Source: Caldalkalibacillus uzonensis
Lineage (GTDB): Bacteria > Bacillota > Bacilli > Caldalkalibacillales > Caldalkalibacillaceae
Direction of reading: 5' to 3'
DNA: 64,000 bases
NCBI RefSeq assembly: GCF_030814135.1
Contig: NZ_JAUSUQ010000007.1
Span: 1-64,000, forward strand
Each line of letters starts with the position of its first letter. The stretch's first letter is position 1. Under the pieces are notes generated by a model. That model was given only the letters and a program-made list of their open reading frames with translations. It made no database searches and had not been told where the DNA came from. The position numbers were made by a program, and so were the translations under genes. Positions 1-64,000 of this stretch are shown piece by piece.

Positions 1-297
1 CTTGGTGAGCCGTTACCTCACCAACCAGCTAATGCGCCGCAGGCCCATCTGTAAGCGATAGCCTTGCGGCCATCCTTTCAATCCCTTCCCATGCGAAAAG
101 AGATCCCATCCGGTATTAGCCCCGGTTTCCCGGAGTTATCCCGGTCTTACAGGCAGGTTGCCTACGTGTTACTCACCCGTCCGCCGCTCGATCCACTTTC
201 GTCCACCCGAAGGCTTCGGAAAGCTTCACGCGCTCGACTTGCATGTATTAGGCGTGCCGCCAGCGTTCGTCCTGAGCCAGGATCAAACTCTCCGACG
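1..297 (-). rRNA. rrs: 16S ribosomal RNA, 5' part only
   Basis: The complement of the universal bacterial 16S 5' primer region (AGAGTTTGATCCTGGCTCAG) lies at about 272-291. The sequence to its left matches the first domain of Bacillales 16S rRNA. The gene runs toward position 1 and continues outside the window. The mature 5' end is placed near 297 by comparison with the usual start a few bases before AGAGTTTG. The position after gyrA matches the rrnO-type operon next to gyrA in B. subtilis. Confidence 0.97.
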
Positions 298-350
298 CAC
301 ACGGACGTGCTAGTGCCGGCGTTGTCGCAGGACGCGACGCTTTTAGCCGG
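291..350 (-). repeat. rRNA leader element, copy A (overlaps 16S 5' end)
   Basis: On the minus strand this 60-base element starts CCGGCTAAAAGCGTCGC and ends GCGTCGGA, exactly where the 16S 5' end begins. It folds as an outer stem CCGGC/GCCGG enclosing an inner hairpin GTCGC-GTCCT-GCGAC. A second copy lies at 434-492. The stems differ between copies but stay paired, which is direct evidence of RNA structure. A role in pre-16S folding or 5' processing is inference. Confidence 0.7.
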
Positions 351-412
351 CCTTCCGCCGTCCATGTAAATGATTAACTTCATCCCCAAAGGAATGAGCC
401 TCGCACGCTTGT

Positions 413-430
413 GCTTTGTTCAGTTTTCAA
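413..430 (-). promoter_or_regulatory. boxA-like antitermination region of the rRNA leader
   Basis: On the minus strand the sequence TTGAAAACTGAACAAAGC lies between the two leader repeat copies. Such TTTGAAAACTGAACA strings are typical of Bacillales pre-16S leaders and spacers and resemble the NusB/NusE boxA context. The boxA assignment is by resemblance only. Confidence 0.4.
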
Positions 431-433
431 GGT

Positions 434-492
434 TCCGACGCGCTGGATGCGCTAGTGCTGACACCGTCACAGGATGTGACGTCTTTAGTCAG
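434..492 (-). repeat. rRNA leader element, copy B
   Basis: This is the upstream copy of the structured leader element (minus strand, starting CTGACTAAAGACGTCAC and ending GCGTCGGA). Outer stem CTGAC/GTCAG and inner hairpin GTCAC-ATCCT-GTGAC correspond position by position to CCGGC/GCCGG and GTCGC-GTCCT-GCGAC in copy A. It begins about 17-20 bases after the predicted P2 transcription start. Confidence 0.7.
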
Positions 493-515
493 TTGTTTTT
501 GAAGCGACGTTACTC

Positions 516-544
516 AATATAACACAGATAAACTTTTGTGTCAA
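516..544 (-). promoter_or_regulatory. rRNA operon promoter P2 (sigma-A)
   Basis: On the minus strand a perfect -35 TTGACA (539-544) and a -10 TATATT (516-521) are separated by exactly 17 bases. The start would be near 508-510, upstream of the structured leader and the 16S gene. Confidence 0.85.
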
Positions 545-598
545 CACTCAATTTTCATTTTCATTAGTTTGAATCCGCCTTTCAAGGCGATGAAAAAT

Positions 599-627
599 AA
601 TATACCATAGCAAATCCCAAAACACAA
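599..627 (-). promoter_or_regulatory. rRNA operon promoter P1 (sigma-A)
   Basis: On the minus strand -35 TTGTGT (622-627) and -10 TATATT (599-604) are separated by 17 bases, about 83 bases upstream of P2. Tandem rRNA promoters are usual in Bacillus. The weaker -35 makes this less certain than P2. Confidence 0.65.
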
Positions 628-862
628 CCCCCTTTTTTATAATTTCTTTGGTTTTACATATTAGGGGATGATAGTCGGAGAAGGGGTTTTTCTGTTGGCT
701 TTCGCATTGGTCATTTCATTACTTTGGACACCAGGGACAGCAGAAGCTGGTTAACCCCGATGGTGCAGAAGGTGATGTAAATTGGGACACATCCCAAACA
801 GCTACAGCGACATCCGCAACAAAAGCATGCGGTGCCGCTGTTTAAAATTTATCGTGGATTGA
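628..862. other. gyrA-rRNA intergenic region, little recognisable content
   Basis: No convincing gene is seen. A small hairpin TTGGGA-CACA-TCCCAA (782-797) lies 65 bases past the gyrA stop, but it is not followed by a T-run on either strand, so it is at best a weak gyrA terminator. The rest could hold upstream elements for the rRNA promoters. Confidence 0.4.
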
Positions 863-3319
863 TCACGATTCATTTTCCTCGTCCAGTTTTTGCTGAGCCT
901 CCTCTGTCACCTGTACCTTGGCCACAGTGGCTACTTCTTCTTCATCCTGCAAGCGGATCAGACGAACGCCACGAGCATACCGGCTAAGCTGTGACACATC
1001 ATTCACATGGATGCGGATGATTAACCCGCTGGAAGTTACTAGCATAAAGTCATCATGGGGAGCAACAGTCTTCAAGCCAACCACTTCGTATTGCTCATCA
1101 GTCACATTAAACGTTTTAATCCCTATACCGCCACGTGTTTGGGCTCGATATTCATCAATCGGGGTGCGCTTACCATATCCTTTTCTGGAGACGATCATCA
1201 CATCGTGATCTTCTTTAACAACATCCATACCAATCACTTCATCATCATCACGCAGGGTGATTCCCTTCACCCCTGTCGCGGCACGTCCCATCACTCTGAC
1301 ATCTTGTTCCGAGAACCGAATAGCCATTCCTTTTTTCGTGCCCATGATGATCTCTTGCTGGCCATCTGTCAGGCGGACAGAGATAAGCTCATCATCATCC
1401 CGTAAGTTGATGGCAAACAGACCGGCGCGGCGCACATGTTCAAAAGCATCAAGTGCGGTCCGCTTGACAATCCCGCAACGGGTAGCAAAAAACAAATAGC
1501 GACTAGGCTGATAATTCTCAACCTGGATCAGCGCCGTGATATATTCATCTTTTTCAATTTGAATCAGGTTAATAATTGGCAACCCGCGGGCTGTCCGCCC
1601 CAATTCCGGAATTTCGTAGGCTTTTAAACGATAAACACGCCCTTTGTTTGTAAACAGTAAGATGAAATCATGAGTGTTAGCTACAAACAGATGTTCAACA
1701 AAATCATCATCTTTGGTCCCCAAACCTGTAATGCCTCGCCCCCCACGTTTTTGACTGCGATAGGTGGTCACAGGCAAACGTTTAATGTACCCCTTATGGG
1801 TAAGGGAAATAACAACTTCTTCTTGGGGAATGAGGTCTTCATCTTCAATGAGATCAACGGCAACAGTAATTTCAGTCCGCCGTTCATCATTGTATTTCTC
1901 CTTGATTTCATTTAATTCTTCTTTGATCACATTTAAAATTTTACGTTCATCAGCTAAGATAGCCTTTAAATCTGCAATTTTAGCCAGCAGCTCTTGGTAT
2001 TCATTTTCAATCTTTTCCCGTTCCAAGCCGGTCAGGCGCTGCAAGCGCATGTCCAAAATCGCTTGAGCCTGTTCTGCCGTCAGGTTGAAATTGCTCATCA
2101 AACCGCTTTTCGCTTCTTCCGTTGTCCGGGATGAACGAATGAGATCAATCACCGCATCAAGATGATCAAGGGCGACGCGCAAACCTTCCAAAATATGGGC
2201 GCGCGCTTCCGCCTTGCGCAGGTCGTACTCGGTACGGCGGCGAATGACTTCTTTTTGATGGTCCAGATAAAACTTTAATACTTGCTTCAGATTCAGCACT
2301 TTAGGTTCGCCGTCGACCAGAGCCAGCATATTGATGCCAAAAGTGGTTTGTAAAGCTGTCTGTTTATACAAGTTATTCAAAACCACATTGGCGTTCACAT
2401 CACGGCGCAATTCAATGACGACACGCATGCCGTTGCGGTCCGATTCATCACGAAGGTCTGTAATGCCGTCAATTTTTTTCTCCCGGACCAGTTCGGCGAT
2501 TTTTTCTATTAATTTTGCTTTATTGACCTGATAAGGCAATTCATCGACAATGATGCGCTGCTTACCTTTATCATCTACTTCAATATTGGTCTTGGCACGT
2601 AAAGTAATCGTGCCCCGGCCAGTGTTATACGCCCTTCTGATCCCTGAGGTTCCTAAGATCTGGGCACCTGTCGGAAAGTCCGGACCGGGAATAAATTCCA
2701 TCAAATCTGCCACTGTGGCATCGGGATGGTCAATGAGATGATGCAAAGCATCGATCACTTCACCCAATTGGTGGGGCGGCACGTTGGTGGCCATGCCCAC
2801 AGCTATGCCAGCGGCACCATTGACCAAAAAGTTGGGAAAGCGTGATGGAAGGACAACAGGTTCTTTCTCCTGACCATCGTAGTTATCTTGATAATCAATC
2901 GTTTCTTTATGGATATCACGTAACAGTTCCGTGGCGATTTTGGCCATTTTGGCTTCCGTGTAACGCATGGCCGCCGCGGCATCCCCATCGATAGACCCAA
3001 AGTTGCCATGGCCGTCAATCAACGGATAGCGGTAGGAAAAGTCTTGAGCCATGCGCACCAGCGTATCATAAACGGCCATATCACCATGGGGGTGATATTT
3101 ACCGATCACTTCACCGACGATTCTGGCTGATTTTTTATAAGGTTTATCCGGTGTCATGCCCAGTTCATTCATGGCAAACAAAATGCGCCGGTGAACGGGC
3201 TTCAAACCGTCGCGTACATCGGGCAAAGCACGGCTGACAATGACGCTCATGGCATAATCCATGAACGAATTGCGCATCTCCTGGCCTATATTAACCTCTT
3301 TAATTCGTTGTTCAGCCAT
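863..3319 (-). CDS. gyrA: DNA gyrase subunit A
   Basis: GyrA is the breakage-reunion subunit of gyrase, which introduces negative supercoils as a GyrA2GyrB2 complex. The 818-residue protein aligns along its length with Bacillus GyrA: the winged-helix/tower domain with catalytic Tyr120 in AAMRYTE, and the C-terminal beta-pinwheel with the GyrA box QKRGGRG. The start chosen (MAEQRIKEV) sits 9 bases after GGAGGT; a start 21 codons upstream has no such site. Met81 occupies the quinolone-resistance position that is Ser in E. coli (Ser83) and B. subtilis ([11 protein letters not shown] here). In B. subtilis it directly follows gyrB; here accessory genes intervene, so it needs its own promoter. Confidence 0.98.
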
Positions 3320-3424
3320 TAACTGCATACCTCCGTTTACCGGGATCCTTCTAGATCCAAGCCTCAATTCTAGTTTTGCCATATTTTAATAAAGCTAAAT
3401 CTATGGACATGAACGAGACGCTTG

Positions 3425-4105
3425 CTAAGGTCGCTTTAACAGACGAGAAATCACCAGCAGCATCAACAAGGTGGTACCACTTAACACGACAGCCATCAGG
3501 TGGGCATCAGTCATCCGGTTGGCTTGTACTGCATCATAGATGGCGATGGCCAGTGTTTGCGTTTGGCCGGGAATGTTACCAGCTACCATCAGAGTGGCTC
3601 CAAATTCCCCCATTGCTCTGGCAAAACCAAGCACCAATCCGGCTAAAATCCCTCTGTAGCTGAGAGGCAACATGATGTACACAAATAATTGCCATCTGTT
3701 GGCTCCATCCAGCTGGGCTGCCTTTAAAATTTCAGTTTCTATTCCTTCAAATGCCGTTTGAACGGGCCGGATGATTAAAGGCAATGAGGCAATAGCAGCA
3801 GCAATGACAGCCGCTTTCCAGGTGAAAACAATGGGTGAGCCTGTCCATTGTTCTATTGCGCGCCCCACTATGCCTTCCCGGCCGATCAGCAGCAACAGGT
3901 AATAACCCACGACCGTTGGCGGCAGGACAAGGGGAATGGTGGTCAACAAGGACAGCACTTGGGTCCAGCGGTTCTGCCACTGAGTAAACATCCAGGCACA
4001 CATCAAACCAAAAAGCAACCCAAGCAGCGTAGCTATTGTCGCAACTTTTAACGACAAATAAAGCGGAAAAAAAATGGTCGTCATCATAGCTCCTAACTGT
4101 GACAT
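3425..4105 (-). CDS. modB: Molybdate ABC transporter permease, orphaned
   Basis: This 226-residue membrane protein has the ModB/CysT permease features: about five or six hydrophobic helices and the EAA loop (EILKAAQLDGANRWQLF, then LPLSYRGILAGLVLGFARAMGEFGAT), which docks on the ATPase. It normally works with binding protein ModA and ATPase ModC. Its start overlaps the stop of a modA remnant (TAATG), the usual operon junction. No modC follows: gyrA begins about 100 bases downstream. Full length and intact by eye, but unlikely to transport molybdate alone unless a distant ATPase serves it. Confidence 0.88.
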   Translation of the reverse strand: MSQLGAMMTTIFFPLYLSLKVATIATLLGLLFGLMCAWMFTQWQNRWTQVLSLLTTIPLVLPPTVVGYYLLLLIGREGIVGRAIEQWTGSPIVFTWKAAVIAAAIASLPLIIRPVQTAFEGIETEILKAAQLDGANRWQLFVYIMLPLSYRGILAGLVLGFARAMGEFGATLMVAGNIPGQTQTLAIAIYDAVQANRMTDAHLMAVVLSGTTLLMLLVISRLLKRP

Positions 4106-4218
4106 TATGGTGATTGGACTCCATATTCTCTGAGAATCTCTTGCCCCTTGACGGACAAGATAAAGTCACTAAACTGCCGGGCCTCCTCTTTCTGTTTACT
4201 TTCCCATGAAGACAAGTC
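4105..4218 (-). pseudogene. modA: modA remnant (C-terminal 37 codons)
   Basis: In the minus-strand frame ending at TAA (4105-4107) the translation runs DLSSWESKQKEEARQFSD then FILSVKGQEILREYGVQSP. This matches the C-terminal helix of periplasmic molybdate-binding proteins (the FxxFLLSxxGQxILxxYGF region). An in-frame stop lies just upstream and no start, lipoprotein signal or ligand-binding lobes remain. It overlaps the modB start by one base, so it is the tail of the original modA of this operon. Confidence 0.8.
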
Positions 4219-4304
4219 GTTTTTTTATGGCATGAAGTCTCAATATTCTTATTGTACCACAACATGGCTTAGATGGGGGATTGATTGGACTGGTCCTTAC
4301 TTGA

Positions 4305-5447
4305 TTACCGTTGGCCGTAAACATAACGGGTGATTTTTGGTGCAAATTGGAATAGGACAATGCCGATCAAAGCGGAAAACAAAATAAACAGACCGCTGAA
4401 CAGGACAAAGGGTCCGGAAGCCAAGCTGGCAATGATCACTGAAAATTCACCCCGTTGGGTAAAGGAAAAACCAGCCCGCAAAGCCACTTTTTTGGACAAG
4501 CCATACCAGCGCCCACCAATCACGCAAACGAGAATTTTAGCGATAATCGACCAGGCTAACAAGATGAGCAACAATCCCAGATAGGGAATCTTTTCACCCA
4601 AAGCAATGGTTGTGCCGAAATAAACAAAGAACAAAGGGAGAAAAAGATCACGTACAGGCAAGATCAACGGTTCCAAAACCTCTGTGCGTCTGGCTTCAGC
4701 CAGCATAATGCCAGCCAAAAATGCCCCCAATACCTCTGATAATTCCATATATAAAGCCAATCCGCCGTAACTGAGGGCGATGCCGACCAAGAATAAGATA
4801 AACAGATCTTGGTTAACATAACGTTCAAAAAAGGGACCCAGCTTGGCAAATAACAAGCGGCCCAATACAATGGCACCTGCCATCAGCAAGATGACTTTGA
4901 TCAGTATCCAAATAAAATCCAGGCCCGTCAGCCCATTCCCTGCTGTTAAAGCAACCAATAGCGTCACCACAATCGGTGCGACAATATCTTCAAAGATCAG
5001 AACGGCCAGCATAAATTCCGATTCCGGGTTGGCCATCCGCTTGGAACTTTCCAACAATTTGACGGTGATGGATGAGCTTGTCGCATAAACCACGCCACCA
5101 ATCATAAACGCGGTGACCCAATCCAAGCCAAACAGGTAAGCAATGCCCATCGTCACACCTAAACTGAGTACCACATCCAGCATTCCTGCCGGCAACACCC
5201 TTTTAGCAATGTCGGCCAGACGTTTGATGGGAAACTCCAGCCCCAGCAGAAAGAACAATAATATAATCCCGACTTCCCCAGCAATATGTAACAATTTATG
5301 ATCGGACAAGATTCCCCCCAACACAACTCCTACCAAGATAAACACAACGACCCCGGGGATCCTGATTTTCAGGCCAATATACCCCGCTAAAAAAAGTAAC
5401 AGCAGGATGAGACCCGCCCCCAACAGCACAGGGAATTGCCCTTCCAC
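4305..5447 (-). CDS. khtU: K+(NH4+)/H+ antiporter membrane subunit (KhtU/AmhT type, CPA2)
   Basis: The 380-residue integral membrane protein has the Na_H_exchanger fold of CPA2 antiporters: about 12 hydrophobic segments with the GLEFPIKRL and GAFLAGIMLAE signatures. It lacks a C-terminal RCK domain; that function is supplied by the separate gene just upstream. This pairing is the KhtTU system of B. subtilis (K+/H+ efflux) and AmhMT of alkaliphilic Bacillus (K+/NH4+ efflux). The two genes are 3 bases apart. A role in potassium efflux and cytoplasmic pH control is inferred from the family. Confidence 0.87.
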   Translation of the reverse strand: MEGQFPVLLGAGLILLLLFLAGYIGLKIRIPGVVVFILVGVVLGGILSDHKLLHIAGEVGIILLFFLLGLEFPIKRLADIAKRVLPAGMLDVVLSLGVTMGIAYLFGLDWVTAFMIGGVVYATSSSITVKLLESSKRMANPESEFMLAVLIFEDIVAPIVVTLLVALTAGNGLTGLDFIWILIKVILLMAGAIVLGRLLFAKLGPFFERYVNQDLFILFLVGIALSYGGLALYMELSEVLGAFLAGIMLAEARRTEVLEPLILPVRDLFLPLFFVYFGTTIALGEKIPYLGLLLILLAWSIIAKILVCVIGGRWYGLSKKVALRAGFSFTQRGEFSVIIASLASGPFVLFSGLFILFSALIGIVLFQFAPKITRYVYGQR

Positions 5448-5450
5448 CGA

Positions 5451-5942
5451 TTATACCTCCTCCCCGCGGCATAAAGCCTTAAAGGAACTGATCTGATCAC
5501 TCTTTCCTGCCGCCATCAGGGTGTCTCCGGGTTTTAATACTTCATCAACTTCCGGACTGACAATGACCTCATCCCCCCGTACAATGGCCATAATCGATGC
5601 ACCTGTTTTGGTTCTAATCCGGGCCTCTTTGATGGTTTGATTGGCCACCGGAGATTGGGGCGCCAGTTCTACCCATTCCATCACCAGCTTATTTTTAAAC
5701 ATTTTCATCGTATCCGCATCAATAGGCTGATAGGTAGCACCCAAAAACTGGGCCCCCAGTTCCCGTGTCTCATTCGCTGTCAATTCAAGACTGTAATCAG
5801 CCTCATCTCCGTCAGGATCCTCAAAAAAATACAGTTCCCGTTTACCGGAATGATGAATAATCAGCACCAGCATCTTACCTTCAGCTGTCAGAAACGAAAG
5901 CTTCTTCCCGATTCCGGGCAAATCAGCCATTTTTACCTGCAT
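5451..5942 (-). CDS. khtT: Regulatory TrkA-C (RCK_C) subunit of the antiporter (KhtT/AmhM type)
   Basis: This soluble 163-residue protein starts with MQVKMADLPGIGKK, matching the DLPGIGKKF start of KhtT, and ends in a TrkA-C domain (roughly residues 75-160, with VIVSPEVDEVLKPGDTLMAAG). The start at 5942 lies 9 bases after GGAGG; an upstream ATG overlaps that site. KhtT gates KhtU and in B. subtilis binds c-di-AMP through its RCK_C domain. The c-di-AMP phosphodiesterase gene gdpP lies in the same window, so the nucleotide may tune this antiporter here too (inference). Confidence 0.85.
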   Translation of the reverse strand: MQVKMADLPGIGKKLSFLTAEGKMLVLIIHHSGKRELYFFEDPDGDEADYSLELTANETRELGAQFLGATYQPIDADTMKMFKNKLVMEWVELAPQSPVANQTIKEARIRTKTGASIMAIVRGDEVIVSPEVDEVLKPGDTLMAAGKSDQISSFKALCRGEEV

Positions 5943-6035
5943 ACGCCTCATCCTCCACATCGCTGTTTATATGTCGATCTTATCATTTGCCACCTGTTGA
6001 GGCAAAAGGCTTTGGCCTTTTTGGTCTTGAATCAT

Positions 6036-6076
6036 TTAAAAAAGTGCAGCTTCCCATGGAGGTGAAAACTGCACTT
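6036..6076 (-). terminator. Intrinsic terminator after mgtE
   Basis: On the minus strand an AAGTGCAG/CTGCACTT stem (6042-6049 with 6069-6076) is followed by a T-run. It lies 68 bases past the mgtE stop. A second small hairpin, AAAAGGC-TTTG-GCCTTTTT (6004-6021), follows and may assist. Confidence 0.7.
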
Positions 6077-6143
6077 TACCGTTACGATGAACATCTTGTC
6101 AGCATTGATATTCACAAAAATAACAAATGGCGTACATTCCTCA

Positions 6144-7508
6144 CTATAAATACTGCAGCAACGCTGTGGCAATGGAGAAGTAAATTAACAGCGCGATGAT
6201 ATCGTTCAGGGTAGTAATGAACGGGCCGGAAGCAACGGCCGGGTCAATGCGCAATTTGTTAATGATCAAGGGAATAATGGCTCCGATAACAGTAGCAACA
6301 CTTAAGGCAGCCAACAGGGAAGACGCTACAATCACCCCTAAGACCAAATCGCCGTCATAAATGACAGGGACTGTTAAAACCAACACCAGGGAACAGATGA
6401 GTCCCAGCATGACACCAGTGCCCAGCTCCCGTTTTAACAATTTGCCCACGCCAACCCGGTCAAGGGTCCCCAAGGCCAGACTGCGCACAACAACTGCTAA
6501 AGTTTGAGTACCAGTATTCCCAGCAGAGCCCATTATTAAGGGAATAAACACAGCAAGCCGTGCCACAGCCTCTAGTGTCTCTTCAAATTGACCTATCACC
6601 CCGGCTGAAATCAGACCCAGAAAAGCCAGCATTAAGATCCAGGGTGCCCGCTTCTTGGCTGCATCGAACGAGGACAGTTGCAGATCTACCGCCCCTCTTG
6701 CTGCCGAGATCTCCCCTATATCTTCAGTCACCTCTTCTTCCACAACATCCATGACGTCATCCACGGTGACAATGCCGACCAGCTTGCCCTGCTTGCTGAT
6801 GACCGGAACCGCTAAAAAGTCATATTTTTTAATCACGTCGGCCACTTCTTCCTGGTCATCCAGAACCGACACGGAGACGACACGGGTACTCATGATTTCC
6901 TCTACCAGCTGGTCATCCCGGGCCACAATCAAATCGCGCAAGGACACAACACCGACCAGTTTGCGCTGTTCATTTACCACATACAAGTAATAGATCGTTT
7001 CTGCATCAGGCGCCTGTTCTTTTAAGCGCTGGAGGACATGACTTACTTTATCCTTGGTAGCCAGGGCAATAAATTCCGTAGTCATAATCGCCCCGGCTGT
7101 TTCATCCGGATAAGCAAGCAGGTTTTTAATGTCCTGGGCATCTTTTTGCCCCATGTTGTTCAGGTACGTTTCAGCCATAATGTCAGGCAGTTCGCCTAAA
7201 AAATCAGCCAAATCATCGGCCGACATACTGTTAAACATAGCAATAGCAAAAGTTTGGTCCAGCTCCGTAATGTATTCTTTTTGCTGCTCCAGCTCAAGAC
7301 CTTGGAAAATATCGGCAAATTCAGCTGGAGATAAACATTCGTACACACGCTGCCGCTGGCTTTGATCAAATGAAACAAATAATTCGACTTGGTCAGTCGG
7401 ATGGAGTTCCAAAAACAGGTTGCGGAACGCCTTTATATTTTCTGCTTTTAAAGCGTTGATTACAGAACGGGTGTATTCTTCTTTATTTTTTTCATCCAGT
7501 TTAACCAT
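6144..7508 (-). CDS. mgtE: Magnesium transporter MgtE
   Basis: MgtE is a dimeric Mg2+ channel gated by cytoplasmic magnesium. The 454-residue protein has the expected order: N-terminal superhelical MgtE_N domain (about 20-125), tandem CBS domains (about 130-250; EIMSTRVVSVS, GIVTVDDVMDVVEEE), then five transmembrane helices beginning near APWILMLAFLGL. The pore signature PLIMGSAGNTGTQT is intact. AAGGAGG lies 8 bases before the ATG. An M-box riboswitch and terminator lie upstream, as in B. subtilis mgtE (ykoK), so expression should fall when magnesium is plentiful. Confidence 0.96.
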   Translation of the reverse strand: MVKLDEKNKEEYTRSVINALKAENIKAFRNLFLELHPTDQVELFVSFDQSQRQRVYECLSPAEFADIFQGLELEQQKEYITELDQTFAIAMFNSMSADDLADFLGELPDIMAETYLNNMGQKDAQDIKNLLAYPDETAGAIMTTEFIALATKDKVSHVLQRLKEQAPDAETIYYLYVVNEQRKLVGVVSLRDLIVARDDQLVEEIMSTRVVSVSVLDDQEEVADVIKKYDFLAVPVISKQGKLVGIVTVDDVMDVVEEEVTEDIGEISAARGAVDLQLSSFDAAKKRAPWILMLAFLGLISAGVIGQFEETLEAVARLAVFIPLIMGSAGNTGTQTLAVVVRSLALGTLDRVGVGKLLKRELGTGVMLGLICSLVLVLTVPVIYDGDLVLGVIVASSLLAALSVATVIGAIIPLIINKLRIDPAVASGPFITTLNDIIALLIYFSIATALLQYL

Positions 7509-7525
7509 TGAGACAACCTCCTTGT

Positions 7526-7675
7526 TCAGGAGTCCATCTCACCGCAAGACGTGATGAAAATGGACTGCCTGGTTTTAGAGTGAACCAAGGTATGCCTGAA
7601 TATGACAAAAGGAGTACACTTTGAACCATAAAAAGTCTTACACCTGTAACTCCTCGAATCGCTATCCATTTTCAT
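7526..7675 (-). CDS. Possible 49-codon leader ORF between M-box and mgtE
   Basis: An ATG preceded by AAAGGGG opens a 49-residue frame (starting MKMDSDSRSYRC) that ends in TGA just before the mgtE ribosome-binding site. No family is recognised; four Cys and many Arg/Lys give no membrane or domain signature. Its first and last codons fall in the two arms of a 14-bp inverted repeat, so the open frame may be incidental to an RNA structure. A leader peptide coupled to mgtE translation is the alternative. Confidence 0.25.
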   Translation of the reverse strand: MKMDSDSRSYRCKTFYGSKCTPFVIFRHTLVHSKTRQSIFITSCGEMDS

Positions 7676-7678
7676 CAC
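7551..7678 (-). repeat. 14-bp perfect inverted repeat enclosing a structured spacer
   Basis: GTGATGAAAATGGA and its exact complement TCCATTTTCATCAC (7665-7678 and 7551-7564) enclose 100 bases. Inside, AGGAGT/ACTCCT, TTACA-GG-TGTAA and CCTTGGTT/AACCAGG can also pair, giving a branched fold immediately upstream of mgtE and downstream of the M-box terminator. No target duplication, terminal-repeat family or transposase is visible. Confidence 0.6.
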
Positions 7679-7693
7679 CCCTTTCAGACCACA

Positions 7694-7724
7694 CTAAAAA
7701 GCACCTTCAACGAATGAAGGTGCT
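7694..7724 (-). terminator. M-box expression-platform terminator
   Basis: On the minus strand AGCACCTTCA-TTCGT-TGAAGGTGCT is followed directly by TTTTT. It lies about 75 bases after the aptamer and before mgtE, so it is the off-state terminator of the magnesium riboswitch. Confidence 0.9.
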
Positions 7725-7799
7725 ATCAATTGCAAATAAGGCAAGTTGAAGCAGGAGATTTAAGCAAAGTAAGATTTATCGCTTAAATCCCTGGTCCCT

Positions 7800-7952
7800 T
7801 CATTCGTTGAGCTTTGGCACTGTACGGCATAGGAGCCGGGCTCCAGCTACATTAGAAACGACCTTATGTCGATCGTTCCTGTTGACCCATTGGCGTCTTT
7901 GGACATTTCTGGGCAGTAGCGTGTCTCCGTACAGGAGCCTCACCTAACGAAG
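7800..7952 (-). ncRNA. M-box magnesium riboswitch (ykoK leader)
   Basis: The minus strand carries the conserved M-box core almost without change. It starts CTTCGTTAGGTGAGGCTCCT, continues through ACGGAGACACGCTACTGCC and ATGTCCAAAGACGCCAATGG, and ends in CCGTACAGTGCCAAAGCTC. The class binds several Mg2+ ions and then favours a terminator, which is present at 7694-7724. It precedes mgtE, its canonical target. The region between aptamer and terminator includes a stem GATTTAAGCG/CGCTTAAATC-like pairing that may form the antiterminator. Confidence 0.96.
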
Positions 7953-7974
7953 GCGTATGCTGCTGTCTTTAGAT

Positions 7975-8003
7975 ACCATACATGAATTAACAGGCCGTGT
8001 CAA
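7975..8003 (-). promoter_or_regulatory. Promoter for the M-box/mgtE transcript
   Basis: On the minus strand -35 TTGACA (7998-8003) and -10 TATGGT (7975-7980) are 17 bases apart. The start would lie about 15-20 bases before the first conserved M-box base. Confidence 0.75.
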
Positions 8004-8092
8004 TGGGTTTGTTAAGGCTGCCCTTTCTGCTGGTCATGAATCTCATCACACTTTCCATACAGCACTCTTTGGTTAACTTGAAGGAAAGATCA

Positions 8093-9948
<1,856 letters not shown>

Positions 9949-9950
9949 TT

Positions 9951-10038
9951 AGCCCTCTCAAAAAGGCACGACAAATATAACCTCTCCCCTAACCCTGTTA
10001 GCAAAAAATAAAAGCCCTCTCAAAAAGGCAGAGCAAAC
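9951..10038 (-). repeat. Tandem 18-base repeat in the riboswitch leader
   Basis: The string agccctctcaaaaaggca occurs at 10013-10030 and, with its last base intact, again at 9951-9968, 62 bases apart. The copy at 10013 forms a weak GCTCT/AGAGGGC hairpin followed by TTTTATTTTTT on the minus strand and may be an extra terminator; the second copy has lost the T-run. It looks like a duplicated terminator segment between aptamer and final terminator. Confidence 0.6.
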
Positions 10039-10089
10039 AAAGTGTACAGGATCTGGGACAGGTATCAGGTGTACCCTTGTGATGCGTTT

Positions 10090-10162
10090 CACTCGTAGTC
10101 GGCCCATTTACGGTGGGCCGGTAGAGACTCCCGAGCCATATTCCCAGGATTATACGAGCGTG
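10090..10162 (-). ncRNA. Guanine-class purine riboswitch aptamer
   Basis: The minus strand shows the purine aptamer: P1 CGCTCGTA with TACGAGTG, then TATAATCCTGGGAATATGG, P2/P3 loops, GTCTCTACCGG and CCGTAAATGGGCCGACTACG. The nucleotide equivalent to position 74 is C (in GACTACG), which specifies guanine or hypoxanthine rather than adenine. Together with the terminator at 9876-9926 it is an off-switch for the xpt operon. The RNA looks intact although both genes it controls are damaged. Confidence 0.95.
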
Positions 10163-10171
10163 GTATGTGGT

Positions 10172-11110
10172 TTAAGTCCCATTATAATGCTTTGAACCAA
10201 AATTGCAACTGTCTTTTCCTTCCCATTGTTCGTAAAAGGATGTTAACGAATTTGTAGATGCTAGATGAATAAGCTCTCTGATTGCAAGCTGAGTCCCACG
10301 TGCAGGTAAATAAACGGCAAAAAACTCCCGCTCTATGGGTAGTTCAGCCAAAATTTTGATCTGATTGGCTTGTACAGCACGCCGGGCGGCAATATCGGAG
10401 ACAATGGAGTACCCCAAACCAGCTGCCACCATAGAAATGACCGACTCAGTATGTTCCACCTTGGCCACACATTTTAAATCCCTGACAGAATATCCCCACT
10501 GATTCAACCCTTTTTCTGCGGCTCTCCATGTTCCTGAATGTTCACTTCTAAAGATGAATGGCTGATCTTTAATATCTTCAAAACCGACAATGTTTTCTGT
10601 ATGTTGTGATCCAATAATGACCAGGTTATCCTTGGCAATCAGTTGAGATTCAAGTGTCTTCTCAAGAGGGGAGATACCCACAAAGCCAATATCGATTTGC
10701 TCAGTGGCCACCAGCTCCACTACCCGTTCAGACTCATGGATAGCCACTTGTACTTCCACCTGGGGGTAACAGTCCCAAAACTTTTGCAAAATAGAGGGGA
10801 TTAAATAGGTACCTGGGATGCTGCTGGCTCCAATTTTAATCAATCCCTGCACATCCCCACGCAGGGAAGCGCATTGTTCAACTACTTTTTGCCAGTTTTC
10901 AAGCAGAGCCGGACCATAGCGCAACAAAATGCGCCCCCCTTCAGTTGGCTCCAGTGTATCCCGGTGCAAAAGGGGAACACCCAGCTCCTTCTCCAGGGTT
11001 TTAATTTGCTTGCTGACAGCCGGCTGGCTCATATTCAATATTTGAGCCACCGTTGAAAAATTTCTGTGTTCGACCGCCATAATAAATGTTCTGATCCGTT
11101 TTAAGTTCAT
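10172..11110 (-). CDS. LysR-family transcriptional regulator
   Basis: The 312-residue protein has an N-terminal winged helix (residues 1-60: FSTVAQILNMSQPAVSKQIK) and a LysR substrate domain (about 90-295; GASSIPGTYLIPSIL, GLGYSIVSDIAARR). The GxSxIPGTYLxP signature resembles the CysL-like and selenium-metabolism-associated LysR groups. It is divergent from the peroxiredoxin gene with a T-N11-A inverted repeat between them, so it most likely autoregulates and controls that gene. The inducer is unknown. Its 3' end carries the -10/-35 of the downstream riboswitch transcript. Confidence 0.85.
   Translation of the reverse strand: MNLKRIRTFIMAVEHRNFSTVAQILNMSQPAVSKQIKTLEKELGVPLLHRDTLEPTEGGRILLRYGPALLENWQKVVEQCASLRGDVQGLIKIGASSIPGTYLIPSILQKFWDCYPQVEVQVAIHESERVVELVATEQIDIGFVGISPLEKTLESQLIAKDNLVIIGSQHTENIVGFEDIKDQPFIFRSEHSGTWRAAEKGLNQWGYSVRDLKCVAKVEHTESVISMVAAGLGYSIVSDIAARRAVQANQIKILAELPIEREFFAVYLPARGTQLAIRELIHLASTNSLTSFYEQWEGKDSCNFGSKHYNGT
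10181..10208 (-). promoter_or_regulatory. Promoter of the guanine-riboswitch transcript
   Basis: On the minus strand -35 TTGCAA (10203-10208) and -10 TATAAT (10181-10186) are 16 bases apart. They lie within the last codons of the LysR gene, about 20 bases before the aptamer. Confidence 0.65.
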
Positions 11111-11120
11111 ATTTCCTCAC

Positions 11121-11137
11121 CATAACTTTTTGTTATG
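11121..11137. promoter_or_regulatory. LysR-type operator
   Basis: CATAAC-TTTTT-GTTATG is a perfect dyad of the T-N11-A form used by LysR regulators. It lies 10 bases upstream of the LysR start and about 135 bases before the peroxiredoxin gene, between the divergent genes. A related half-site (TTGTTTGTTAT) follows at about 11148-11158. Confidence 0.6.
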
Positions 11138-11273
11138 AGCATTATAATTGTTTGTTATTGATTAATAAGGTTAAAATAGTGATGTAATTCCGTTTGGTTA
11201 TAGGATTTAAGACAAGCTTTATCTCCAGTATAGCCAAACGGAACAAAACATGAAACACAGGAGGTTGAAAAGG

Positions 11274-11825
11274 ATGCCAGTGGAAAGATTAGTCGGCAAA
11301 CCGGCACCCCGGTTTGAAATGGATGCTGTCATGCCCAACAAAGAATTTGGAAAGGTCAGCTTGGAAGAAATCATGAAGCAAGGCAAGTGGACTGTCCTTT
11401 TCTTCTACCCCATGGATTTCACTTTTGTTTGCCCCACTGAGATTATTGCTCTCAGTGACCGCTATGACGAATTTGCAGATTTGGATGCGGAAGTGATCGG
11501 TGTTTCCACCGACACCATCCATACTCACAAGGCTTGGATTAACACTCCCCGTGACCTAAACGGATTGGGTGAACTTAACTATCCCCTTGCTGCTGATACC
11601 AACCATCAAGTTTCCAAAGAATATGGAGTGTTAATCGAAGAGCAAGGGATCGCTCTAAGGGGACTGTTCATCATTAATCCAGAGGGCGAATTAATGTACT
11701 CTGTTGTACATCATAACAACATCGGACGCGATGTGGACGAAGTACTCCGTGTCCTGCAAGCTTTGCAAACTGGGGGTTTATGTCCGGCTAACTGGAAACC
11801 TGGGCAAGAAACACTGAAGGTTTAG
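11274..11825 (+). CDS. 2-Cys peroxiredoxin (AhpC/TSA family)
   Basis: The 183-residue protein reduces hydrogen peroxide and organic peroxides. The peroxidatic motif DFTFVCPTE is present, and a resolving Cys lies near the C-terminus in TGGLCPANWKPGQ, so it is a typical 2-Cys enzyme. The start MPVERLVGKPAP follows GGAGGT by 8 bases; an ATG 8 codons upstream lacks a site. Neighbours are the divergent LysR gene and, 70 bases downstream, a thioredoxin-fold protein. A hairpin GGCT-AGTCA-AGCC with a short T-run (11834-11867) follows. Confidence 0.93.
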   Translation: MPVERLVGKPAPRFEMDAVMPNKEFGKVSLEEIMKQGKWTVLFFYPMDFTFVCPTEIIALSDRYDEFADLDAEVIGVSTDTIHTHKAWINTPRDLNGLGELNYPLAADTNHQVSKEYGVLIEEQGIALRGLFIINPEGELMYSVVHHNNIGRDVDEVLRVLQALQTGGLCPANWKPGQETLKV

Positions 11826-11833
11826 GATCAATG

Positions 11834-11867
11834 GGAGAGACGGCTAGTCAAGCCTTCTCTTCTTTTT
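11834..11867 (+). terminator. Possible terminator after the peroxiredoxin gene
   Basis: GAGAGACGGCT-AGTCA-AGCCTTCTCT forms an imperfect stem (GGCT/AGCC plus GAGA/TCTC) followed by TCTTTTT. It may be a partial terminator before the next gene. Confidence 0.45.
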
Positions 11868-11895
11868 ATCCTTCCAAAGGAAAGAAGGGCTAACC

Positions 11896-12339
11896 ATGAA
11901 ACTACGCACCCCCATGCCTGAGCTGGATGGGGCCACCGAATGGCTGAACGGAAAGGTAAGCCGGGAGGACCTCATCGGGGAAAAACCAACTTTGATCCAC
12001 TTCTGGTCTGTCAGTTGTCAATTGTGCAAAGAGGCAATGCCCCAGGTGAATCAGTTCCGGGATGAGTACAAGGACCAGCTGAACGTAGTGGCTGTGCATA
12101 TGCCCCGTTCGGAAGCTGATCTGGACATTGACAAGGTGAAAGCCGTTGCCCTCGAGCACAACATCACCCAACCTATTTTCGTGGATAATGAACACAAGCT
12201 GACTGATGCCTTTGAAAACCAATATGTACCCGCTTACTACGTTTTTGACAAAGAAGGAAAACTGCGTCACTTTCAAGCGGGTGACAGTGGCATGCAGCTG
12301 TTAACCAAACGGGTTAACCGCATTTTGAATGAAAACTAA
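11896..12339 (+). CDS. TlpA/ResA-like thiol-disulfide oxidoreductase, cytoplasmic
   Basis: The 147-residue protein has a thioredoxin fold of the TlpA subgroup: HFWSVSCQLCKEAMP supplies the Cys-Gln-Leu-Cys redox motif and YVPAYYVFDKEGKL the conserved cis-Pro region. There is no signal peptide or transmembrane anchor, unlike ResA, so it should act in the cytoplasm. It lies between a peroxiredoxin gene and a convergent thioredoxin-reductase-like gene, suggesting a peroxide or thiol redox chain (inference). Confidence 0.85.
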   Translation: MKLRTPMPELDGATEWLNGKVSREDLIGEKPTLIHFWSVSCQLCKEAMPQVNQFRDEYKDQLNVVAVHMPRSEADLDIDKVKAVALEHNITQPIFVDNEHKLTDAFENQYVPAYYVFDKEGKLRHFQAGDSGMQLLTKRVNRILNEN

Positions 12340-12383
12340 GTTGCCTTGCGTATACTTAATCTTCTCTTCTCTTTGCATAAAAT

Positions 12384-12435
12384 GAGAGCTGTTTTTCTAA
12401 GAGTATACCCCTCGGAAAACAGCTCTCTTTTCTTC
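12384..12435 (+). terminator. Intrinsic terminator after the TlpA-like gene
   Basis: GAGAGCTGTTTT (12384-12395) pairs with AAAACAGCTCTC (12416-12427), followed by TTTTCTTC. It lies between convergent genes and may serve both strands. Confidence 0.8.
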
Positions 12436-12469
12436 ATCATCTGTAGTGGACAGCATATGAAGCAGACTG

Positions 12470-13375
12470 TTAGTGTTCTCCCAGTAAACTTTTGTGAATC
12501 CAGATCGCCGCCTGACTGCCTTCTCCCATGGCAATGGTCACTTGTTCTGAATGAACAGTCACATCACCAGCGGCCCAGACATGTTTCACATTGGTCATCT
12601 TGGTGCGGGGATCGGTCACAATATGTTTGTTTTCCAGCCGTTCTACCCCAAGCTGGGCAGCCAGGTCCGATTTAACCTCATTGCCTCCAAAGGCTAAAAA
12701 GCCCCGTTCTGCTTCCACCATTTGGCCGCTTCGTAAACGGACTCCGCATATACGCCATTCTTCATCACCTGTCACGATGTGTTCTGCAGGCTCCTGAAGA
12801 TGGGGAATGGACTTGGAGGCCAGCTGCAGGCTAAGTTCTTCGGGAAGCGGCTGCTGCTCATGATTAATATAGGTGACGTCTTTTGTCCAATACGTTAAAG
12901 TTAAAGCCATATGCGCTCCGCTCTTGCCTGAGCCCAGAACAACCGTTTTTTTATTGCGCACCTCATACCCGTCACAGTCAGGACAAATGTAGACCGTTAA
13001 TCCCAAACAGGGAATCAATCCGGGAAGGGGAGGAAAACGATCCAGCACACCTGTAGCCAACAACAGGCGTTTACCCCGGTACACGTCTCCGTTTTTTACA
13101 CTTACCACAAATTGGCCGCCTACTTTTTCCACGTGTACGGCTTCATCCTGCACAAAGGAAATTCCCAATGCTTGGGCATGCTGCTGGCCAAGCTGACGCA
13201 GCGTCTCTCCGCTTACCCCATCTGGCCAGCCCAGCAGGTTGTGATAGGAGCGGCACAATGTTGAACGCCCGTAACCAGTATCAATCACCAGCACATGACG
13301 CTGATAACGCCCCAGTTGGATGGCCGCTTGCAAACCGGCGATCCCACCACCGATAATAATACAATCGTAACTCAT
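12470..13375 (-). CDS. Thioredoxin-reductase-like FAD/NAD(P)H oxidoreductase
   Basis: The 301-residue flavoprotein has an N-terminal FAD-binding GGGIAGLQAA motif (8-17), the redox motif CPDC in TVYICPDCDGYEV (about residue 132), an NAD(P)H fold (VVLGSGKSGAHMA), and a C-terminal FAD segment (HVWAAGDVT). Length and CxxC match low-molecular-weight thioredoxin reductases. The cysteine pair and NADPH-domain details differ from TrxB, so the partner is uncertain; the nearby TlpA-like protein is a candidate. A 30-codon ORF and a palindromic site precede it. Confidence 0.85.
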   Translation of the reverse strand: MSYDCIIIGGGIAGLQAAIQLGRYQRHVLVIDTGYGRSTLCRSYHNLLGWPDGVSGETLRQLGQQHAQALGISFVQDEAVHVEKVGGQFVVSVKNGDVYRGKRLLLATGVLDRFPPLPGLIPCLGLTVYICPDCDGYEVRNKKTVVLGSGKSGAHMALTLTYWTKDVTYINHEQQPLPEELSLQLASKSIPHLQEPAEHIVTGDEEWRICGVRLRSGQMVEAERGFLAFGGNEVKSDLAAQLGVERLENKHIVTDPRTKMTNVKHVWAAGDVTVHSEQVTIAMGEGSQAAIWIHKSLLGEH

Positions 13376-13392
13376 ATACTCACCTTTTATCC

Positions 13393-13485
13393 TTATTTTC
13401 CTCTCGCATTTTCCGCTTCTTCCGCTATTTTTTTGGCCTCCTCCTCGTTAATGTTGGGTACGTCATGATCATAAGCCATATGCAT
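13393..13485 (-). CDS. Small ORF (30 residues) upstream of the flavoprotein gene
   Basis: The frame starts MHMAYDHDVPNINEEEAKK and is highly charged, ending with a Glu/Lys/Ala helix-like tail. AAAGGAG lies 5 bases before the first ATG (and 11 before a second). It ends 17 bases before the flavoprotein start, so the two form a transcription unit. No family is recognised. The good ribosome-binding site makes translation plausible. Confidence 0.5.
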   Translation of the reverse strand: MHMAYDHDVPNINEEEAKKIAEEAENARGK

Positions 13486-13499
13486 ACATACTCCTTTCG

Positions 13500-13513
13500 T
13501 TCGAATATTCGAA
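13500..13513. promoter_or_regulatory. 14-bp palindrome, probable operator
   Basis: TTCGAATATTCGAA is a perfect palindrome in the intergenic region between the divergent XRE regulator and the small-ORF/flavoprotein unit. It lies about 15 bases upstream of the small ORF start. Binding by the adjacent XRE protein is inference from position. Confidence 0.5.
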
Positions 13514-13576
13514 TCTCCACCATGATACACATAATAATGACGATACATGTAGTTGCCGTTAAGGGAGGGATTTACA

Positions 13577-14002
13577 CTGCAACCCCATCAAAGAGTCCGT
13601 TTTACCATTGAAGTCTCGCTGGATACAGCTGAACGCATTTGGAACATTGTTCATGTGACCAATTATCACTTGAAACACAATGGGAAACGCATCTCTCCGG
13701 AAGATGTCATTAAAATCGGCACGCTGCGCTACATTGAACAATTTTATCGGGAACAAACCATCAGCAAGGTTCAGTGTTCCCTGGGCACTAGCTTTCCATT
13801 AAAAAACAAGATCAAAGCCTACATCAAACAAAAAGGCATCAGTGCTTCATCTCTGGCTGACAAGGCAGGGATCAGCAAAGGAACGTTATCGGATATCCTG
13901 AACAACAAACACCAGCCTTCTTTGGATACGTTTCTGCGCCTTTACGTCGCCTTGGACTGCCCGCCATTGGATGATATTCTGTACCGGGAGACTTCCGCCT
14001 GA
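13577..14002 (+). CDS. XRE-family HTH regulator with N-terminal unknown domain, probable CTG start
   Basis: The C-terminal half (about residues 75-140) is an XRE/Cro helix-turn-helix (IKAYIKQKGISASSLADKAG, then ISKGTLSDILNNKHQPSLDT). The first 70 residues (QRVRFTIEVSLDTAERIWN) match no domain I recognise. Start choice: GGGAGG lies 8 bases before a CTG at 13577; the only earlier usual start, TTG 13553, has no ribosome-binding site, and no ATG or GTG fits. A CTG start is therefore likeliest. It is divergent from the redox unit and probably regulates it. Confidence 0.75.
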   Translation: MQPHQRVRFTIEVSLDTAERIWNIVHVTNYHLKHNGKRISPEDVIKIGTLRYIEQFYREQTISKVQCSLGTSFPLKNKIKAYIKQKGISASSLADKAGISKGTLSDILNNKHQPSLDTFLRLYVALDCPPLDDILYRETSA

Positions 14003-14015
14003 AGTCTCCTTTCTC
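13987..14015 (+). terminator. Intrinsic terminator after the XRE gene
   Basis: GGAGACTTC-CGCCT-GAAGTCTCC is a perfect 9-bp stem followed by TTTCTCTTG, overlapping the last codons of the gene. Confidence 0.75.
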
Positions 14016-14236
14016 TTGTTTGGAGTTCGGCAAGCCGAATCAAGGTTCGAAGTTAATGCATTTTTTGGTTATTGGACATTCCCTGAACCGAATAAAGTGT
14101 AGTAAACCCATTGTTAACTAGTGTGAACAAATCCTGGCTGGGACATACACTGAATTGTTTTAAGGATATTTTTAATTAAGTATAAGGTCAACTGGTTTTG
14201 GCGAAAGCTGATGATCCCCGGAGGGTGTGAGGGAAT
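14016..14236. other. Intergenic stretch without recognised features
   Basis: No gene or strong structure is seen. A ribosome-binding site (GGAGGGTGTGAGGGAAT) directly precedes the next gene. Promoter candidates are weak. Confidence 0.3.
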
Positions 14237-14482
14237 ATGACTGCTTTAAGCGAATGGTCTGCAGTGGTTCAGCTGTTGGCCAATGTTGGCTTTCCAGCCG
14301 CCGTTGCGATGTATCTGTTGTTTCGTTTTGAAAAACGAATTGGCAATCTAGAGCGTGCATTAGCCGATAATATCAAGGATAGGGAAAAGCAGGGGCCGGT
14401 GGTGCAATATATTATCTGCGCTCGGGAAAACCGGCCAGATAAAGGGACCCGTCTCCTGCTCAAACGAAAAAAGCACAATTAG
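14237..14482 (+). CDS. YvrJ-family small membrane protein
   Basis: The 81-residue protein starts MTALSEWSAVVQLLANVGFP and continues with one hydrophobic helix and FRFEKRIGNLERAL. This is the YvrJ pattern (xxNVGFPxxVxxYLLxRxExxL). The C-terminal 35 residues are basic and longer than in usual YvrJ proteins of about 50 residues. Function is unknown in the family. It faces gyrB head-on across a terminator. Confidence 0.65.
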   Translation: MTALSEWSAVVQLLANVGFPAAVAMYLLFRFEKRIGNLERALADNIKDREKQGPVVQYIICARENRPDKGTRLLLKRKKHN

Positions 14483-14502
14483 ACAAACGTACAATTAATG
14501 AC

Positions 14503-14537
14503 AAAAAAGCTGCACTCCCTTGACAGGAAAGTGCAGC
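14503..14537 (-). terminator. Intrinsic terminator after gyrB
   Basis: On the minus strand GCTGCACT-TTCCTGTCAAGGG-AGTGCAGC is followed by TTTTTT. It lies 10 bases past the gyrB stop and so ends the dnaA-gyrB run before the accessory segment. Confidence 0.9.
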
Positions 14538-14546
14538 GATATATGC

Positions 14547-16720
<2,174 letters not shown>

Positions 16721-16733
16721 GTCGATCCCTCTT

Positions 16734-17843
16734 TCAGCCCGAGATTTGACCTTCCCGTACATGATAGACAGTCGCTTGATTCAGCAAGCGGCGGTCTATA
16801 CCCTCTGTACTGGTGTTGGTCACAAAGGTTTGTACTTTATCTTGAATGGCTTCCAGGAGGTCAGTACGTCTGTGATCGTCCAGCTCTGATAATACATCAT
16901 CTAACAAGAGTACAGGATATTCCCCGATTTCTTCCTTGATGAGCTCTATTTCGGCCAGCTTAAGGGATAAAGCGGTGGTGCGCTGCTGGCCCTGTGAGCC
17001 ATAGGTGTGGACGTTGCGGCCGTTAACGGTAAAAATAAGATCATCCCGGTGAGGCCCGATCAGGGTGCTGCCCCGCCGCTCTTCCCTATCCCTAATCTCA
17101 GCAAATTGACGGGTGAGCACAGCGGTCATTTCTTGCTCACTCATGGCTTGATCAATCTCTGCCAGTGAATGGTAGCATATGGCTAACTTTTCTTTACCGT
17201 TGGAAATATGTCCATGGATCTCCCGGGCCCACTGTTCCAGTTTGCGCAGGAACTGAAAACGCTTCTGATAAAGTTTAACGGCCTTCCCAATCAGCTGGTG
17301 GGTAAACACATCAACCATGGGCCGGTGTTTGTTCCGTTCAGACCACTCTTTTAACAGGGCATTGCGCTGCATCAACAGTTTTTGATACCGCCCCAAATCA
17401 TGCAGATAAGTGGGGCTCACTTGGCCCAGTTCCATATCAATAAAACGACGGCGCACCTGAGGACTCCCTTTGACGAGTTCGAGATCCTCAGGTGCAAACA
17501 TCACCACATTTAAGGTACCGATATAATCGCTTAACCTTTTCTGTTCCAAGTGGTTCAATTTGGCCTTTTTTCCTTTGTGGGAAATCAGGAGCTCCAACGA
17601 GACGGAGCCATATTTTTTTTCTATGTCGGCGGCCAGGGTAGTATATGGCTGTTGCCACTGAATCAGTTCCTTATCCTTGGAGGTACGGTGTGATTTGGTC
17701 AGTGACAAGACATACAGTGATTCCAGCAGGTTGGTTTTCCCTTGTGCATTATCCCCAATAAAGAGATAGATGCCCGGTTGAAACTGAAGCTCCAGGGCGT
17801 GATAGTTACGATAGTGCTTTAAGGCTAAGCATTTGACATACAA
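16734..17843 (-). CDS. recF: DNA replication and repair protein RecF
   Basis: RecF is an SMC-like ATPase that helps load RecA at gapped DNA. The 369-residue protein shows Walker A GDNAQGKTNLLES (about 31-43), signature YGSQGQQRTTALSLKLAE and Walker B PVLLLDDVLSELD. It uses a TTG start (17843) 6-7 bases after AGGGGGA. It lies between yaaA and remB as in B. subtilis. Confidence 0.97.
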   Translation of the reverse strand: MYVKCLALKHYRNYHALELQFQPGIYLFIGDNAQGKTNLLESLYVLSLTKSHRTSKDKELIQWQQPYTTLAADIEKKYGSVSLELLISHKGKKAKLNHLEQKRLSDYIGTLNVVMFAPEDLELVKGSPQVRRRFIDMELGQVSPTYLHDLGRYQKLLMQRNALLKEWSERNKHRPMVDVFTHQLIGKAVKLYQKRFQFLRKLEQWAREIHGHISNGKEKLAICYHSLAEIDQAMSEQEMTAVLTRQFAEIRDREERRGSTLIGPHRDDLIFTVNGRNVHTYGSQGQQRTTALSLKLAEIELIKEEIGEYPVLLLDDVLSELDDHRRTDLLEAIQDKVQTFVTNTSTEGIDRRLLNQATVYHVREGQISG

Positions 17844-17854
17844 AGGGAATCCCC

Positions 17855-18076
17855 CTAGCTATCCTGAACAATTTTAAACTGGCCTGCACCGTCAATGTGG
17901 ACAACATCGTCCGGATACAATTTACGTCCCCGGCGTTGTTCAGCTTCACCGTTAACCAGAACCGGATATTCAGCTAAAAACCATTTAGCTTGTCCGCCTG
18001 TATCAATTGCGCCCACCAGCTTTAACAGTTGCCCTAATGTAATATATGGGGTATGGATATGAACCACATTGACCAA
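17855..18076 (-). CDS. yaaA: S4-domain RNA-binding protein YaaA
   Basis: The 73-residue protein is a single S4-like domain (ITLGQLLKLVGAIDTGGQAK, then VLVNGEAEQRRGRKLYPDDVV). The family is linked to ribosome assembly (called RlbA in B. subtilis). A TTG start (18076) lies 7 bases after AAGGTG. The gene sits 12 bases before recF. Confidence 0.93.
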   Translation of the reverse strand: MVNVVHIHTPYITLGQLLKLVGAIDTGGQAKWFLAEYPVLVNGEAEQRRGRKLYPDDVVHIDGAGQFKIVQDS

Positions 18077-18129
18077 AACACATCACCTTGTCCTCTCTTC
18101 CATGCTGATCACCAGACTGAGCTTTCAGG

Positions 18130-19263
18130 CTAATAGGTTCTGACCGGCAAAATTAAGTGCAGCAAATGCTCGTGATCTGTGGGCTTAATGACAAAAGGGC
18201 TTAACGCACCTGTAAACTGGATAGTGACCTCCCCTGAGTCAATGACACGGAGCGCATCCAGCATAAATTTGGCATTAAAGGCAATCTGAACTTCTTCCCC
18301 TGTAATATGGTGAACCTGGACATGTTCAAAAACCTGTCCTACTTCCGGGGTATTGGATGTAATTTGAATACGGTCTTCCTGTGTACTTAATTTTACCACA
18401 TGTTTGCCATCCCGTGCTAAAAGGGAGGCGCGCTCTATTGCAGAAAGCAAGGCTTTGGTCCCAATCTGCAATGTTGTTTTGCTGGAAGTGGGAATGATGC
18501 GGTCTGTATCTGGATACGTGCCTTCCAGCAAACGGGAAAGGAATAATAACCGACCTGCTTTCACCAGCATCTGATTATTAGTCATTACAATCTGGACTGG
18601 TTCTTCTTGGTCTTCCAGAATACGCTGCAGTTCGTTTAAACTGCGGCCAGGAACCACAATATTATCAAAACGGGTATCCTGATTTGCTTCTACTTGAGCC
18701 GAACGGCGGGCCAAACGGTGGCTGTCAGTGGCTACCAGCGTCAGCTGGCCATCTTCCAGTTTGATCAGGACACCTGTTAAGATAGGCCGGGACTCCTGTG
18801 TAGAGACAGCAAACGAGGTTTGGCGAATCAAACCTTTCAGCAGCTGAGCGGAAATACTGAAAACTTGGTCTTCTTCCAACTGCGGCAAACGGGGATATTC
18901 TTCAGCATTTAAGCCGTTAAGGTTAAATTCAGCTGAACCGGAACGAATATTGGTAACTTCGTTGTCCAGTACTTCTATTTCAATTTGTTCAGCCGGCAGC
19001 TTCTTGACGATTTCCGTAAAATATTTGGCAGGGAGGACGATACTACCTAGTTTAACCACTTTTATTAATTCTTTATCATCCACTTGCTGTGGAATGGAGA
19101 CTTGGATGGAAATGTCGGAGTCGCTGCCGGTTAGTATGCATTCCTCATGAGTGGCGGTTAGTTTGATTCCAGTTAGGATGGGAATGGTGGTACGTGATGA
19201 CACGGCCTTGGCCACCTGATTAACCGCTTCTCTTAAAGCATCTCGATCCACCACAATATGCAT
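18130..19263 (-). CDS. dnaN: DNA polymerase III beta subunit (sliding clamp)
   Basis: DnaN forms the ring clamp that tethers polymerase to DNA. The 377-residue protein has three clamp repeats; recognisable segments are MHIVVDRDALREAVNQVAKA, GLIRQTSFAVSTQESRPILT and the terminal HLILPVRTY. A ribosome-binding site (GGAGGT) lies just upstream. It is downstream of dnaA with an origin segment between. Confidence 0.98.
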   Translation of the reverse strand: MHIVVDRDALREAVNQVAKAVSSRTTIPILTGIKLTATHEECILTGSDSDISIQVSIPQQVDDKELIKVVKLGSIVLPAKYFTEIVKKLPAEQIEIEVLDNEVTNIRSGSAEFNLNGLNAEEYPRLPQLEEDQVFSISAQLLKGLIRQTSFAVSTQESRPILTGVLIKLEDGQLTLVATDSHRLARRSAQVEANQDTRFDNIVVPGRSLNELQRILEDQEEPVQIVMTNNQMLVKAGRLLFLSRLLEGTYPDTDRIIPTSSKTTLQIGTKALLSAIERASLLARDGKHVVKLSTQEDRIQITSNTPEVGQVFEHVQVHHITGEEVQIAFNAKFMLDALRVIDSGEVTIQFTGALSPFVIKPTDHEHLLHLILPVRTY

Positions 19264-19445
19264 TGTTGTCTACCTCCAAAATTTTTTTGCATATGCTTTT
19301 TATTTTAGCATATTTATATTAATTTAGATCATATTAATCATTAATGGCTGTGAATTTGTGGATAACAGATCAGAGTGGCACAACAAAGCCTATACACATG
19401 TGGACGGTGTGTGTATAGGCTTGTTTTGTTATACACATGTTGATA
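19264..19445 (-). other. oriC: oriC right part: dnaA-dnaN intergenic, DUE and DnaA boxes
   Basis: This spacer holds a perfect DnaA box (TGTGGATAA, 19357-19365) and a TTATACACA variant (19429-19437) on opposite strands. Next to the perfect box an AT-rich stretch (about 19275-19345, with ATTAATGATTAATATGAT on the minus strand) is a good candidate for the unwinding element and DnaA-trios, which in B. subtilis lie in this same spacer. A strong hairpin is at 19388-19420. Confidence 0.8.
19388..19420 (-). terminator. Hairpin between dnaA and dnaN
   Basis: GCCTATACACA (19388-19398) and TGTGTATAGGC (19410-19420) form a perfect 11-bp stem followed on the minus strand by TTTGTTG. It may attenuate dnaA-dnaN readthrough. 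The arms contain DnaA-box-like TATACACA sequences, so it may instead be part of the origin. Confidence 0.5.
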
Positions 19446-20810
19446 TTACATCTCATTTTTAATGACTTTAATCAGGTGTGCCATTGTTTTTTGGAACGAT
19501 GTGTCTTTTTGCAGGTCGTTTTTGATTTTTTCATGGGCATGAATCACCGTGGTATGGTCTCGGCCGCCAAACTCCTGGCCGATTTTGGGCAACGAGGCGT
19601 CGGTTAGTTCACGGGATAAATACATGGCGATTTGACGCGGATAAGCAATAGATTTGGTTCTTTTTTTCGCTTTGAGATCTTCCACCTGCAGCCCGAAATG
19701 CTCTGCCACCACCTGCTGGATATGCGCAATGGTAATGAGGTGTGGTTTGTTACTGGGCACAATATCTTTCAGGGCTTCCTGGGCCAGCTCCGCGCTGATG
19801 TCTTGGTTGGTCATGGTGCTATAGGCCACCACCCTGGTCAAGGCCCCTTCCAACTCACGGATATTAGTATTGATCAGGTTGGCGATATAAACCAGGACGT
19901 CATTGGGAATATCCAGGTTTTCTGCCTTTGCTTTTTTACGCAATATGGCAATCCGGGTCTCCAGATCCGGTGGGGTGATGTCGGTAATTAAGCCCCATTC
20001 AAATCTGGAGCGTAACCGGTCCTCCAGTGTCGGTATCTCTTTGGGGGGTCTGTCACTTGAAATCACGATCTGTTTCGCTTCCTCATGCAAAGTATTAAAG
20101 GTATGAAAAAATTCTTCTTGAGTTTGTTCTTTTCCGGCTAAAAATTGAATATCATCTACCAAGAGCACATCAACATTGCGGTATTTATTGCGGAATTCAG
20201 TTGTTTTGTTGTCTAGGATGGCATTGATAAATTCATTAGTAAACTTTTCGGAAGTGGTGTAAACCACACGAGCGTTGGGGTTGTTTTCCAAGACGTAATG
20301 GCCGATGGCCTGCATCAAATGAGTTTTGCCCAAACCAACGCCCCCATAAATGAAAAAAGGGTTGTACGCTTGAGCCGGAGCTTCAGCGACAGCCAGTGAA
20401 GCAGCGTGGGCGAAGCGATTGCCTGCACCAACCACAAAGGAATCAAATGTATACTTGGGGTTAAGCATGCCTTGGGACTGTTCTTCAATGTTTGGCGGCG
20501 CCTTAGGTTCTTGTTTAGTTTGTTTAAAGGCCATGCTGATGTCGAGCTCTTCTACCGGCTCATGCTTGGGCAGGATAAATTTGATCTCCAGTTCAGCACC
20601 GGTGATATGAAAAATGGTCTCGCTTATTAAGGGCCTGTAGTGGTTATCCAACCAATCCTGAATAAATTCGTTGGGAGCCACAACGACTAGCGTATCATTT
20701 TCAAGAGAGTGAGCCTGAGTTGACCCTAACCAGGTCTCAAAACTAGGCTTACTGACCTTTTTTTCGATTTCTTGTAAGACCTTAGCCCACAGATCCTGAA
20801 CATTTTTCAT
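19446..20810 (-). CDS. dnaA: Chromosomal replication initiator DnaA
   Basis: DnaA binds DnaA boxes and opens oriC. The 454-residue protein has the N-terminal helicase-loading domain, AAA+ core (Walker [14 protein letters not shown] near residue 160, Walker [11 protein letters not shown]) and C-terminal DNA-binding domain with [14 protein letters not shown]. The start [15 protein letters not shown] follows AAAGGAG by 7 bases; an in-frame upstream ATG lacks a site. DnaA boxes lie on both sides, consistent with autoregulation. Confidence 0.98.
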
Positions 20811-21190
20811 AAAAAAAGCTCCTTTACTCAAAAAATGCATAAAAATCATCCACAATGTAATGTGGAAGGAGAGTAGCGGTACTTGTCGAAATGATAGGGC
20901 ATATGTAGAATAATGTGGGAAAGTAAAATGGCTAATTATACACAGCGGGTATAAATGTCCACATTGTTATCCACACCTTGTGGATAAAAAGAAAGTAGAA
21001 TCAGTTATCCACAATGTTGGGGCAAAGTTATCATATCAAATAATGCTTTGGAATTCAATGGTTTATTTTAACTTATCCACAAGTGTACAACTTGTGGTTT
21101 TTTGTTATAAACAAGAGCTGAATTTGTGTATAAGTTGTCGAAGAGAATGTGGGAAAATGTCAAACAGTGTGGAAAAGTTATACACAAGGG
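20811..21190. other. oriC: oriC left part: DnaA-box cluster between dnaA and rpmH
   Basis: Perfect consensus boxes TTATCCACA/TGTGGATAA occur at 20967-20975, 20979-20987, 21005-21013 and 21073-21081. Variants TTATACACA/TGTGTATAA occur at 20936-20944, 21125-21133 and 21178-21186, and near-matches such as TCATCCACA at 20846-20854. This density, between divergent dnaA and rpmH, identifies the main initiator-binding part of a bipartite Bacillus-type origin. The dnaA promoter must lie here but I cannot place it with confidence. Confidence 0.93.
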
Positions 21191-21196
21191 GCTTTG

Positions 21197-21225
21197 TTGA
21201 CTTTTCCGGCAAATATCCTTATAAT
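21197..21225 (+). promoter_or_regulatory. rpmH promoter
   Basis: -35 TTGACT (21197-21202) and -10 TATAAT (21220-21225) are 17 bases apart. The promoter directs transcription into rpmH and overlaps the edge of the DnaA-box cluster. Confidence 0.8.
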
Positions 21226-21302
21226 ACATGAGACTGTTTATCTTAGATTGTGGGTCGGTTATGATCAGGATCGGTTTTGACTCCAAAGAGGAGGTGTAGT
21301 TG

Positions 21303-21437
21303 ATGAAACGCACATATCAACCTAATAGACGCAAGCGTAAAAAGGTGCATGGTTTTCGTGCCCGGATGAGCACTAAAAACGGGCGTAAAGTGTTAGCTCG
21401 ACGCCGTCGTAAAGGTAGAAAAGTATTATCTGCTTAA
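21303..21437 (+). CDS. rpmH: Ribosomal protein L34
   Basis: This 44-residue protein, too short for most ORF callers, reads [18 protein letters not shown] then [19 protein letters not shown] and ends GRKVLSA. It is the small basic L34 of the large subunit. AGAGGAGGTG precedes the ATG. It starts the rightward operon next to oriC as in other Firmicutes. Confidence 0.97.
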
Positions 21438-21442
21438 ACTTA

Positions 21443-21470
21443 GGCCACTGGACCTCAGTGGTCTTTTTTC
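21443..21470 (+). terminator. Terminator or attenuator between rpmH and rnpA
   Basis: GGCCACTG-GACCT-CAGTGGTC is followed by TTTTTTC. It lies directly after rpmH and probably reduces transcription into rnpA, matching the different needs for L34 and RNase P protein. Confidence 0.8.
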
Positions 21471-21583
21471 TCATTTAACTATTATTTGTCATGCTGCTGG
21501 TGCCTTTAACTGGAGGGCTCCTTGTTGTTGCAAGCTTACTTAAAAAACATGTAAAATGTAGGCTGAAGGGTAAGGGATTGGAC

Positions 21584-21925
21584 ATGCACAAACAATACCG
21601 CTTGCGGAAGAATCAGGAGTTTGCACGGGTTTACCGCGATGGGAAATCGGTGGCTAACCGCCAGCTGGTCCTGTTTTACTTACCTAATGAAAGCGTTCGC
21701 CATTTTAGGTTGGGTGTATCAGTGAGTAAAAAACTTGGACGGGCTGTTGTTCGCAACCGGATGAAACGCCTGGTGAAAGAAGCAGTAAGACACCAAGCCG
21801 TTCATATTAAACAGGGTTATGATCTGGTGATTATTGTCCGCAAGGGTGCCCTTGATGCTGATTTTAAACGATTGTCTAAAAGTTTTACTCACCTGCTAAA
21901 AAAGGGAAAACTATATGTGAAATAG
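21584..21925 (+). CDS. rnpA: Ribonuclease P protein component
   Basis: RnpA assists the RNase P RNA in cutting tRNA 5' leaders. The 113-residue protein shows [33 protein letters not shown] (the RNR motif) and [10 protein letters not shown]. The start [13 protein letters not shown] is at the usual place; an in-frame TTG two codons earlier is an alternative. Located between rpmH and yidD as in Bacillus relatives. Confidence 0.95.
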
Positions 21926-21980
21926 ATGCTGTAAATTTCCCAACCAGGTTGCTGGTTGGCTGATCAGAGGAGGGACGGTC

Positions 21981-22193
21981 GTGGGGGTCAAGCTGATATT
22001 GGCCTTGATCCGTTCTTATCAAAAGTGGATATCACCGCTGCGGCCACCAAGTTGCCGCTTTATACCGACTTGTTCGCAGTATGCTTATCAGGCATTTCAA
22101 AAGCATGGATTTTTTAAGGGCAGCATGCTCACACTGAAGCGTATTTTAAAATGCCATCCCTTTCATCGGGGAGGTTATGACCCGGTACCTTAA
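21981..22193 (+). CDS. yidD: Membrane protein insertion efficiency factor YidD
   Basis: The 70-residue protein has the YidD pattern: short amphipathic start, then [20 protein letters not shown] with the three conserved Cys and [10 protein letters not shown]. It uses a GTG start after GGAGGGACG. YidD is thought to aid YidC-dependent insertion, and yidC follows 44 bases downstream. Confidence 0.95.
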
Positions 22194-22237
22194 GCCATCT
22201 TGCTGCAGTATGATTTGTGAGGTTAGGAGGAGTAACA

Positions 22238-22996
22238 TTGTCTTCAAAACTTTACCTGACGGCGCTGTTTGTTGTTTTGGTTTTAACATTGACAGGGTGT
22301 AACTTTGAGGAACCCATCGATCCGGCCAATGGGATTTGGGATAAATATTTCGTTTTCCCATTATCCTGGTCTCTCGATTACTTTGCCCAAGTGCTTAACC
22401 CAAGTAATAATCCTGCCTTTGACCGTTACGGCTGGGCCATTATCATTGTCACCATTTTAATCCGTTTACTGACGCTGCCCTTGATGATTAAGCAGCTGAA
22501 AACCTCCAAAGTGATGCAGGCGCTGCAACCGGAAATGGTCAAGCTGCGTGAAAAATACCAGAAAGATCAACAGCGTTTGCAGCAGGAAATGATGAAACTG
22601 TTTCAGAAACATAATATCAACCCCTTGGCTGGGTGTTTGCCAGTATTGGTGCAAATGCCGATCTTAATTGCCTTTTATCATGCTATTATGCGCAATGATC
22701 ATATTGCAACTCATTCATTTTTATGGTTGCCTGATCTGGGCCAACCTGATCCGTTTTATGTGCTTCCTGTACTCGCTGGGATTACCACTTATTTACAACA
22801 AAAGATGATGGGGATGCAAAACAATCCGCAAGTACAGATCATGATGGTGATCTTACCCATCATGATCGCGATCTTTGCCATTTATTTCCCTTCCGCCCTG
22901 TCATTATATTGGGTGATAGGAAACCTGTTCACCATTGTGCAGACGTACTTTATGCGGAATATGTATAAATTAAACCAGGAGGTTGCCAGTAAGTGA
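22238..22996 (+). CDS. yidC: Membrane protein insertase YidC (SpoIIIJ type)
   Basis: The 252-residue insertase inserts membrane proteins with or without Sec. It has a lipoprotein signal with lipobox LTGC, five membrane segments, and the positively charged groove ([20 protein letters not shown]). A TTG start (22238) lies 7 bases after AGGAGG; the longer frame has no site. It is paired with jag/khpB as in the B. subtilis spoIIIJ-jag operon, with a 4-base overlap. Confidence 0.95.
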
Positions 22997-23634
22997 GCAA
23001 AGTGACCGTTAAGGGGCAATCAGTGGAAGAAGCGGTCCGGAGAGCCCTGGAACAGTTGGGGGCCACAGAAGATCAAGTCGAGATCCAGGTATTGCAACAG
23101 CCTTCCCGGGGATTTCTGGGATTTGGTGCCAAACCGGCTCTGGTAGAGGTGACTTTGAGACAAGATGGGGAGCTTGAAGGTAGACAGACTGCCCAAGATA
23201 AGGCTGTTCAGTTTTTAAAAGAGGTACTCCCCCAAATGGGTGTGGCCCAGGTAGAGATTGAAGCAGAGTTGCGGGAAGGTCAGGTATGGTTGAAGATTTC
23301 CGGCGAACGGCTGGGGATTGTGATTGGCCGCAGAGGGCAGACGCTGGATGCTTTGCAATACTTGACCAATGTGGTAGCTAATCGCCGCAGGGAACAGTAT
23401 GTCCGTTTTGTTTTGGACGCCGAAAATTACCGGGAGCGGCGCAAACAGGCCCTGGAGCAGTTGGCTGACCGCTTAGCAAAAAAAGTCATTCGCACCCGAG
23501 AGAAAATTGTGTTGGAGCCGATGAGTGCTGCTGAGCGGAAAATCATTCACACTAAGCTGCAAAACTACGCTGGCGTAATGACTAAAAGTGAGGGAGAAGA
23601 ACCGAGCCGGCGCGTTGTGCTTCTTCCGAAGTAG
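22993..23634 (+). CDS. khpB: RNA-binding protein KhpB/Jag (Jag_N-KH-R3H)
   Basis: The 213-residue protein has a Jag_N domain (1-50, [19 protein letters not shown]), a KH domain (about 75-150, [20 protein letters not shown]) and an R3H domain ([14 protein letters not shown]). The family binds RNA and influences cell elongation and division. GTG start overlaps the end of yidC. Confidence 0.94.
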
Positions 23635-23689
23635 TTGAACTGGTTAAGCAAATCAATGGCTGGTTAATGATTGGGGTTAAAAATGAGAG

Positions 23690-23958
23690 ATATCCACATG
23701 TGGACAAGGACGTCGACTTCGTTCTTGTCCTTTTCTTTTTGGATAATAATGTGTTATTCTATTTATTTAGGAAAAACTAAAGTTAACGGATTTGTGTGTT
23801 TTTGTGGATAAAGGAAGGTGCCGGAGATGGAGTTTGATACGATTGCCGCTATTGCCACGCCGATGGGGGAGGGAGGCATAGCCATCATCCGCGTCAGCGG
23901 TCCGGAGGCGATTGCGGTTGTTGATAAATTATATAGAGGTAAAAAAAAATTATCCACT
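23690..23958. promoter_or_regulatory. DnaA-box cluster upstream of mnmE
   Basis: A perfect TGTGGATAA at 23803-23811 lies just before mnmE. One-mismatch boxes ATATCCACA (23690-23698), TGTGGACAA (23699-23707) and TTATCCACT (23950-23958) surround it. B. subtilis has an origin-proximal DnaA-box cluster near thdF (mnmE), as I recall from the literature, so the arrangement may be conserved. Confidence 0.55.
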
Positions 23959-25203
23959 GTGGACAGCCATACGATCAATTATGGTCATTTGATTGATCCA
24001 CAGACAGGTGAACGTATTGAAGAAGTCATGGTATCAGTGATGAGGGCTCCGCGTACATATACCAGGGAGGATGTAGTGGAGGTCAATTGTCATGGAGGAC
24101 TGGTCTCCGTGAAGCGGGTGTTGCAGTATATCTTGAAGTATGGCGCCCGCCTGGCTGAACCTGGGGAATTTACCAAACGGGCCTTTTTAAATGGACGGCT
24201 TGATTTATCCCAAGCAGAAGCTGTGATTGATTTGATCCGGGCTAAAACGGATCGGGCCATGACCATTGCCATGCAACAGGTGGAAGGCCGTTTGTCCAAA
24301 TTGATTAAGCGCTTGAGGCAAGATCTGATTGAAACATTGGCCCATATAGAGGTCACGATTGATTATCCGGAACATGATGTGGAAGAAGTGACCCAGCAAT
24401 TTTTACAGGAAAAGTGCGAAAAAGTAAAAGCAGAGATTAACCGCTTGCTCACCACAGCTGAGCAAGGGAAAATATTAAGGGAAGGATTAAAGACGGCGAT
24501 TATTGGCCGTCCTAACGTGGGTAAATCCTCACTTTTGAACGCTCTGGTGCATGAAAATAAGGCGATTGTGACCGATATCCCCGGTACTACACGGGACGTC
24601 ATTGAGGAGTATGTGAATGTACGTGGCGTGCCTTTGCAATTGATAGATACGGCTGGGATTCGGGAAACGGAAGATGTAGTGGAACGGATCGGGGTTGAGC
24701 GCTCACGGCAGGTGTTAGAAGAAGCTGACCTGATTCTTTTGGTGCTGAACATTGCTGAACCTTTGACAGAGGAGGATGAAGCCCTGCTTCAACTAGCCAA
24801 AGGAATGAAAACAATCATGATCGCCAATAAAACAGACCTTGAGCCAAGGCTGGACACGGAAGCACTACAGGCACGCTATCCTGATATTCCATTGATCAAG
24901 ACCTCGATAAAAGAGGAACAGGGCTTGGATGAGTTGGAGCAGGCCATTGCCGACCTGTATTTCAGCGGAGCGATTGCGGCTGGTGATATGACCTATGTCA
25001 GCAACAGCCGTCATATTGCCCTGTTGAATGAAGCCAAACAGGCCATAGATGATGCGTTGGCAGGCTTAGAAATGGGTGTGCCGGTGGATGTGGTGCAGAT
25101 TGACATTCAGAAGGCCTGGGAGAAGCTGGGCGAAATTATTGGTGACAATGTGAGTGAAAGTTTGATTGACCAATTGTTTTCCCAATTTTGTTTGGGTAAG
25201 TAA
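23827..25203 (+). CDS. mnmE: tRNA modification GTPase MnmE
   Basis: MnmE acts with MnmG to install 5-carboxymethylaminomethyl groups at U34 of some tRNAs. The 458-residue protein has the N-terminal folate-binding domain, helical domain and embedded G domain ([34 protein letters not shown]) and ends in the conserved FCLGK. Start ATG 23827 follows AAGGAAGG by 8 bases; GTG three codons earlier is possible. Confidence 0.97.
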
Positions 25204-25261
25204 TATGTGTTGGCCAATCTCTATGTTGTGAATGGGTCATAATCCCAGGAAGGAGGAAGAA

Positions 25262-27151
25262 ATGATGCGTTATCACAGAGAAGAGTATGATGTGATTGTG
25301 GTTGGTGCGGGCCATGCCGGGGTGGAAGCCGCTTTGGCTGCAGCACGGCTGGGCTGTTCAACGCTATGTTTAACCATCAGTCTGGATATGGTGGCCTATA
25401 TGCCCTGCAATCCGTCTATTGGCGGTCCGGCCAAAGGGCATGTGGTGCGTGAAATTGATGCCCTGGGCGGTGAAATGGGGCGCAATATTGATAAGACTTA
25501 TATCCAAATTCGCATGCTCAATACCGGCAAGGGTCCGGCCGTTCAAGCCTTGCGGGCTCAAGCGGATAAATTCTTGTACCAGCATATGATGAAACAAACC
25601 ATGGAGAATACACCCAATCTGGTTTTGAGACAATCATTGGTGGAAGAATTGATCGTTGAAGATGGGGTGTGCAAAGGAGTTGTCACCAAAACCGGCCAAG
25701 CGTATAAAGCTAAAACGGTCGTTTTGACCACCGGAACCTATTTGCGCGGCAAAATTATTTTGGGAGAGCTGGAGTATGAGAGCGGACCTAACAACCAGCA
25801 GCCGGCTGTGCGCTTGTCTGAACATTTACAGGAGCTGGGCTTTGACATGGTCCGTTTCAAAACAGGAACACCCCCCCGTGTTCATGGGGACACCATTGAT
25901 TATAGCAAGACGGAGATCCAGCCGGGTGATGAGGAATTCCGGGCTTTCTCTTATGAAACGACAGAGATGATAACCGATCAACTGCCCTGCTGGCTGACCT
26001 ATACCAGTGAAAAAACGCATCAAATTATTAATGACAACTTGCATCGTTCCCCCATGTATTCGGGCGCAATTAAAGGAACTGGCCCCCGCTATTGTCCATC
26101 CATCGAGGATAAAATTGTCCGTTTCTATGATAAGCCGCGTCACCAAATTTTTTTGGAACCAGAAGGGCGCTACACCAATGAGGTGTATGTGCAAGGGTTA
26201 TCCACCAGTATGCCTGAAGAGATTCAGCTGGATATGCTCCGTTCTATTCCCGGCTTGGAAAAGGTGCGCATGATGAGAGCCGGTTACGCGATCGAGTATG
26301 ATGCCATCGTGCCCACCCAGCTGTGGCCTTCACTCGAAACAAAACGGGTGGAAAACTTGTTTACGGCCGGACAAATTAACGGAACCAGTGGCTATGAAGA
26401 GGCAGCCGGTCAAGGATTGATGGCTGGCATCAATGCGGCCCGCAAGGTACAGGGCAAGGAACCTATTATTTTGGATCGTTCCCAAGCCTATATTGGTGTA
26501 TTGATCGATGACCTGGTGACCAAAGGGACCAATGAGCCATACCGCCTGCTCACTTCCCGGGCGGAATACCGCCTCTTGCTCCGCCATGACAATGCTGATT
26601 TGCGCTTGACAGAACTGGGCTATGAAATCGGTCTTATTTCCGCAGAGCGCTACCAGCGTTTTAAACAGAAGAAAGCTTTAATAGAAGAAGAATTGGAACG
26701 GTTGAACCAGGAAAAAGCTCGGCCGGATGAACACACACAAGCCATCTTAAAAGAGGCTGGAACCAAAGAATTAAACAATGCAGTTTCCCTTGCAGTTTTG
26801 TTGCGCAGGCCGGAATTGTCTTACGAACATATTGTCCGCATCTCTCCCCCTCCTAAAGAACTGCCCAAAGAGGTTACGGAGCAGGTGGAGATCCAGGTGA
26901 AATATGCCGGATATATTGAAAAACAACTGCAGCAAGTGGAACGGCTTAAAAGCATGCAAAACAAACGCTTATCCCCTGATCTGGATTATGAGCAAATTCA
27001 TGGCTTGTCCAAAGAGGCCAGGGAAAAATTGGCCACAATCCGTCCGTTGAATATTGCCCAAGCTTCCCGTATTTCAGGGGTCAACCCGGCTGATATCTCC
27101 ATATTGCTCATCTATTTGGAGCAAATGAACAAAACGAAGAAGAATGCTTAA
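25262..27151 (+). CDS. mnmG: tRNA U34 modification FAD enzyme MnmG (GidA)
   Basis: MnmG is the FAD/NADH partner of MnmE. The 629-residue protein starts near [20 protein letters not shown] with the dinucleotide-binding [10 protein letters not shown], and keeps the family signatures [12 protein letters not shown]-like [17 protein letters not shown] and [19 protein letters not shown] lies 5 or 8 bases before two adjacent ATGs. It follows mnmE and precedes rsmG, the standard order. Confidence 0.97.
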
Positions 27152-27163
27152 CAGGGAGTATCC

Positions 27164-27883
27164 ATGATGAATCAGGAACAATTTAGCCAACAATTAGCTG
27201 AACAGGGCATCACCCTCTCTGCTGCTCAACTGGAACAGTTTGATTTATATTATCACCTGCTGGTGGAGTGGAATCAAAGAATGAATTTAACGGCCTTAAC
27301 TGAACGGGAAGAGGTGTATCTCAAACACTTTTACGACTCGGTGACAGCTGCTTTTTACTTTAACTTTCGGGGAACGGTCAATTTGGTGGATGTGGGTGCC
27401 GGGGCGGGCTTTCCCAGTCTGCCCCTCAAGATTTGCTTTCCACATCTTCGGGTAACAATCGTTGATTCCCTGCAAAAGAGGATTACATTTCTAGAGCATC
27501 TTGTCCAAGCCTTAACTCTGGACCAAGTTTACCTGTATCATGACCGTGCTGAACATTTTGCCCAGTTACCAGAACACCGGGAACAGTATGATCTGGTTCT
27601 GGCCCGGGCAGTCGCCAGATTAAATGTCTTAAGTGAACTTTGTCTTCCTTTGGCTAGAGTGGGAGGTACATTTATGGCCATGAAGGGGGCTAAAGGAACA
27701 GAAGAACTACAAGAAGCACAAGGGGCAATTGATAAGCTGGGAGGGAAGACAGATACAGTTCACCGTTTTCACTTACCCGCTGCTGAAGGAGAGCGACAGA
27801 TCATTCTCTTGCACAAAGTGCGCTCCACCCCTGGGAAGTATCCCCGCCAGCCAGGTATCCCGGCCAAAAAGCCATTAAAGTAA
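27164..27883 (+). CDS. rsmG: 16S rRNA m7G527 methyltransferase RsmG (GidB)
   Basis: RsmG methylates G527 of 16S rRNA using S-adenosylmethionine. The 239-residue protein has the LVDVGAGAGFPSLPLKI binding motif, VTIVDSLQKRITFLEHL and the downstream LARAVARLNVLSELCLPL. It begins 12 bases after mnmG and ends just before a parS pair that can act as its terminator. Confidence 0.96.
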   Translation: MMNQEQFSQQLAEQGITLSAAQLEQFDLYYHLLVEWNQRMNLTALTEREEVYLKHFYDSVTAAFYFNFRGTVNLVDVGAGAGFPSLPLKICFPHLRVTIVDSLQKRITFLEHLVQALTLDQVYLYHDRAEHFAQLPEHREQYDLVLARAVARLNVLSELCLPLARVGGTFMAMKGAKGTEELQEAQGAIDKLGGKTDTVHRFHLPAAEGERQIILLHKVRSTPGKYPRQPGIPAKKPLK

Positions 27884-27894
27884 GCCGTCTGATT

Positions 27895-27936
27895 ATGTTT
27901 CACGTGGAACAAATTTCACGTGAAACATATTTTTTT
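27895..27936 (+). terminator. Paired parS-like sites forming an intrinsic terminator after rsmG
   Basis: TGTTTCACGTGGAACA (27896-27911) has one mismatch to the Bacillus parS consensus TGTTNCACGTGAAACA. A second site, AATTTCACGTGAAACA (27912-27927), has two. Because the sites are joined, ATGTTTCACGTG pairs with CACGTGAAACAT as a 12-bp stem, followed by ATTTTTTTAG. The same bases can thus be a ParB-loading site and an rsmG terminator. Confidence 0.75.
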
Positions 27937-28060
27937 AGCAGGAAAGTAGTGATAGAATAGAGAATGTTTATAGGAGATAGGTTTGTTTGATGGCTAAAAA
28001 ATAACTGATTTACATAACTTTTGTTGTATATTATAGGATGGTTTAGGTGGTGTCAGGACG

Positions 28061-28885
28061 ATGAGAGAACAACTGTCTCGTTTTTTCGGCATGACTGAAA
28101 AAACTGAAGCCGAAGAAATTAAGTCAATTCCAATTCACAACATTGTTCCCAATCGCTATCAACCCCGGACAGTGTTTGATGAAGGAAAAATTGATGAATT
28201 GTGCCAAACAATCAAAACGCACGGTGTGATTCAACCCATTGTGGTACGTAAATATGGGGAAGATCAATATGAACTGATTGCCGGGGAAAGACGTTGGCGG
28301 GCCTGTACCAAGTTAGGCATGGAAACGATTCCAGCTATTATTAAAGATTTTAATGATACTCAGGCTGCTTCCGTTGCATTAATTGAGAACTTGCAGCGGG
28401 AAGGATTAACACCAATTGAAGAAGCTTTAGCTTATCAGAAGTTAATAGAGTTGCATGGCTTAACCCAGGAGAGTTTGGCTCAGCGTTTAGGCAAAGGACA
28501 ATCGACCATTGCCAATAAATTACGCTTGCTTCACCTGCCTGAGGAATGTCATCATGCTTTAAGGGAACGCCAAATCTCTGAACGCCATGCTCGTGCCCTG
28601 CTTACGTTAAAGGACCCTGAATTGCAAAAGAAATTTTTAGCTGAGATTATTAACAAGCAGCTCAATGTCAAGCAAACAGAAGAGCTGATCGAAAAATATC
28701 TAAACAAAACACCCACGAAAAAGAAAAAACCTTTGCGAAAAGCTTACTCAAAGGACATGCGCCTGGCGATGAATACCATCCGCCAATCGGTTGATATGGT
28801 TCTAAAAAGCGGACTCACGATTGAAACGGATGAAAAAGAACATGACGACTATATTGAATTTACCATTCGCATACCCAAGCAATAA
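28061..28885 (+). CDS. noc: Nucleoid occlusion protein Noc
   Basis: Noc blocks septum formation over the chromosome. The 274-residue ParB paralogue has the ParB_N CTPase domain ([29 protein letters not shown]), a helix-turn-helix ([19 protein letters not shown]) and a C-terminal dimer domain. The N-terminus [14 protein letters not shown] fits the amphipathic membrane-targeting helix of Noc, separating it from Spo0J. It lies between rsmG and soj, as in B. subtilis. Confidence 0.95.
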
Positions 28886-28906
28886 GCGGCCATTTTAGCC
28901 GCTTTC
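28886..28906 (+). terminator. Terminator after noc
   Basis: GCGGC-CATTTTA-GCCGC directly after the noc stop is followed by TTTCTT. It is short but well placed. Confidence 0.6.
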
Positions 28907-28911
28907 TTACA

Positions 28912-29014
28912 GTTTAAGAAAGTATCACTTTTTATACTTTCTTAAACATGGGTAAAAAGCTTCATCAAACAAAGGATTGTAACCTCTTCGAGGAGGCTGC
29001 GAGCGAAGCTTTTT
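28912..29014. other. Two long hairpins between noc and soj
   Basis: GTTTAAGAAAGTAT pairs perfectly with ATACTTTCTTAAAC (28912-28925 with 28934-28947). Then AAAAAGCTTC pairs with GAAGCTTTTT (28954-28963 with 29005-29014), enclosing a CCTCTTCGAGG mini-hairpin. The second ends in TTTTT and could terminate on either strand. The soj ribosome-binding site lies 30 bases further. Function unknown. Confidence 0.55.
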
Positions 29015-29056
29015 AGTACCGCTTTCCCCGACTAATCATAATGAGGTGAAATAGGC

Positions 29057-29827
29057 ATGGGTAAAATTATCGCGATTGCCAATCAGAAGGGTGGCGTTGG
29101 GAAAACCACATCCTCCATTAACTTGGGAGCTTGTTTGGCTACGCTAGGCCAACGGGTACTGTTGATTGATATTGACCCACAGGGGAACACCACCAGTGGG
29201 ATTGGCATAGATAAAGCTGATATTCAATATTGTATTTATGATGTTTTGATTAACGATGTCAATCCACAAGAGGTCATTCAACCCACTTCCATAGATAATC
29301 TGCACATCATTCCGGCCACCATTCAGCTGGCGGGGGCAGAGATTGAACTGGTGCCCACCATTTCCCGGGAGATCCGTCTAAAAAAGGCCTTACAATTGGT
29401 TAAAGAGGATTACGACTTTATTTTAATAGACTGTCCTCCCTCATTGGGCATTTTAACCATTAACTCCTTAACCGCTGCTGATTCTGTCTTGATTCCCATC
29501 CAGTGTGAATATTATGCACTGGAAGGATTAAGCCAGCTGCTCAACACGATCCGTCTGGTACAAAAGCATCTCAATAAACAGTTAACCATTGAGGGTGTCT
29601 TGCTGACCATGTTGGATGCCCGCACCAACCTGGGCATCCAAGTGATTGAAGAAGTGAAAAAATATTTTCGGGAGAAAGTGTATCAAACGGTGATCCCGCG
29701 CAATGTTCGCTTAAGTGAGGCCCCCAGCCACGGCAAGTCAATTATTGATTATGACCCTAAATCAAAAGGGGCGGAAGTGTACATGGAGTTGGCCAAGGAG
29801 GTGCTAAGCCCATGTCTAAAAGGTTAG
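29057..29827 (+). CDS. soj: Chromosome-partitioning ATPase Soj (ParA)
   Basis: The 256-residue ParA-type ATPase has the deviant Walker A KGGVGKTTSSINLG, LLIDIDPQGNTTSG and FILIDCPPSLGIL. Soj works with Spo0J at parS in segregation and modulates DnaA. The stop overlaps the spo0J start region by 16 bases. A Noc-binding-site-like sequence lies inside the gene. Confidence 0.97.
   Translation: MGKIIAIANQKGGVGKTTSSINLGACLATLGQRVLLIDIDPQGNTTSGIGIDKADIQYCIYDVLINDVNPQEVIQPTSIDNLHIIPATIQLAGAEIELVPTISREIRLKKALQLVKEDYDFILIDCPPSLGILTINSLTAADSVLIPIQCEYYALEGLSQLLNTIRLVQKHLNKQLTIEGVLLTMLDARTNLGIQVIEEVKKYFREKVYQTVIPRNVRLSEAPSHGKSIIDYDPKSKGAEVYMELAKEVLSPCLKG
29360..29373. promoter_or_regulatory. Noc-binding-site-like sequence in soj
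   Basis: ATTTCCCGGGAGAT differs at one position from the B. subtilis Noc-binding consensus ATTTCCCGGGAAAT. It lies within soj. Noc sites are normally depleted near the terminus and common elsewhere; a single site by eye is only suggestive. Confidence 0.4.
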
Positions 29828-30654
29828 GAAAAGGATTGGATGCCCTGTTCCCTGCATTAGAAATTGATGATAATGACAAAGTGATCCAAATTAAACTGAG
29901 CGAGCTGCGACCCAATCCATATCAGCCTCGTAAAGATTTTAATGCCGAGGCCATCGCTGAATTAACCCAGTCGATTAAAGAACATGGTGTGATTCAGCCC
30001 ATCATTGTCCGCAAAAGTTTAAAAGGCTATGAGATTGTGGCCGGAGAGCGGCGTTTCCGCGCTTCAAAAGAAGCAGGACTTGAAACTATTCCTGCTGTCG
30101 TGAAAAATTTTACCGAATCACAAGTGATGGAGATTGCCCTCATAGAAAATTTACAACGGGAAAATCTGAATGCCATGGAAGTGGCTTATGCTTATAAAAA
30201 GTTGATGGACAAGTTTAATCTGACCCAAGACGAATTGGCACTCAAAGTGGGTAAGAGCCGCCCCCATGTGGCCAACTTTTTGCGCCTTTTGCAGCTCCCT
30301 GACAATGTGCAAACCTATGTTTCACGTGGAACATTATCAATGGGGCATGCCCGGGCACTGCTGGGATGCAAGGATAAAAAAAGCATCGTTAAATTGGCCA
30401 AAAAATGTATTGATGAGCAGCTAAGTGTCCGCCAGTTGGAACAACTGATCAAGCAGTTGAACGATGTTTCACGTGAAACAAAGAAAAAGAAAGTGAAACA
30501 AGAAACCAACCGGGTTATTCTGCAATATGAGGAACAGTTGAAAAGTAAATTGGGCACTTCGGTAAAGATCAAACGGGGTGACAAAAAAGGAAAAATTGAG
30601 ATTGAGTTCTTTTCAGACGAGGATCTGGAACGTCTTGTGGACATTATGGGCTAA
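29812..30654 (+). CDS. spo0J: Chromosome-partitioning protein Spo0J (ParB)
   Basis: The 280-residue ParB CTPase clamps on parS and spreads. It starts MSKRLGKGLDALFPALEI (the Soj-interacting segment) and has the ParB box GERRFRA, ENLQREN and helix-turn-helix KVGKSRPHVANFLRLLQLP. AAGGAGG precedes the ATG inside the end of soj. Two parS sites lie in its coding sequence, as in B. subtilis. Confidence 0.97.
   Translation: MSKRLGKGLDALFPALEIDDNDKVIQIKLSELRPNPYQPRKDFNAEAIAELTQSIKEHGVIQPIIVRKSLKGYEIVAGERRFRASKEAGLETIPAVVKNFTESQVMEIALIENLQRENLNAMEVAYAYKKLMDKFNLTQDELALKVGKSRPHVANFLRLLQLPDNVQTYVSRGTLSMGHARALLGCKDKKSIVKLAKKCIDEQLSVRQLEQLIKQLNDVSRETKKKKVKQETNRVILQYEEQLKSKLGTSVKIKRGDKKGKIEIEFFSDEDLERLVDIMG
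30318..30333. promoter_or_regulatory. parS: parS-like site 3 (in spo0J)
   Basis: TGTTTCACGTGGAACA matches the parS consensus except one base and is identical to site 1 at 27896-27911. Confidence 0.8.
30465..30480. promoter_or_regulatory. parS: parS site 4, perfect palindrome (in spo0J)
   Basis: TGTTTCACGTGAAACA is the perfect 16-bp palindromic consensus and lies within spo0J, where B. subtilis also carries a parS. Confidence 0.95.
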
Positions 30655-30694
30655 ATGTCTTCGGGACAGCTAGCTGTGGAAGGGAGGGGATATT

Positions 30695-31855
30695 GTGATC
30701 TATTTAGACCAGGCAGCTTCATCGTGGCCAAAACCAGACGGAGTTGCTGAAGCGATGCTGGAAGCTGTTCAGCATTACGGGGCCAACCCGGGACGGGGCG
30801 GACACCAGTTGGCTGTGCGGGCAGCCCACACCATAAGCCAGACCCGGTCCAGGCTGGCCAAACTGTTTGGTATTAAAGATCCGCAACATATTATTTTTTT
30901 TCATAATGCCACGGCAGCTTTAAACCAAGCGATCAAAGGATTTGAGTGGGCCAAGGGGGATCATGTCCTGGCCACAGCTTTTGAGCATAATGCTGTGCGC
31001 CGGCCGCTGGCCTATATACGGGAGCGGCATGGCGTCAAGGTTACCTATATTCAGCCGGATCATAATGGACGAGTTAATCTGGATCAAGTGGCCGGTGCGC
31101 TTACTCCGTACACAAAACTGATTGTAGCAACCCATATGTCTAACGTGACCGGCGCTATCCTTCCTATTCGGGAAATTGGGCAGCTGGCTCGGGAGAAACA
31201 GATTCCCTTTCTTGTAGATGCCTCTCAGTCTGCCGGGATTTTACCTATTGATGTGGAAGAAGACTGCATTGATTTACTCGCTTTTCCTGGACATAAGGGG
31301 CTGTACGGGCCTCAAGGGACGGGAGGTTTATACCTATCTCCCCAGCTTGATTTGATTCCTCTCTTTCATGGGGGAACAGGCAGTCACTCTGAACTGGAGC
31401 AGCAACCGGACAGCCGGCCGGCACGATACGAGTCAGGAACGTTAAATACACCGGGCATTGCCGGTTTGAATGTTGGTGTGAGCTTCGTTTTGGAACAAGG
31501 GGTGGAGCAGATTTGGGAACATGAATGGCAGCTGACCCAATATGCATTGCAACAACTGAGCCAGATTGATGCCTTGCAATTGTATGGACCGGAAATGGAA
31601 GTCAAACGGGGGCCGGTGGTGGCTTTTAATCTGGCGGGCATTGATCCCCATGAAGTAGCCATGATTTTGGATCAACATTACGGGATCGCCACCAGGGCAG
31701 GACTACATTGCACACCCCTTGCGCACCAGATGTTAAAAACAGACCCTGTGGGCACGGTTCGAGCCAGTTTCGGCTTCTTTAACCGGAAAGAAGAGATTGA
31801 CCAGTTGGTTCAGGCTTTACTTGAAATACAGGAAGGGTTGTTAGGTTCTTCGTAA
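30695..31855 (+). CDS. Cysteine desulfurase-family PLP enzyme
   Basis: The 386-residue class V aminotransferase starts MIYLDQAASSWPKPDGVAEA with a GTG after GGGAGGGG. The PLP lysine is in AFPGHKGLYGPQGTGGLYL (about residue 200) and the likely catalytic Cys is in TRAGLHCTPLAH near the C-terminus. The family (EF2568-like, next to selD or oriC in some Firmicutes) is thought to mobilise sulfur or selenium; the physiological acceptor is unknown. Confidence 0.88.
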   Translation: MIYLDQAASSWPKPDGVAEAMLEAVQHYGANPGRGGHQLAVRAAHTISQTRSRLAKLFGIKDPQHIIFFHNATAALNQAIKGFEWAKGDHVLATAFEHNAVRRPLAYIRERHGVKVTYIQPDHNGRVNLDQVAGALTPYTKLIVATHMSNVTGAILPIREIGQLAREKQIPFLVDASQSAGILPIDVEEDCIDLLAFPGHKGLYGPQGTGGLYLSPQLDLIPLFHGGTGSHSELEQQPDSRPARYESGTLNTPGIAGLNVGVSFVLEQGVEQIWEHEWQLTQYALQQLSQIDALQLYGPEMEVKRGPVVAFNLAGIDPHEVAMILDQHYGIATRAGLHCTPLAHQMLKTDPVGTVRASFGFFNRKEEIDQLVQALLEIQEGLLGSS

Positions 31856-31876
31856 CAGAAAGTTGAGGGATAAGCT

Positions 31877-32590
31877 GTGGTCTTACTAGGGGTTATTGTC
31901 AACACATTAGCAATTATTGTGGGAACGCTTATTGGATTGTGTTTTGCCAATATACCGGAGGGCATGAAGTCAACTGTACTCAAAGTGCTCGGTATTGCCG
32001 TTGTGGTCTTGGGGATGGGGATGGCCTTTGAAGCGGAATATTTTCTGAACGTTTTGTTTAGTGTTGTCTTCGGCGCCATTCTCGGGGAGTGGCTCAAAGT
32101 AGAGGATCATTTGGAGAGACTGGGTCAATGGATTGAACACAAAGCAGGGAAACATCGCGGCAATGTAGCCAAAGCGTTTGTGACGACGACGCTCATTTTT
32201 ACCATTGGTGCCATGTCAGTGATTGGTTCCTTAAACAGCGGACTAAACCTGGATCATGATGTCTTGTACACCAAAGCATTCTTGGACGGCTTTGTTTCTA
32301 TTATTTTTGCTTCAACATTAGGGATTGGTGTGATTTTTTCCGCTATTCCGGTGTTTGTGTATCAGGGGGCATTGGCTTTGTTTGCCACCACCATTGATCA
32401 ATGGCTGACACCTGAATTATTAGAGCGCTTGGTTAATGATATTACAGCCACAGGTGGGATTCTGATTATTGGTATTGGACTTAATTTGCTGGAAGTGACC
32501 AAATTAAAGGTGGGCAACCTTCTGCCTGCCTTGGTTGTGGCCGTGCTGGTCGGCATTGGGGTCTATATGGTGCAAGGTCTGATGGGTTAA
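31877..32590 (+). CDS. DUF554 membrane protein (YdfK-like)
   Basis: The 237-residue protein has about seven hydrophobic segments and the DUF554 pattern (GVIVNTLAIIVGTLIGLCF, FVTTTLIFTIGAMSVIGSLN, GFVSIIFASTLGIGVIFSA, GGILIIGIGLNLLEV). Function unknown; transport has been suggested for the family. GTG start; 21 bases after the desulfurase-like gene, so likely co-transcribed. Confidence 0.85.
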   Translation: MVLLGVIVNTLAIIVGTLIGLCFANIPEGMKSTVLKVLGIAVVVLGMGMAFEAEYFLNVLFSVVFGAILGEWLKVEDHLERLGQWIEHKAGKHRGNVAKAFVTTTLIFTIGAMSVIGSLNSGLNLDHDVLYTKAFLDGFVSIIFASTLGIGVIFSAIPVFVYQGALALFATTIDQWLTPELLERLVNDITATGGILIIGIGLNLLEVTKLKVGNLLPALVVAVLVGIGVYMVQGLMG

Positions 32591-32675
32591 TGTTGGTCAA
32601 AATTATATTGTCATGTGTTTGTAAATGGAATTATAATGGAAGTATGAAAATAGGAATAGATACTGACCAAGATCG

Positions 32676-32722
32676 CTCCACGACAAGAGGGACTTCAAAA
32701 GAATGTGTGTCGTGGAGTTTTT
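32676..32722 (+). terminator. Intrinsic terminator after the DUF554 gene
   Basis: CTCCACGACA (32676-32685) pairs with TGTCGTGGAG (32708-32717), followed by TTTTTC. Confidence 0.85.
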
Positions 32723-32764
32723 CATTATAAGATCGATGTTGATCATTTGAAAGGAGAGGACAAA

Positions 32765-33136
32765 ATGGATCAGATACGTTTACGACGTTTGCGCCGGCTG
32801 CAATATTTCACCGAGATAAGCAGGCTGCTATTAATCATTCCTCTTGTTTGCCTGCTAGCCGTTTTTGAAGCGCCATTTTATCTTGCCTTTTTGGTCGCTG
32901 CCTGTATATCCGGCCTTTTATTTATCATCCACCAGTTCAGTACCGCACAAGATCCACGCTATCTTTTGGCCAGACACCTGTTTCCAAGGCTGAAGGAACT
33001 GTTGGTGTATGAACGGCACAAGCTGGGAGGGAATGGGAAAACTTTTATCGCACCAGTCCTTGTTTTTGCGGCAGTTGCTGTCATCTTTGTGCTCACGTTA
33101 AGTTGGGTCATTTCTTCAGACACTTTGACCAAGTAA
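32765..33136 (+). CDS. Hypothetical membrane protein
   Basis: The 123-residue protein starts MDQIRLRRLRRLQYFTEI after AAAGGAGAGG. It has a basic N-terminus, two close hydrophobic segments (LLLIIPLVCLLAVF, FYLAFLVAACISGLLFII), a charged loop and a C-terminal hydrophobic segment (FIAPVLVFAAVAVIFVLTL). I do not recognise a family. Transcribed after a terminator, so it has its own promoter, which I cannot place. Confidence 0.6.
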   Translation: MDQIRLRRLRRLQYFTEISRLLLIIPLVCLLAVFEAPFYLAFLVAACISGLLFIIHQFSTAQDPRYLLARHLFPRLKELLVYERHKLGGNGKTFIAPVLVFAAVAVIFVLTLSWVISSDTLTK

Positions 33137-33245
33137 TGGGTATGCATCCACTTTTTAAGTTTATTGTAGCAGAAAATACATAGCAGATGGCAGGAAAAAG
33201 CGATGATATGTAATAAAGCTCTGAAAATATGATAAAGGAGTGCGG

Positions 33246-33452
33246 ATGATGAAGCAAAAGTATAAAGTTGTGTCCATCAATGTAGGCCAGCCCAAACAGG
33301 TTGAGAGAAACAACAAAATATATCTGACGAGTATAGACAAGAGGCCAGTCAACCAGCCTGTTTACTTAAGTAAACTGAATTTGGCGGGAGATGCGCAAGC
33401 AGACTTGGCATCAACGAACTGGGAAAGAAATCATCCTTTATTTACTGGATAG
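33246..33452 (+). pseudogene. MOSC-domain protein, truncated to N-terminus
   Basis: MMKQKYKVVSINVGQPKQVE, RPVNQPVYLSKLNLAGDAQADL match the first 55 residues of YiiM/YflK-like MOSC proteins (usual length about 200-220), which bind molybdenum cofactor or move sulfur. Just after GDxQADL, where the conserved HGG motif should follow, the frame diverges and stops. The catalytic Cys region is missing. AAAGGAG lies before the ATG and a terminator follows, so the gene shell remains. Confidence 0.75.
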
Positions 33453-34085
33453 TGATGAGGAAAACAGGCGACTGAACAGAGAAGTGGGCTGTGGTGTGTA
33501 GGGCACACTTCTTTTTTCTTGTCTTAATCGTTGATCAGCGAGCCAAATGCCCTGGGCTATTTGTGCAGCCATGTTCATCACAAGGGACAAGCGTGTATTT
33601 TGTAAAACAAAATACTCCATAAATCCACCTACGTTAACAATGCCGGTTAAATGCAAATCTCCCACCTCTGGCAGCTTCTTGTTGACTCCTGCTCCAGGCT
33701 TTAACGGTCCTTCTCCCAAGGTGACCAGCCTGACATGATGGTAATGCCCCAGGCAGGCGTCCACTGCGATGATGAACGGCCGGGGATGATTGAGGTTGAT
33801 GGTAGATACGGTTTGCGCCAAATTGACGGCATGGACCGGCTGGTCTAAAGTGCCGTAAACATGAAACTTTTCCACACCCGCCACATTTAAATGGCTGCCC
33901 AGGAGCGGTCCAAGGGCATCCCCAGTAGAGCGGTCGGTCCCGATGCAGAGGATGACCAAGTCATAATCACTCACCTTAGGTAATAAGGTGTTATATAAAG
34001 AATGGGCAAGCTTTTCGGCGAACTGCTCCGTGTCAAACGCTTCACGAAAAATAGGGGGAGGGGCAGAGTGACTGAACTGTTTCAT
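33438..34085 (-). CDS. yyaC: Spore protease-like protein YyaC (DUF1256)
   Basis: The 215-residue protein has the YyaC pattern: LVILCIGTDRSTGDALGPLLG, YGTLDQPVHAVNLAQTV, FIIAVDACLG and GDLHLTGIVNVGGFMEYFVLQN. It is related to the GPR spore protease fold and is made in sporulation. The start at 34085 follows GAAGG by 7 bases; a TTG 13 codons upstream lacks a site. Oriented against the neighbours, as in B. subtilis, where yyaC lies next to spo0J. Confidence 0.92.
   Translation of the reverse strand: MKQFSHSAPPPIFREAFDTEQFAEKLAHSLYNTLLPKVSDYDLVILCIGTDRSTGDALGPLLGSHLNVAGVEKFHVYGTLDQPVHAVNLAQTVSTINLNHPRPFIIAVDACLGHYHHVRLVTLGEGPLKPGAGVNKKLPEVGDLHLTGIVNVGGFMEYFVLQNTRLSLVMNMAAQIAQGIWLADQRLRQEKRSVPYTPQPTSLFSRLFSSSLSSK
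33480..33518 (+). terminator. Terminator of the MOSC remnant
   Basis: AGAAGTG (33480-33486) pairs with CACTTCT (33506-33512), followed by TTTTCTTG. It overlaps the 3' end of the convergent yyaC. Confidence 0.6.
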
Positions 34086-34195
34086 ACAAACGCCTTCTTT
34101 CTCTATGAGATTAAACTCGCTCAATTTATTAGCATTATGGGATAGGTGTAAGGCTTTTATACATGGAAAGAAAACAGGCTGGGAGGCATATTTAA

Positions 34196-35245
34196 GTGAC
34201 GTTGTCTACCGTTTGGAAAGGGGCCAAAATTGCTTTTTTAATCATTGGTACAACGATAGGAGCCGGCTATGCATCAGGGAGGGAGCTGTGGGAGTTTTTC
34301 GGGTCGTATGGCCCTCAAAGCCAAAAGGCTGTCTTAGTTTCTATGATATTATTCTCTTTAAGCTGTTATGTGATTATGATGGTCAGCCACCGGTTAAAGG
34401 CACCCCATTACCGCTTGGTGCTGGAGGAGATTATCGGCTTGAGGCTGGCCAAAGCTTATGATGTGCTCATCTTTTTCTATCTTCTTTCCACAACGGTGGT
34501 GATGTTTGCCGGTAGCGGGGCTACTTTAGTTTATTGGGAGCTGTCGTATTGGGTTGGAGTGGTCTTAATCGGGATTTTTGTTTTGTTTGTTTTTTTGCGT
34601 GATGTAGAGGGTGTAATGTCTCTAAACAGTCTGCTTATTCCTGTTTTGATCGCCATGCTCTTACTGGCCTGTGGGTTGTTTTTGGGGCAAAACAGTATGG
34701 CAGACATAGAAATGGAAGAGGGGCAGGGCAATGTGCTTTCATCGGGAATTGCCTTTACGGCACTAAATATATTACCTCTGATCGCAGTCCTGTCGGCCAT
34801 AGGTTCCAAAGTGAATAAGGAAGAGATTGCCGTGTCCTGTGTCGGCAGCGGGATCTGCTTGGCTTTGATCTCCCTGTTGTATAACCAGTCATTACTTTTT
34901 GTCAGTCAGGAGGTGATGTTGTATGATGTTCCCCTGTTTGCTATTTTGCAAAATTTTCCTCCGGAATGGATGGTAGGGGTTTCTGTTGTGTTGTGGCTAG
35001 CCATCTATACCACAGCTGTCAGCAATATTTTTGGGCTGGTTTCCAGGTTTAAAGATCAGGTCTATATGCCCCAATGGGCTGTGGCTGGAGGATTTATCCT
35101 CTTGGTGATGCCATTAACCACCTTTGGTTTTACCAAGCTGATTCAGTTTCTTTATCCGTTGTATGGTGTACTTAATTTGTTTATCTTGGCTATGATTTTG
35201 CTTTATCCCTTAAAACAGTTGGCCCTCTACTATGACAAACAGTGA
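34196..35245 (+). CDS. YkvI-like membrane protein (LeuT/APC superfamily)
   Basis: The 349-residue protein has about 10 hydrophobic helices. AKIAFLIIGTTIGAGYASGRE, with its GxTIGAGYASGxE motif, is characteristic of the YkvI group, which shares the LeuT fold of amino-acid transporters. Substrate unknown. A GTG start (34196) follows GGGAGG. It overlaps the extended frame of the next gene only if that gene began earlier than I place it. Confidence 0.78.
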   Translation: MTLSTVWKGAKIAFLIIGTTIGAGYASGRELWEFFGSYGPQSQKAVLVSMILFSLSCYVIMMVSHRLKAPHYRLVLEEIIGLRLAKAYDVLIFFYLLSTTVVMFAGSGATLVYWELSYWVGVVLIGIFVLFVFLRDVEGVMSLNSLLIPVLIAMLLLACGLFLGQNSMADIEMEEGQGNVLSSGIAFTALNILPLIAVLSAIGSKVNKEEIAVSCVGSGICLALISLLYNQSLLFVSQEVMLYDVPLFAILQNFPPEWMVGVSVVLWLAIYTTAVSNIFGLVSRFKDQVYMPQWAVAGGFILLVMPLTTFGFTKLIQFLYPLYGVLNLFILAMILLYPLKQLALYYDKQ

Positions 35246-35318
35246 ACACGTGTACTATAATAAGAAAAAATGTGAACTGTTTACAGAAACGTATGCTGCA
35301 CCAAAGGAGGGAAAAGCA

Positions 35319-35525
35319 ATGGAGCGGAAAGTGTTTCACCTCGATGACATTGTTGAGATGAAAAAGCCCCATCCCTGTGGGGCAAACCGCTGGAAAATTA
35401 TTCGCATGGGGATGGACATCCGTATTAAATGTCAGGGGTGTGAGCACAGTGTACTGATGCCCCGGCGCAAGTTTGAACGGAAGTTGAAACGGGTGCTGGA
35501 ATCCGCTGAGAAAGAGAAAAAATAA
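35319..35525 (+). CDS. DUF951 protein (YyzM-like)
   Basis: The 68-residue protein starts MERKVFHLDDIVEMKKPHPCG after AAAGGAGGG and holds CG...C.GC cysteines (PHPCGANRWKIIRMGMDIRI, KCQGCEHSVLMPR), suggesting zinc binding. The family is conserved next to ychF in Firmicutes. Function unknown, possibly nucleic-acid binding. Confidence 0.9.
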   Translation: MERKVFHLDDIVEMKKPHPCGANRWKIIRMGMDIRIKCQGCEHSVLMPRRKFERKLKRVLESAEKEKK

Positions 35526-35662
35526 GTGAAGCTAAAGTCTGCTTGTCCATTAAACTGCTGGGCAAGTGCATAAAAATGAACTTCGCTCTTTCCTGCATTG
35601 ACGCTGCACTCATTATGTCTTATGATCAATGAGGTTAAACCATGTAAAGGAGTAGGGAGACA

Positions 35663-36760
35663 TTGTTAAAAGCAGGAATCGTCGGGTTGCCCAATGTGGG
35701 CAAGTCTACACTGTTTAATGCCATTACGCAGGCTGGGGCAGAGTCAGCCAATTACCCCTTTTGTACCATAGACCCAAACGTAGGGATTGTCCAGGTGCCT
35801 GATCAGCGTCTGGACAAGCTGGCCGAGATTGTGCATACAGAGCGCATCATTCCCACTGCCTATGAATTTGTGGATATTGCTGGCTTGGTGAAGGGGGCCA
35901 GCCGCGGAGAGGGATTGGGCAACAAGTTTTTGGCCAATATTCGCGAAGTGGATGCCATTGCCCATGTGGTTCGTTGTTTTGAAGATGAGAATATTACCCA
36001 TGTGGCTGGTCAGGTGGATCCCATTGCTGATATTGAAACGATCAACCTGGAGCTCATTTTTGCCGATTTGGAGTCAGTGGAAAAACGGATCACCCGTGTG
36101 CAAAAGATGGCTAAAGCTGGCGACAAGACGGCTAAACAAGAATTAGAGGTGTTAGAGCGGCTCAAGCAAGCTTTTGAAGCAGGACAAACGGCACGCAGCC
36201 TGAACCTGTCCGCAGAGGAACAGGCTTTGATTAGGGACTTGCACTTGCTCACGCTAAAACCTGTGCTGTACGTGGCTAACGTCAGTGAAGGGGAGATCGG
36301 CCGTACAGCAGACAATACCCATGTGCAGCGGGTCAAGAAATTTGCTGCTCATGATTTGGCCGAAGTGGTGACGATTTGCGCTAAGGTAGAAGCGGAAATC
36401 GCTGAGCTGGAAGGGGAAGACAGGGCATTATTTTTAGAGGAGCTTGGCATTGAAGAATCCGGCCTGGATCAATTGATTAAAGCGACGTATAAACTGTTGG
36501 GTCTGATCACCTACTTTACGGCTGGGGAAAAAGAGGTGCGGGCCTGGACGATTAAGCAGGGGACAAAAGCACCACAAGCAGCCGGAAAGATCCATTCAGA
36601 TTTTGAAAAAGGGTTTATTCGTGCCGAAGTGATCCATTATGACGATTTGGTGACAGCGGGTTCCATGACAGAAGCCAAAGAAAAAGGGCTGTTGCGTCTG
36701 GAAGGAAAAGAGTATGTGGTTCAAGACGGTGATGTAATGCATTTCCGCTTTAATGTCTAA
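35663..36760 (+). CDS. ychF: Ribosome-binding ATPase YchF
   Basis: The 365-residue OBG-family protein prefers ATP. It has [15 protein letters not shown], a second motif [23 protein letters not shown] in place of the G4 NKxD, and a C-terminal TGS domain ([20 protein letters not shown]). It starts with TTG after AAAGGAG. Gene order DUF951-ychF-rpsF matches B. subtilis yyzM-yyaF-rpsF. Confidence 0.97.
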
Positions 36761-36781
36761 ACTGAATGCATAAAGTGGCAC

Positions 36782-36810
36782 TTGTGTTCGCCTGTGCTTT
36801 TTGTTAAAAT
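36782..36810 (+). promoter_or_regulatory. rpsF operon promoter
   Basis: -35 TTGTGT (36782-36787) and -10 TAAAAT (36805-36810) are 17 bases apart, about 80 bases before rpsF. Confidence 0.6.
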
Positions 36811-36847
36811 GACGTTATGCGAGCAAAGGGTATTAATGTTCTTTCTC

Positions 36848-36880
36848 GCTCCTTGTTCCCATATGGGGACCGTTAGTCCA
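36848..36880 (+). ncRNA. Possible S6:S18 autoregulatory leader motif
   Basis: The leader contains GGGGACCGTTAGTCC, a GGAC/GTCC hairpin holding a CCG triplet, just before the rpsF ribosome-binding site. rpsF leaders in many bacteria bind the S6:S18 complex through a CCG-containing hairpin. The match is by eye and only suggestive. Confidence 0.45.
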
Positions 36881-36897
36881 AAAGGAGGTGAATGTGG

Positions 36898-37185
36898 ATG
36901 CGTGCCTACGAATTAATGTACATCGTACGTCCTGACATTGATGAGGAATCCACAAAAGCCGTGATTGAACGTTTTCAAAACGTGATTAAAGATAACGGCG
37001 GTGAAGTGGAAAAGGTGGACGAAATGGGCAAACGTCGCCTGGCTTATGAAATTAACGGCTACAATGATGGCTACTATGTTGTCGTTAACTTTAAGTCCGA
37101 CGTTAATCTCGTCTCTGAGCTGGAACGTCAATTGCGTTTGAACGATAACGTGATTCGTCACCTTGTCGTCAAGGAAGACGAGTAA
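36898..37185 (+). CDS. rpsF: Ribosomal protein S6
   Basis: The 95-residue protein starts [17 protein letters not shown] and holds [21 protein letters not shown], typical of S6. The start at 36898 is 9 bases after GGAGG; the ATG two codons upstream is too close to the site. First gene of rpsF-ssb-rpsR. Confidence 0.97.
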
Positions 37186-37211
37186 TCCGTATTTTTGGGG
37201 GAGGGGATGTT

Positions 37212-37649
37212 ATGTTAAATCGGATTATTCTCATTGGACGTCTGACGCGGGATCCTGAATTGCGCTACACGCCCAACGGGGTTGCGGTGACCACGTTTAC
37301 CCTGGCTGTGGACCGGCCGTTTACCAACCAGCAGGGGGAACGGGAAGCGGATTTTATTAATATTGTCACCTGGCGCGGGTTAGCCGAAACATGTGCCAAT
37401 TATTTAAAGAAAGGGCGCTTAACCGCTGTTGAAGGGCGTTTACAAATCCGCAATTATGAAAATAATGAGGGCCGACGTGTCTACGTTGCTGAAGTGGTGG
37501 CAGACAATGTGCGCTTCCTGGAATCGCCCCGTGAGGGATCCCGTTCAGATATGGGGACCGGCGGCCAGAATGAGACCCGATTTGATAACGACCCCTTCGC
37601 CAATGACGCAGAACCCATTGACATCTCAGAAGACGATCTGCCATTCTAA
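37212..37649 (+). CDS. ssb: Single-stranded DNA-binding protein
   Basis: The 145-residue SSB has an OB fold ([42 protein letters not shown]) and the acidic tip DISEDDLPF that recruits partner proteins. The linker is short, giving a protein shorter than the 172-residue B. subtilis SsbA. Located between rpsF and rpsR as expected. Confidence 0.97.
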
Positions 37650-37675
37650 AATTCAACATTGAAGGAGGGAGTACG

Positions 37676-37903
37676 ATGGCTCGCAAAGGTCGCGCTAAAC
37701 GCCGTAAAGTATGTTACTTTACTGTCAATAAAATTGAAAAGATCGATTATAAAGACGTTGACCTGTTGAAAAAGTTTATCAGTGAGCGCGGTAAAATTTT
37801 ACCTCGCCGTGTGACTGGCACATCCGCTAAGTATCAGCGGCAATTAACCAGAGCAATCAAACGTGCCCGTCAAATGGCACTCTTGCCATATACGATCGAT
37901 TAG
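37676..37903 (+). CDS. rpsR: Ribosomal protein S18
   Basis: The 75-residue protein has [21 protein letters not shown], then [20 protein letters not shown] and ends [13 protein letters not shown], the S18 signature. Only one N-terminal Cys is present, so it is not the four-Cys zinc form. Confidence 0.97.
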
Positions 37904-37918
37904 TGGCTGTTAAATAAA

Positions 37919-37961
37919 CGGGAACCCCGCCTTGTATAGGCTCGGGGTTCCTCTCTTTTTT
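37919..37961 (+). terminator. Terminator of the rpsF operon
   Basis: GGAACCCCG (37921-37929) pairs with CGGGGTTCC (37943-37951), followed by TCTCTTTTTT. Confidence 0.92.
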
Positions 37962-38066
37962 GCCTTCACCGGCCGTTTCCATTATAATTGATAAAGCTAT
38001 GATCTGTTTTTCCGGCATCGCTTATGAATCTTCCTCGGAAGTTGTCATGCATTAGGAGTGAATGGG

Positions 38067-39014
38067 ATGAAATCAGCATCAAGTACACAGCGTTTAGTTC
38101 AAGGGGCCTTAATGGCAGCCTTATATATGGTTTTATTTCTCATTACCGTTTATGTCCCGTTTTTGGGATTTATCAGTTTATTCTTTTTGCCTTTGCCGTT
38201 TATTGTGCATCACTTGCGCTTTGGCTTAAAAAGTGGTGCTTTGGTGGGCGGTGTCTGCCTGTTCCTGTCTCCGCTTTTAGCTCCTTTACCGGCTCTGTTT
38301 CTCACGCTGGTGGCTGTTTCGGCAGGGCTGGTAATGGGGTATTATTATGGTGAGAAAAAGTCTCCTTTTTTGCCGCTGTTGGCCGGCATGTTAACTTACC
38401 TTGCCAATTACGTGCTCGCTTTTCTGGTTACCTATTTTGTCTTTAATTTGAACATGATAGACGTTTTGCAGCAGATGATGGAGGATACGCTGGCCATAAC
38501 GGAGAGTACCGCTTCTTTTATGCCGATTCCTGTTGATGAGGATGCGCTAGCCGTTTATGAAGAAATGGTCAGTTTTATCGTGTACATTTTTCCGGGATTA
38601 CTTATCCTGTCTTCCATGCTGATGGCTTGGATTAACCATGCCGTGGCCAGGCCAATTTTAACCCGGATTGGTCTTGATCCCCAACCCTTGCCTCCCTTCC
38701 GGCAGTGGAACTTGCCCAAATCGATCTTATTTTATTATCTGGTTGTGCTTATCTTGATATTGCTGCAGGTTGTGGAAGAGGGCAGCACGCTATTGATGCT
38801 GGTTGTCAACCTGCATCTGATTTTGGAGCTGCTGATTTTGCTGCAAGGGTTTTCCTTTGTCGCTCACTTTGCCTATGTGAAAAACATCGGCCGTTTTTTA
38901 GTCATACTGGCTGTGGTGTTGTCTTTGATCCCTCTCTTTTCCAGCCTGATTCGCATTATAGGGATTATTGATTTGGGCTTTGGTTTAAAGGAGCGCCTCA
39001 AAAAAGCAGACTAG
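38067..39014 (+). CDS. yybS: DUF2232 membrane protein YybS
   Basis: The 315-residue protein has about eight hydrophobic segments and an S-component-like N-terminus (QGALMAALYMVLFLITVYVP). The family lies upstream of gdpP in Bacillus; function unknown. The start at 38067 follows GGAG by 8 bases; GTG three codons upstream overlaps the site. It is 12 bases from gdpP. Confidence 0.9.
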   Translation: MKSASSTQRLVQGALMAALYMVLFLITVYVPFLGFISLFFLPLPFIVHHLRFGLKSGALVGGVCLFLSPLLAPLPALFLTLVAVSAGLVMGYYYGEKKSPFLPLLAGMLTYLANYVLAFLVTYFVFNLNMIDVLQQMMEDTLAITESTASFMPIPVDEDALAVYEEMVSFIVYIFPGLLILSSMLMAWINHAVARPILTRIGLDPQPLPPFRQWNLPKSILFYYLVVLILILLQVVEEGSTLLMLVVNLHLILELLILLQGFSFVAHFAYVKNIGRFLVILAVVLSLIPLFSSLIRIIGIIDLGFGLKERLKKAD

Positions 39015-39026
39015 GGAGCTGAGAAA

Positions 39027-41003
39027 ATGCCGAGGTTCCTCTATCACTATTTAAGAGGGTATCACCGCTACGCCCTTCCCGTTTTAACGGTACTGGTGTT
39101 GGTGATTTTGGCCTGGTATGCCTGGTATTGGGCCATGGTGGGATTCGTGGCGCTGGGGCTTATTTATTATCTCATGTATAAAAAAGAGCAGGCTTTTGCC
39201 GAAGATTTCGAAGCCTATATCAGCACGCTGCGCCACCGGGTCAAAAAGGCAGGCGAAGATGTGATTTCCGATTTGCCTATTGGCATCTTGCTGTATGACG
39301 AAGAGCAAACGATTCAGTGGCATAATCGGTATATACTAAACTTGCTGTCTGATGCAGATTCATTGGTGGGGACGACCCTGGAGGAGCTTTCTCCCGCTTT
39401 GGCCGAATGGCTGCACAATGAGGAGCGGGAGGGAACCATCCGTTTTGGAGAGAAGACACTGGATATTCTCAGTTATCCTGAGGAACGCCTGTTGTATGTG
39501 GTCGATAACACCGACTATCATGAATTAAAGAAAAAGCACCGTCAGGAGCAAGTTGTCTTTATAAATATCCATTTGGACAATCTGGATGAAGTCACCCAGG
39601 GTTTAGACGAACAGCGCCGCTCGTTACTGGTGAGCCGTGTGACGAACACAATCAGCCGCTGGGCAGCGGAACACGGTATTTTCATTAGACGGACGGCCTC
39701 GGATAAATTTTTTGGGGTGATGGATGAACGAACCCTAAAAGCGATTGAGGAAACGAAATTTGATATTCTTGATCATGTTCGGGAACTGACCAGTCACAAC
39801 AAAATTCCCGTTACCTTAAGTATCGGGGTGGGGGCTGGCACTTCCTCGCTGATTGAGTTAGGCAATCTGGCCCAATCCAGTTTGGATCTGGCTTTAGGGC
39901 GGGGAGGGGATCAGGCGGCTGTGAAGCGTTTTCCGGACAAGGTAACGTTCTATGGAGGCAAGTCCAACGCCGTAGAAAAGCGGACCAGGGTCAGGGCCCG
40001 GGTGATCTCCCATGCTTTGCGCGATATGATCAAAGAGAGTGACAAAGTGTTTATCATGGGACATCGTGACCCGGATATGGATGCAGTTGGTTCAGCCATT
40101 GGCGTGTTGAAAGCGGTACAGGTCAATGAGCGGGAAGGCTATATTGTGCTGGATCAGGAGGAAGATTATCCTGGTGTCAACCGTCTGATGGAGGAAATTA
40201 ACAAGGAAAAGGATTTGCAAGAACATTTTCTTTCTCCCCAAGAGGCGCTAGAATTAATTTCAGAGAAAAGCTTGCTGATCATTGTTGATGTGCATAAGCC
40301 TGCACTGGTGCTCGAACCACGCCTGCTGGACCGTTTCCACCGCAAAGTGGTCATTGATCATCACCGGCGGGGTGAAGCTTTTATCGAAGACCCGCTGTTG
40401 GTCTATATTGAGCCTTATGCCTCCTCCACCAGTGAGTTAGTGGCTGAACTGCTGGAATATCAAAGTGACGAGATGGAGATGAGCCGTTTGGAGGCGACCG
40501 CCATGCTGGCCGGCATCGTGGTGGACACCAACAATTTTGCCATGCGCACCGGTTCCCGTACGTTTGATGCTGCCGCTTATCTCAGGCGGCATGGTGCTGA
40601 CCCGGTTTTGGTGCAAAAAATCCTCAAGGAAGAAAAAGAACAGTTTATTAAGCGCAGCCGCATTGTGGAACGGGCTGAAATCTACCGTGGCAAAATCGCA
40701 ATTGCCATCGGTGAAGCCGATGAGCGCTATGGCCAAGTGTTGTTGGCCCAGGCGGCCGATACTCTGCTGACCCTGGATGATGTGGTTGCTTCTTTTGTCC
40801 TGTGTGAACGGGAAGATGGCCAAGTGGTAATCAGCGCCCGCTCATTAGGGGAAATCAATGTGCAGGTCATCATGGAAAAAATGCATGGCGGCGGTCACTT
40901 GACCAATGCGGCCACCCAGCTGGAAGACATCACGGTGGAGGATGCGGTAAAATGGTTAAAAGAGGTCATCGATGACTATTTGGAAGGGGGAAGAGGAACA
41001 TGA
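39027..41003 (+). CDS. gdpP: c-di-AMP phosphodiesterase GdpP
   Basis: GdpP hydrolyses c-di-AMP to pApA. The 658-residue protein has two N-terminal membrane helices, a PAS domain (about 84-150), a degenerate GGDEF domain (about 175-300) and DHH/DHHA1 domains: [15 protein letters not shown] near 345, VIDHHRRG near 442 and GGGHLTNAA near 620. Catalytic motifs look intact. The gene overlaps rplI by 4 bases. c-di-AMP in Bacillus controls K+ transporters, including KhtTU, whose homologues are at 4.3-5.9 kb. Confidence 0.97.
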
Positions 41004-41446
41004 AAGTGATTTTACAACAGGATGTCAAAGGGGTAGGCAAGAAAGGGGAAGTCAAGGAGGTTTCCGACGGTTACGCCCGCAACTTCCTGCTCAAACAGAA
41101 CCTGGCCGTTGAAGCCACACCGGGGAACATGAAAGCGCTGAAGAAAAAGAAACAAAGTGAACAAAAGAAAGCAGAGGAAGAGCTGCGCCAGGCCCAAGAG
41201 CTGGCAGCCAAGCTGGAAAAAGAAACTGTCACTTTAACGGCCAAAGCAGGGGAAGGCGGCAAGCTGTTCGGTTCCATTACGAATAAACAGATTGCTGAGC
41301 AGCTGAAGAAAATGAATTATAAAATTGAGAAGCGCAAAATTGTACTGGATGAACCCATTCGCTCTTTAGGAGTTACCCATGTTCCCGTTAAGCTCCATCC
41401 TGAGGTGACGGCCACGTTGAAAGTACACGTGGTTGAGCAGTCATGA
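41000..41446 (+). CDS. rplI: Ribosomal protein L9
   Basis: The 148-residue protein has the N-terminal L9 domain ([33 protein letters not shown]), a long charged helix (41-75) and C-terminal domain ([17 protein letters not shown]). It overlaps gdpP and dnaB by 4 bases each (ATGA junctions). Confidence 0.97.
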
Positions 41447-42795
41447 GCGATCTCTTTTTGGATCGTACGCCCCCTCATAACTTGGAAGCTGAGCAGGCAG
41501 TCTTGGGGGCTGTTTTTCTGGATAAAGACGCTTTGTACCGGGCCTTGGAACTGATTCGTCCGGGTGACTTTTACAAAACCAGTCACCAGCGTATCTTTCA
41601 AGTGATGCTTGATTTGTCGGAAGCATCGCAGCCGGTTGATTTAGTCACCGTCACAGCCGAACTGAACGACCGCAAGTGGCTGGAAGAAGTAGGCGGGGTC
41701 AGTTATCTGAGTGACTTGGCCAATGCCGTTCCTACTGCGGCCAATGTGGAATATTACGCCCAAATTATTAAGGAAAAGGCGATCCTGCGCCGCCTGATCA
41801 AAACGGCCACCCAGATCGTTACCAACGGTTATACCTCCCAGGATGAGGTCGAGGAGATTTTAAGCCAGGCCGAACGCAGCATTCTCCAGATCCGGGATGA
41901 GCGCACTTCAGATGGTTTTGTGCATATCAAAGATGTGCTGATGGAGACATACGACCGCATTGAAATGCTGCACAACAGCACCAGTGATATTACCGGCATT
42001 CCGTCCGGCTACCGGGATCTGGACCGCTTAACATCCGGTTTCCAGCGTTCGGATCTGGTCATTGTGGCCGCCCGTCCCTCCGTCGGTAAAACAGCATTCG
42101 CCCTGAACGTGGCCCAAAATGTAGCTGCCCGGGCAGGGGAAACAGTGGCCATCTTTTCCTTGGAAATGTCAGCCTCCCAGCTCGTGCAGCGCATGTTGTG
42201 TGCAGAAGGAAACATTGATGCCAACCGCATGCGCACCGGAGCGTTCAAGGAGGAAGACTGGGAAAAGCTGACCATGGCCATCGCCAGCTTATCCAAAGCC
42301 AACATTTACATTGATGACACGCCCGGTATCAATGTGAATCAAATCCGGGCCAAATGCCGCCGTTTGAAGGCTGAGCAAGGCCTGGGCATCATTCTTATTG
42401 ACTATTTGCAACTGATTCAAGGAAACAACCGGGAAAGCCGCCAGCAGGAGATTTCAGCGATTTCCCGCTCCCTGAAAGCTATTGCCCGGGAATTGGACTG
42501 CACCGTCATTGCTTTATCCCAGCTCAGCCGGGCTGTGGAACAGCGTCAAGACAAGCGGCCTATGTTGTCAGACCTGCGTGAATCAGGCTCTATTGAACAG
42601 GACGCCGATATAGTTGCCTTTTTATACCGGGAAGATTACTACGATCAGGAGACGGAAAACAAGAACATTATTGAGATTATTATTGCCAAGCAGCGTAACG
42701 GTCCGGTGGGCAAAGTGGAACTGGCCTTTCTCAAGGAATACAACAAGTTTGTCAATTTGAGTCACCATGATGAATCAATGGCACCGGGAGCCTAA
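41443..42795 (+). CDS. dnaB: Replicative DNA helicase (DnaB family; DnaC in B. subtilis)
   Basis: The 450-residue hexameric helicase has the N-terminal domain ([20 protein letters not shown]), linker and RecA-like motor: [17 protein letters not shown] (Walker A), [10 protein letters not shown] (Walker B) and [20 protein letters not shown]. No intein is present. It ends the yybS-gdpP-rplI-dnaB operon. B. subtilis names this gene dnaC. Confidence 0.97.
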
Positions 42796-42845
42796 CTGTT
42801 CAGAGGGAATAAATAAGTGTTAAAGTATGAAAAACTGAGAGGGGA

Positions 42846-42869
42846 GGACGCCTGTTCGGCGTCCCTTTA
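42846..42869 (+). terminator. Terminator after dnaB
   Basis: GGACGCC-TGTTC-GGCGTCC (42846-42864) is followed by a short CTTTAT. Stem is strong but the T-run is weak. Confidence 0.6.
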
Positions 42870-42900
42870 TCGTTCTTTCTATCGTAGGGTAAACGTTAGT

Positions 42901-42945
42901 ATTCCGAACAAAATGTGTGCTAGAAATAAAAATGTTCGTTAATTT
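42901..42945. promoter_or_regulatory. PurR operator: two inverted PurBoxes before purA
   Basis: ATTCCGAACAAAAT (42901-42914) fits the Bacillus PurBox (AWWWCCGAACWWT). An inverted copy, AACGAACATTTTT on the minus strand, lies at 42929-42941. The separation of about 16 bases is that used by PurR pairs. It places purA under adenine/PRPP-responsive repression. Confidence 0.75.
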
Positions 42946-42946
42946 A

Positions 42947-42975
42947 TTGAATATGACAGTATACAATGCTACACT
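42947..42975 (+). promoter_or_regulatory. purA promoter
   Basis: -35 TTGAAT (42947-42952) and -10 TACACT (42970-42975) are 17 bases apart, just downstream of the PurBoxes. Confidence 0.6.
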
Positions 42976-42994
42976 AGAGAAGGATTACTGAAGG

Positions 42995-43050
42995 GGTTAT
43001 CGCTTGGCCGGCAACCGATAAGTGTGTCCCGTCCTGGCCAACAGATAGCC
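42995..43050 (+). ncRNA. Structured purA leader of unknown class
   Basis: GGTTATC pairs with GATAGCC (42995-43001 with 43044-43050). Inside it TTGGCCGG pairs with CC-T-GGCCAA (43004-43011 with 43033-43041), leaving a 21-base loop. An alternative stem TTATCG/CGATAA (42997-43002 with about 43014-43019) would compete. It ends 14 bases before the ribosome-binding site. I know no matching riboswitch class. Confidence 0.4.
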
Positions 43051-43053
43051 TGA

Positions 43054-44364
<1,311 letters not shown>

Positions 44365-44402
44365 ATATTTGATTTGGTTAAAAGCAAATCGGTGAAACAA
44401 AA

Positions 44403-44438
44403 GGCCAGGCACAACAAGCCTGGCCAACTCGTTTTTTT
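44403..44438 (+). terminator. Terminator after purA
   Basis: GGCCAGGC-ACAACAA-GCCTGGCC is followed by AACTCGTTTTTTT. It stands between convergent genes. Confidence 0.88.
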
Positions 44439-44477
44439 AGACATTGCCAACCTGTTGATTAGGCACTTCAAACCTGT

Positions 44478-45812
44478 TTACATCAGCTGGCGCAATTGAA
44501 CCAGACGGACAATGGCCGCGAGATGTGTGGTGACCGCCAGCAGGATCAAGGTGGCCGGAATCAGATTGAAAATCCCCCCCAACATGACCATAAACAGGCG
44601 CCCGTCGCGGTTGGCCGGGAGATAACGCCACAGGCCATCATCTGTTTCAGGGATATACGTTCTGCCAGTCAGGGCTTTATATTTTTCCTTCACCAGCATG
44701 GACATGGGGATGCCGCTTAAGGCGGTAGCACTCACTAAGAGTGCCACGATGGGTTGGTCTGTCTGGAGACACCACCAATAGGCCATGCCGGCCACAATAA
44801 AAAAGTCTGCATAGCGGTCCAGGATGGCATCAACCAGTCCCCCGAACCAGCTTTGCAGAAATTTGAGGCGGGCCAATTCCCCGTCGACGCCGTCAAGAAT
44901 GGAACTGAACTGAGCCAAGAGACCTCCCACAAGAGGGAACCCTGCAGCAAAGCTCAATGCTGAAGCGAGGGAAACAATAAACGAAGCAACAGTGACCTGA
45001 TTTGGTGTGATAGTGGTTGAAGCGAGACGCTTGGTTATCCGTAGAGAGACTTTGCGGTTTAAGTGGCGGGAAATCAAACCGTCTTTATCCGGGACGAGGG
45101 ACTTTAATAGCATGTGTTCAGCGTGGTCATAACTGTCCCGGTTGTCAACGTCCACCCAGGCCTGGTCCACGAAATGTAATTTAACCTTGCCCTGTTTGGC
45201 CAGGATATTGATACCGTCCGTCAGGGCATGCCGGCCTTTGGCAATGGCTTGAGAAAGGGCCGGGAATAGTGCTCCGCTGCACATAAACAGGCCGCAGTCC
45301 ACAGCATTAAAATCATCCAAATCTTTACCCAGCTTGTGGGCCCGGTCATGTTCAGCCTGTATTTTGGTGCACTCCTCTACATCATGGACGCGGTCCAGGT
45401 TCCGGTCAGCAGCAAGCAGCACTTCACCGTCACGGATCTCCTCAGCCGCCGCCACAAATGCCCGGACGGCCTGTGGCTCAAAGATATGGTCTGCCATCAT
45501 GAGCACAAATTTTTCTTCCGGACGAAAAACGGTGTGCAAGGCATAGGCGGATACCCCATTGCCTCTCTGCCAATCCGGATTGTGCACATAAGTGATCTTG
45601 ATCCCCCACTTGCTCCCGTCACCGAGTGCCTCCTCGATTTCCGTTTTGTGGCAACCGGTCACAATCACGAACTCCTGAATGCCGCCTTCCCGTAAAGTGA
45701 GCATGTTGCGTTCAATTAAAGACAGGCCTAATAAATGAATGAGAGGTTTAGGCCCGCTAAAATGGGGCCTTAACCTCCTCCCTTCACCGGCTGCCAGGAT
45801 CGCAGCCCGCAT
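44478..45812 (-). CDS. Bifunctional inositol-1-phosphate cytidylyltransferase / CDP-inositol phosphotransferase (DIPP synthase type)
   Basis: The 444-residue protein fuses two enzymes. Residues 1-235 are a nucleotidyltransferase (RAAILAAGEGRRLRP; GPKPLIHLLG; acidic VLMMADHIF). Residues 240-444 are a membrane CDP-alcohol phosphatidyltransferase with an exact D-x2-DG-x2-AR-x8-G-x3-D-x3-D motif in DGVDGELAR...GLVDAILD and about five helices. This architecture is that of IPCT/DIPPS of Archaeoglobus and Thermotoga, which make CDP-inositol and then di-myo-inositol phosphate phosphate. The start overlaps the stop of inositol-phosphate synthase (TAATG), which supplies the substrate. A phospholipid headgroup role is the alternative. 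No DIPP phosphatase gene is adjacent. Confidence 0.85.
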   Translation of the reverse strand: MRAAILAAGEGRRLRPHFSGPKPLIHLLGLSLIERNMLTLREGGIQEFVIVTGCHKTEIEEALGDGSKWGIKITYVHNPDWQRGNGVSAYALHTVFRPEEKFVLMMADHIFEPQAVRAFVAAAEEIRDGEVLLAADRNLDRVHDVEECTKIQAEHDRAHKLGKDLDDFNAVDCGLFMCSGALFPALSQAIAKGRHALTDGINILAKQGKVKLHFVDQAWVDVDNRDSYDHAEHMLLKSLVPDKDGLISRHLNRKVSLRITKRLASTTITPNQVTVASFIVSLASALSFAAGFPLVGGLLAQFSSILDGVDGELARLKFLQSWFGGLVDAILDRYADFFIVAGMAYWWCLQTDQPIVALLVSATALSGIPMSMLVKEKYKALTGRTYIPETDDGLWRYLPANRDGRLFMVMLGGIFNLIPATLILLAVTTHLAAIVRLVQLRQLM

Positions 45813-46903
45813 TAACGTCCCCTCCGGCCGGCGATAAATTCCTGCACCATTTTTTTGCTTTCCGTATCAGTATATTGAACCGGTGGTGATTTCATGGTGT
45901 AAGAGGAGATGGATGTCAACACACCGCCAATCTTGCGGTCCAAGGCCAGTTTCATGCAGCGGATGGCGTCAATCATCGAACCTGCGCTGTTAGGGGAGTC
46001 TTCCACAGACAGTTTGACTTCCAAAGTTAAAGGCACGTTGCCGAAGCCGCGGCCTTCCATGCGGATATAGGCGATTTTATTGTCGTTCAGCCAAGGAATG
46101 TAATCACTGGGTCCAATATGAATGTTATGTTTGTCCAGGGGTGTCTCCAGCTCAGATTGTACCGATTGTGTTTTTGATTTTTTCTTCGACTTCAATCTGC
46201 TGCGGTTCAGCATGTTCAAGAAGTCGGTGTTTCCGCCGAAGTTGAGCTGGTAAGTACGGTCGAGCACAACGCCCCGGTTTTCAAACAGTTTAGTCAGGGT
46301 GCGGTGGACAATGGTGGCTCCCACCTGGCTTTTGATGTCATCGCCAATGATCGGCAGATTTTTTTCCTCAAATTTTTTAGCCCATGTTTCATCGGAAGCG
46401 ATAAAGACAGGAATGGCGTTAATGAAGCCCACATTCGCTTCCAGGCAAGCTTGGGCGTAATGCTTGGCTGCTTCTTCAGAACCGACGGGCAGGTAACAAA
46501 TCAGCATGTCTGCGCCGCTTTCTTTTAACACCTTGGTCACGTCGCAAGGTTCCTCATCAGCGACGATAAAGGCTTTATCCTCATCATCTTCCGCCATCAG
46601 TTCAGATACGCCATCCAGCACAGGACCCATGTGCACCTTTACTGGATAATCGGGCAAGTTCTCATAAAAAACAGTGGTGCAGTTTGGCTCGGCAAAAATG
46701 GCTTCTTTCAACGGTTGGCCTACTTTGCGCTTGTCCACGTCAAAGGCGGCGACAACATTAATATCTCCTGGTTTGTAACCGCCCAGGTCATGGTTCATCA
46801 GCCCGATGGTATTGTCGGGAACATTTTTGTACATTTCGATTCCCTGCAGCAACGCGCTGGCACAGTTACCTACACCTGCAATGGCGATGTTAATTTTGCC
46901 CAT
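45812..46903 (-). CDS. myo-Inositol-1-phosphate synthase
   Basis: The 363-residue NAD-dependent enzyme converts glucose 6-phosphate to L-myo-inositol 1-phosphate. It shows the Rossmann motif AIAGVGNCASALLQGIE, DINVVAAFDVDKRKVG, KHYAQACLEANVGFINAIPV, GDDIKSQVGATIVHR and NFGGNTDFLNM, the archaeal/actinobacterial-type synthase pattern. The start MGKINIAIAG follows GGAGGG by 7 bases; the longer frame lacks a site. First gene of a two-gene operon with the IPCT/DIPPS fusion, preceded by a structured leader and CIRCE-like operator. Such enzymes are uncommon in Bacillales. Confidence 0.92.
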   Translation of the reverse strand: MGKINIAIAGVGNCASALLQGIEMYKNVPDNTIGLMNHDLGGYKPGDINVVAAFDVDKRKVGQPLKEAIFAEPNCTTVFYENLPDYPVKVHMGPVLDGVSELMAEDDEDKAFIVADEEPCDVTKVLKESGADMLICYLPVGSEEAAKHYAQACLEANVGFINAIPVFIASDETWAKKFEEKNLPIIGDDIKSQVGATIVHRTLTKLFENRGVVLDRTYQLNFGGNTDFLNMLNRSRLKSKKKSKTQSVQSELETPLDKHNIHIGPSDYIPWLNDNKIAYIRMEGRGFGNVPLTLEVKLSVEDSPNSAGSMIDAIRCMKLALDRKIGGVLTSISSYTMKSPPVQYTDTESKKMVQEFIAGRRGR

Positions 46904-46988
46904 CAATAATCCCTCCTGACATATTTTAATGATTGGAATTGTGTTGCAGGTTGCGGCACCACCCTCCTTGCGTTTAGCATTTTTGCTC

Positions 46989-47014
46989 AAAAAAAAATCC
47001 CGCTGTAGGCGGGA
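46989..47014 (-). terminator. Leader terminator before the inositol-phosphate synthase gene
   Basis: On the minus strand TCCCGC-CTACA-GCGGGA is followed by nine T. It lies about 85 bases before the start codon, inside the leader, so it must act as an attenuator. Confidence 0.9.
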
Positions 47015-47160
47015 GTGTTTAAGGCAGCATGGTGAGCTGCCGGGTTAGCATGTTTTCAGCAGGAAAGATACACTCCCCAAGCATTACCTGAATACAGATC
47101 TGCTTATCTCATCAGAGGCACTTTCCAGGTTGCTGAAACTCGAACCATTTTCGTATTTTT
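47015..47160 (-). ncRNA. Candidate riboswitch or attenuator RNA of unknown class
   Basis: On the minus strand a long helix forms: GGTT/AACC, then UUUCAGCA/UGCUGAAA (47131-47138 with 47054-47061), a one-sided ACCU bulge, and GGAAAG/CUUUCC (47121-47126 with 47062-47067), capped by a large loop. A GGCAGC/GCTGCC hairpin (47023-47041) follows. GGGGAGTGT in the loop edge (47070-47078) is complementary to ACACTCCC (47011-47018), which overlaps the terminator's 5' arm, so antiterminator and terminator are exclusive. No T-box, SAM, lysine, TPP or cobalamin signature is seen. Confidence 0.6.
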
Positions 47161-47161
47161 G

Positions 47162-47188
47162 TTAGCACTCACTAAGTTTTGCTGCTAA
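47162..47188 (-). promoter_or_regulatory. CIRCE-like operator (HrcA type), one arm degenerate
   Basis: The consensus is TTAGCACTC-N9-GAGTGCTAA. Here one arm is perfect (TTAGCACTC, 47162-47170), the spacer is exactly 9, and the other arm is TGCTGCTAA (47180-47188), matching 6 of 9 at the outer end. It starts 2 bases downstream of the -10 box, the normal CIRCE position. It suggests heat-shock control of the inositol operon. Confidence 0.6.
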
Positions 47189-47190
47189 CA

Positions 47191-47218
47191 ATTATACAGA
47201 AAAATTATCCAATTGCAA
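47191..47218 (-). promoter_or_regulatory. Promoter of the inositol operon
   Basis: On the minus strand -35 TTGCAA (47213-47218) and -10 TATAAT (47191-47196) are 16 bases apart. Transcription would begin within the CIRCE-like element. Confidence 0.7.
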
Positions 47219-47463
47219 GTCCTAATTTTTATTTTTTTGGGATAGAGAAGGAAGTACAGCTAAACTTAAGTATTTAGAATATTTTATTTATTATGATTTT
47301 GATATTATTTTCCTTGTCCCCCTGCTCTATTTGTGGTACATTAAAAAAGTGATTTGAAATCTAGCAGGCCAAAGTGCCTTGTTGATAGATTATACCTTTA
47401 TTCAAGTTTTGCCTATCTGCTATTGTTAAATGAATCTGAGATGAATATGGGGCGGGAGATAAC
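47219..47463. other. AT-rich divergent intergenic region
   Basis: No gene is visible. The region must hold the promoter of the M23 peptidase gene on the plus strand; I cannot place it with confidence. GGGGCGGGAG precedes the peptidase start. Confidence 0.4.
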
Positions 47464-48912
47464 ATGGTATTCTGTTCAAAATGGCGGCGCTTAACCATGA
47501 TCTGCATCGCGCTGGCTTTGTTATTAACAGGTGTGGGAGCGGGTTATGCCTACTACCAGCACAATTTAGCCACGATTTATCATGTGTATGTTGACGGCCA
47601 TCATATTGGTCCGGTGAGTGATCCCAGCCAAATTGAAGAGTGGCTGGACGAAAAATTGGTCCGTGCATCTGAAAAGTACCCGCATGTGGACCTGTACATA
47701 AATAACGAAATCAACCTCCAAGAAGAAGAGCGTTATAAACCGGTTGTGAACCGGAAAGCTGTCTTGGACAAGCTGGATGAAATGGTGAATATTCAGGCTA
47801 GGGCCGTCAAAATACTGGTGGAGGGGGAACTGGTCGGTTATGCCTCAAGTGAGGATCTGGCCGAAGAAGTCATAGAAACGTTTAAACTGAACTATGTGGA
47901 CAAAGACGTGCTCTTGGCTCTAGAGGAAAACAAAAATAATAAAGCCCGGGTCACCGTGGCTGCTGTTGATGCTTCTGCTCAAAAACCAGAGGAATCAGAA
48001 CAGACCACACTTGATGTGTGCATCAAGGAACATGTCCAATATGAACAAGCAACAGTGAACCCTGACTTGGTGCTGGATAAGGAAAATCTGGCCAAACGCT
48101 TGGCTGAGCCCCGCACAGAGCAAAAAACGTATACTGTTCAGGAAGGAGATGTGCTGGGCAGCATTGCCGAAAAGTTTAACATGAGCCTGGCCCAATTATT
48201 GGCACTAAATCCCGGTGTAGATGAAGACACACTGCTCCAGATCGGACAAGAGCTGACGGTGCAGGGAGAAGAGCCTGTGCTCACTGTGGTAACCGTGGAG
48301 CGGATGACGGAGGAGCAAACTATTCCCTATCAAGTAGAAACGAAGAAAGACCCCGATCTGTACCGGGGCCAAACCCGTGTGGAACGTGAAGGAAAAGAAG
48401 GCAAAAAACTGGTAGAGTTTGAAGTTGTCAAAGAGAATGGACAAGTTGTCTCCCGTGAAGTGATCGATGAAACCGTGCTGGAAGAACCAGTGAACAAAAT
48501 AGTGGTTCGCGGCGAAAAAGTAAAACCATCCAGGGGCAGTGGCCAATTTACGTGGCCGGCCCGCGGTGGCCGCATCACTAGCGGATTTGGCATGCGCTGG
48601 GGCCGCCCCCATAACGGTATTGATATTGCCGGTGTCAGTGACCGCACCATTGTCGCCGCAGACAACGGTACAGTGGTCAAGGCTGGCTGGCATAGTGGCG
48701 GCTACGGCAATACGGTGATTATTAACCACAATAATGGTTACCGTACCTTGTATGCCCACCTGGCCTCTGTTAATGTACGGCCGGGACAAACGGTTCAAAG
48801 GGGCGAAGCCATTGGTGTCATGGGTTCAACCGGCAACTCCACCGGAGTGCATCTCCATTTTGAAGTTCACCGGAACGGTGCGCCGGTCAATCCAGCTTCA
48901 TATGTGAGATAA
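47464..48912 (+). CDS. Secreted/membrane-anchored M23 peptidase with LysM and G5 domains
   Basis: The 482-residue protein has an N-terminal membrane anchor or signal (LTMICIALALLLTGVGAGYAY), an extended N-terminal region, a LysM domain (about 219-264; YTVQEGDVLGSIAEKFNMSL), a G5 domain (about 270-350) and a LytM peptidase (about 365-482). Zinc ligands are in PHNGIDIA and HLHFEVH. It should cut peptidoglycan cross-bridges. Its position just upstream of walR, a regulator of wall hydrolases, suggests a wall-remodelling role. Confidence 0.9.
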   Translation: MVFCSKWRRLTMICIALALLLTGVGAGYAYYQHNLATIYHVYVDGHHIGPVSDPSQIEEWLDEKLVRASEKYPHVDLYINNEINLQEEERYKPVVNRKAVLDKLDEMVNIQARAVKILVEGELVGYASSEDLAEEVIETFKLNYVDKDVLLALEENKNNKARVTVAAVDASAQKPEESEQTTLDVCIKEHVQYEQATVNPDLVLDKENLAKRLAEPRTEQKTYTVQEGDVLGSIAEKFNMSLAQLLALNPGVDEDTLLQIGQELTVQGEEPVLTVVTVERMTEEQTIPYQVETKKDPDLYRGQTRVEREGKEGKKLVEFEVVKENGQVVSREVIDETVLEEPVNKIVVRGEKVKPSRGSGQFTWPARGGRITSGFGMRWGRPHNGIDIAGVSDRTIVAADNGTVVKAGWHSGGYGNTVIINHNNGYRTLYAHLASVNVRPGQTVQRGEAIGVMGSTGNSTGVHLHFEVHRNGAPVNPASYVR

Positions 48913-48927
48913 AAAGTGGCTGTGAGA

Positions 48928-48971
48928 GGCTGTTTCCCAAAGTGCAATCAGCACTTTGGGGGCAGCTTTTT
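48928..48971 (+). terminator. Terminator after the M23 gene
   Basis: GGCTG-TTT-CCCAAAGTGC pairs with GCACTTTGGG-GG-CAGC, followed by TTTTT. Confidence 0.85.
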
Positions 48972-49004
48972 CTATTAGAATAGATTAAAATAATAGAAAA
49001 AGCT
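48964..49004. repeat. 14-bp inverted repeat overlapping the terminator tail, before walR
   Basis: AGCTTTTTCTATTA (48964-48977) and TAATAGAAAAAGCT (48991-49004) are perfect complements with a 13-base loop. The first arm contains the T-run of the upstream terminator. It could act as a competing structure or as a reverse-strand terminator. Confidence 0.6.
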
Positions 49005-49063
49005 AAGTTGTAAAATGACTTATATCCTAATGGTTGAAACAGATAGAAATTGAGGGGGTACCT

Positions 49064-49777
49064 ATGGTTTATAAAATTCTTGTAGTGGATGATGAAAAGC
49101 CGATTACAGATATTTTGCAGTTTAACTTAGAAAAGGAAGGCTATCAGGTTTTAACCGCTTTTGACGGGGAAGAAGCGGTAAAAAAAGCGTTGCTGGAAGA
49201 GCCGGATTTGATACTCTTAGATATTATGCTGCCTAAAAAAGATGGCTTTCAAGTGTGCCAGGAGATTCGTCACAAAAGCCAAGTGCCTATTATTATGTTG
49301 ACGGCCAAGGACGAAGAAGTGGATAAGGTTCTGGGATTAGAGCTGGGGGCCGATGATTACGTGACAAAGCCGTTCAGTACCCGGGAGCTCTTGGCCAGGG
49401 TTAAAGCCAATTTGCGCCGCAGGAAGGAGCAGGACAACCGCTCTTCTGCCCAGTCCTGTTTGGAGATTGGGGAGTTGCGCATCTATCCGGAAGCTTATTC
49501 TGTATATAAGGGTGACCAACTGCTGGAGTTAACCCACCGGGAATTTGAGCTGCTCCTCTTTTTGGCCAAAAACAAGGGACAAGTGTTAACAAGGGAACAT
49601 TTGCTAGGAACCGTATGGGGTTATGATTACTATGGGGATGTACGCACAGTGGATGTCACCGTGCGTCGTCTGCGGGAAAAAGTAGAAACAGACCCCAGCC
49701 GACCGGAGTATATTGTCACCAAGCGGGGGGTCGGTTATCTGTTACAAGAGCCCCACCCTAAAGGAAGTAGACTATGA
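49064..49777 (+). CDS. walR: Response regulator WalR
   Basis: WalR is the OmpR-family regulator of the essential WalKR cell-wall system. The 237-residue protein starts [20 protein letters not shown], has the phospho-acceptor Asp in [15 protein letters not shown], and a winged-helix domain ([20 protein letters not shown]). GAGGGGGT lies before the ATG; a TTG ten codons upstream lacks a site. It overlaps walK by 4 bases. Confidence 0.97.
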
Positions 49778-51597
49778 AGCCGTTAAGGTTTTTTAAAGGA
49801 ATCCATTTAAAATTTATTATTATTTTGCTCTTGGTGATTATGCTGGCCGTCCAGGTGTTTGGCGCTTATTTCAACCGGGCCCTGGAAACCCATTTGGTTA
49901 ACAATTTTACCCGCATGCTCGACCAGCAGGCCCATCTTTTGGCTTACAGCATCCAACATGAACTGGAAACACCTTTTGATGAGACGGATGGGCCGGAAAA
50001 CTATGAACATATGCAATCTCTCATTGATAAAATGTTTGCCTCCATTCCCCATGCTGAAATCCAAGTCCTGGACCGCAACGGGGTTGTGGTCAGTACCAAT
50101 TCAGACAATCAGGCTATTGTCGGCCAGCGCAACACACAGATTGAGGTTAAACGGGCTTTGCTGGGTACACGGGATGAAGCGATTCGTCTCCATCCCCAAA
50201 CAGGTCACCGTATGAAAATGATGTCCATTCCCATCAAAGTGAACAATGAGGTGGTGGGGGCTATTTATCTGATGGCCTCCATGGAAGAGACATATCAAAG
50301 CATCCAAGACATTAACGGACTGCTCTTGAGGGGGACATTGATTGCCCTCAGCCTGACCGCAGTGATAGGGGTGGTTGTGGCCAGGACGATCACGTCTCCC
50401 ATTAAGGAAATGACCAGACAGACACAGGCGATGGCGGCTGGTGATTTTTCCAAGCAGGTGAAAGTATACAGTGAAGATGAAATCGGCCAGTTGGCCCAAG
50501 GCATTAACCATCTCTCCCAGCGCCTCAGCCAGGCATTGGGGGAGATTGAGGAGGAGAAAAACAAGCTGGCCTCTATTTTGTTTTATATGAGCGACGGGCT
50601 TATTGCCACTGACAGGCAGGGGCGTATTATCCTCTTGAACCAACAGGCAGAGATGATGCTGAACAAGCGGGAAAGAGAGGTACTGGGCAAAAAGTTGAGT
50701 GAGGTGCTTGATTTTCCGGATGAGGTCAAGCAAGATACACTATTATTCAAGGAGGGGCGCTTCCAGGTGGATATGGGGGCCGACGGACAACCGCTGATCA
50801 TAGAGATCACGGTCAGTCCGTTGCATCAAGATGGTGCAGGGCAGGGATTGATTGCAGTCTTGCAGGATGTGACGGAACGGGAGCAACTGGAGCGGGACCG
50901 CAAAGCGTTCGTGGCCAATGTCTCCCACGAATTGCGCACACCGCTGACAACCATGAAAAGCTATGTAGAAACCTTAACCAGCGGTGCAGTGGATGATCCT
51001 GATGTAGCCAAGCGCTTCTTAAACGTCATTGCCAATGAGACAGAGCGGATGATCCGGCTGGTGAATGATCTTTTGCAACTATCCAAACTGGATAGCAAGC
51101 GCTTTCGCCTGCGTTTGAAAAAGCTGGATCTGGGCATCCTGGTCGAAGAGGTGATCCAACGCTTTTCTTTTCAGCTCAAAGAGCGTTCTTTAACAGTACG
51201 CCTGGACATTGATCCTGATTTGCCTTCCATAGAAGGGGATCAAGATATGCTGACACAGGTGCTGGATAATATCTTGTCCAATGCCATTAAATACTCTTTG
51301 GCTGGCGGCGAGATTGCCGTTTTAGCCCGGCAGGAAGGGGAACAGGTGAAACTGGTGATTAAAGACCAGGGTGTGGGTATTCCCAAGCAGGAGTTAAAGC
51401 ATATCTTCAAACGCTTTTACCGGGTAGACAAGGCCCGCTCCCGGGACAAAGGTGGTGTAGGATTAGGGTTGTCTATTACCAGGGAAATGGTTCTCGCTCA
51501 TCAAGGCAGCATCGAGATTGACAGTGATGTGGGGGAAGGGACGGCGGTCACCATCCGCTTGCCACTTCAATTAAGCGTGCGGGAGGGGACATCATGA
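49774..51597 (+). CDS. walK: Sensor histidine kinase WalK
   Basis: The 607-residue kinase has two membrane helices flanking an extracellular domain (about 30-180), HAMP, PAS (about 260-370), HisKA with [20 protein letters not shown] and HATPase ([34 protein letters not shown]). It senses wall status, including lipid II or hydrolase products in B. subtilis, and is restrained by WalH and WalI, encoded next. Confidence 0.97.
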
Positions 51598-52973
51598 CCG
51601 TACGGGTAAGCGAACAGGTAAAAAATGTGCTGCTGGCCCTGCTTGTTTTACTCAGCTTATTTTTATCCTGGCAATTATGGACCTACCAGCCCCGCTATGA
51701 TTATCTTCCCCCGGCCAAGTTTGACGAGCCTGAGGGTTTGGCGGACAGGAGGGAGTTTCATGAACTGATCAAACCCCATATGATTGTTCATCATCTGGGG
51801 GAAGAACAATATACCGTCTCATATCCCGATACCTTCTCTTATAACGTCATACAGAGAAAAATGAAAGAATGGGAACTTCAACCCATCCGTCTCCTTGAGC
51901 GTGAGCGGTATGCCGACTGGCAGGAGCTCTTTTATCAGGAACAGGGCATTGAGCTTGTGTTTTGGAATGGTATCCCTTTGCAAGTACTGGGTGGCATGTT
52001 TAAGGTGAACCTTGAAGAGTGGCTTGACCACATGGATCAGAACCAGTTGCCCCGGATCAACCGGGTATGGCTCCATCACGATCCTCATTTGGAAAACGAG
52101 GTCTCTGTTTTATTTTTCTCAGAAGAGGACCAATTGCTACTTCGGAGCCGGACATCTAACATCAGTATCCGGGATCTGGGGGATTATATTGCCTTGGGAA
52201 AGACAGGCCCTGTTCATGAAGCTTATGTGGTCAAAGAAGAGGATCAACCCGTTCATACGGTGCATTATCTCAGTGCTGATCCAGTCTCTGTTGCGGAACG
52301 GGTTTACCATTATCAGCGCATCCCTGTTTACCATATGGTCTCTTATTTGTTTGTGGATCCGACCCTGGTGCGCCGCATAGAAGAAAGAGGGGACAGTATT
52401 CTCTATATTCACGGGCCCCGGGGGCTGCAAGTGAACAAAGCCTATACGCAGATGACCTATTTCCATCCCCCTTTGGAGGCTGAAACAAGAGGCGTAAGCA
52501 GCAGTGTGGTGGATGTGGGTCGGGGAATTCAGTTTGTCAATCAGCATAAAGGCTGGGATAAACCTTATGTGTTTGACAGTATCACTGAGATGCATTCTGA
52601 GCGGCTTGTACAAGTTTACTTCCGGGAATATGTTGAGCACTATCCTGTCTTTGGCCTTGAACAGGAGGACACGTTGTATACGCTTCGGGTCGATATCCAA
52701 ATGGACCGGGTCGTGGGTTATGTCCGTTCCCTGCTGGAGCGGGGAGAAGCGGCCAACCAGCGGCAGTTGCAGTTGCCGTCTGGCGTTGAATTACTGACGG
52801 CTTTGGAAGCACAAGGTATTGACCTTGCCGAGATCAGCACGATTCGCATTGGATACAAGAGTGAACAAGATACGATGTTTTTAACTTATGAGCCTTACTG
52901 GGTGGTTGATTTTAAACAGGGGAAGCGCTGGTTTATCCAGAACGTGCAGGATGTCAGGAGGCATTTGGAATGA
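51594..52973 (+). CDS. walH: WalK regulator WalH (YycH)
   Basis: The 459-residue protein has one N-terminal membrane helix (VLLALLVLLSLFLSWQLWTY) and an extracytoplasmic region of the YycH family. In B. subtilis it binds WalK with WalI and lowers its activity. ATGA overlap with walK and with walI. Sequence conservation is low but position and topology are clear. Confidence 0.92.
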   Translation: MTVRVSEQVKNVLLALLVLLSLFLSWQLWTYQPRYDYLPPAKFDEPEGLADRREFHELIKPHMIVHHLGEEQYTVSYPDTFSYNVIQRKMKEWELQPIRLLERERYADWQELFYQEQGIELVFWNGIPLQVLGGMFKVNLEEWLDHMDQNQLPRINRVWLHHDPHLENEVSVLFFSEEDQLLLRSRTSNISIRDLGDYIALGKTGPVHEAYVVKEEDQPVHTVHYLSADPVSVAERVYHYQRIPVYHMVSYLFVDPTLVRRIEERGDSILYIHGPRGLQVNKAYTQMTYFHPPLEAETRGVSSSVVDVGRGIQFVNQHKGWDKPYVFDSITEMHSERLVQVYFREYVEHYPVFGLEQEDTLYTLRVDIQMDRVVGYVRSLLERGEAANQRQLQLPSGVELLTALEAQGIDLAEISTIRIGYKSEQDTMFLTYEPYWVVDFKQGKRWFIQNVQDVRRHLE

Positions 52974-53749
52974 ATTGGGCCAATACCAAGTCCATTTTAA
53001 TCGTGGTATTTCTATGTCTTAATCTTTTTTTAGGCTGGCAATTATGGCAGAAACATACCCACCATCCTGAACTGGCTTATATTTATGAAAGCTCTCTAGA
53101 TGAGCTGTTGATCCTGCACCAGATCACGTTAGACACGGAACTGGATATGGAACAGCCGCACATGGCCCAACTGGAAGTCCGCTCATTTGCCGGCAAGCCG
53201 CTCGATGTGCCTGCTAAACAGGAACAAAATATTCACATTAAAGACCATGTCATTATTTCTACCCTTTCTTCCCCTTATACATTAGAGGGGGGATTTGACC
53301 CTGATGTGTTTAAAGAGTTGTTTCTTAAGACGTATGTTTATCAAGGGGAAGATTACCACTTTAGTAATAAGACCGATGACGAAATCAGCTATATTCAATA
53401 TTACGGCCAATTTCCCTTGTTTATCGGCAGCCTCACCATTTTTATAGATGAGCATGAGGCGGTAACCGGCTACAGGCAAGTCTATTTCCAAGTGGTCAGT
53501 GAAGGGGAAAAACAACCGATTATTTCGTCCTATACCAGTATAAGAACGTTGCTTGACCAGCAAATTCTTCCTCCTCTGGCCGTGATACGTGATGTCACTT
53601 TAGGTTATTACGGCCAAGTCTATGATGCGGAAAATCAAATATTAACCCCAACCTGGCAGATTGTGTTTGAAGACAGGGACCAGCTTAAAATAACATATGT
53701 CAATGCTTATACCGGTGCCGTCGAGTTAGATCCAAACAAAGTGGGATGA
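52970..53749 (+). CDS. walI: WalK regulator WalI (YycI)
   Basis: The 259-residue protein has one N-terminal helix (SILIVVFLCLNLFLGWQLWQ) and an extracytoplasmic YycI domain. It partners WalH in controlling WalK. The N-terminal pattern with LNLFLGWQLW is typical of the family. Confidence 0.92.
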   Translation: MNWANTKSILIVVFLCLNLFLGWQLWQKHTHHPELAYIYESSLDELLILHQITLDTELDMEQPHMAQLEVRSFAGKPLDVPAKQEQNIHIKDHVIISTLSSPYTLEGGFDPDVFKELFLKTYVYQGEDYHFSNKTDDEISYIQYYGQFPLFIGSLTIFIDEHEAVTGYRQVYFQVVSEGEKQPIISSYTSIRTLLDQQILPPLAVIRDVTLGYYGQVYDAENQILTPTWQIVFEDRDQLKITYVNAYTGAVELDPNKVG

Positions 53750-53759
53750 GGTGAGCAAA

Positions 53760-54554
53760 GTGACACTACACTATTCTGTCTTAGCCAGCGGGAGTTCAGG
53801 TAATGCCATTTATATCAAAACGGAAAAAACGCGCCTGCTGGTTGACGCAGGATTATCGGGCAAGAAATTGGAGCAACTGTTTGCAGAAATCGGAGAAAAC
53901 CCTGGAGGGCTGAATGCCATTTTGATCACGCATGAGCATTCCGACCATATCAAGGGTTTGGGGGTCATGGCCCGCCGTTATGCTGTACCGGTTTATGCCA
54001 ACGCTAAAACGTGGTTTGAATTGGATAGGTTGTGTGGAAAAATAGATGTGGAGCAAAAATTTCACTTTGAACGGGGACAAACTTTAACGTTAGGAGATAT
54101 TGACATTGAATCGTATGGCATTTCCCATGATGCCGTGGAACCCATGGCCTTCTGTTTTTTCCACGGGGGAAAAAAGCTCAGTATTGCCACTGATCTTGGT
54201 TATGTCAGCGAAAAAATTAAAGGTACTTTGCGAGATTCACAGGTGCTTATTTTTGAAGCCAATCATGATGTCGAGATGCTGAGGATGAGCCGTTATCCAT
54301 GGAACATCAAACGGAGAATTTTAAGTGATGTGGGTCACCTGTCCAATGAGGCCAGCGGGGAAGCCTTGGCTGACATAATCACCGACGCTACACAAAAAGT
54401 GTATCTGGCTCATCTTAGTCAAGATAACAACTTGCGGGACTTGGCCCGGATGACCGTAGAGCAAATACTGAGGGAGGAAGATGTGCCCGTTAATCAACAG
54501 GTGACATTGCATGATACATATCCTGATCGCCCTACGAAACTGGTGGCTGTTTAA
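53760..54554 (+). CDS. walJ: Metallo-beta-lactamase-fold hydrolase WalJ (YycJ)
   Basis: The 264-residue protein has the metal site THEHSDHIKGL and related His/Asp residues, and starts LHYSVLASGSSGNAIYIKTE. WalJ homologues are DNA exonuclease-like and affect wall metabolism and mismatch repair (YycJ). GTG start at 53760 lies 6 bases after GAGGTG; a GTG three codons earlier overlaps that site. Confidence 0.94.
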   Translation: MTLHYSVLASGSSGNAIYIKTEKTRLLVDAGLSGKKLEQLFAEIGENPGGLNAILITHEHSDHIKGLGVMARRYAVPVYANAKTWFELDRLCGKIDVEQKFHFERGQTLTLGDIDIESYGISHDAVEPMAFCFFHGGKKLSIATDLGYVSEKIKGTLRDSQVLIFEANHDVEMLRMSRYPWNIKRRILSDVGHLSNEASGEALADIITDATQKVYLAHLSQDNNLRDLARMTVEQILREEDVPVNQQVTLHDTYPDRPTKLVAV

Positions 54555-54668
54555 ACCGCTGAGGTGCAGGGCGTTCGTGCCGGGGCCATGATCTATTTAA
54601 CACAAGGCATAGGCAAAAAAACAGCATCCGCACAAAACAATTGTTAAAGAATCTTCATCGTTAGGAAA

Positions 54669-54696
54669 TTGAGCCTTTACCCAAAATCGTTATAAT
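54669..54696 (+). promoter_or_regulatory. Possible htrA promoter
   Basis: -35 TTGAGC (54669-54674) and -10 TATAAT (54691-54696) are 16 bases apart in the 190-base gap before htrA. Confidence 0.5.
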
Positions 54697-54753
54697 TATA
54701 TAGTAGGGGAGATATATTCCCGATCTATCACTCAGTGAAGGCAGGTGCTTATC

Positions 54754-55998
54754 ATGGGTTTTTACGATGAAGGTTTTAACCGTACCCCGCAAAACCGTCA
54801 GCCAAAAGTATGGCTGATATCACTGGTTTCTGCGGTGGTTGGCGGGCTGATCGTACTGATTATGCTTCCGTTTTTAGCGAATGTAGGATTAGTTCCCGGC
54901 AGCCTGGACAATGAAGTGGCGGGCTCCCCTGAAACAGCGGTGGACTCAACACCGGCGCAGTATCAACGCACGTCTGTGGAGGTGACTTCAGACATTACTG
55001 AGGTCGTGGAAAAAGTATCCGATGCGATCGTGGGCGTGGTCAATATTCAGCAAACCGCTGACTTTTTCCAGCAGGATATTAGAAATGTAGAACGAGGCAC
55101 CGGTTCTGGCGTGATCTTTGAAAAGAAAGATGGTCAAGCTTATATCGTCACCAACTTCCATGTGATCCAGGGTGCCAAAGAAGTCGAGATTTCCCTGGCC
55201 AATGGTGAACGTGTACCAGCTGAACTGGTGGGAGCCGACCCATTAACCGATCTGGCTGTTTTGTCCATTGACGGCCAGCATGTGGATACGGTCGCTGAGT
55301 TTGGTGATTCAGATGCCATCCGTACCGGAGAGCCGGCCATTGCCATCGGCAACCCGCTCGGTCTTGATTTTTCCCGGACGGTGACGATGGGCATCATCAG
55401 TGCCAAAGAGCGCTCCATTGAGGTGCAAAACGGCTGGGAGTTAAATGTTATCCAAACGGATGCAGCCATCAATCCTGGTAACAGCGGTGGCGCACTGGTT
55501 AACATTGCCGGGCAGGTCATTGGCATCAACAGCTTGAAAATTGCCGAGTATGGCATGCAGTCCGGTATGCTTGGTGCTTCGGGTACACCGGTGGAAGGCA
55601 TGGGCTTTGCCATCCCCGTCAATGACGCGATTCCGGTGATTGAAGACCTGATGGCCCACGGGAAAGTGTTGCGCCCGCAAATGGGGATTGAGCTTATTGA
55701 CTTGGCCAGCATTGACAGCTATCATTGGCATGAAACCCTGAAGCTGCCCCGTGACGTGACGCAAGGTGTTGTGATCAGAGCCGTGCGCCCCATGTCTGCC
55801 GCTGACAAGGCAGGATTAAAGGAGCGCGACGTGATTGTGGCCATCAACGGGGAAGAGATCGCCAACGGGATTGAGTTGCGCAAGTATCTGTATAACAAGA
55901 CCAAAATTGGCCAGACGATTGAAGTGAAGTTTTACCGAGATGGCCTGCCTATGACAGTTGATTTAACCCTGGAACAAGCGGAGGCAATCGAACAGTAA
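54754..55998 (+). CDS. htrA: HtrA/DegP-like serine protease (YycK)
   Basis: The 414-residue membrane-anchored protease has a cytosolic tail, one helix (VWLISLVSAVVGGLIVLIML), a trypsin-like domain with TNFHVI (His), LTDLAVL (Asp) and NPGNSGGAL (Ser), and one C-terminal PDZ domain (about 310-405). It degrades misfolded exported proteins. It ends the wal cluster as in Bacillus. Start ATG 54754 follows AAGGCAGGTG. Confidence 0.96.
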   Translation: MGFYDEGFNRTPQNRQPKVWLISLVSAVVGGLIVLIMLPFLANVGLVPGSLDNEVAGSPETAVDSTPAQYQRTSVEVTSDITEVVEKVSDAIVGVVNIQQTADFFQQDIRNVERGTGSGVIFEKKDGQAYIVTNFHVIQGAKEVEISLANGERVPAELVGADPLTDLAVLSIDGQHVDTVAEFGDSDAIRTGEPAIAIGNPLGLDFSRTVTMGIISAKERSIEVQNGWELNVIQTDAAINPGNSGGALVNIAGQVIGINSLKIAEYGMQSGMLGASGTPVEGMGFAIPVNDAIPVIEDLMAHGKVLRPQMGIELIDLASIDSYHWHETLKLPRDVTQGVVIRAVRPMSAADKAGLKERDVIVAINGEEIANGIELRKYLYNKTKIGQTIEVKFYRDGLPMTVDLTLEQAEAIEQ

Positions 55999-56043
55999 CC
56001 AGGCTGCATGTTTGGGAACAATAACCATAATAGACTCGTCTTT

Positions 56044-56073
56044 GAGGCAACCAGCTCTCTGGTTGCCTCTTTC
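56044..56073 (+). terminator. Terminator after htrA
   Basis: GAGGCAACCAG-CTCT-CTGGTTGCCTC is a perfect 11-bp stem followed by TTTC. Confidence 0.85.
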
Positions 56074-56096
56074 AATCATCATAATTGCCTAAAAAG

Positions 56097-56128
56097 TTAT
56101 ACACAGACTGTGGTCAACATGTGGATAA
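56097..56128. promoter_or_regulatory. Two DnaA boxes upstream of rlmH
   Basis: TTATACACA (56097-56105) and perfect TGTGGATAA (56120-56128) lie in opposite orientation 14 bases apart. B. subtilis has an origin-proximal DnaA-box cluster near yydA (rlmH), as I recall. Could titrate DnaA or let it regulate rlmH. Confidence 0.6.
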
Positions 56129-56174
56129 CTATACTATTTAAAAGCTCAATATGTTGTGAGAAAGGATGTTCGCC

Positions 56175-56654
56175 ATGCACATCACGGTGCTCAGTGTGGG
56201 CAAGATCAAGGAAAAATATTTAAAACAAGGGATTGCCGAATTTGAAAAACGTTTACAAGCGTATTGCAAGTTGAAACTGATTGAGGTGAACGATGAACAA
56301 GCGCCGGAACATCTCAGTGAGGAACAGCTGTGCCAGGTGAAAGAGAAGGAAGGAGAGCGGTTGTTAAACCATATTAAACCGGATCACTATGTGATTGCCC
56401 TGGCCATAACAGGTGTGCAGTGGTCCTCAGAGCAATTAGCCAGGGAACTGGAGCAGCTGGCCATCTATGGCAGAAGCCAAATTGTCTTTGTCATCGGTGG
56501 ATCCAACGGTTTGGCAGATGATGTGCTGAAGCGGGCCAATGTGCAGCTGTCCTTTTCCAAGATGACCTTTCCCCATCAGCTGATGAAGCTGATCCTAATG
56601 GAGCAGATCTACCGGGCGTTTAAAATTATGAAGGGTGAACCCTATCACAAGTGA
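56175..56654 (+). CDS. rlmH: 23S rRNA pseudouridine-1915 N3-methyltransferase RlmH
   Basis: RlmH is a SPOUT methyltransferase acting on 70S ribosomes. The 159-residue protein starts [20 protein letters not shown] and has [20 protein letters not shown] and [20 protein letters not shown]. The start at 56175 follows AAAGGATG. Confidence 0.97.
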
Positions 56655-56765
56655 TGAACAATGACAGCAACAAATATTTGTTTGGCGATGCCCCCCACAC
56701 CTGATGGACAAAAAGTGAATATACATAAATATGATACTTCAAGGGTGGTTGTGGAGGGTTAGCAA

Positions 56766-57212
56766 TTGATAAACCACAATCTCATTGAAACTGGCAGCTG
56801 GGTAGATGCAATTGGACAGATCACTTCAGCTGTTGGCGCAACTCAACAGATCACAAATTCAGAGGATTTTTATCAAGGGCTCATTGTCATTGGCGACGGA
56901 TTGCAGTCAGTTGGCAATGCTTTACAAGGATTGGGAGAAACGGACCCGCTAGGCGCAAAGGGCGACTGGATACAAGTTGTAGGGGCCGGGACGGCTTCAG
57001 TAGGTGCTGCATTGCAATTAGATAGGGATAATGCGGAAGGTATGCGTTTGGGGATACTCGGCAACTCTCTGCAAGCACTGGGAGCTGCCCTATCTTCTGT
57101 TGCAGAGGAAGATCACATCCTCGTGATTGCAAGTAAGTTACAATCTGTTGGCGCGGTATTAAACGCAATTGGGACAGTAAAACAATTATATGGATTGAAA
57201 AAAAAGGATTAA
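56766..57212 (+). CDS. Glycine/alanine-rich repeat protein (DUF6944-like)
   Basis: The 148-residue protein is built from repeats of the form GxWxxAIGxxxxAxGxxxQ (ETGSWVDAIGQITSAVGATQ, GDWIQVVGAGTASVGAALQL, GNSLQALGAALSSVAE, SKLQSVGAVLNAIGTVKQL). I associate this with a repetitive family of unknown function in Bacillales; the number is from memory. It starts with TTG after TGGAGGG. The frame ends at an A8 run, after which another repeat continues in a different frame. Confidence 0.6.
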   Translation: MINHNLIETGSWVDAIGQITSAVGATQQITNSEDFYQGLIVIGDGLQSVGNALQGLGETDPLGAKGDWIQVVGAGTASVGAALQLDRDNAEGMRLGILGNSLQALGAALSSVAEEDHILVIASKLQSVGAVLNAIGTVKQLYGLKKKD

Positions 57213-57310
57213 CATTATCAGCTATTGGCAGCTGGATACAAGCTACCGGTGGTACATTGCAGACGATAGTGGTAACGAATGATTTAAAAAGGAAAAGAAA
57301 AAAGATCTGA
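57199..57310 (+). pseudogene. Frameshifted C-terminal repeat of the preceding gene
   Basis: One extra A in the A8 run would read on as GLTLSAIGSWIQATGGTLQ TIVVTNDLKRKRKKI to a TGA at 57308. AIGSWIQATGGTLQ is another copy of the same repeat, so the original gene extended at least 33 codons further. It may be a recent mutation, an assembly error, or a site of polymerase slippage. Confidence 0.7.
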
Positions 57311-57323
57311 TTAAGTCTTTTTT
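57298..57323 (+). terminator. Weak terminator after the repeat-protein gene
   Basis: AAAAAAGA pairs with TCTTTTTT around a 10-base loop. The stem is A-T rich, but it ends in a T-run and lies just past the shifted-frame stop. Confidence 0.4.
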
Positions 57324-57438
57324 CCTTTCGGGTTCTGTTAGAAAGAAGCAGCCTCCCATTTTTGAATTTGAAGGTGACCATGCATAAAACTGATGCATAG
57401 CGTATATTAGACTGACACGGGAGGGTGATCAAAAAAAC

Positions 57439-59349
57439 ATGATGCATCCTGATACTGAACTTCGATATGTAAGTGAAGAGGTAGGTGTCGGTGTATTTGC
57501 TACAAAATTTATCCCCAAAGGAACGATCGTTTGGATTGAGGATGATTTGGACATCATCCTTGATGAGGATGAGGTAGAATCTCTCGATGAACTTCGGCGG
57601 GAAATGGTCTATAAATACTCTTATCAAAATAACGACGGCCAATATATCCTTAATTGGGATCACTCAAGGTACATGAATCACAGTTTTCATCCCAATTGTA
57701 TCGATACGGCATATGGCTTTGCCTTAGCTGCAAGAGACATTAACCCTGGTGAAGAATTAACCTGTGATTATGGCATGCTTGGTGAAGATGAAGATTTTGA
57801 ATGTGTGCCTGAAGAAGGGACGTCCCGGACAAGAGTGAAAGCAGATGATTATTTGCATTATTATCAGGAATGGGATGAAATGGCCAGGGAGGCGTTTAAA
57901 TATTTCAACAAAGTCGAACAACCGCTTAAGCATTTGATTAAAGAGGAATTTGTCGACAAAGTCAATGCGGTTGCTAGTGGACGTGAACCATTAGACTCCA
58001 TTCTCACTACTTTTGAAGATGAGTCCGACGAGTCTGATCAGTCTGACCAGGACTTTTCTCTTTCAGAGAAGTTGAACATATTGGATAAACAGAAGCTAAC
58101 CATTAGTATTCTTGGTAGCGCCGGAGGAGTGGCTAAATCCACCCTAGCCATATTAGATAAATCATTTCAAGATGTCAATGATCCCATCCATCCGTTTATC
58201 CGTTGCTGTAACATTCATTTAATCGATAAGAAACAAAAGAGCATGGAATATTATGATCCATTAATTCCTCATTTAAAACATGCGGTCACATTACATCAGT
58301 TTGATTTGAAAAATTTGAGAAGATTCCGTCAACATTTACTGGATACGAATACAACGCTAGTCATCGATGTTTCTGGAGCAGACACGATCGAAATGCTTCA
58401 GTGCTGCCATGAATTGGGGATACAGTATATCAATACCGCACTGGAAAATACAATGGTAGACGAAACCGAAGAGCTTGAAGGATTTGCGTGCTTGGAACGA
58501 TTCCGTATTTTCGAAAAAAACCGAGAACGGTTCACAAATATAAAAGCGATCATCGGCTCTGGAATGAATCCAGGTATCGTGCAGTGGATGGCTGTGGAAA
58601 TGATGAAGCAAGCTCCCGGCGAAAAACCGCTCGGGTGTTATATTGTTGAGCATGATACTTCATTTTATGCCGACCGTTCACTGATTCAGCCCAAAACGAT
58701 TTATTCCTCATGGTCCCCTGAAGGTTTCTTGGATGAAGCTGTATCGGGCTATCCTATGTTCATGAAACAAAAGATGCCTGTTTTTCTATATCATGACGTT
58801 TATGAACTGGAGTTTAAAGTATCGCTCGGAAACAAACAGTTTTTCGGATGTTTGATGCCTCATGAAGAGGTGATTTCATTAGGAAAAGCTTTTGATATGG
58901 AAACAGGCTTTATTTATCGGGTGAGTGATTATACGACCGATTTGATCCGTGCCAATCTGGACGATACTGACGATCTTTGGTATTGGAAACACAAGGTCTT
59001 GGACCCTGCGGATGCCGAGCTGGTTGGAGAAGATTTGGTAGGTGTGCTGCTCGTTTATAAAGATAAGGAACGATACATGTACAACGTGATGAACAATAAA
59101 ACCATATTTGCTCAGTACAAAACAAACGCAACTTATTTCCAGGTTGCCTGCGGCGTCTATGGCGCTCTAGCCGCACTGCTGCTGGATGACATTCCTAACG
59201 GTGTTTATTTTGTTGATGAATTGCTGCTGCAAACCGATACCGGCTATGGCAAATACCTTACTTATTATATGAAAGACTTTATTACGGGTGAAAATAACAG
59301 TTCTGAAGGACTTTTATTAGATAGAGTTAAAAAATGGAGCGGCGAATGA
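57439..59349 (+). CDS. SET-domain protein fused to a homospermidine-synthase-like domain
   Basis: The 636-residue protein has two parts. Residues 5-115 are a SET domain: GVGVFATKFIPKGT, RYMNHSFHPNC, GEELTCDYG, with the pseudoknot motifs expected for lysine methylation. After a linker (120-210, with an acidic DESDESDQSDQ run), residues 215-635 resemble homospermidine synthase: NAD site ISILGSAGGVAKST (223), GMNPGIV (375), IVEHDT and SWSPEGFLDEA (424). Homospermidine synthase uses NAD to make homospermidine from putrescine. I know no family with this fusion. GGGAGGGTG precedes the start. No close operon partner; terminator follows. Confidence 0.75.
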   Translation: MMHPDTELRYVSEEVGVGVFATKFIPKGTIVWIEDDLDIILDEDEVESLDELRREMVYKYSYQNNDGQYILNWDHSRYMNHSFHPNCIDTAYGFALAARDINPGEELTCDYGMLGEDEDFECVPEEGTSRTRVKADDYLHYYQEWDEMAREAFKYFNKVEQPLKHLIKEEFVDKVNAVASGREPLDSILTTFEDESDESDQSDQDFSLSEKLNILDKQKLTISILGSAGGVAKSTLAILDKSFQDVNDPIHPFIRCCNIHLIDKKQKSMEYYDPLIPHLKHAVTLHQFDLKNLRRFRQHLLDTNTTLVIDVSGADTIEMLQCCHELGIQYINTALENTMVDETEELEGFACLERFRIFEKNRERFTNIKAIIGSGMNPGIVQWMAVEMMKQAPGEKPLGCYIVEHDTSFYADRSLIQPKTIYSSWSPEGFLDEAVSGYPMFMKQKMPVFLYHDVYELEFKVSLGNKQFFGCLMPHEEVISLGKAFDMETGFIYRVSDYTTDLIRANLDDTDDLWYWKHKVLDPADAELVGEDLVGVLLVYKDKERYMYNVMNNKTIFAQYKTNATYFQVACGVYGALAALLLDDIPNGVYFVDELLLQTDTGYGKYLTYYMKDFITGENNSSEGLLLDRVKKWSGE

Positions 59350-59370
59350 CAGGATGAAGGATAACCATCA

Positions 59371-59400
59371 AAAAGGAGCCTGAGACACAAGGCTCCTTTT
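59371..59400. terminator. Bidirectional terminator
   Basis: AAAAGGAGCC-TGAGACACAA-GGCTCCTTTT is a perfect 10-bp stem with A-run and T-run flanks, between the convergent SET-fusion and GGDEF-EAL genes. Confidence 0.9.
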
Positions 59401-59462
59401 GCTCACTCATTATCTTTGCCCATATGGAAAATAAAGGCCAGCTAAAATGACAAATCCATCAT

Positions 59463-61721
59463 TCACGTTTCTCTCTCGTTCCATCTCCCTGTTTCAAGCA
59501 GTGGCTGCAACGTTTCCACTGATGAAGGCGGGCTGAATAAATAACCTTGGGCAGCATCACATTTGATGCTTTCCAGGCACTTCCATTGTTCCTCTTTTTC
59601 CACCCCCTCAGCCACAACATTCATGTTAAGACTATGGGCAATGGAGATGACAGCGGTTGTAATCACATGGCCGTAGTGATGATCAGGCAAATCATGAATA
59701 AATGATTTATCAATTTTTAACGTATCGACGTCAAACCGTTTTAAATAGCTCAGGGAAGAATAGCCTGTTCCGAAATCATCGATGGATATGCGCACGCCAA
59801 GCGCTTTAATTTGTGTTAGATTTTCAATAACAGTTTGTTCATTTTGCATGATGGTGCTTTCTGTCACTTCCAATTCCAGAAATTGTGGCTCCAGTCCGCT
59901 TTCATCCAGAATGCTTTTAATGTGCTGATGGAAATCTCTTTCCTGGAGCTGTTTCATGGAAATGTTTACGGACATGCGGATGGGACGGAAGCCTTCTTCT
60001 TGCCAGCGTTTGCTTTGCAGGCAGGCTTTCCGTAAAACCCAACGGCCGATGGAATGGATTAACCCTGTTTCCTCAGCAAGGGGGATGAAAATGCCTGGTG
60101 AAATAAAACCGTATTCAGGATGATGCCAACGAAGCAGGGCTTCCATACCACTGACCTCACCGGACACCAGGTCGATAATCGGTTGGTAGTAAAGCGAAAG
60201 CTGTCCCCGCTCAATGGCGTGATGCAGGTCATTTTCCAACAATGCAGGTTGCAGGGCGTGATCCTCCATCTCTTTGGCAAAGATGCAGCACGTGTTTTTC
60301 CCTGCCCGTTTCGCTTCATACATCGCCATATCTGCCCGTTTGATTAATTCATCTGCTGTGGCACCGTCTTGGGGAACAAAGACCAGGCCAATGCTGGCCG
60401 TGATACGCAGTTCGTATGAGCGGATGTTAAACGGTGTTTGCATGTTCTCTAAAATATCTTTGGCCACTGTGACGGCTTCGTCCTGATTGGCAATCTTGGG
60501 CAGTAAAATGATAAATTCGTCGCCCCCAAGGCGGGAAACGGTAGCCGTATCGGACACAGCAGTGAGCAGACGGCCAGCAACTTCACGCAGCAGTTCGTCT
60601 CCTATATCGTGACCCAGTGAATCGTTAATCACTTTAAAGCGGTCCAGATCAAGGTATAAAAGGGCCGACATATGCCTGTCCCGTTTGGCCGCGGATAGGG
60701 TTTGGTTCAGCCGTTCTTGCAACAGGTGGCGGTTGGGTAAGTGGGTTAGGGCATCGTAATGGGCCAGTTGATGCACTTGTTCTTCATATAATTTGCGGTC
60801 TGTGATATCCTTAGCAATGCAAAACACGCCGGTCACGTTTTCATTTACAACAATTGGGACAGAGGTGATGTTTAAATGAATCCGCTCCCCTTGTTTATTC
60901 TGAAAACACATCTCAAAGTTTTGGGGGCTGCCGTTAAGCGTTTCCCTAAACGCTTTTAAGGTTTTGCCCAAATCCTCCATGACAACAAGGAGTGTAAAAG
61001 ACATGTTCAACAATTCTTTGCGCGAATATCCGGACAGGGCGATAGCTGCTTTGTTGGCTGTTAAAAAGTGCCCGTTCACATCAAGGGTAAAGACAGCGTC
61101 CGTATTATATTTAAACAGAGACTTATAGCGCTGCTCGCTCTCCTCAAGTTTCCTTTTTGTCCGTTCGTGCCCCAGGGCCAAACTGGCCAGGGAGGAGAAG
61201 GTATCAATCAGTTTTAATTCCTCATGAGTGGGTGTTGCAGGGGTACGGTGATAGATGGCAAATGTGCCCAATACTTTGTTTCGAGCATCCACAATGGGTA
61301 TAGACCAGCAGGAAGCAAGACCATGCTCTAAGGCTATATGTTTAAAATCTGCCCATAACGGGTCAGTGGCAATATCCTCCACGATAACCAATTTATTATG
61401 GTAGGCGGCAGTCCCGCACGACCCTGCACAGGACCCGATGTGTATCCCATTGATTGCTTTGGTAAATTCTTGAGGAAGACTGGGGGCAGCGCCGTGAAAT
61501 AATTGATTGCCTTTGAGCAGCAAGATGGAACAGATGATACCGGGATTAATCCGTTCGGCAGTTAAGGCAAGTTCAGTTAAGATATCATTCAGGGGGTCAT
61601 CGTTGGCCATCATGTCCAATATGCGTTGTTGCCCCGTTAACAACAGTTCAGCTCTTTTTTGTTCGGAAATGTCTCCGTTGCAATAGATAGAATACTTTGA
61701 CAACTCAGGCCGGTGTCTCAA
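59463..61721 (-). CDS. GAF-PAS-GGDEF-EAL cyclic-di-GMP signalling protein
   Basis: The 752-residue protein has a GAF domain (about 45-180), PAS (about 190-310), GGDEF with intact RLGGDEFIILLP and EAL with intact GMEALLRWHHPEYGFISP, IDDFGTGYSSL and KIDKSFI. It could make or degrade c-di-GMP. No membrane segment. Start: TTG at 61721 follows GAGGTGAG, downstream of a promoter; a GTG at 61772 lies at or above the likely transcription start. The first residues (ending CNGDISEQKRAE) look like the tail of a PAS domain, so the gene may have lost an N-terminal sensor. Confidence 0.85.
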   Translation of the reverse strand: MRHRPELSKYSIYCNGDISEQKRAELLLTGQQRILDMMANDDPLNDILTELALTAERINPGIICSILLLKGNQLFHGAAPSLPQEFTKAINGIHIGSCAGSCGTAAYHNKLVIVEDIATDPLWADFKHIALEHGLASCWSIPIVDARNKVLGTFAIYHRTPATPTHEELKLIDTFSSLASLALGHERTKRKLEESEQRYKSLFKYNTDAVFTLDVNGHFLTANKAAIALSGYSRKELLNMSFTLLVVMEDLGKTLKAFRETLNGSPQNFEMCFQNKQGERIHLNITSVPIVVNENVTGVFCIAKDITDRKLYEEQVHQLAHYDALTHLPNRHLLQERLNQTLSAAKRDRHMSALLYLDLDRFKVINDSLGHDIGDELLREVAGRLLTAVSDTATVSRLGGDEFIILLPKIANQDEAVTVAKDILENMQTPFNIRSYELRITASIGLVFVPQDGATADELIKRADMAMYEAKRAGKNTCCIFAKEMEDHALQPALLENDLHHAIERGQLSLYYQPIIDLVSGEVSGMEALLRWHHPEYGFISPGIFIPLAEETGLIHSIGRWVLRKACLQSKRWQEEGFRPIRMSVNISMKQLQERDFHQHIKSILDESGLEPQFLELEVTESTIMQNEQTVIENLTQIKALGVRISIDDFGTGYSSLSYLKRFDVDTLKIDKSFIHDLPDHHYGHVITTAVISIAHSLNMNVVAEGVEKEEQWKCLESIKCDAAQGYLFSPPSSVETLQPLLETGRWNERET

Positions 61722-61775
61722 TATGCTCACCTCAATTCTTGATTGTTTACTGTTATATGACCATACAAGCACCAG

Positions 61776-61804
61776 ATTATAGCAATAGCATACTATATAC
61801 TGAA
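61776..61804 (-). promoter_or_regulatory. Promoter of the GGDEF-EAL gene
   Basis: On the minus strand -35 TTCAGT (61799-61804) and -10 TATAAT (61776-61781) are 17 bases apart. The start near 61769 supports the TTG start at 61721. Confidence 0.65.
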
Positions 61805-61912
61805 CTGGAAGACAAACCTAACCCCTCCATTACTGATGTATAATACATAACATGGCCCAGGTCGAAGGGGCTGGATCAAAAACAGCTAGTGCAGCCTTTA
61901 CTTTACAATGAA

Positions 61913-61949
61913 AGACACCTCTTTCCGAAACGTATCGGGAGAGGTGTCT
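61913..61949 (-). terminator. Terminator after ald
   Basis: AGACACCTCT pairs with AGAGGTGTCT around CCCGATACGTTTCGGAA, itself foldable; on the minus strand TTTCATTG follows. The T-run is short. Confidence 0.65.
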
Positions 61950-61973
61950 AGCGATACAATATGTTGATTAGCA

Positions 61974-63110
61974 TTAGGAAAGAGTGGAATATATTTTAGA
62001 CAGCGCTTCTTCCACCGGAACGTACGTGTAGCCAAGGTCTCGGGCCACCGCTTCATAGGTGATGGAACCGCCAGCTACATTGACACCTTTTTTCAGGGAT
62101 GGATTATCCAGAACAGCCTGCTTGACACCTTTGTTGGCCATTTGCAAGGCATAAGGCACAGTCACATTGGTTAAGGCAATGGTAGACGTTCTGGGCACTG
62201 CTCCAGGCATGTTGGCCACAGCATAATGAACGACACCGTGTTTGACAAAAATGGGATCATCGTGAGTGGTGATGCGATCCACCGTCTCAAAGATACCACC
62301 TTGGTCTACAGCCACATCGACCACAACCGACCCTGCTTCCATGGAACGGATCATTTCTTCAGTCACCAGTTTTGGCGCCTTGGCCCCTGGAATCAGCACG
62401 GCACCAATCACCAGATCCGAGTCTTGCACCGCTTCCGCAATGTTGTAGGGGTTGGACATTAGCGTATTGATGCTGGAGCCAAAAATGTCATCCAATTGGC
62501 GCAAACGTTCAGCGTTCAAGTCGATAATCGTGACGTCAGCTCCCAAGCCGACGGCAATTTTGGCCGCGTTGGTTCCGACAACACCGCCGCCGATGATGGT
62601 CACTTTACCCCGTTTAACGCCCGGTACACCACCCAAGAGAACACCTTTACCGCCTTTTGGTTTTTCCAGAAACTGAGCACCAATTTGGACTGCCATCCGT
62701 CCGGCTACTTCACTCATGGGTGTCAACAATGGCAGGGTACGATTCACTTCTACTGTTTCATAAGCCACGGCAATAACGCCTTTCTCTGTTAATGCTTTGG
62801 CCAGAGAAGGTTCAGCTGCCAAGTGAAGATAGGTGAACAGTACCAGCCCCTCACGGAAATAATCATATTCGGAAGGGAGCGGCTCTTTTACCTTCATGAT
62901 CATCTCAGCCCGTCCCCATACTTCAGCAGCATCTTCAATAATCGTGGCGCCGGCCTGGGTATAAGCCTCATCACTGAAACCGCTTCCAACCCCGGCCCCT
63001 GATTGAATGATTACATTGTGTCCTGCATTGACAAAGGACATAACTCCAGCCGGTGTCAAGGCCACGCGATTTTCATTATTCTTGATTTCTTTCGGTACCC
63101 CAATAATCAT
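61974..63110 (-). CDS. ald: Alanine dehydrogenase
   Basis: Ald interconverts L-alanine and pyruvate plus ammonia with NAD+, important for alanine use and sporulation in Bacillus. The 378-residue protein starts [20 protein letters not shown] and has [20 protein letters not shown] (NAD site), [16 protein letters not shown]. Start at 63110 lies 6 bases after GGAGGG; an ATG two codons earlier abuts the site. A PucR-family regulator gene lies upstream, as for AdeR and ald in B. subtilis. Confidence 0.97.
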
Positions 63111-63245
63111 GTTCATCCCTCCATGATAAAGTTTTGATTGGGCAGCTGACGGATTGACCTAACCTTAATGCCTCCGAACCAAAAAGTCCTCTTTAAGTCA
63201 AAGTATAGAGGGATTGGTCTGTTTTTTCTTCGTGTAGAACAGAGA
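63111..63245. other. ald upstream region
   Basis: A 135-base gap between the regulator terminator and ald holds its promoter, which I cannot place with confidence (TTGACT on the minus strand near 63195-63200 is one -35 candidate). A regulator site is expected but no clear dyad is seen. Confidence 0.3.
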
Positions 63246-63285
63246 AAATAAAAAAGACCTTTTGTAGAAACCTACAAATGGCCTT
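63246..63285 (-). terminator. Terminator after the PucR-family gene
   Basis: On the minus strand AAGGCC-ATT-TGTAG-GTTT-CTACA-AAA-GGTCTT is followed by TTTTATTTTC. It overlaps the last codons and stop of the regulator gene. Confidence 0.8.
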
Positions 63286-64000
63286 TCTCATTGTATCGAT
63301 TGATTTTAAGATCAATATACAACATCATTTTTTGGTTGGGGTCCCTAAGATTAATCTCACCTATTTCAGCGATGCGTTTGAGCCGGTAGTTTAAAGTATT
63401 GACATGGATATGCAGTGCTTTAGCCGTTTCGTTCAAATTGTTATCTTTGTTAAGGTAAACATTCAGTGTTTTTACCAAATTACTGTTATGTTGTTGGTCA
63501 TATTCATAAAGTTTTTGCAAGGCGTGATTGACTGAACCGTCTCTCCGTCGTTTTTCGGCAATCACATCCAGGAACTGAAAGATGCCTAAATCCTGATACG
63601 TATAAATGTTCCGAGTTTCTTCGGCAAACTTATTTTTCATGTTCAGTACAAACAGCGCTTCTTTATAGCTTTTTTCAACAGCTGGCAATTGGCGCTGGAT
63701 GGATCCGCAGGCACCTGTCATGGAGGACACGCCGAAACGCTCTTTCATAAGGGCAGTACAGGAGGGGATAAACTGCCGGAAATCTTTATAGGGTGATTGG
63801 ATAGAATGAGGGGCCGCCAGCAGGATAAACTGCTGTCCGTCTGTGGTATTTAACACCGGCTTGATCCCCTGAGATGTTTTTAAAATATAGCTCATCTGAT
63901 TCTCCAGCTTGACATCCACATCCTGGGCAAACTGAAAAACAATCACGGTGGCCAGAGAAGGAAAAGTGATGTCCAGCTCGGCAAACTTTTCCTTGATCTC
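63272..64000 (-). CDS. PucR/CdaR-family transcriptional regulator, AdeR-like (5' end outside window)
   Basis: The frame is open to the right edge (codons before the GTG at 63946 read EIKEKFAELDITFPSLAT), so the gene is partial with at least 242 residues. The C-terminal PucR helix-turn-helix is clear: VYLNKDNNLNETAKALHIHV then NTLNYRLKRIAEIGEINLRD. A GGDEF-like CdaR domain precedes it. AdeR, a PucR-type activator of ald in B. subtilis, is adjacent to its target, so the same role is likely here. Confidence 0.85.
   Translation of the reverse strand, partial: EIKEKFAELDITFPSLATVIVFQFAQDVDVKLENQMSYILKTSQGIKPVLNTTDGQQFILLAAPHSIQSPYKDFRQFIPSCTALMKERFGVSSMTGACGSIQRQLPAVEKSYKEALFVLNMKNKFAEETRNIYTYQDLGIFQFLDVIAEKRRRDGSVNHALQKLYEYDQQHNSNLVKTLNVYLNKDNNLNETAKALHIHVNTLNYRLKRIAEIGEINLRDPNQKMMLYIDLKINRYNEKGHL

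Follow-up and report, generated by a model that had tools for sequence, protein, structure and literature searches.

The window, i.e. the whole 64,000-nucleotide stretch of the Caldalkalibacillus uzonensis genome analysed here, carries on its minus strand an operon with ino1 and a gene coding for an IPCT/DIPPS fusion protein, preceded by a leader with several recognizable parts. From the promoter to the second gene, these features are:

47218-47191, minus strand: sigma-70-type promoter, TTGCAA-16 nt-TATAAT, the sole promoter-like site in 46850-47450
47188-47162, minus strand: CIRCE-like HrcA operator, TTAGCAGCA-AAACTTAGT-GAGTGCTAA, overlapping the predicted transcription start
47138-47054, minus strand: P1, the putative sensor hairpin, with lower stem UUUCAGCA (47138-47131)/UGCUGAAA (47061-47054), one-sided ACCU bulge (47130-47127), GGAAAG (47126-47121)/CUUUCC (47067-47062), and upper stem UGC/GUA plus CUCU/GGAG
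47078-47070, minus strand: strand S1, GGGGAGUGU, able to pair either within P1 or in the antiterminator
47041-47036 / 47028-47023, minus strand: accessory hairpin GGCAGC/GCUGCC, seen in the window's genus only (the window and the sister species G001)
47018-47011, minus strand: strand S2, ACACUCCC, the 5' arm of the terminator and complement of S1
47014-46998 (stem) and 46997-46989 (T9), minus strand: intrinsic terminator TCCCGC-CTACA-GCGGGA followed by nine T
46903-45812, minus strand: ino1, L-myo-inositol-1-phosphate synthase (MIPS), 363 aa, with ATG at 46903
45812-44478, minus strand: IPCT/DIPPS fusion gene, bifunctional CTP:inositol-1-phosphate cytidylyltransferase and CDP-alcohol phosphotransferase

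The ino1 product matches Pfam PF01658 (E 4e-37), and its closest solved structure is PDB 1gr0 (E 1e-120). The fusion protein shows matches to PF00483 and PF01066, while its residues 1-420 match PDB 4mnd, the bifunctional CTP:inositol-1-phosphate cytidylyltransferase/DIPP synthase of Archaeoglobus (E 2e-57); in related genomes its gene occurs together with ino1. As judged from their sequences, the two are the key enzyme pair of di-myo-inositol-phosphate (DIP) synthesis, with MIPS and IPCT/DIPPS found side by side as expected of a DIP operon. By homology, the predicted pathway leads from inositol-1-phosphate to DIP or its phosphate, and the operon probably makes a heat-protective sugar phosphate. 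DIP builds up in hyperthermophiles under heat stress (PMC1224877), and in P. furiosus myo-inositol-1-phosphate synthase is heat-shock-induced (log2FC 4.0; PMC10746257). An ino1 at least 76% identical to that of the window is present in just 5 of 399 sampled Bacilli, yet the window Ino1 is 86% identical to the protein of a Thermosediminibacterales MAG; thus, the operon and its control region likely spread laterally.

An earlier note on this DNA, which described the leader as a candidate riboswitch or attenuator, mentioned neither the promoter nor the CIRCE operator. The promoter scan proves nothing by itself, as shuffled sequences average 1.7 sites; the call is supported by the position of the promoter immediately upstream of the CIRCE site. 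The operator comes immediately downstream of the predicted -10 box, TATAAT, and agrees with the inverted repeat TTAGCACTC-N9-GAGTGCTAA at 15 of 18 positions, with the correct 9-bp spacer, a perfect right half-site and 6 of 9 positions in the left half. Across the 3.88-Mb genome, which encodes hrcA, the CIRCE pattern recovers three sites in all (0 matches for a reversed control), and the other two, both perfect, are located ahead of hrcA-grpE and groES-groEL. The pattern sites of genome G311 lie ahead of groESL, hrcA-grpE-dnaK and htpG. When leaders of close ino1 genes (protein identity of at least 74%) were scanned, a CIRCE-like site (at most 5 mismatches of 18) was detected in 18 of 28, versus 0 of 89 leaders of distant ino1 genes, and no shuffled leader reached 4 mismatches or fewer. 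All 17 leaders with a P1-type hairpin have such a site. The ino1 operators of many genomes show one perfect half-site, with the other, left one usually degraded to TTAGCAGCn; perhaps this confers a weaker HrcA affinity and hence a different set-point. The arrangement corresponds to that of the class I HrcA/CIRCE regulon of Gram-positive bacteria in its 27-bp operator, 9-bp spacer, perfect right half-site and overlap with the start; whereas the usual targets of that regulon are chaperones, the target here is a solute biosynthesis operon and the left half-site is degraded. A variant arrangement is seen in the leaders L006 and L007 (genomes G027 and G045), where CIRCE does not cover the start but precedes the promoter, and has the inverted order TTAGCACTC...GGCTGCTAA; no intrinsic terminator was found in these two leaders, and G027 has an additional perfect CIRCE a further 2.5 kb off.

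The structural elements recognized in the earlier note, i.e. the bulged helix, the GGCAGC hairpin, the terminator with nine T and the antiterminator pairing, are all present in the minus-strand transcript. S1 and S2 are complementary over 8 bp; of 2000 shuffled versions of the window leader, 10 contain a perfect 8-nt complement of the terminator arm. The folding energy of the leader is -58.5 kcal/mol, as against -45.9 kcal/mol for dinucleotide shuffles (z = -2.96; 2 of 200 shuffles). The long bulged lower helix, the ACCU bulge and the GGCAGC hairpin were seen in the window's genus alone.

Between the terminator and ino1 is an extended Shine-Dalgarno-like sequence, AAGGAGGGUGGUG (46969-46957, minus strand), far from the start codon and with no conserved ORF; the same region of L005, L022, L104, L117-L119, L203, L204 and L206 has the Shine-Dalgarno-like AAAGGAGGUGA. 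Sequences of this kind resemble the mRNA-stabilising STAB-SD elements. The ino1 start is overlapped by a short ORF (GTGGTGCCGCAACC...), which is not conserved, since it stops after three codons in G001. Elsewhere, the window has an M-box magnesium riboswitch (7958-7792, minus strand), a purine riboswitch (10177-10076, minus strand) and two Bacillaceae-1 RNAs beside the 16S rRNA end (504-296, minus strand).

Comparison with the leaders of close ino1 genes from Clostridia MAGs and Bacilli revealed a characteristic architecture: the order CIRCE, P1, antiterminator, terminator and ino1 is common to 17 leaders. In the relatives, CIRCE is followed by P1, with S1 (GGGAGUG) as its 3' arm, and then by a linker, by S2 (CACUCCC) and by S3 (GGGAGUG, then U). 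With an alignment of 13 leaders, RNAalifold returned the S1:S2 antiterminator unprompted. In 14 model-aligned leaders, pairing in P1 plus terminator amounts to 91%; both partners have changed in 9 of the pairs, and 0 of 500 shuffles reach the pairing or the covariation score. These counts favour this structure because the alignment was fitted to it. The antiterminator, which was outside the fitted structure, is paired in 98% of cells in the same 14 leaders (0 of 500 shuffles). Thus, antiterminator and terminator are kept with compensatory changes, and the covariation of the stems in related leaders supports the attenuator that the earlier note had proposed. Both S1 and S3 co-vary with S2: in L105 the three strands read GGAAGU/CGCUUCC/GGAAGC, in L106 S1 and S3 each have a G facing the same U, and in L206 (GGGGGUUUUU/AAAAACUCCC) S1 and S3 again follow S2. 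The P1 arm CUUCU and the GGGAG of S1 are nearly invariant, two wobble positions included, and P1 always pairs with S1 partly through G-U wobbles, of which two have nearly fixed positions. This RNA element is conserved in ino1 leaders and missing from Rfam. As a variation on the same theme, L203 (about 1500-1710) has tandem terminators ahead of ino1, GGGAGUAUUUUUUUU followed by CUCCCGAUUCUCGGGAGUUAUUUUUUU, an arrangement suggestive of a duplicated attenuator.

A covariance model (R1), from which CIRCE and coding sequence were both absent, was used to search 398 genomes of another Firmicutes phylum. It recovered 7 matches at E<1e-6, namely 3 training members and 4 new ones, and all 4 of the latter sit between a CIRCE-like site and an ino1 79-82% identical to that of the window; two matches at E about 5e-5 are located away from ino1. 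Where 20 genomes were searched whole, the strong matches were ino1 leaders only and the weaker ones that were inspected were ordinary terminators. The leader type therefore recurs ahead of ino1 in Firmicutes when sought by covariance, as the earlier note had suggested doing, though a model built without the window leader scores the window itself, its best match and in the right place, at a non-significant 14.3 bits (E 2.4). Given this score and that of L005 (E 0.03), the Bacilli leaders (the window, G001 and L005) are diverged, and their apparent kinship with the clostridial core is grounded in the same operon, CIRCE, order of elements and three-strand logic of S1 and S2 rather than in the model score.

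We propose, as a reasonably probable interpretation, that the leader region forms a control unit with two layers, linked to heat shock, for an operon producing a DIP-type solute. In the first layer, HrcA would repress initiation via the CIRCE variant, jointly with groESL and hrcA-dnaK, and would release it under protein-folding stress; the operator is evident from its sequence and genomic company, and the binding of HrcA is predicted from these. In the second layer, whose architecture emerges from the comparison of leaders and whose action is deduced from it, the off state would arise when P1 forms first and hides S1, so that the S2:S3 terminator forms and transcription stops. In the on state, with P1 unformed or opened, S1 would capture S2 before S3 is made, thereby pre-empting the terminator and allowing ino1 and IPCT/DIPPS to be transcribed. 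As P1 pairs with S1 via G-U wobbles, it is predicted to be weaker than the Watson-Crick antiterminator, and the likeliest trigger for its opening would be either high temperature as such or some factor available under heat. Because unrelated Firmicutes have both the operator and the switch in front of these two genes, the operon appears to form part of the heat-shock response. A precedent for the second layer is presented by the terminator/antiterminator attenuators (1:2 plus 3:4 versus 2:3), with which the 17 leaders share the mutual exclusion of P1 plus terminator and antiterminator; the ino1 leader differs from these in having no leader peptide, aptamer or Rfam family, the predicted sensor being a bare wobble hairpin.

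Equilibrium folding with ViennaRNA of truncated transcripts ending just after S2 predicts for 13 of the 17 leaders a crossover, at 34-82 C (68 C for the window), from P1 to the antiterminator, and the predicted crossover is lost in 12 of these 13 when the wobbles are replaced by Watson-Crick pairs. In the remaining leaders (L104, L106, L203 and L206) the antiterminator is predicted to be favoured at all temperatures. This pattern fits a heat-opened switch, though a similar one would be expected of any switch whose sensor is weak, and for a heat switch the folding of the terminator would itself need to withstand heat. The window organism appears thermophilic: the 5' part of its 16S rRNA has 58% GC, and an IVYWREL estimate, rough and drawn from 29 proteins, gives about 69 C. 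A tracking of thermophily by the P1 set-point is contradicted by G406, the one mesophile-like genome (16S with 53% GC) among the few for which a 16S was found, yet with a predicted crossover at 74 C. Known RNA thermometers mostly mask the ribosome binding site. The ino1 leaders share with the zipper-like thermometers a G-U-rich hairpin predicted to open on heating; their output would instead be transcription termination, and their predicted set-points do not track thermophily.

In light of the four non-switching leaders and the set-point of G406, direct RNA thermosensing by P1 is put forward tentatively, at rather less than an even chance, and a trans-acting factor is its main rival. The fuller version, in which P1 is a true RNA thermosensor with antitermination output that acts with HrcA to turn on synthesis of a thermoprotective solute and has been exchanged, together with its operon, between clostridial lineages and Bacilli, is more doubtful still. 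Under the rival explanation, an RNA-binding protein or small RNA would bind to S1 or P1 and might serve as a readout of ionic status or inositol phosphate, and HrcA alone would report heat. Such a second input beside HrcA makes regulatory sense, and both the near-invariance of CUUCU and GGGAG with their two wobble positions and the scatter of the predicted thermal set-points could be read in its favour. However, the triple pairing duty of S1 accounts for its conservation, the sequences of apex and lower stem are variable, and no conserved unpaired motif for a protein was seen, so that we regard such a factor as unlikely.

Improbable to a greater degree is an unregulated partial terminator combined with an mRNA-stabilising hairpin, whereby the S1/S2 complementarity would be a by-product and HrcA the sole regulator. 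The leader's regulation is indeed known only by prediction, and L025, L006 and L007 carry CIRCE with the attenuator absent; but S1 follows S2 via compensatory and wobble changes across diverged phyla, and the new strong matches of the blind search place the element only at the ino1 operon.

The two-layer unit with a bare hairpin as its sensor is also to be set against a ligand-binding riboswitch responsive to inositol, inositol phosphate or a sugar phosphate, as entertained in the earlier note, which we consider very improbable. The terminator/antiterminator logic ahead of a biosynthetic gene would suit it, as would the lack of a known class, which the earlier note had correctly anticipated: an Rfam scan of the leader gave no match at the gathering score or at a plausible E-value, down to noise. 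The relatives, however, do not support it: in L109, L112, L203 and L205, P1 is a plain, near-perfect hairpin interrupted by a single mismatch or bulge and closed by a loop of 2-4 nt. The length and sequence of the apex differ among the leaders compared, with no conserved unpaired pocket. These tiny loops and the unconserved apex leave no room for a shared ligand pocket, making a shared aptamer impossible, and the bulged helix with its ACCU bulge was seen in the window's genus only. Thermosensing, a side guess of the earlier note, is the better lead of the two, given that a heat-shock operator is also present at the operon. Hardly credible at all are ribosome-stalling attenuation via the 14-codon ORF across the window P1 (MVRVSATWKVPLMR), which is excluded as a shared mechanism since 0 of 17 leaders have a Shine-Dalgarno-bearing ORF across P1 and the window ORF is not conserved, and a T-box reading of the T-box-like GGAGGGUGGUGCCGC after the window terminator, rejected since the Rfam T-box model gives no match up to E 10 and the string is broken in G001.

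A second type of ino1 leader, without CIRCE, was encountered in four clostridial MAGs (L117:1247-1381; L118:2732-2876, minus strand; L119:1238-1374; L030:67-214). It has a long multi-part stem (GCAAACUGCAACAGGCAG / GUGUCGUUGUAUUUUGC) around a conserved unpaired UGCWGCAUGUUUUGGAAGUG, followed by an attenuator, and resembles a riboswitch aptamer much more closely than does the window leader. No Rfam match was found for the three of the four that were scanned. The type is rare: in a search of 398 genomes its model recovered only 1 of its 4 source leaders.

A co-regulation of DIP synthesis with the heat-shock genes, as proposed here for Firmicutes, appears to be new. Among the open-access papers that were searched for by subject, none has a title or abstract describing HrcA/CIRCE with an inositol-phosphate synthase, a heat-driven terminator/antiterminator switch, or DIP in Firmicutes. 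A parallel is offered by the Phr-regulated heat-shock genes of P. furiosus, where there is likewise a heat-induced myo-inositol-1-phosphate synthase beside a repressor-controlled chaperone regulon (PMC10746257); Phr is an unrelated archaeal repressor, and HrcA/CIRCE would do the same job independently in Firmicutes. If the proposal of a two-layer control unit is true, a small-molecule thermoprotectant would join the classical HrcA chaperone regulon of Firmicutes, in parallel with hyperthermophilic archaea, in which the inositol-1-phosphate synthase is induced by heat. The leader would then offer a compact candidate for heat control through transcription termination, and DIP or a relative of it would be predicted in Bacilli and Clostridia.
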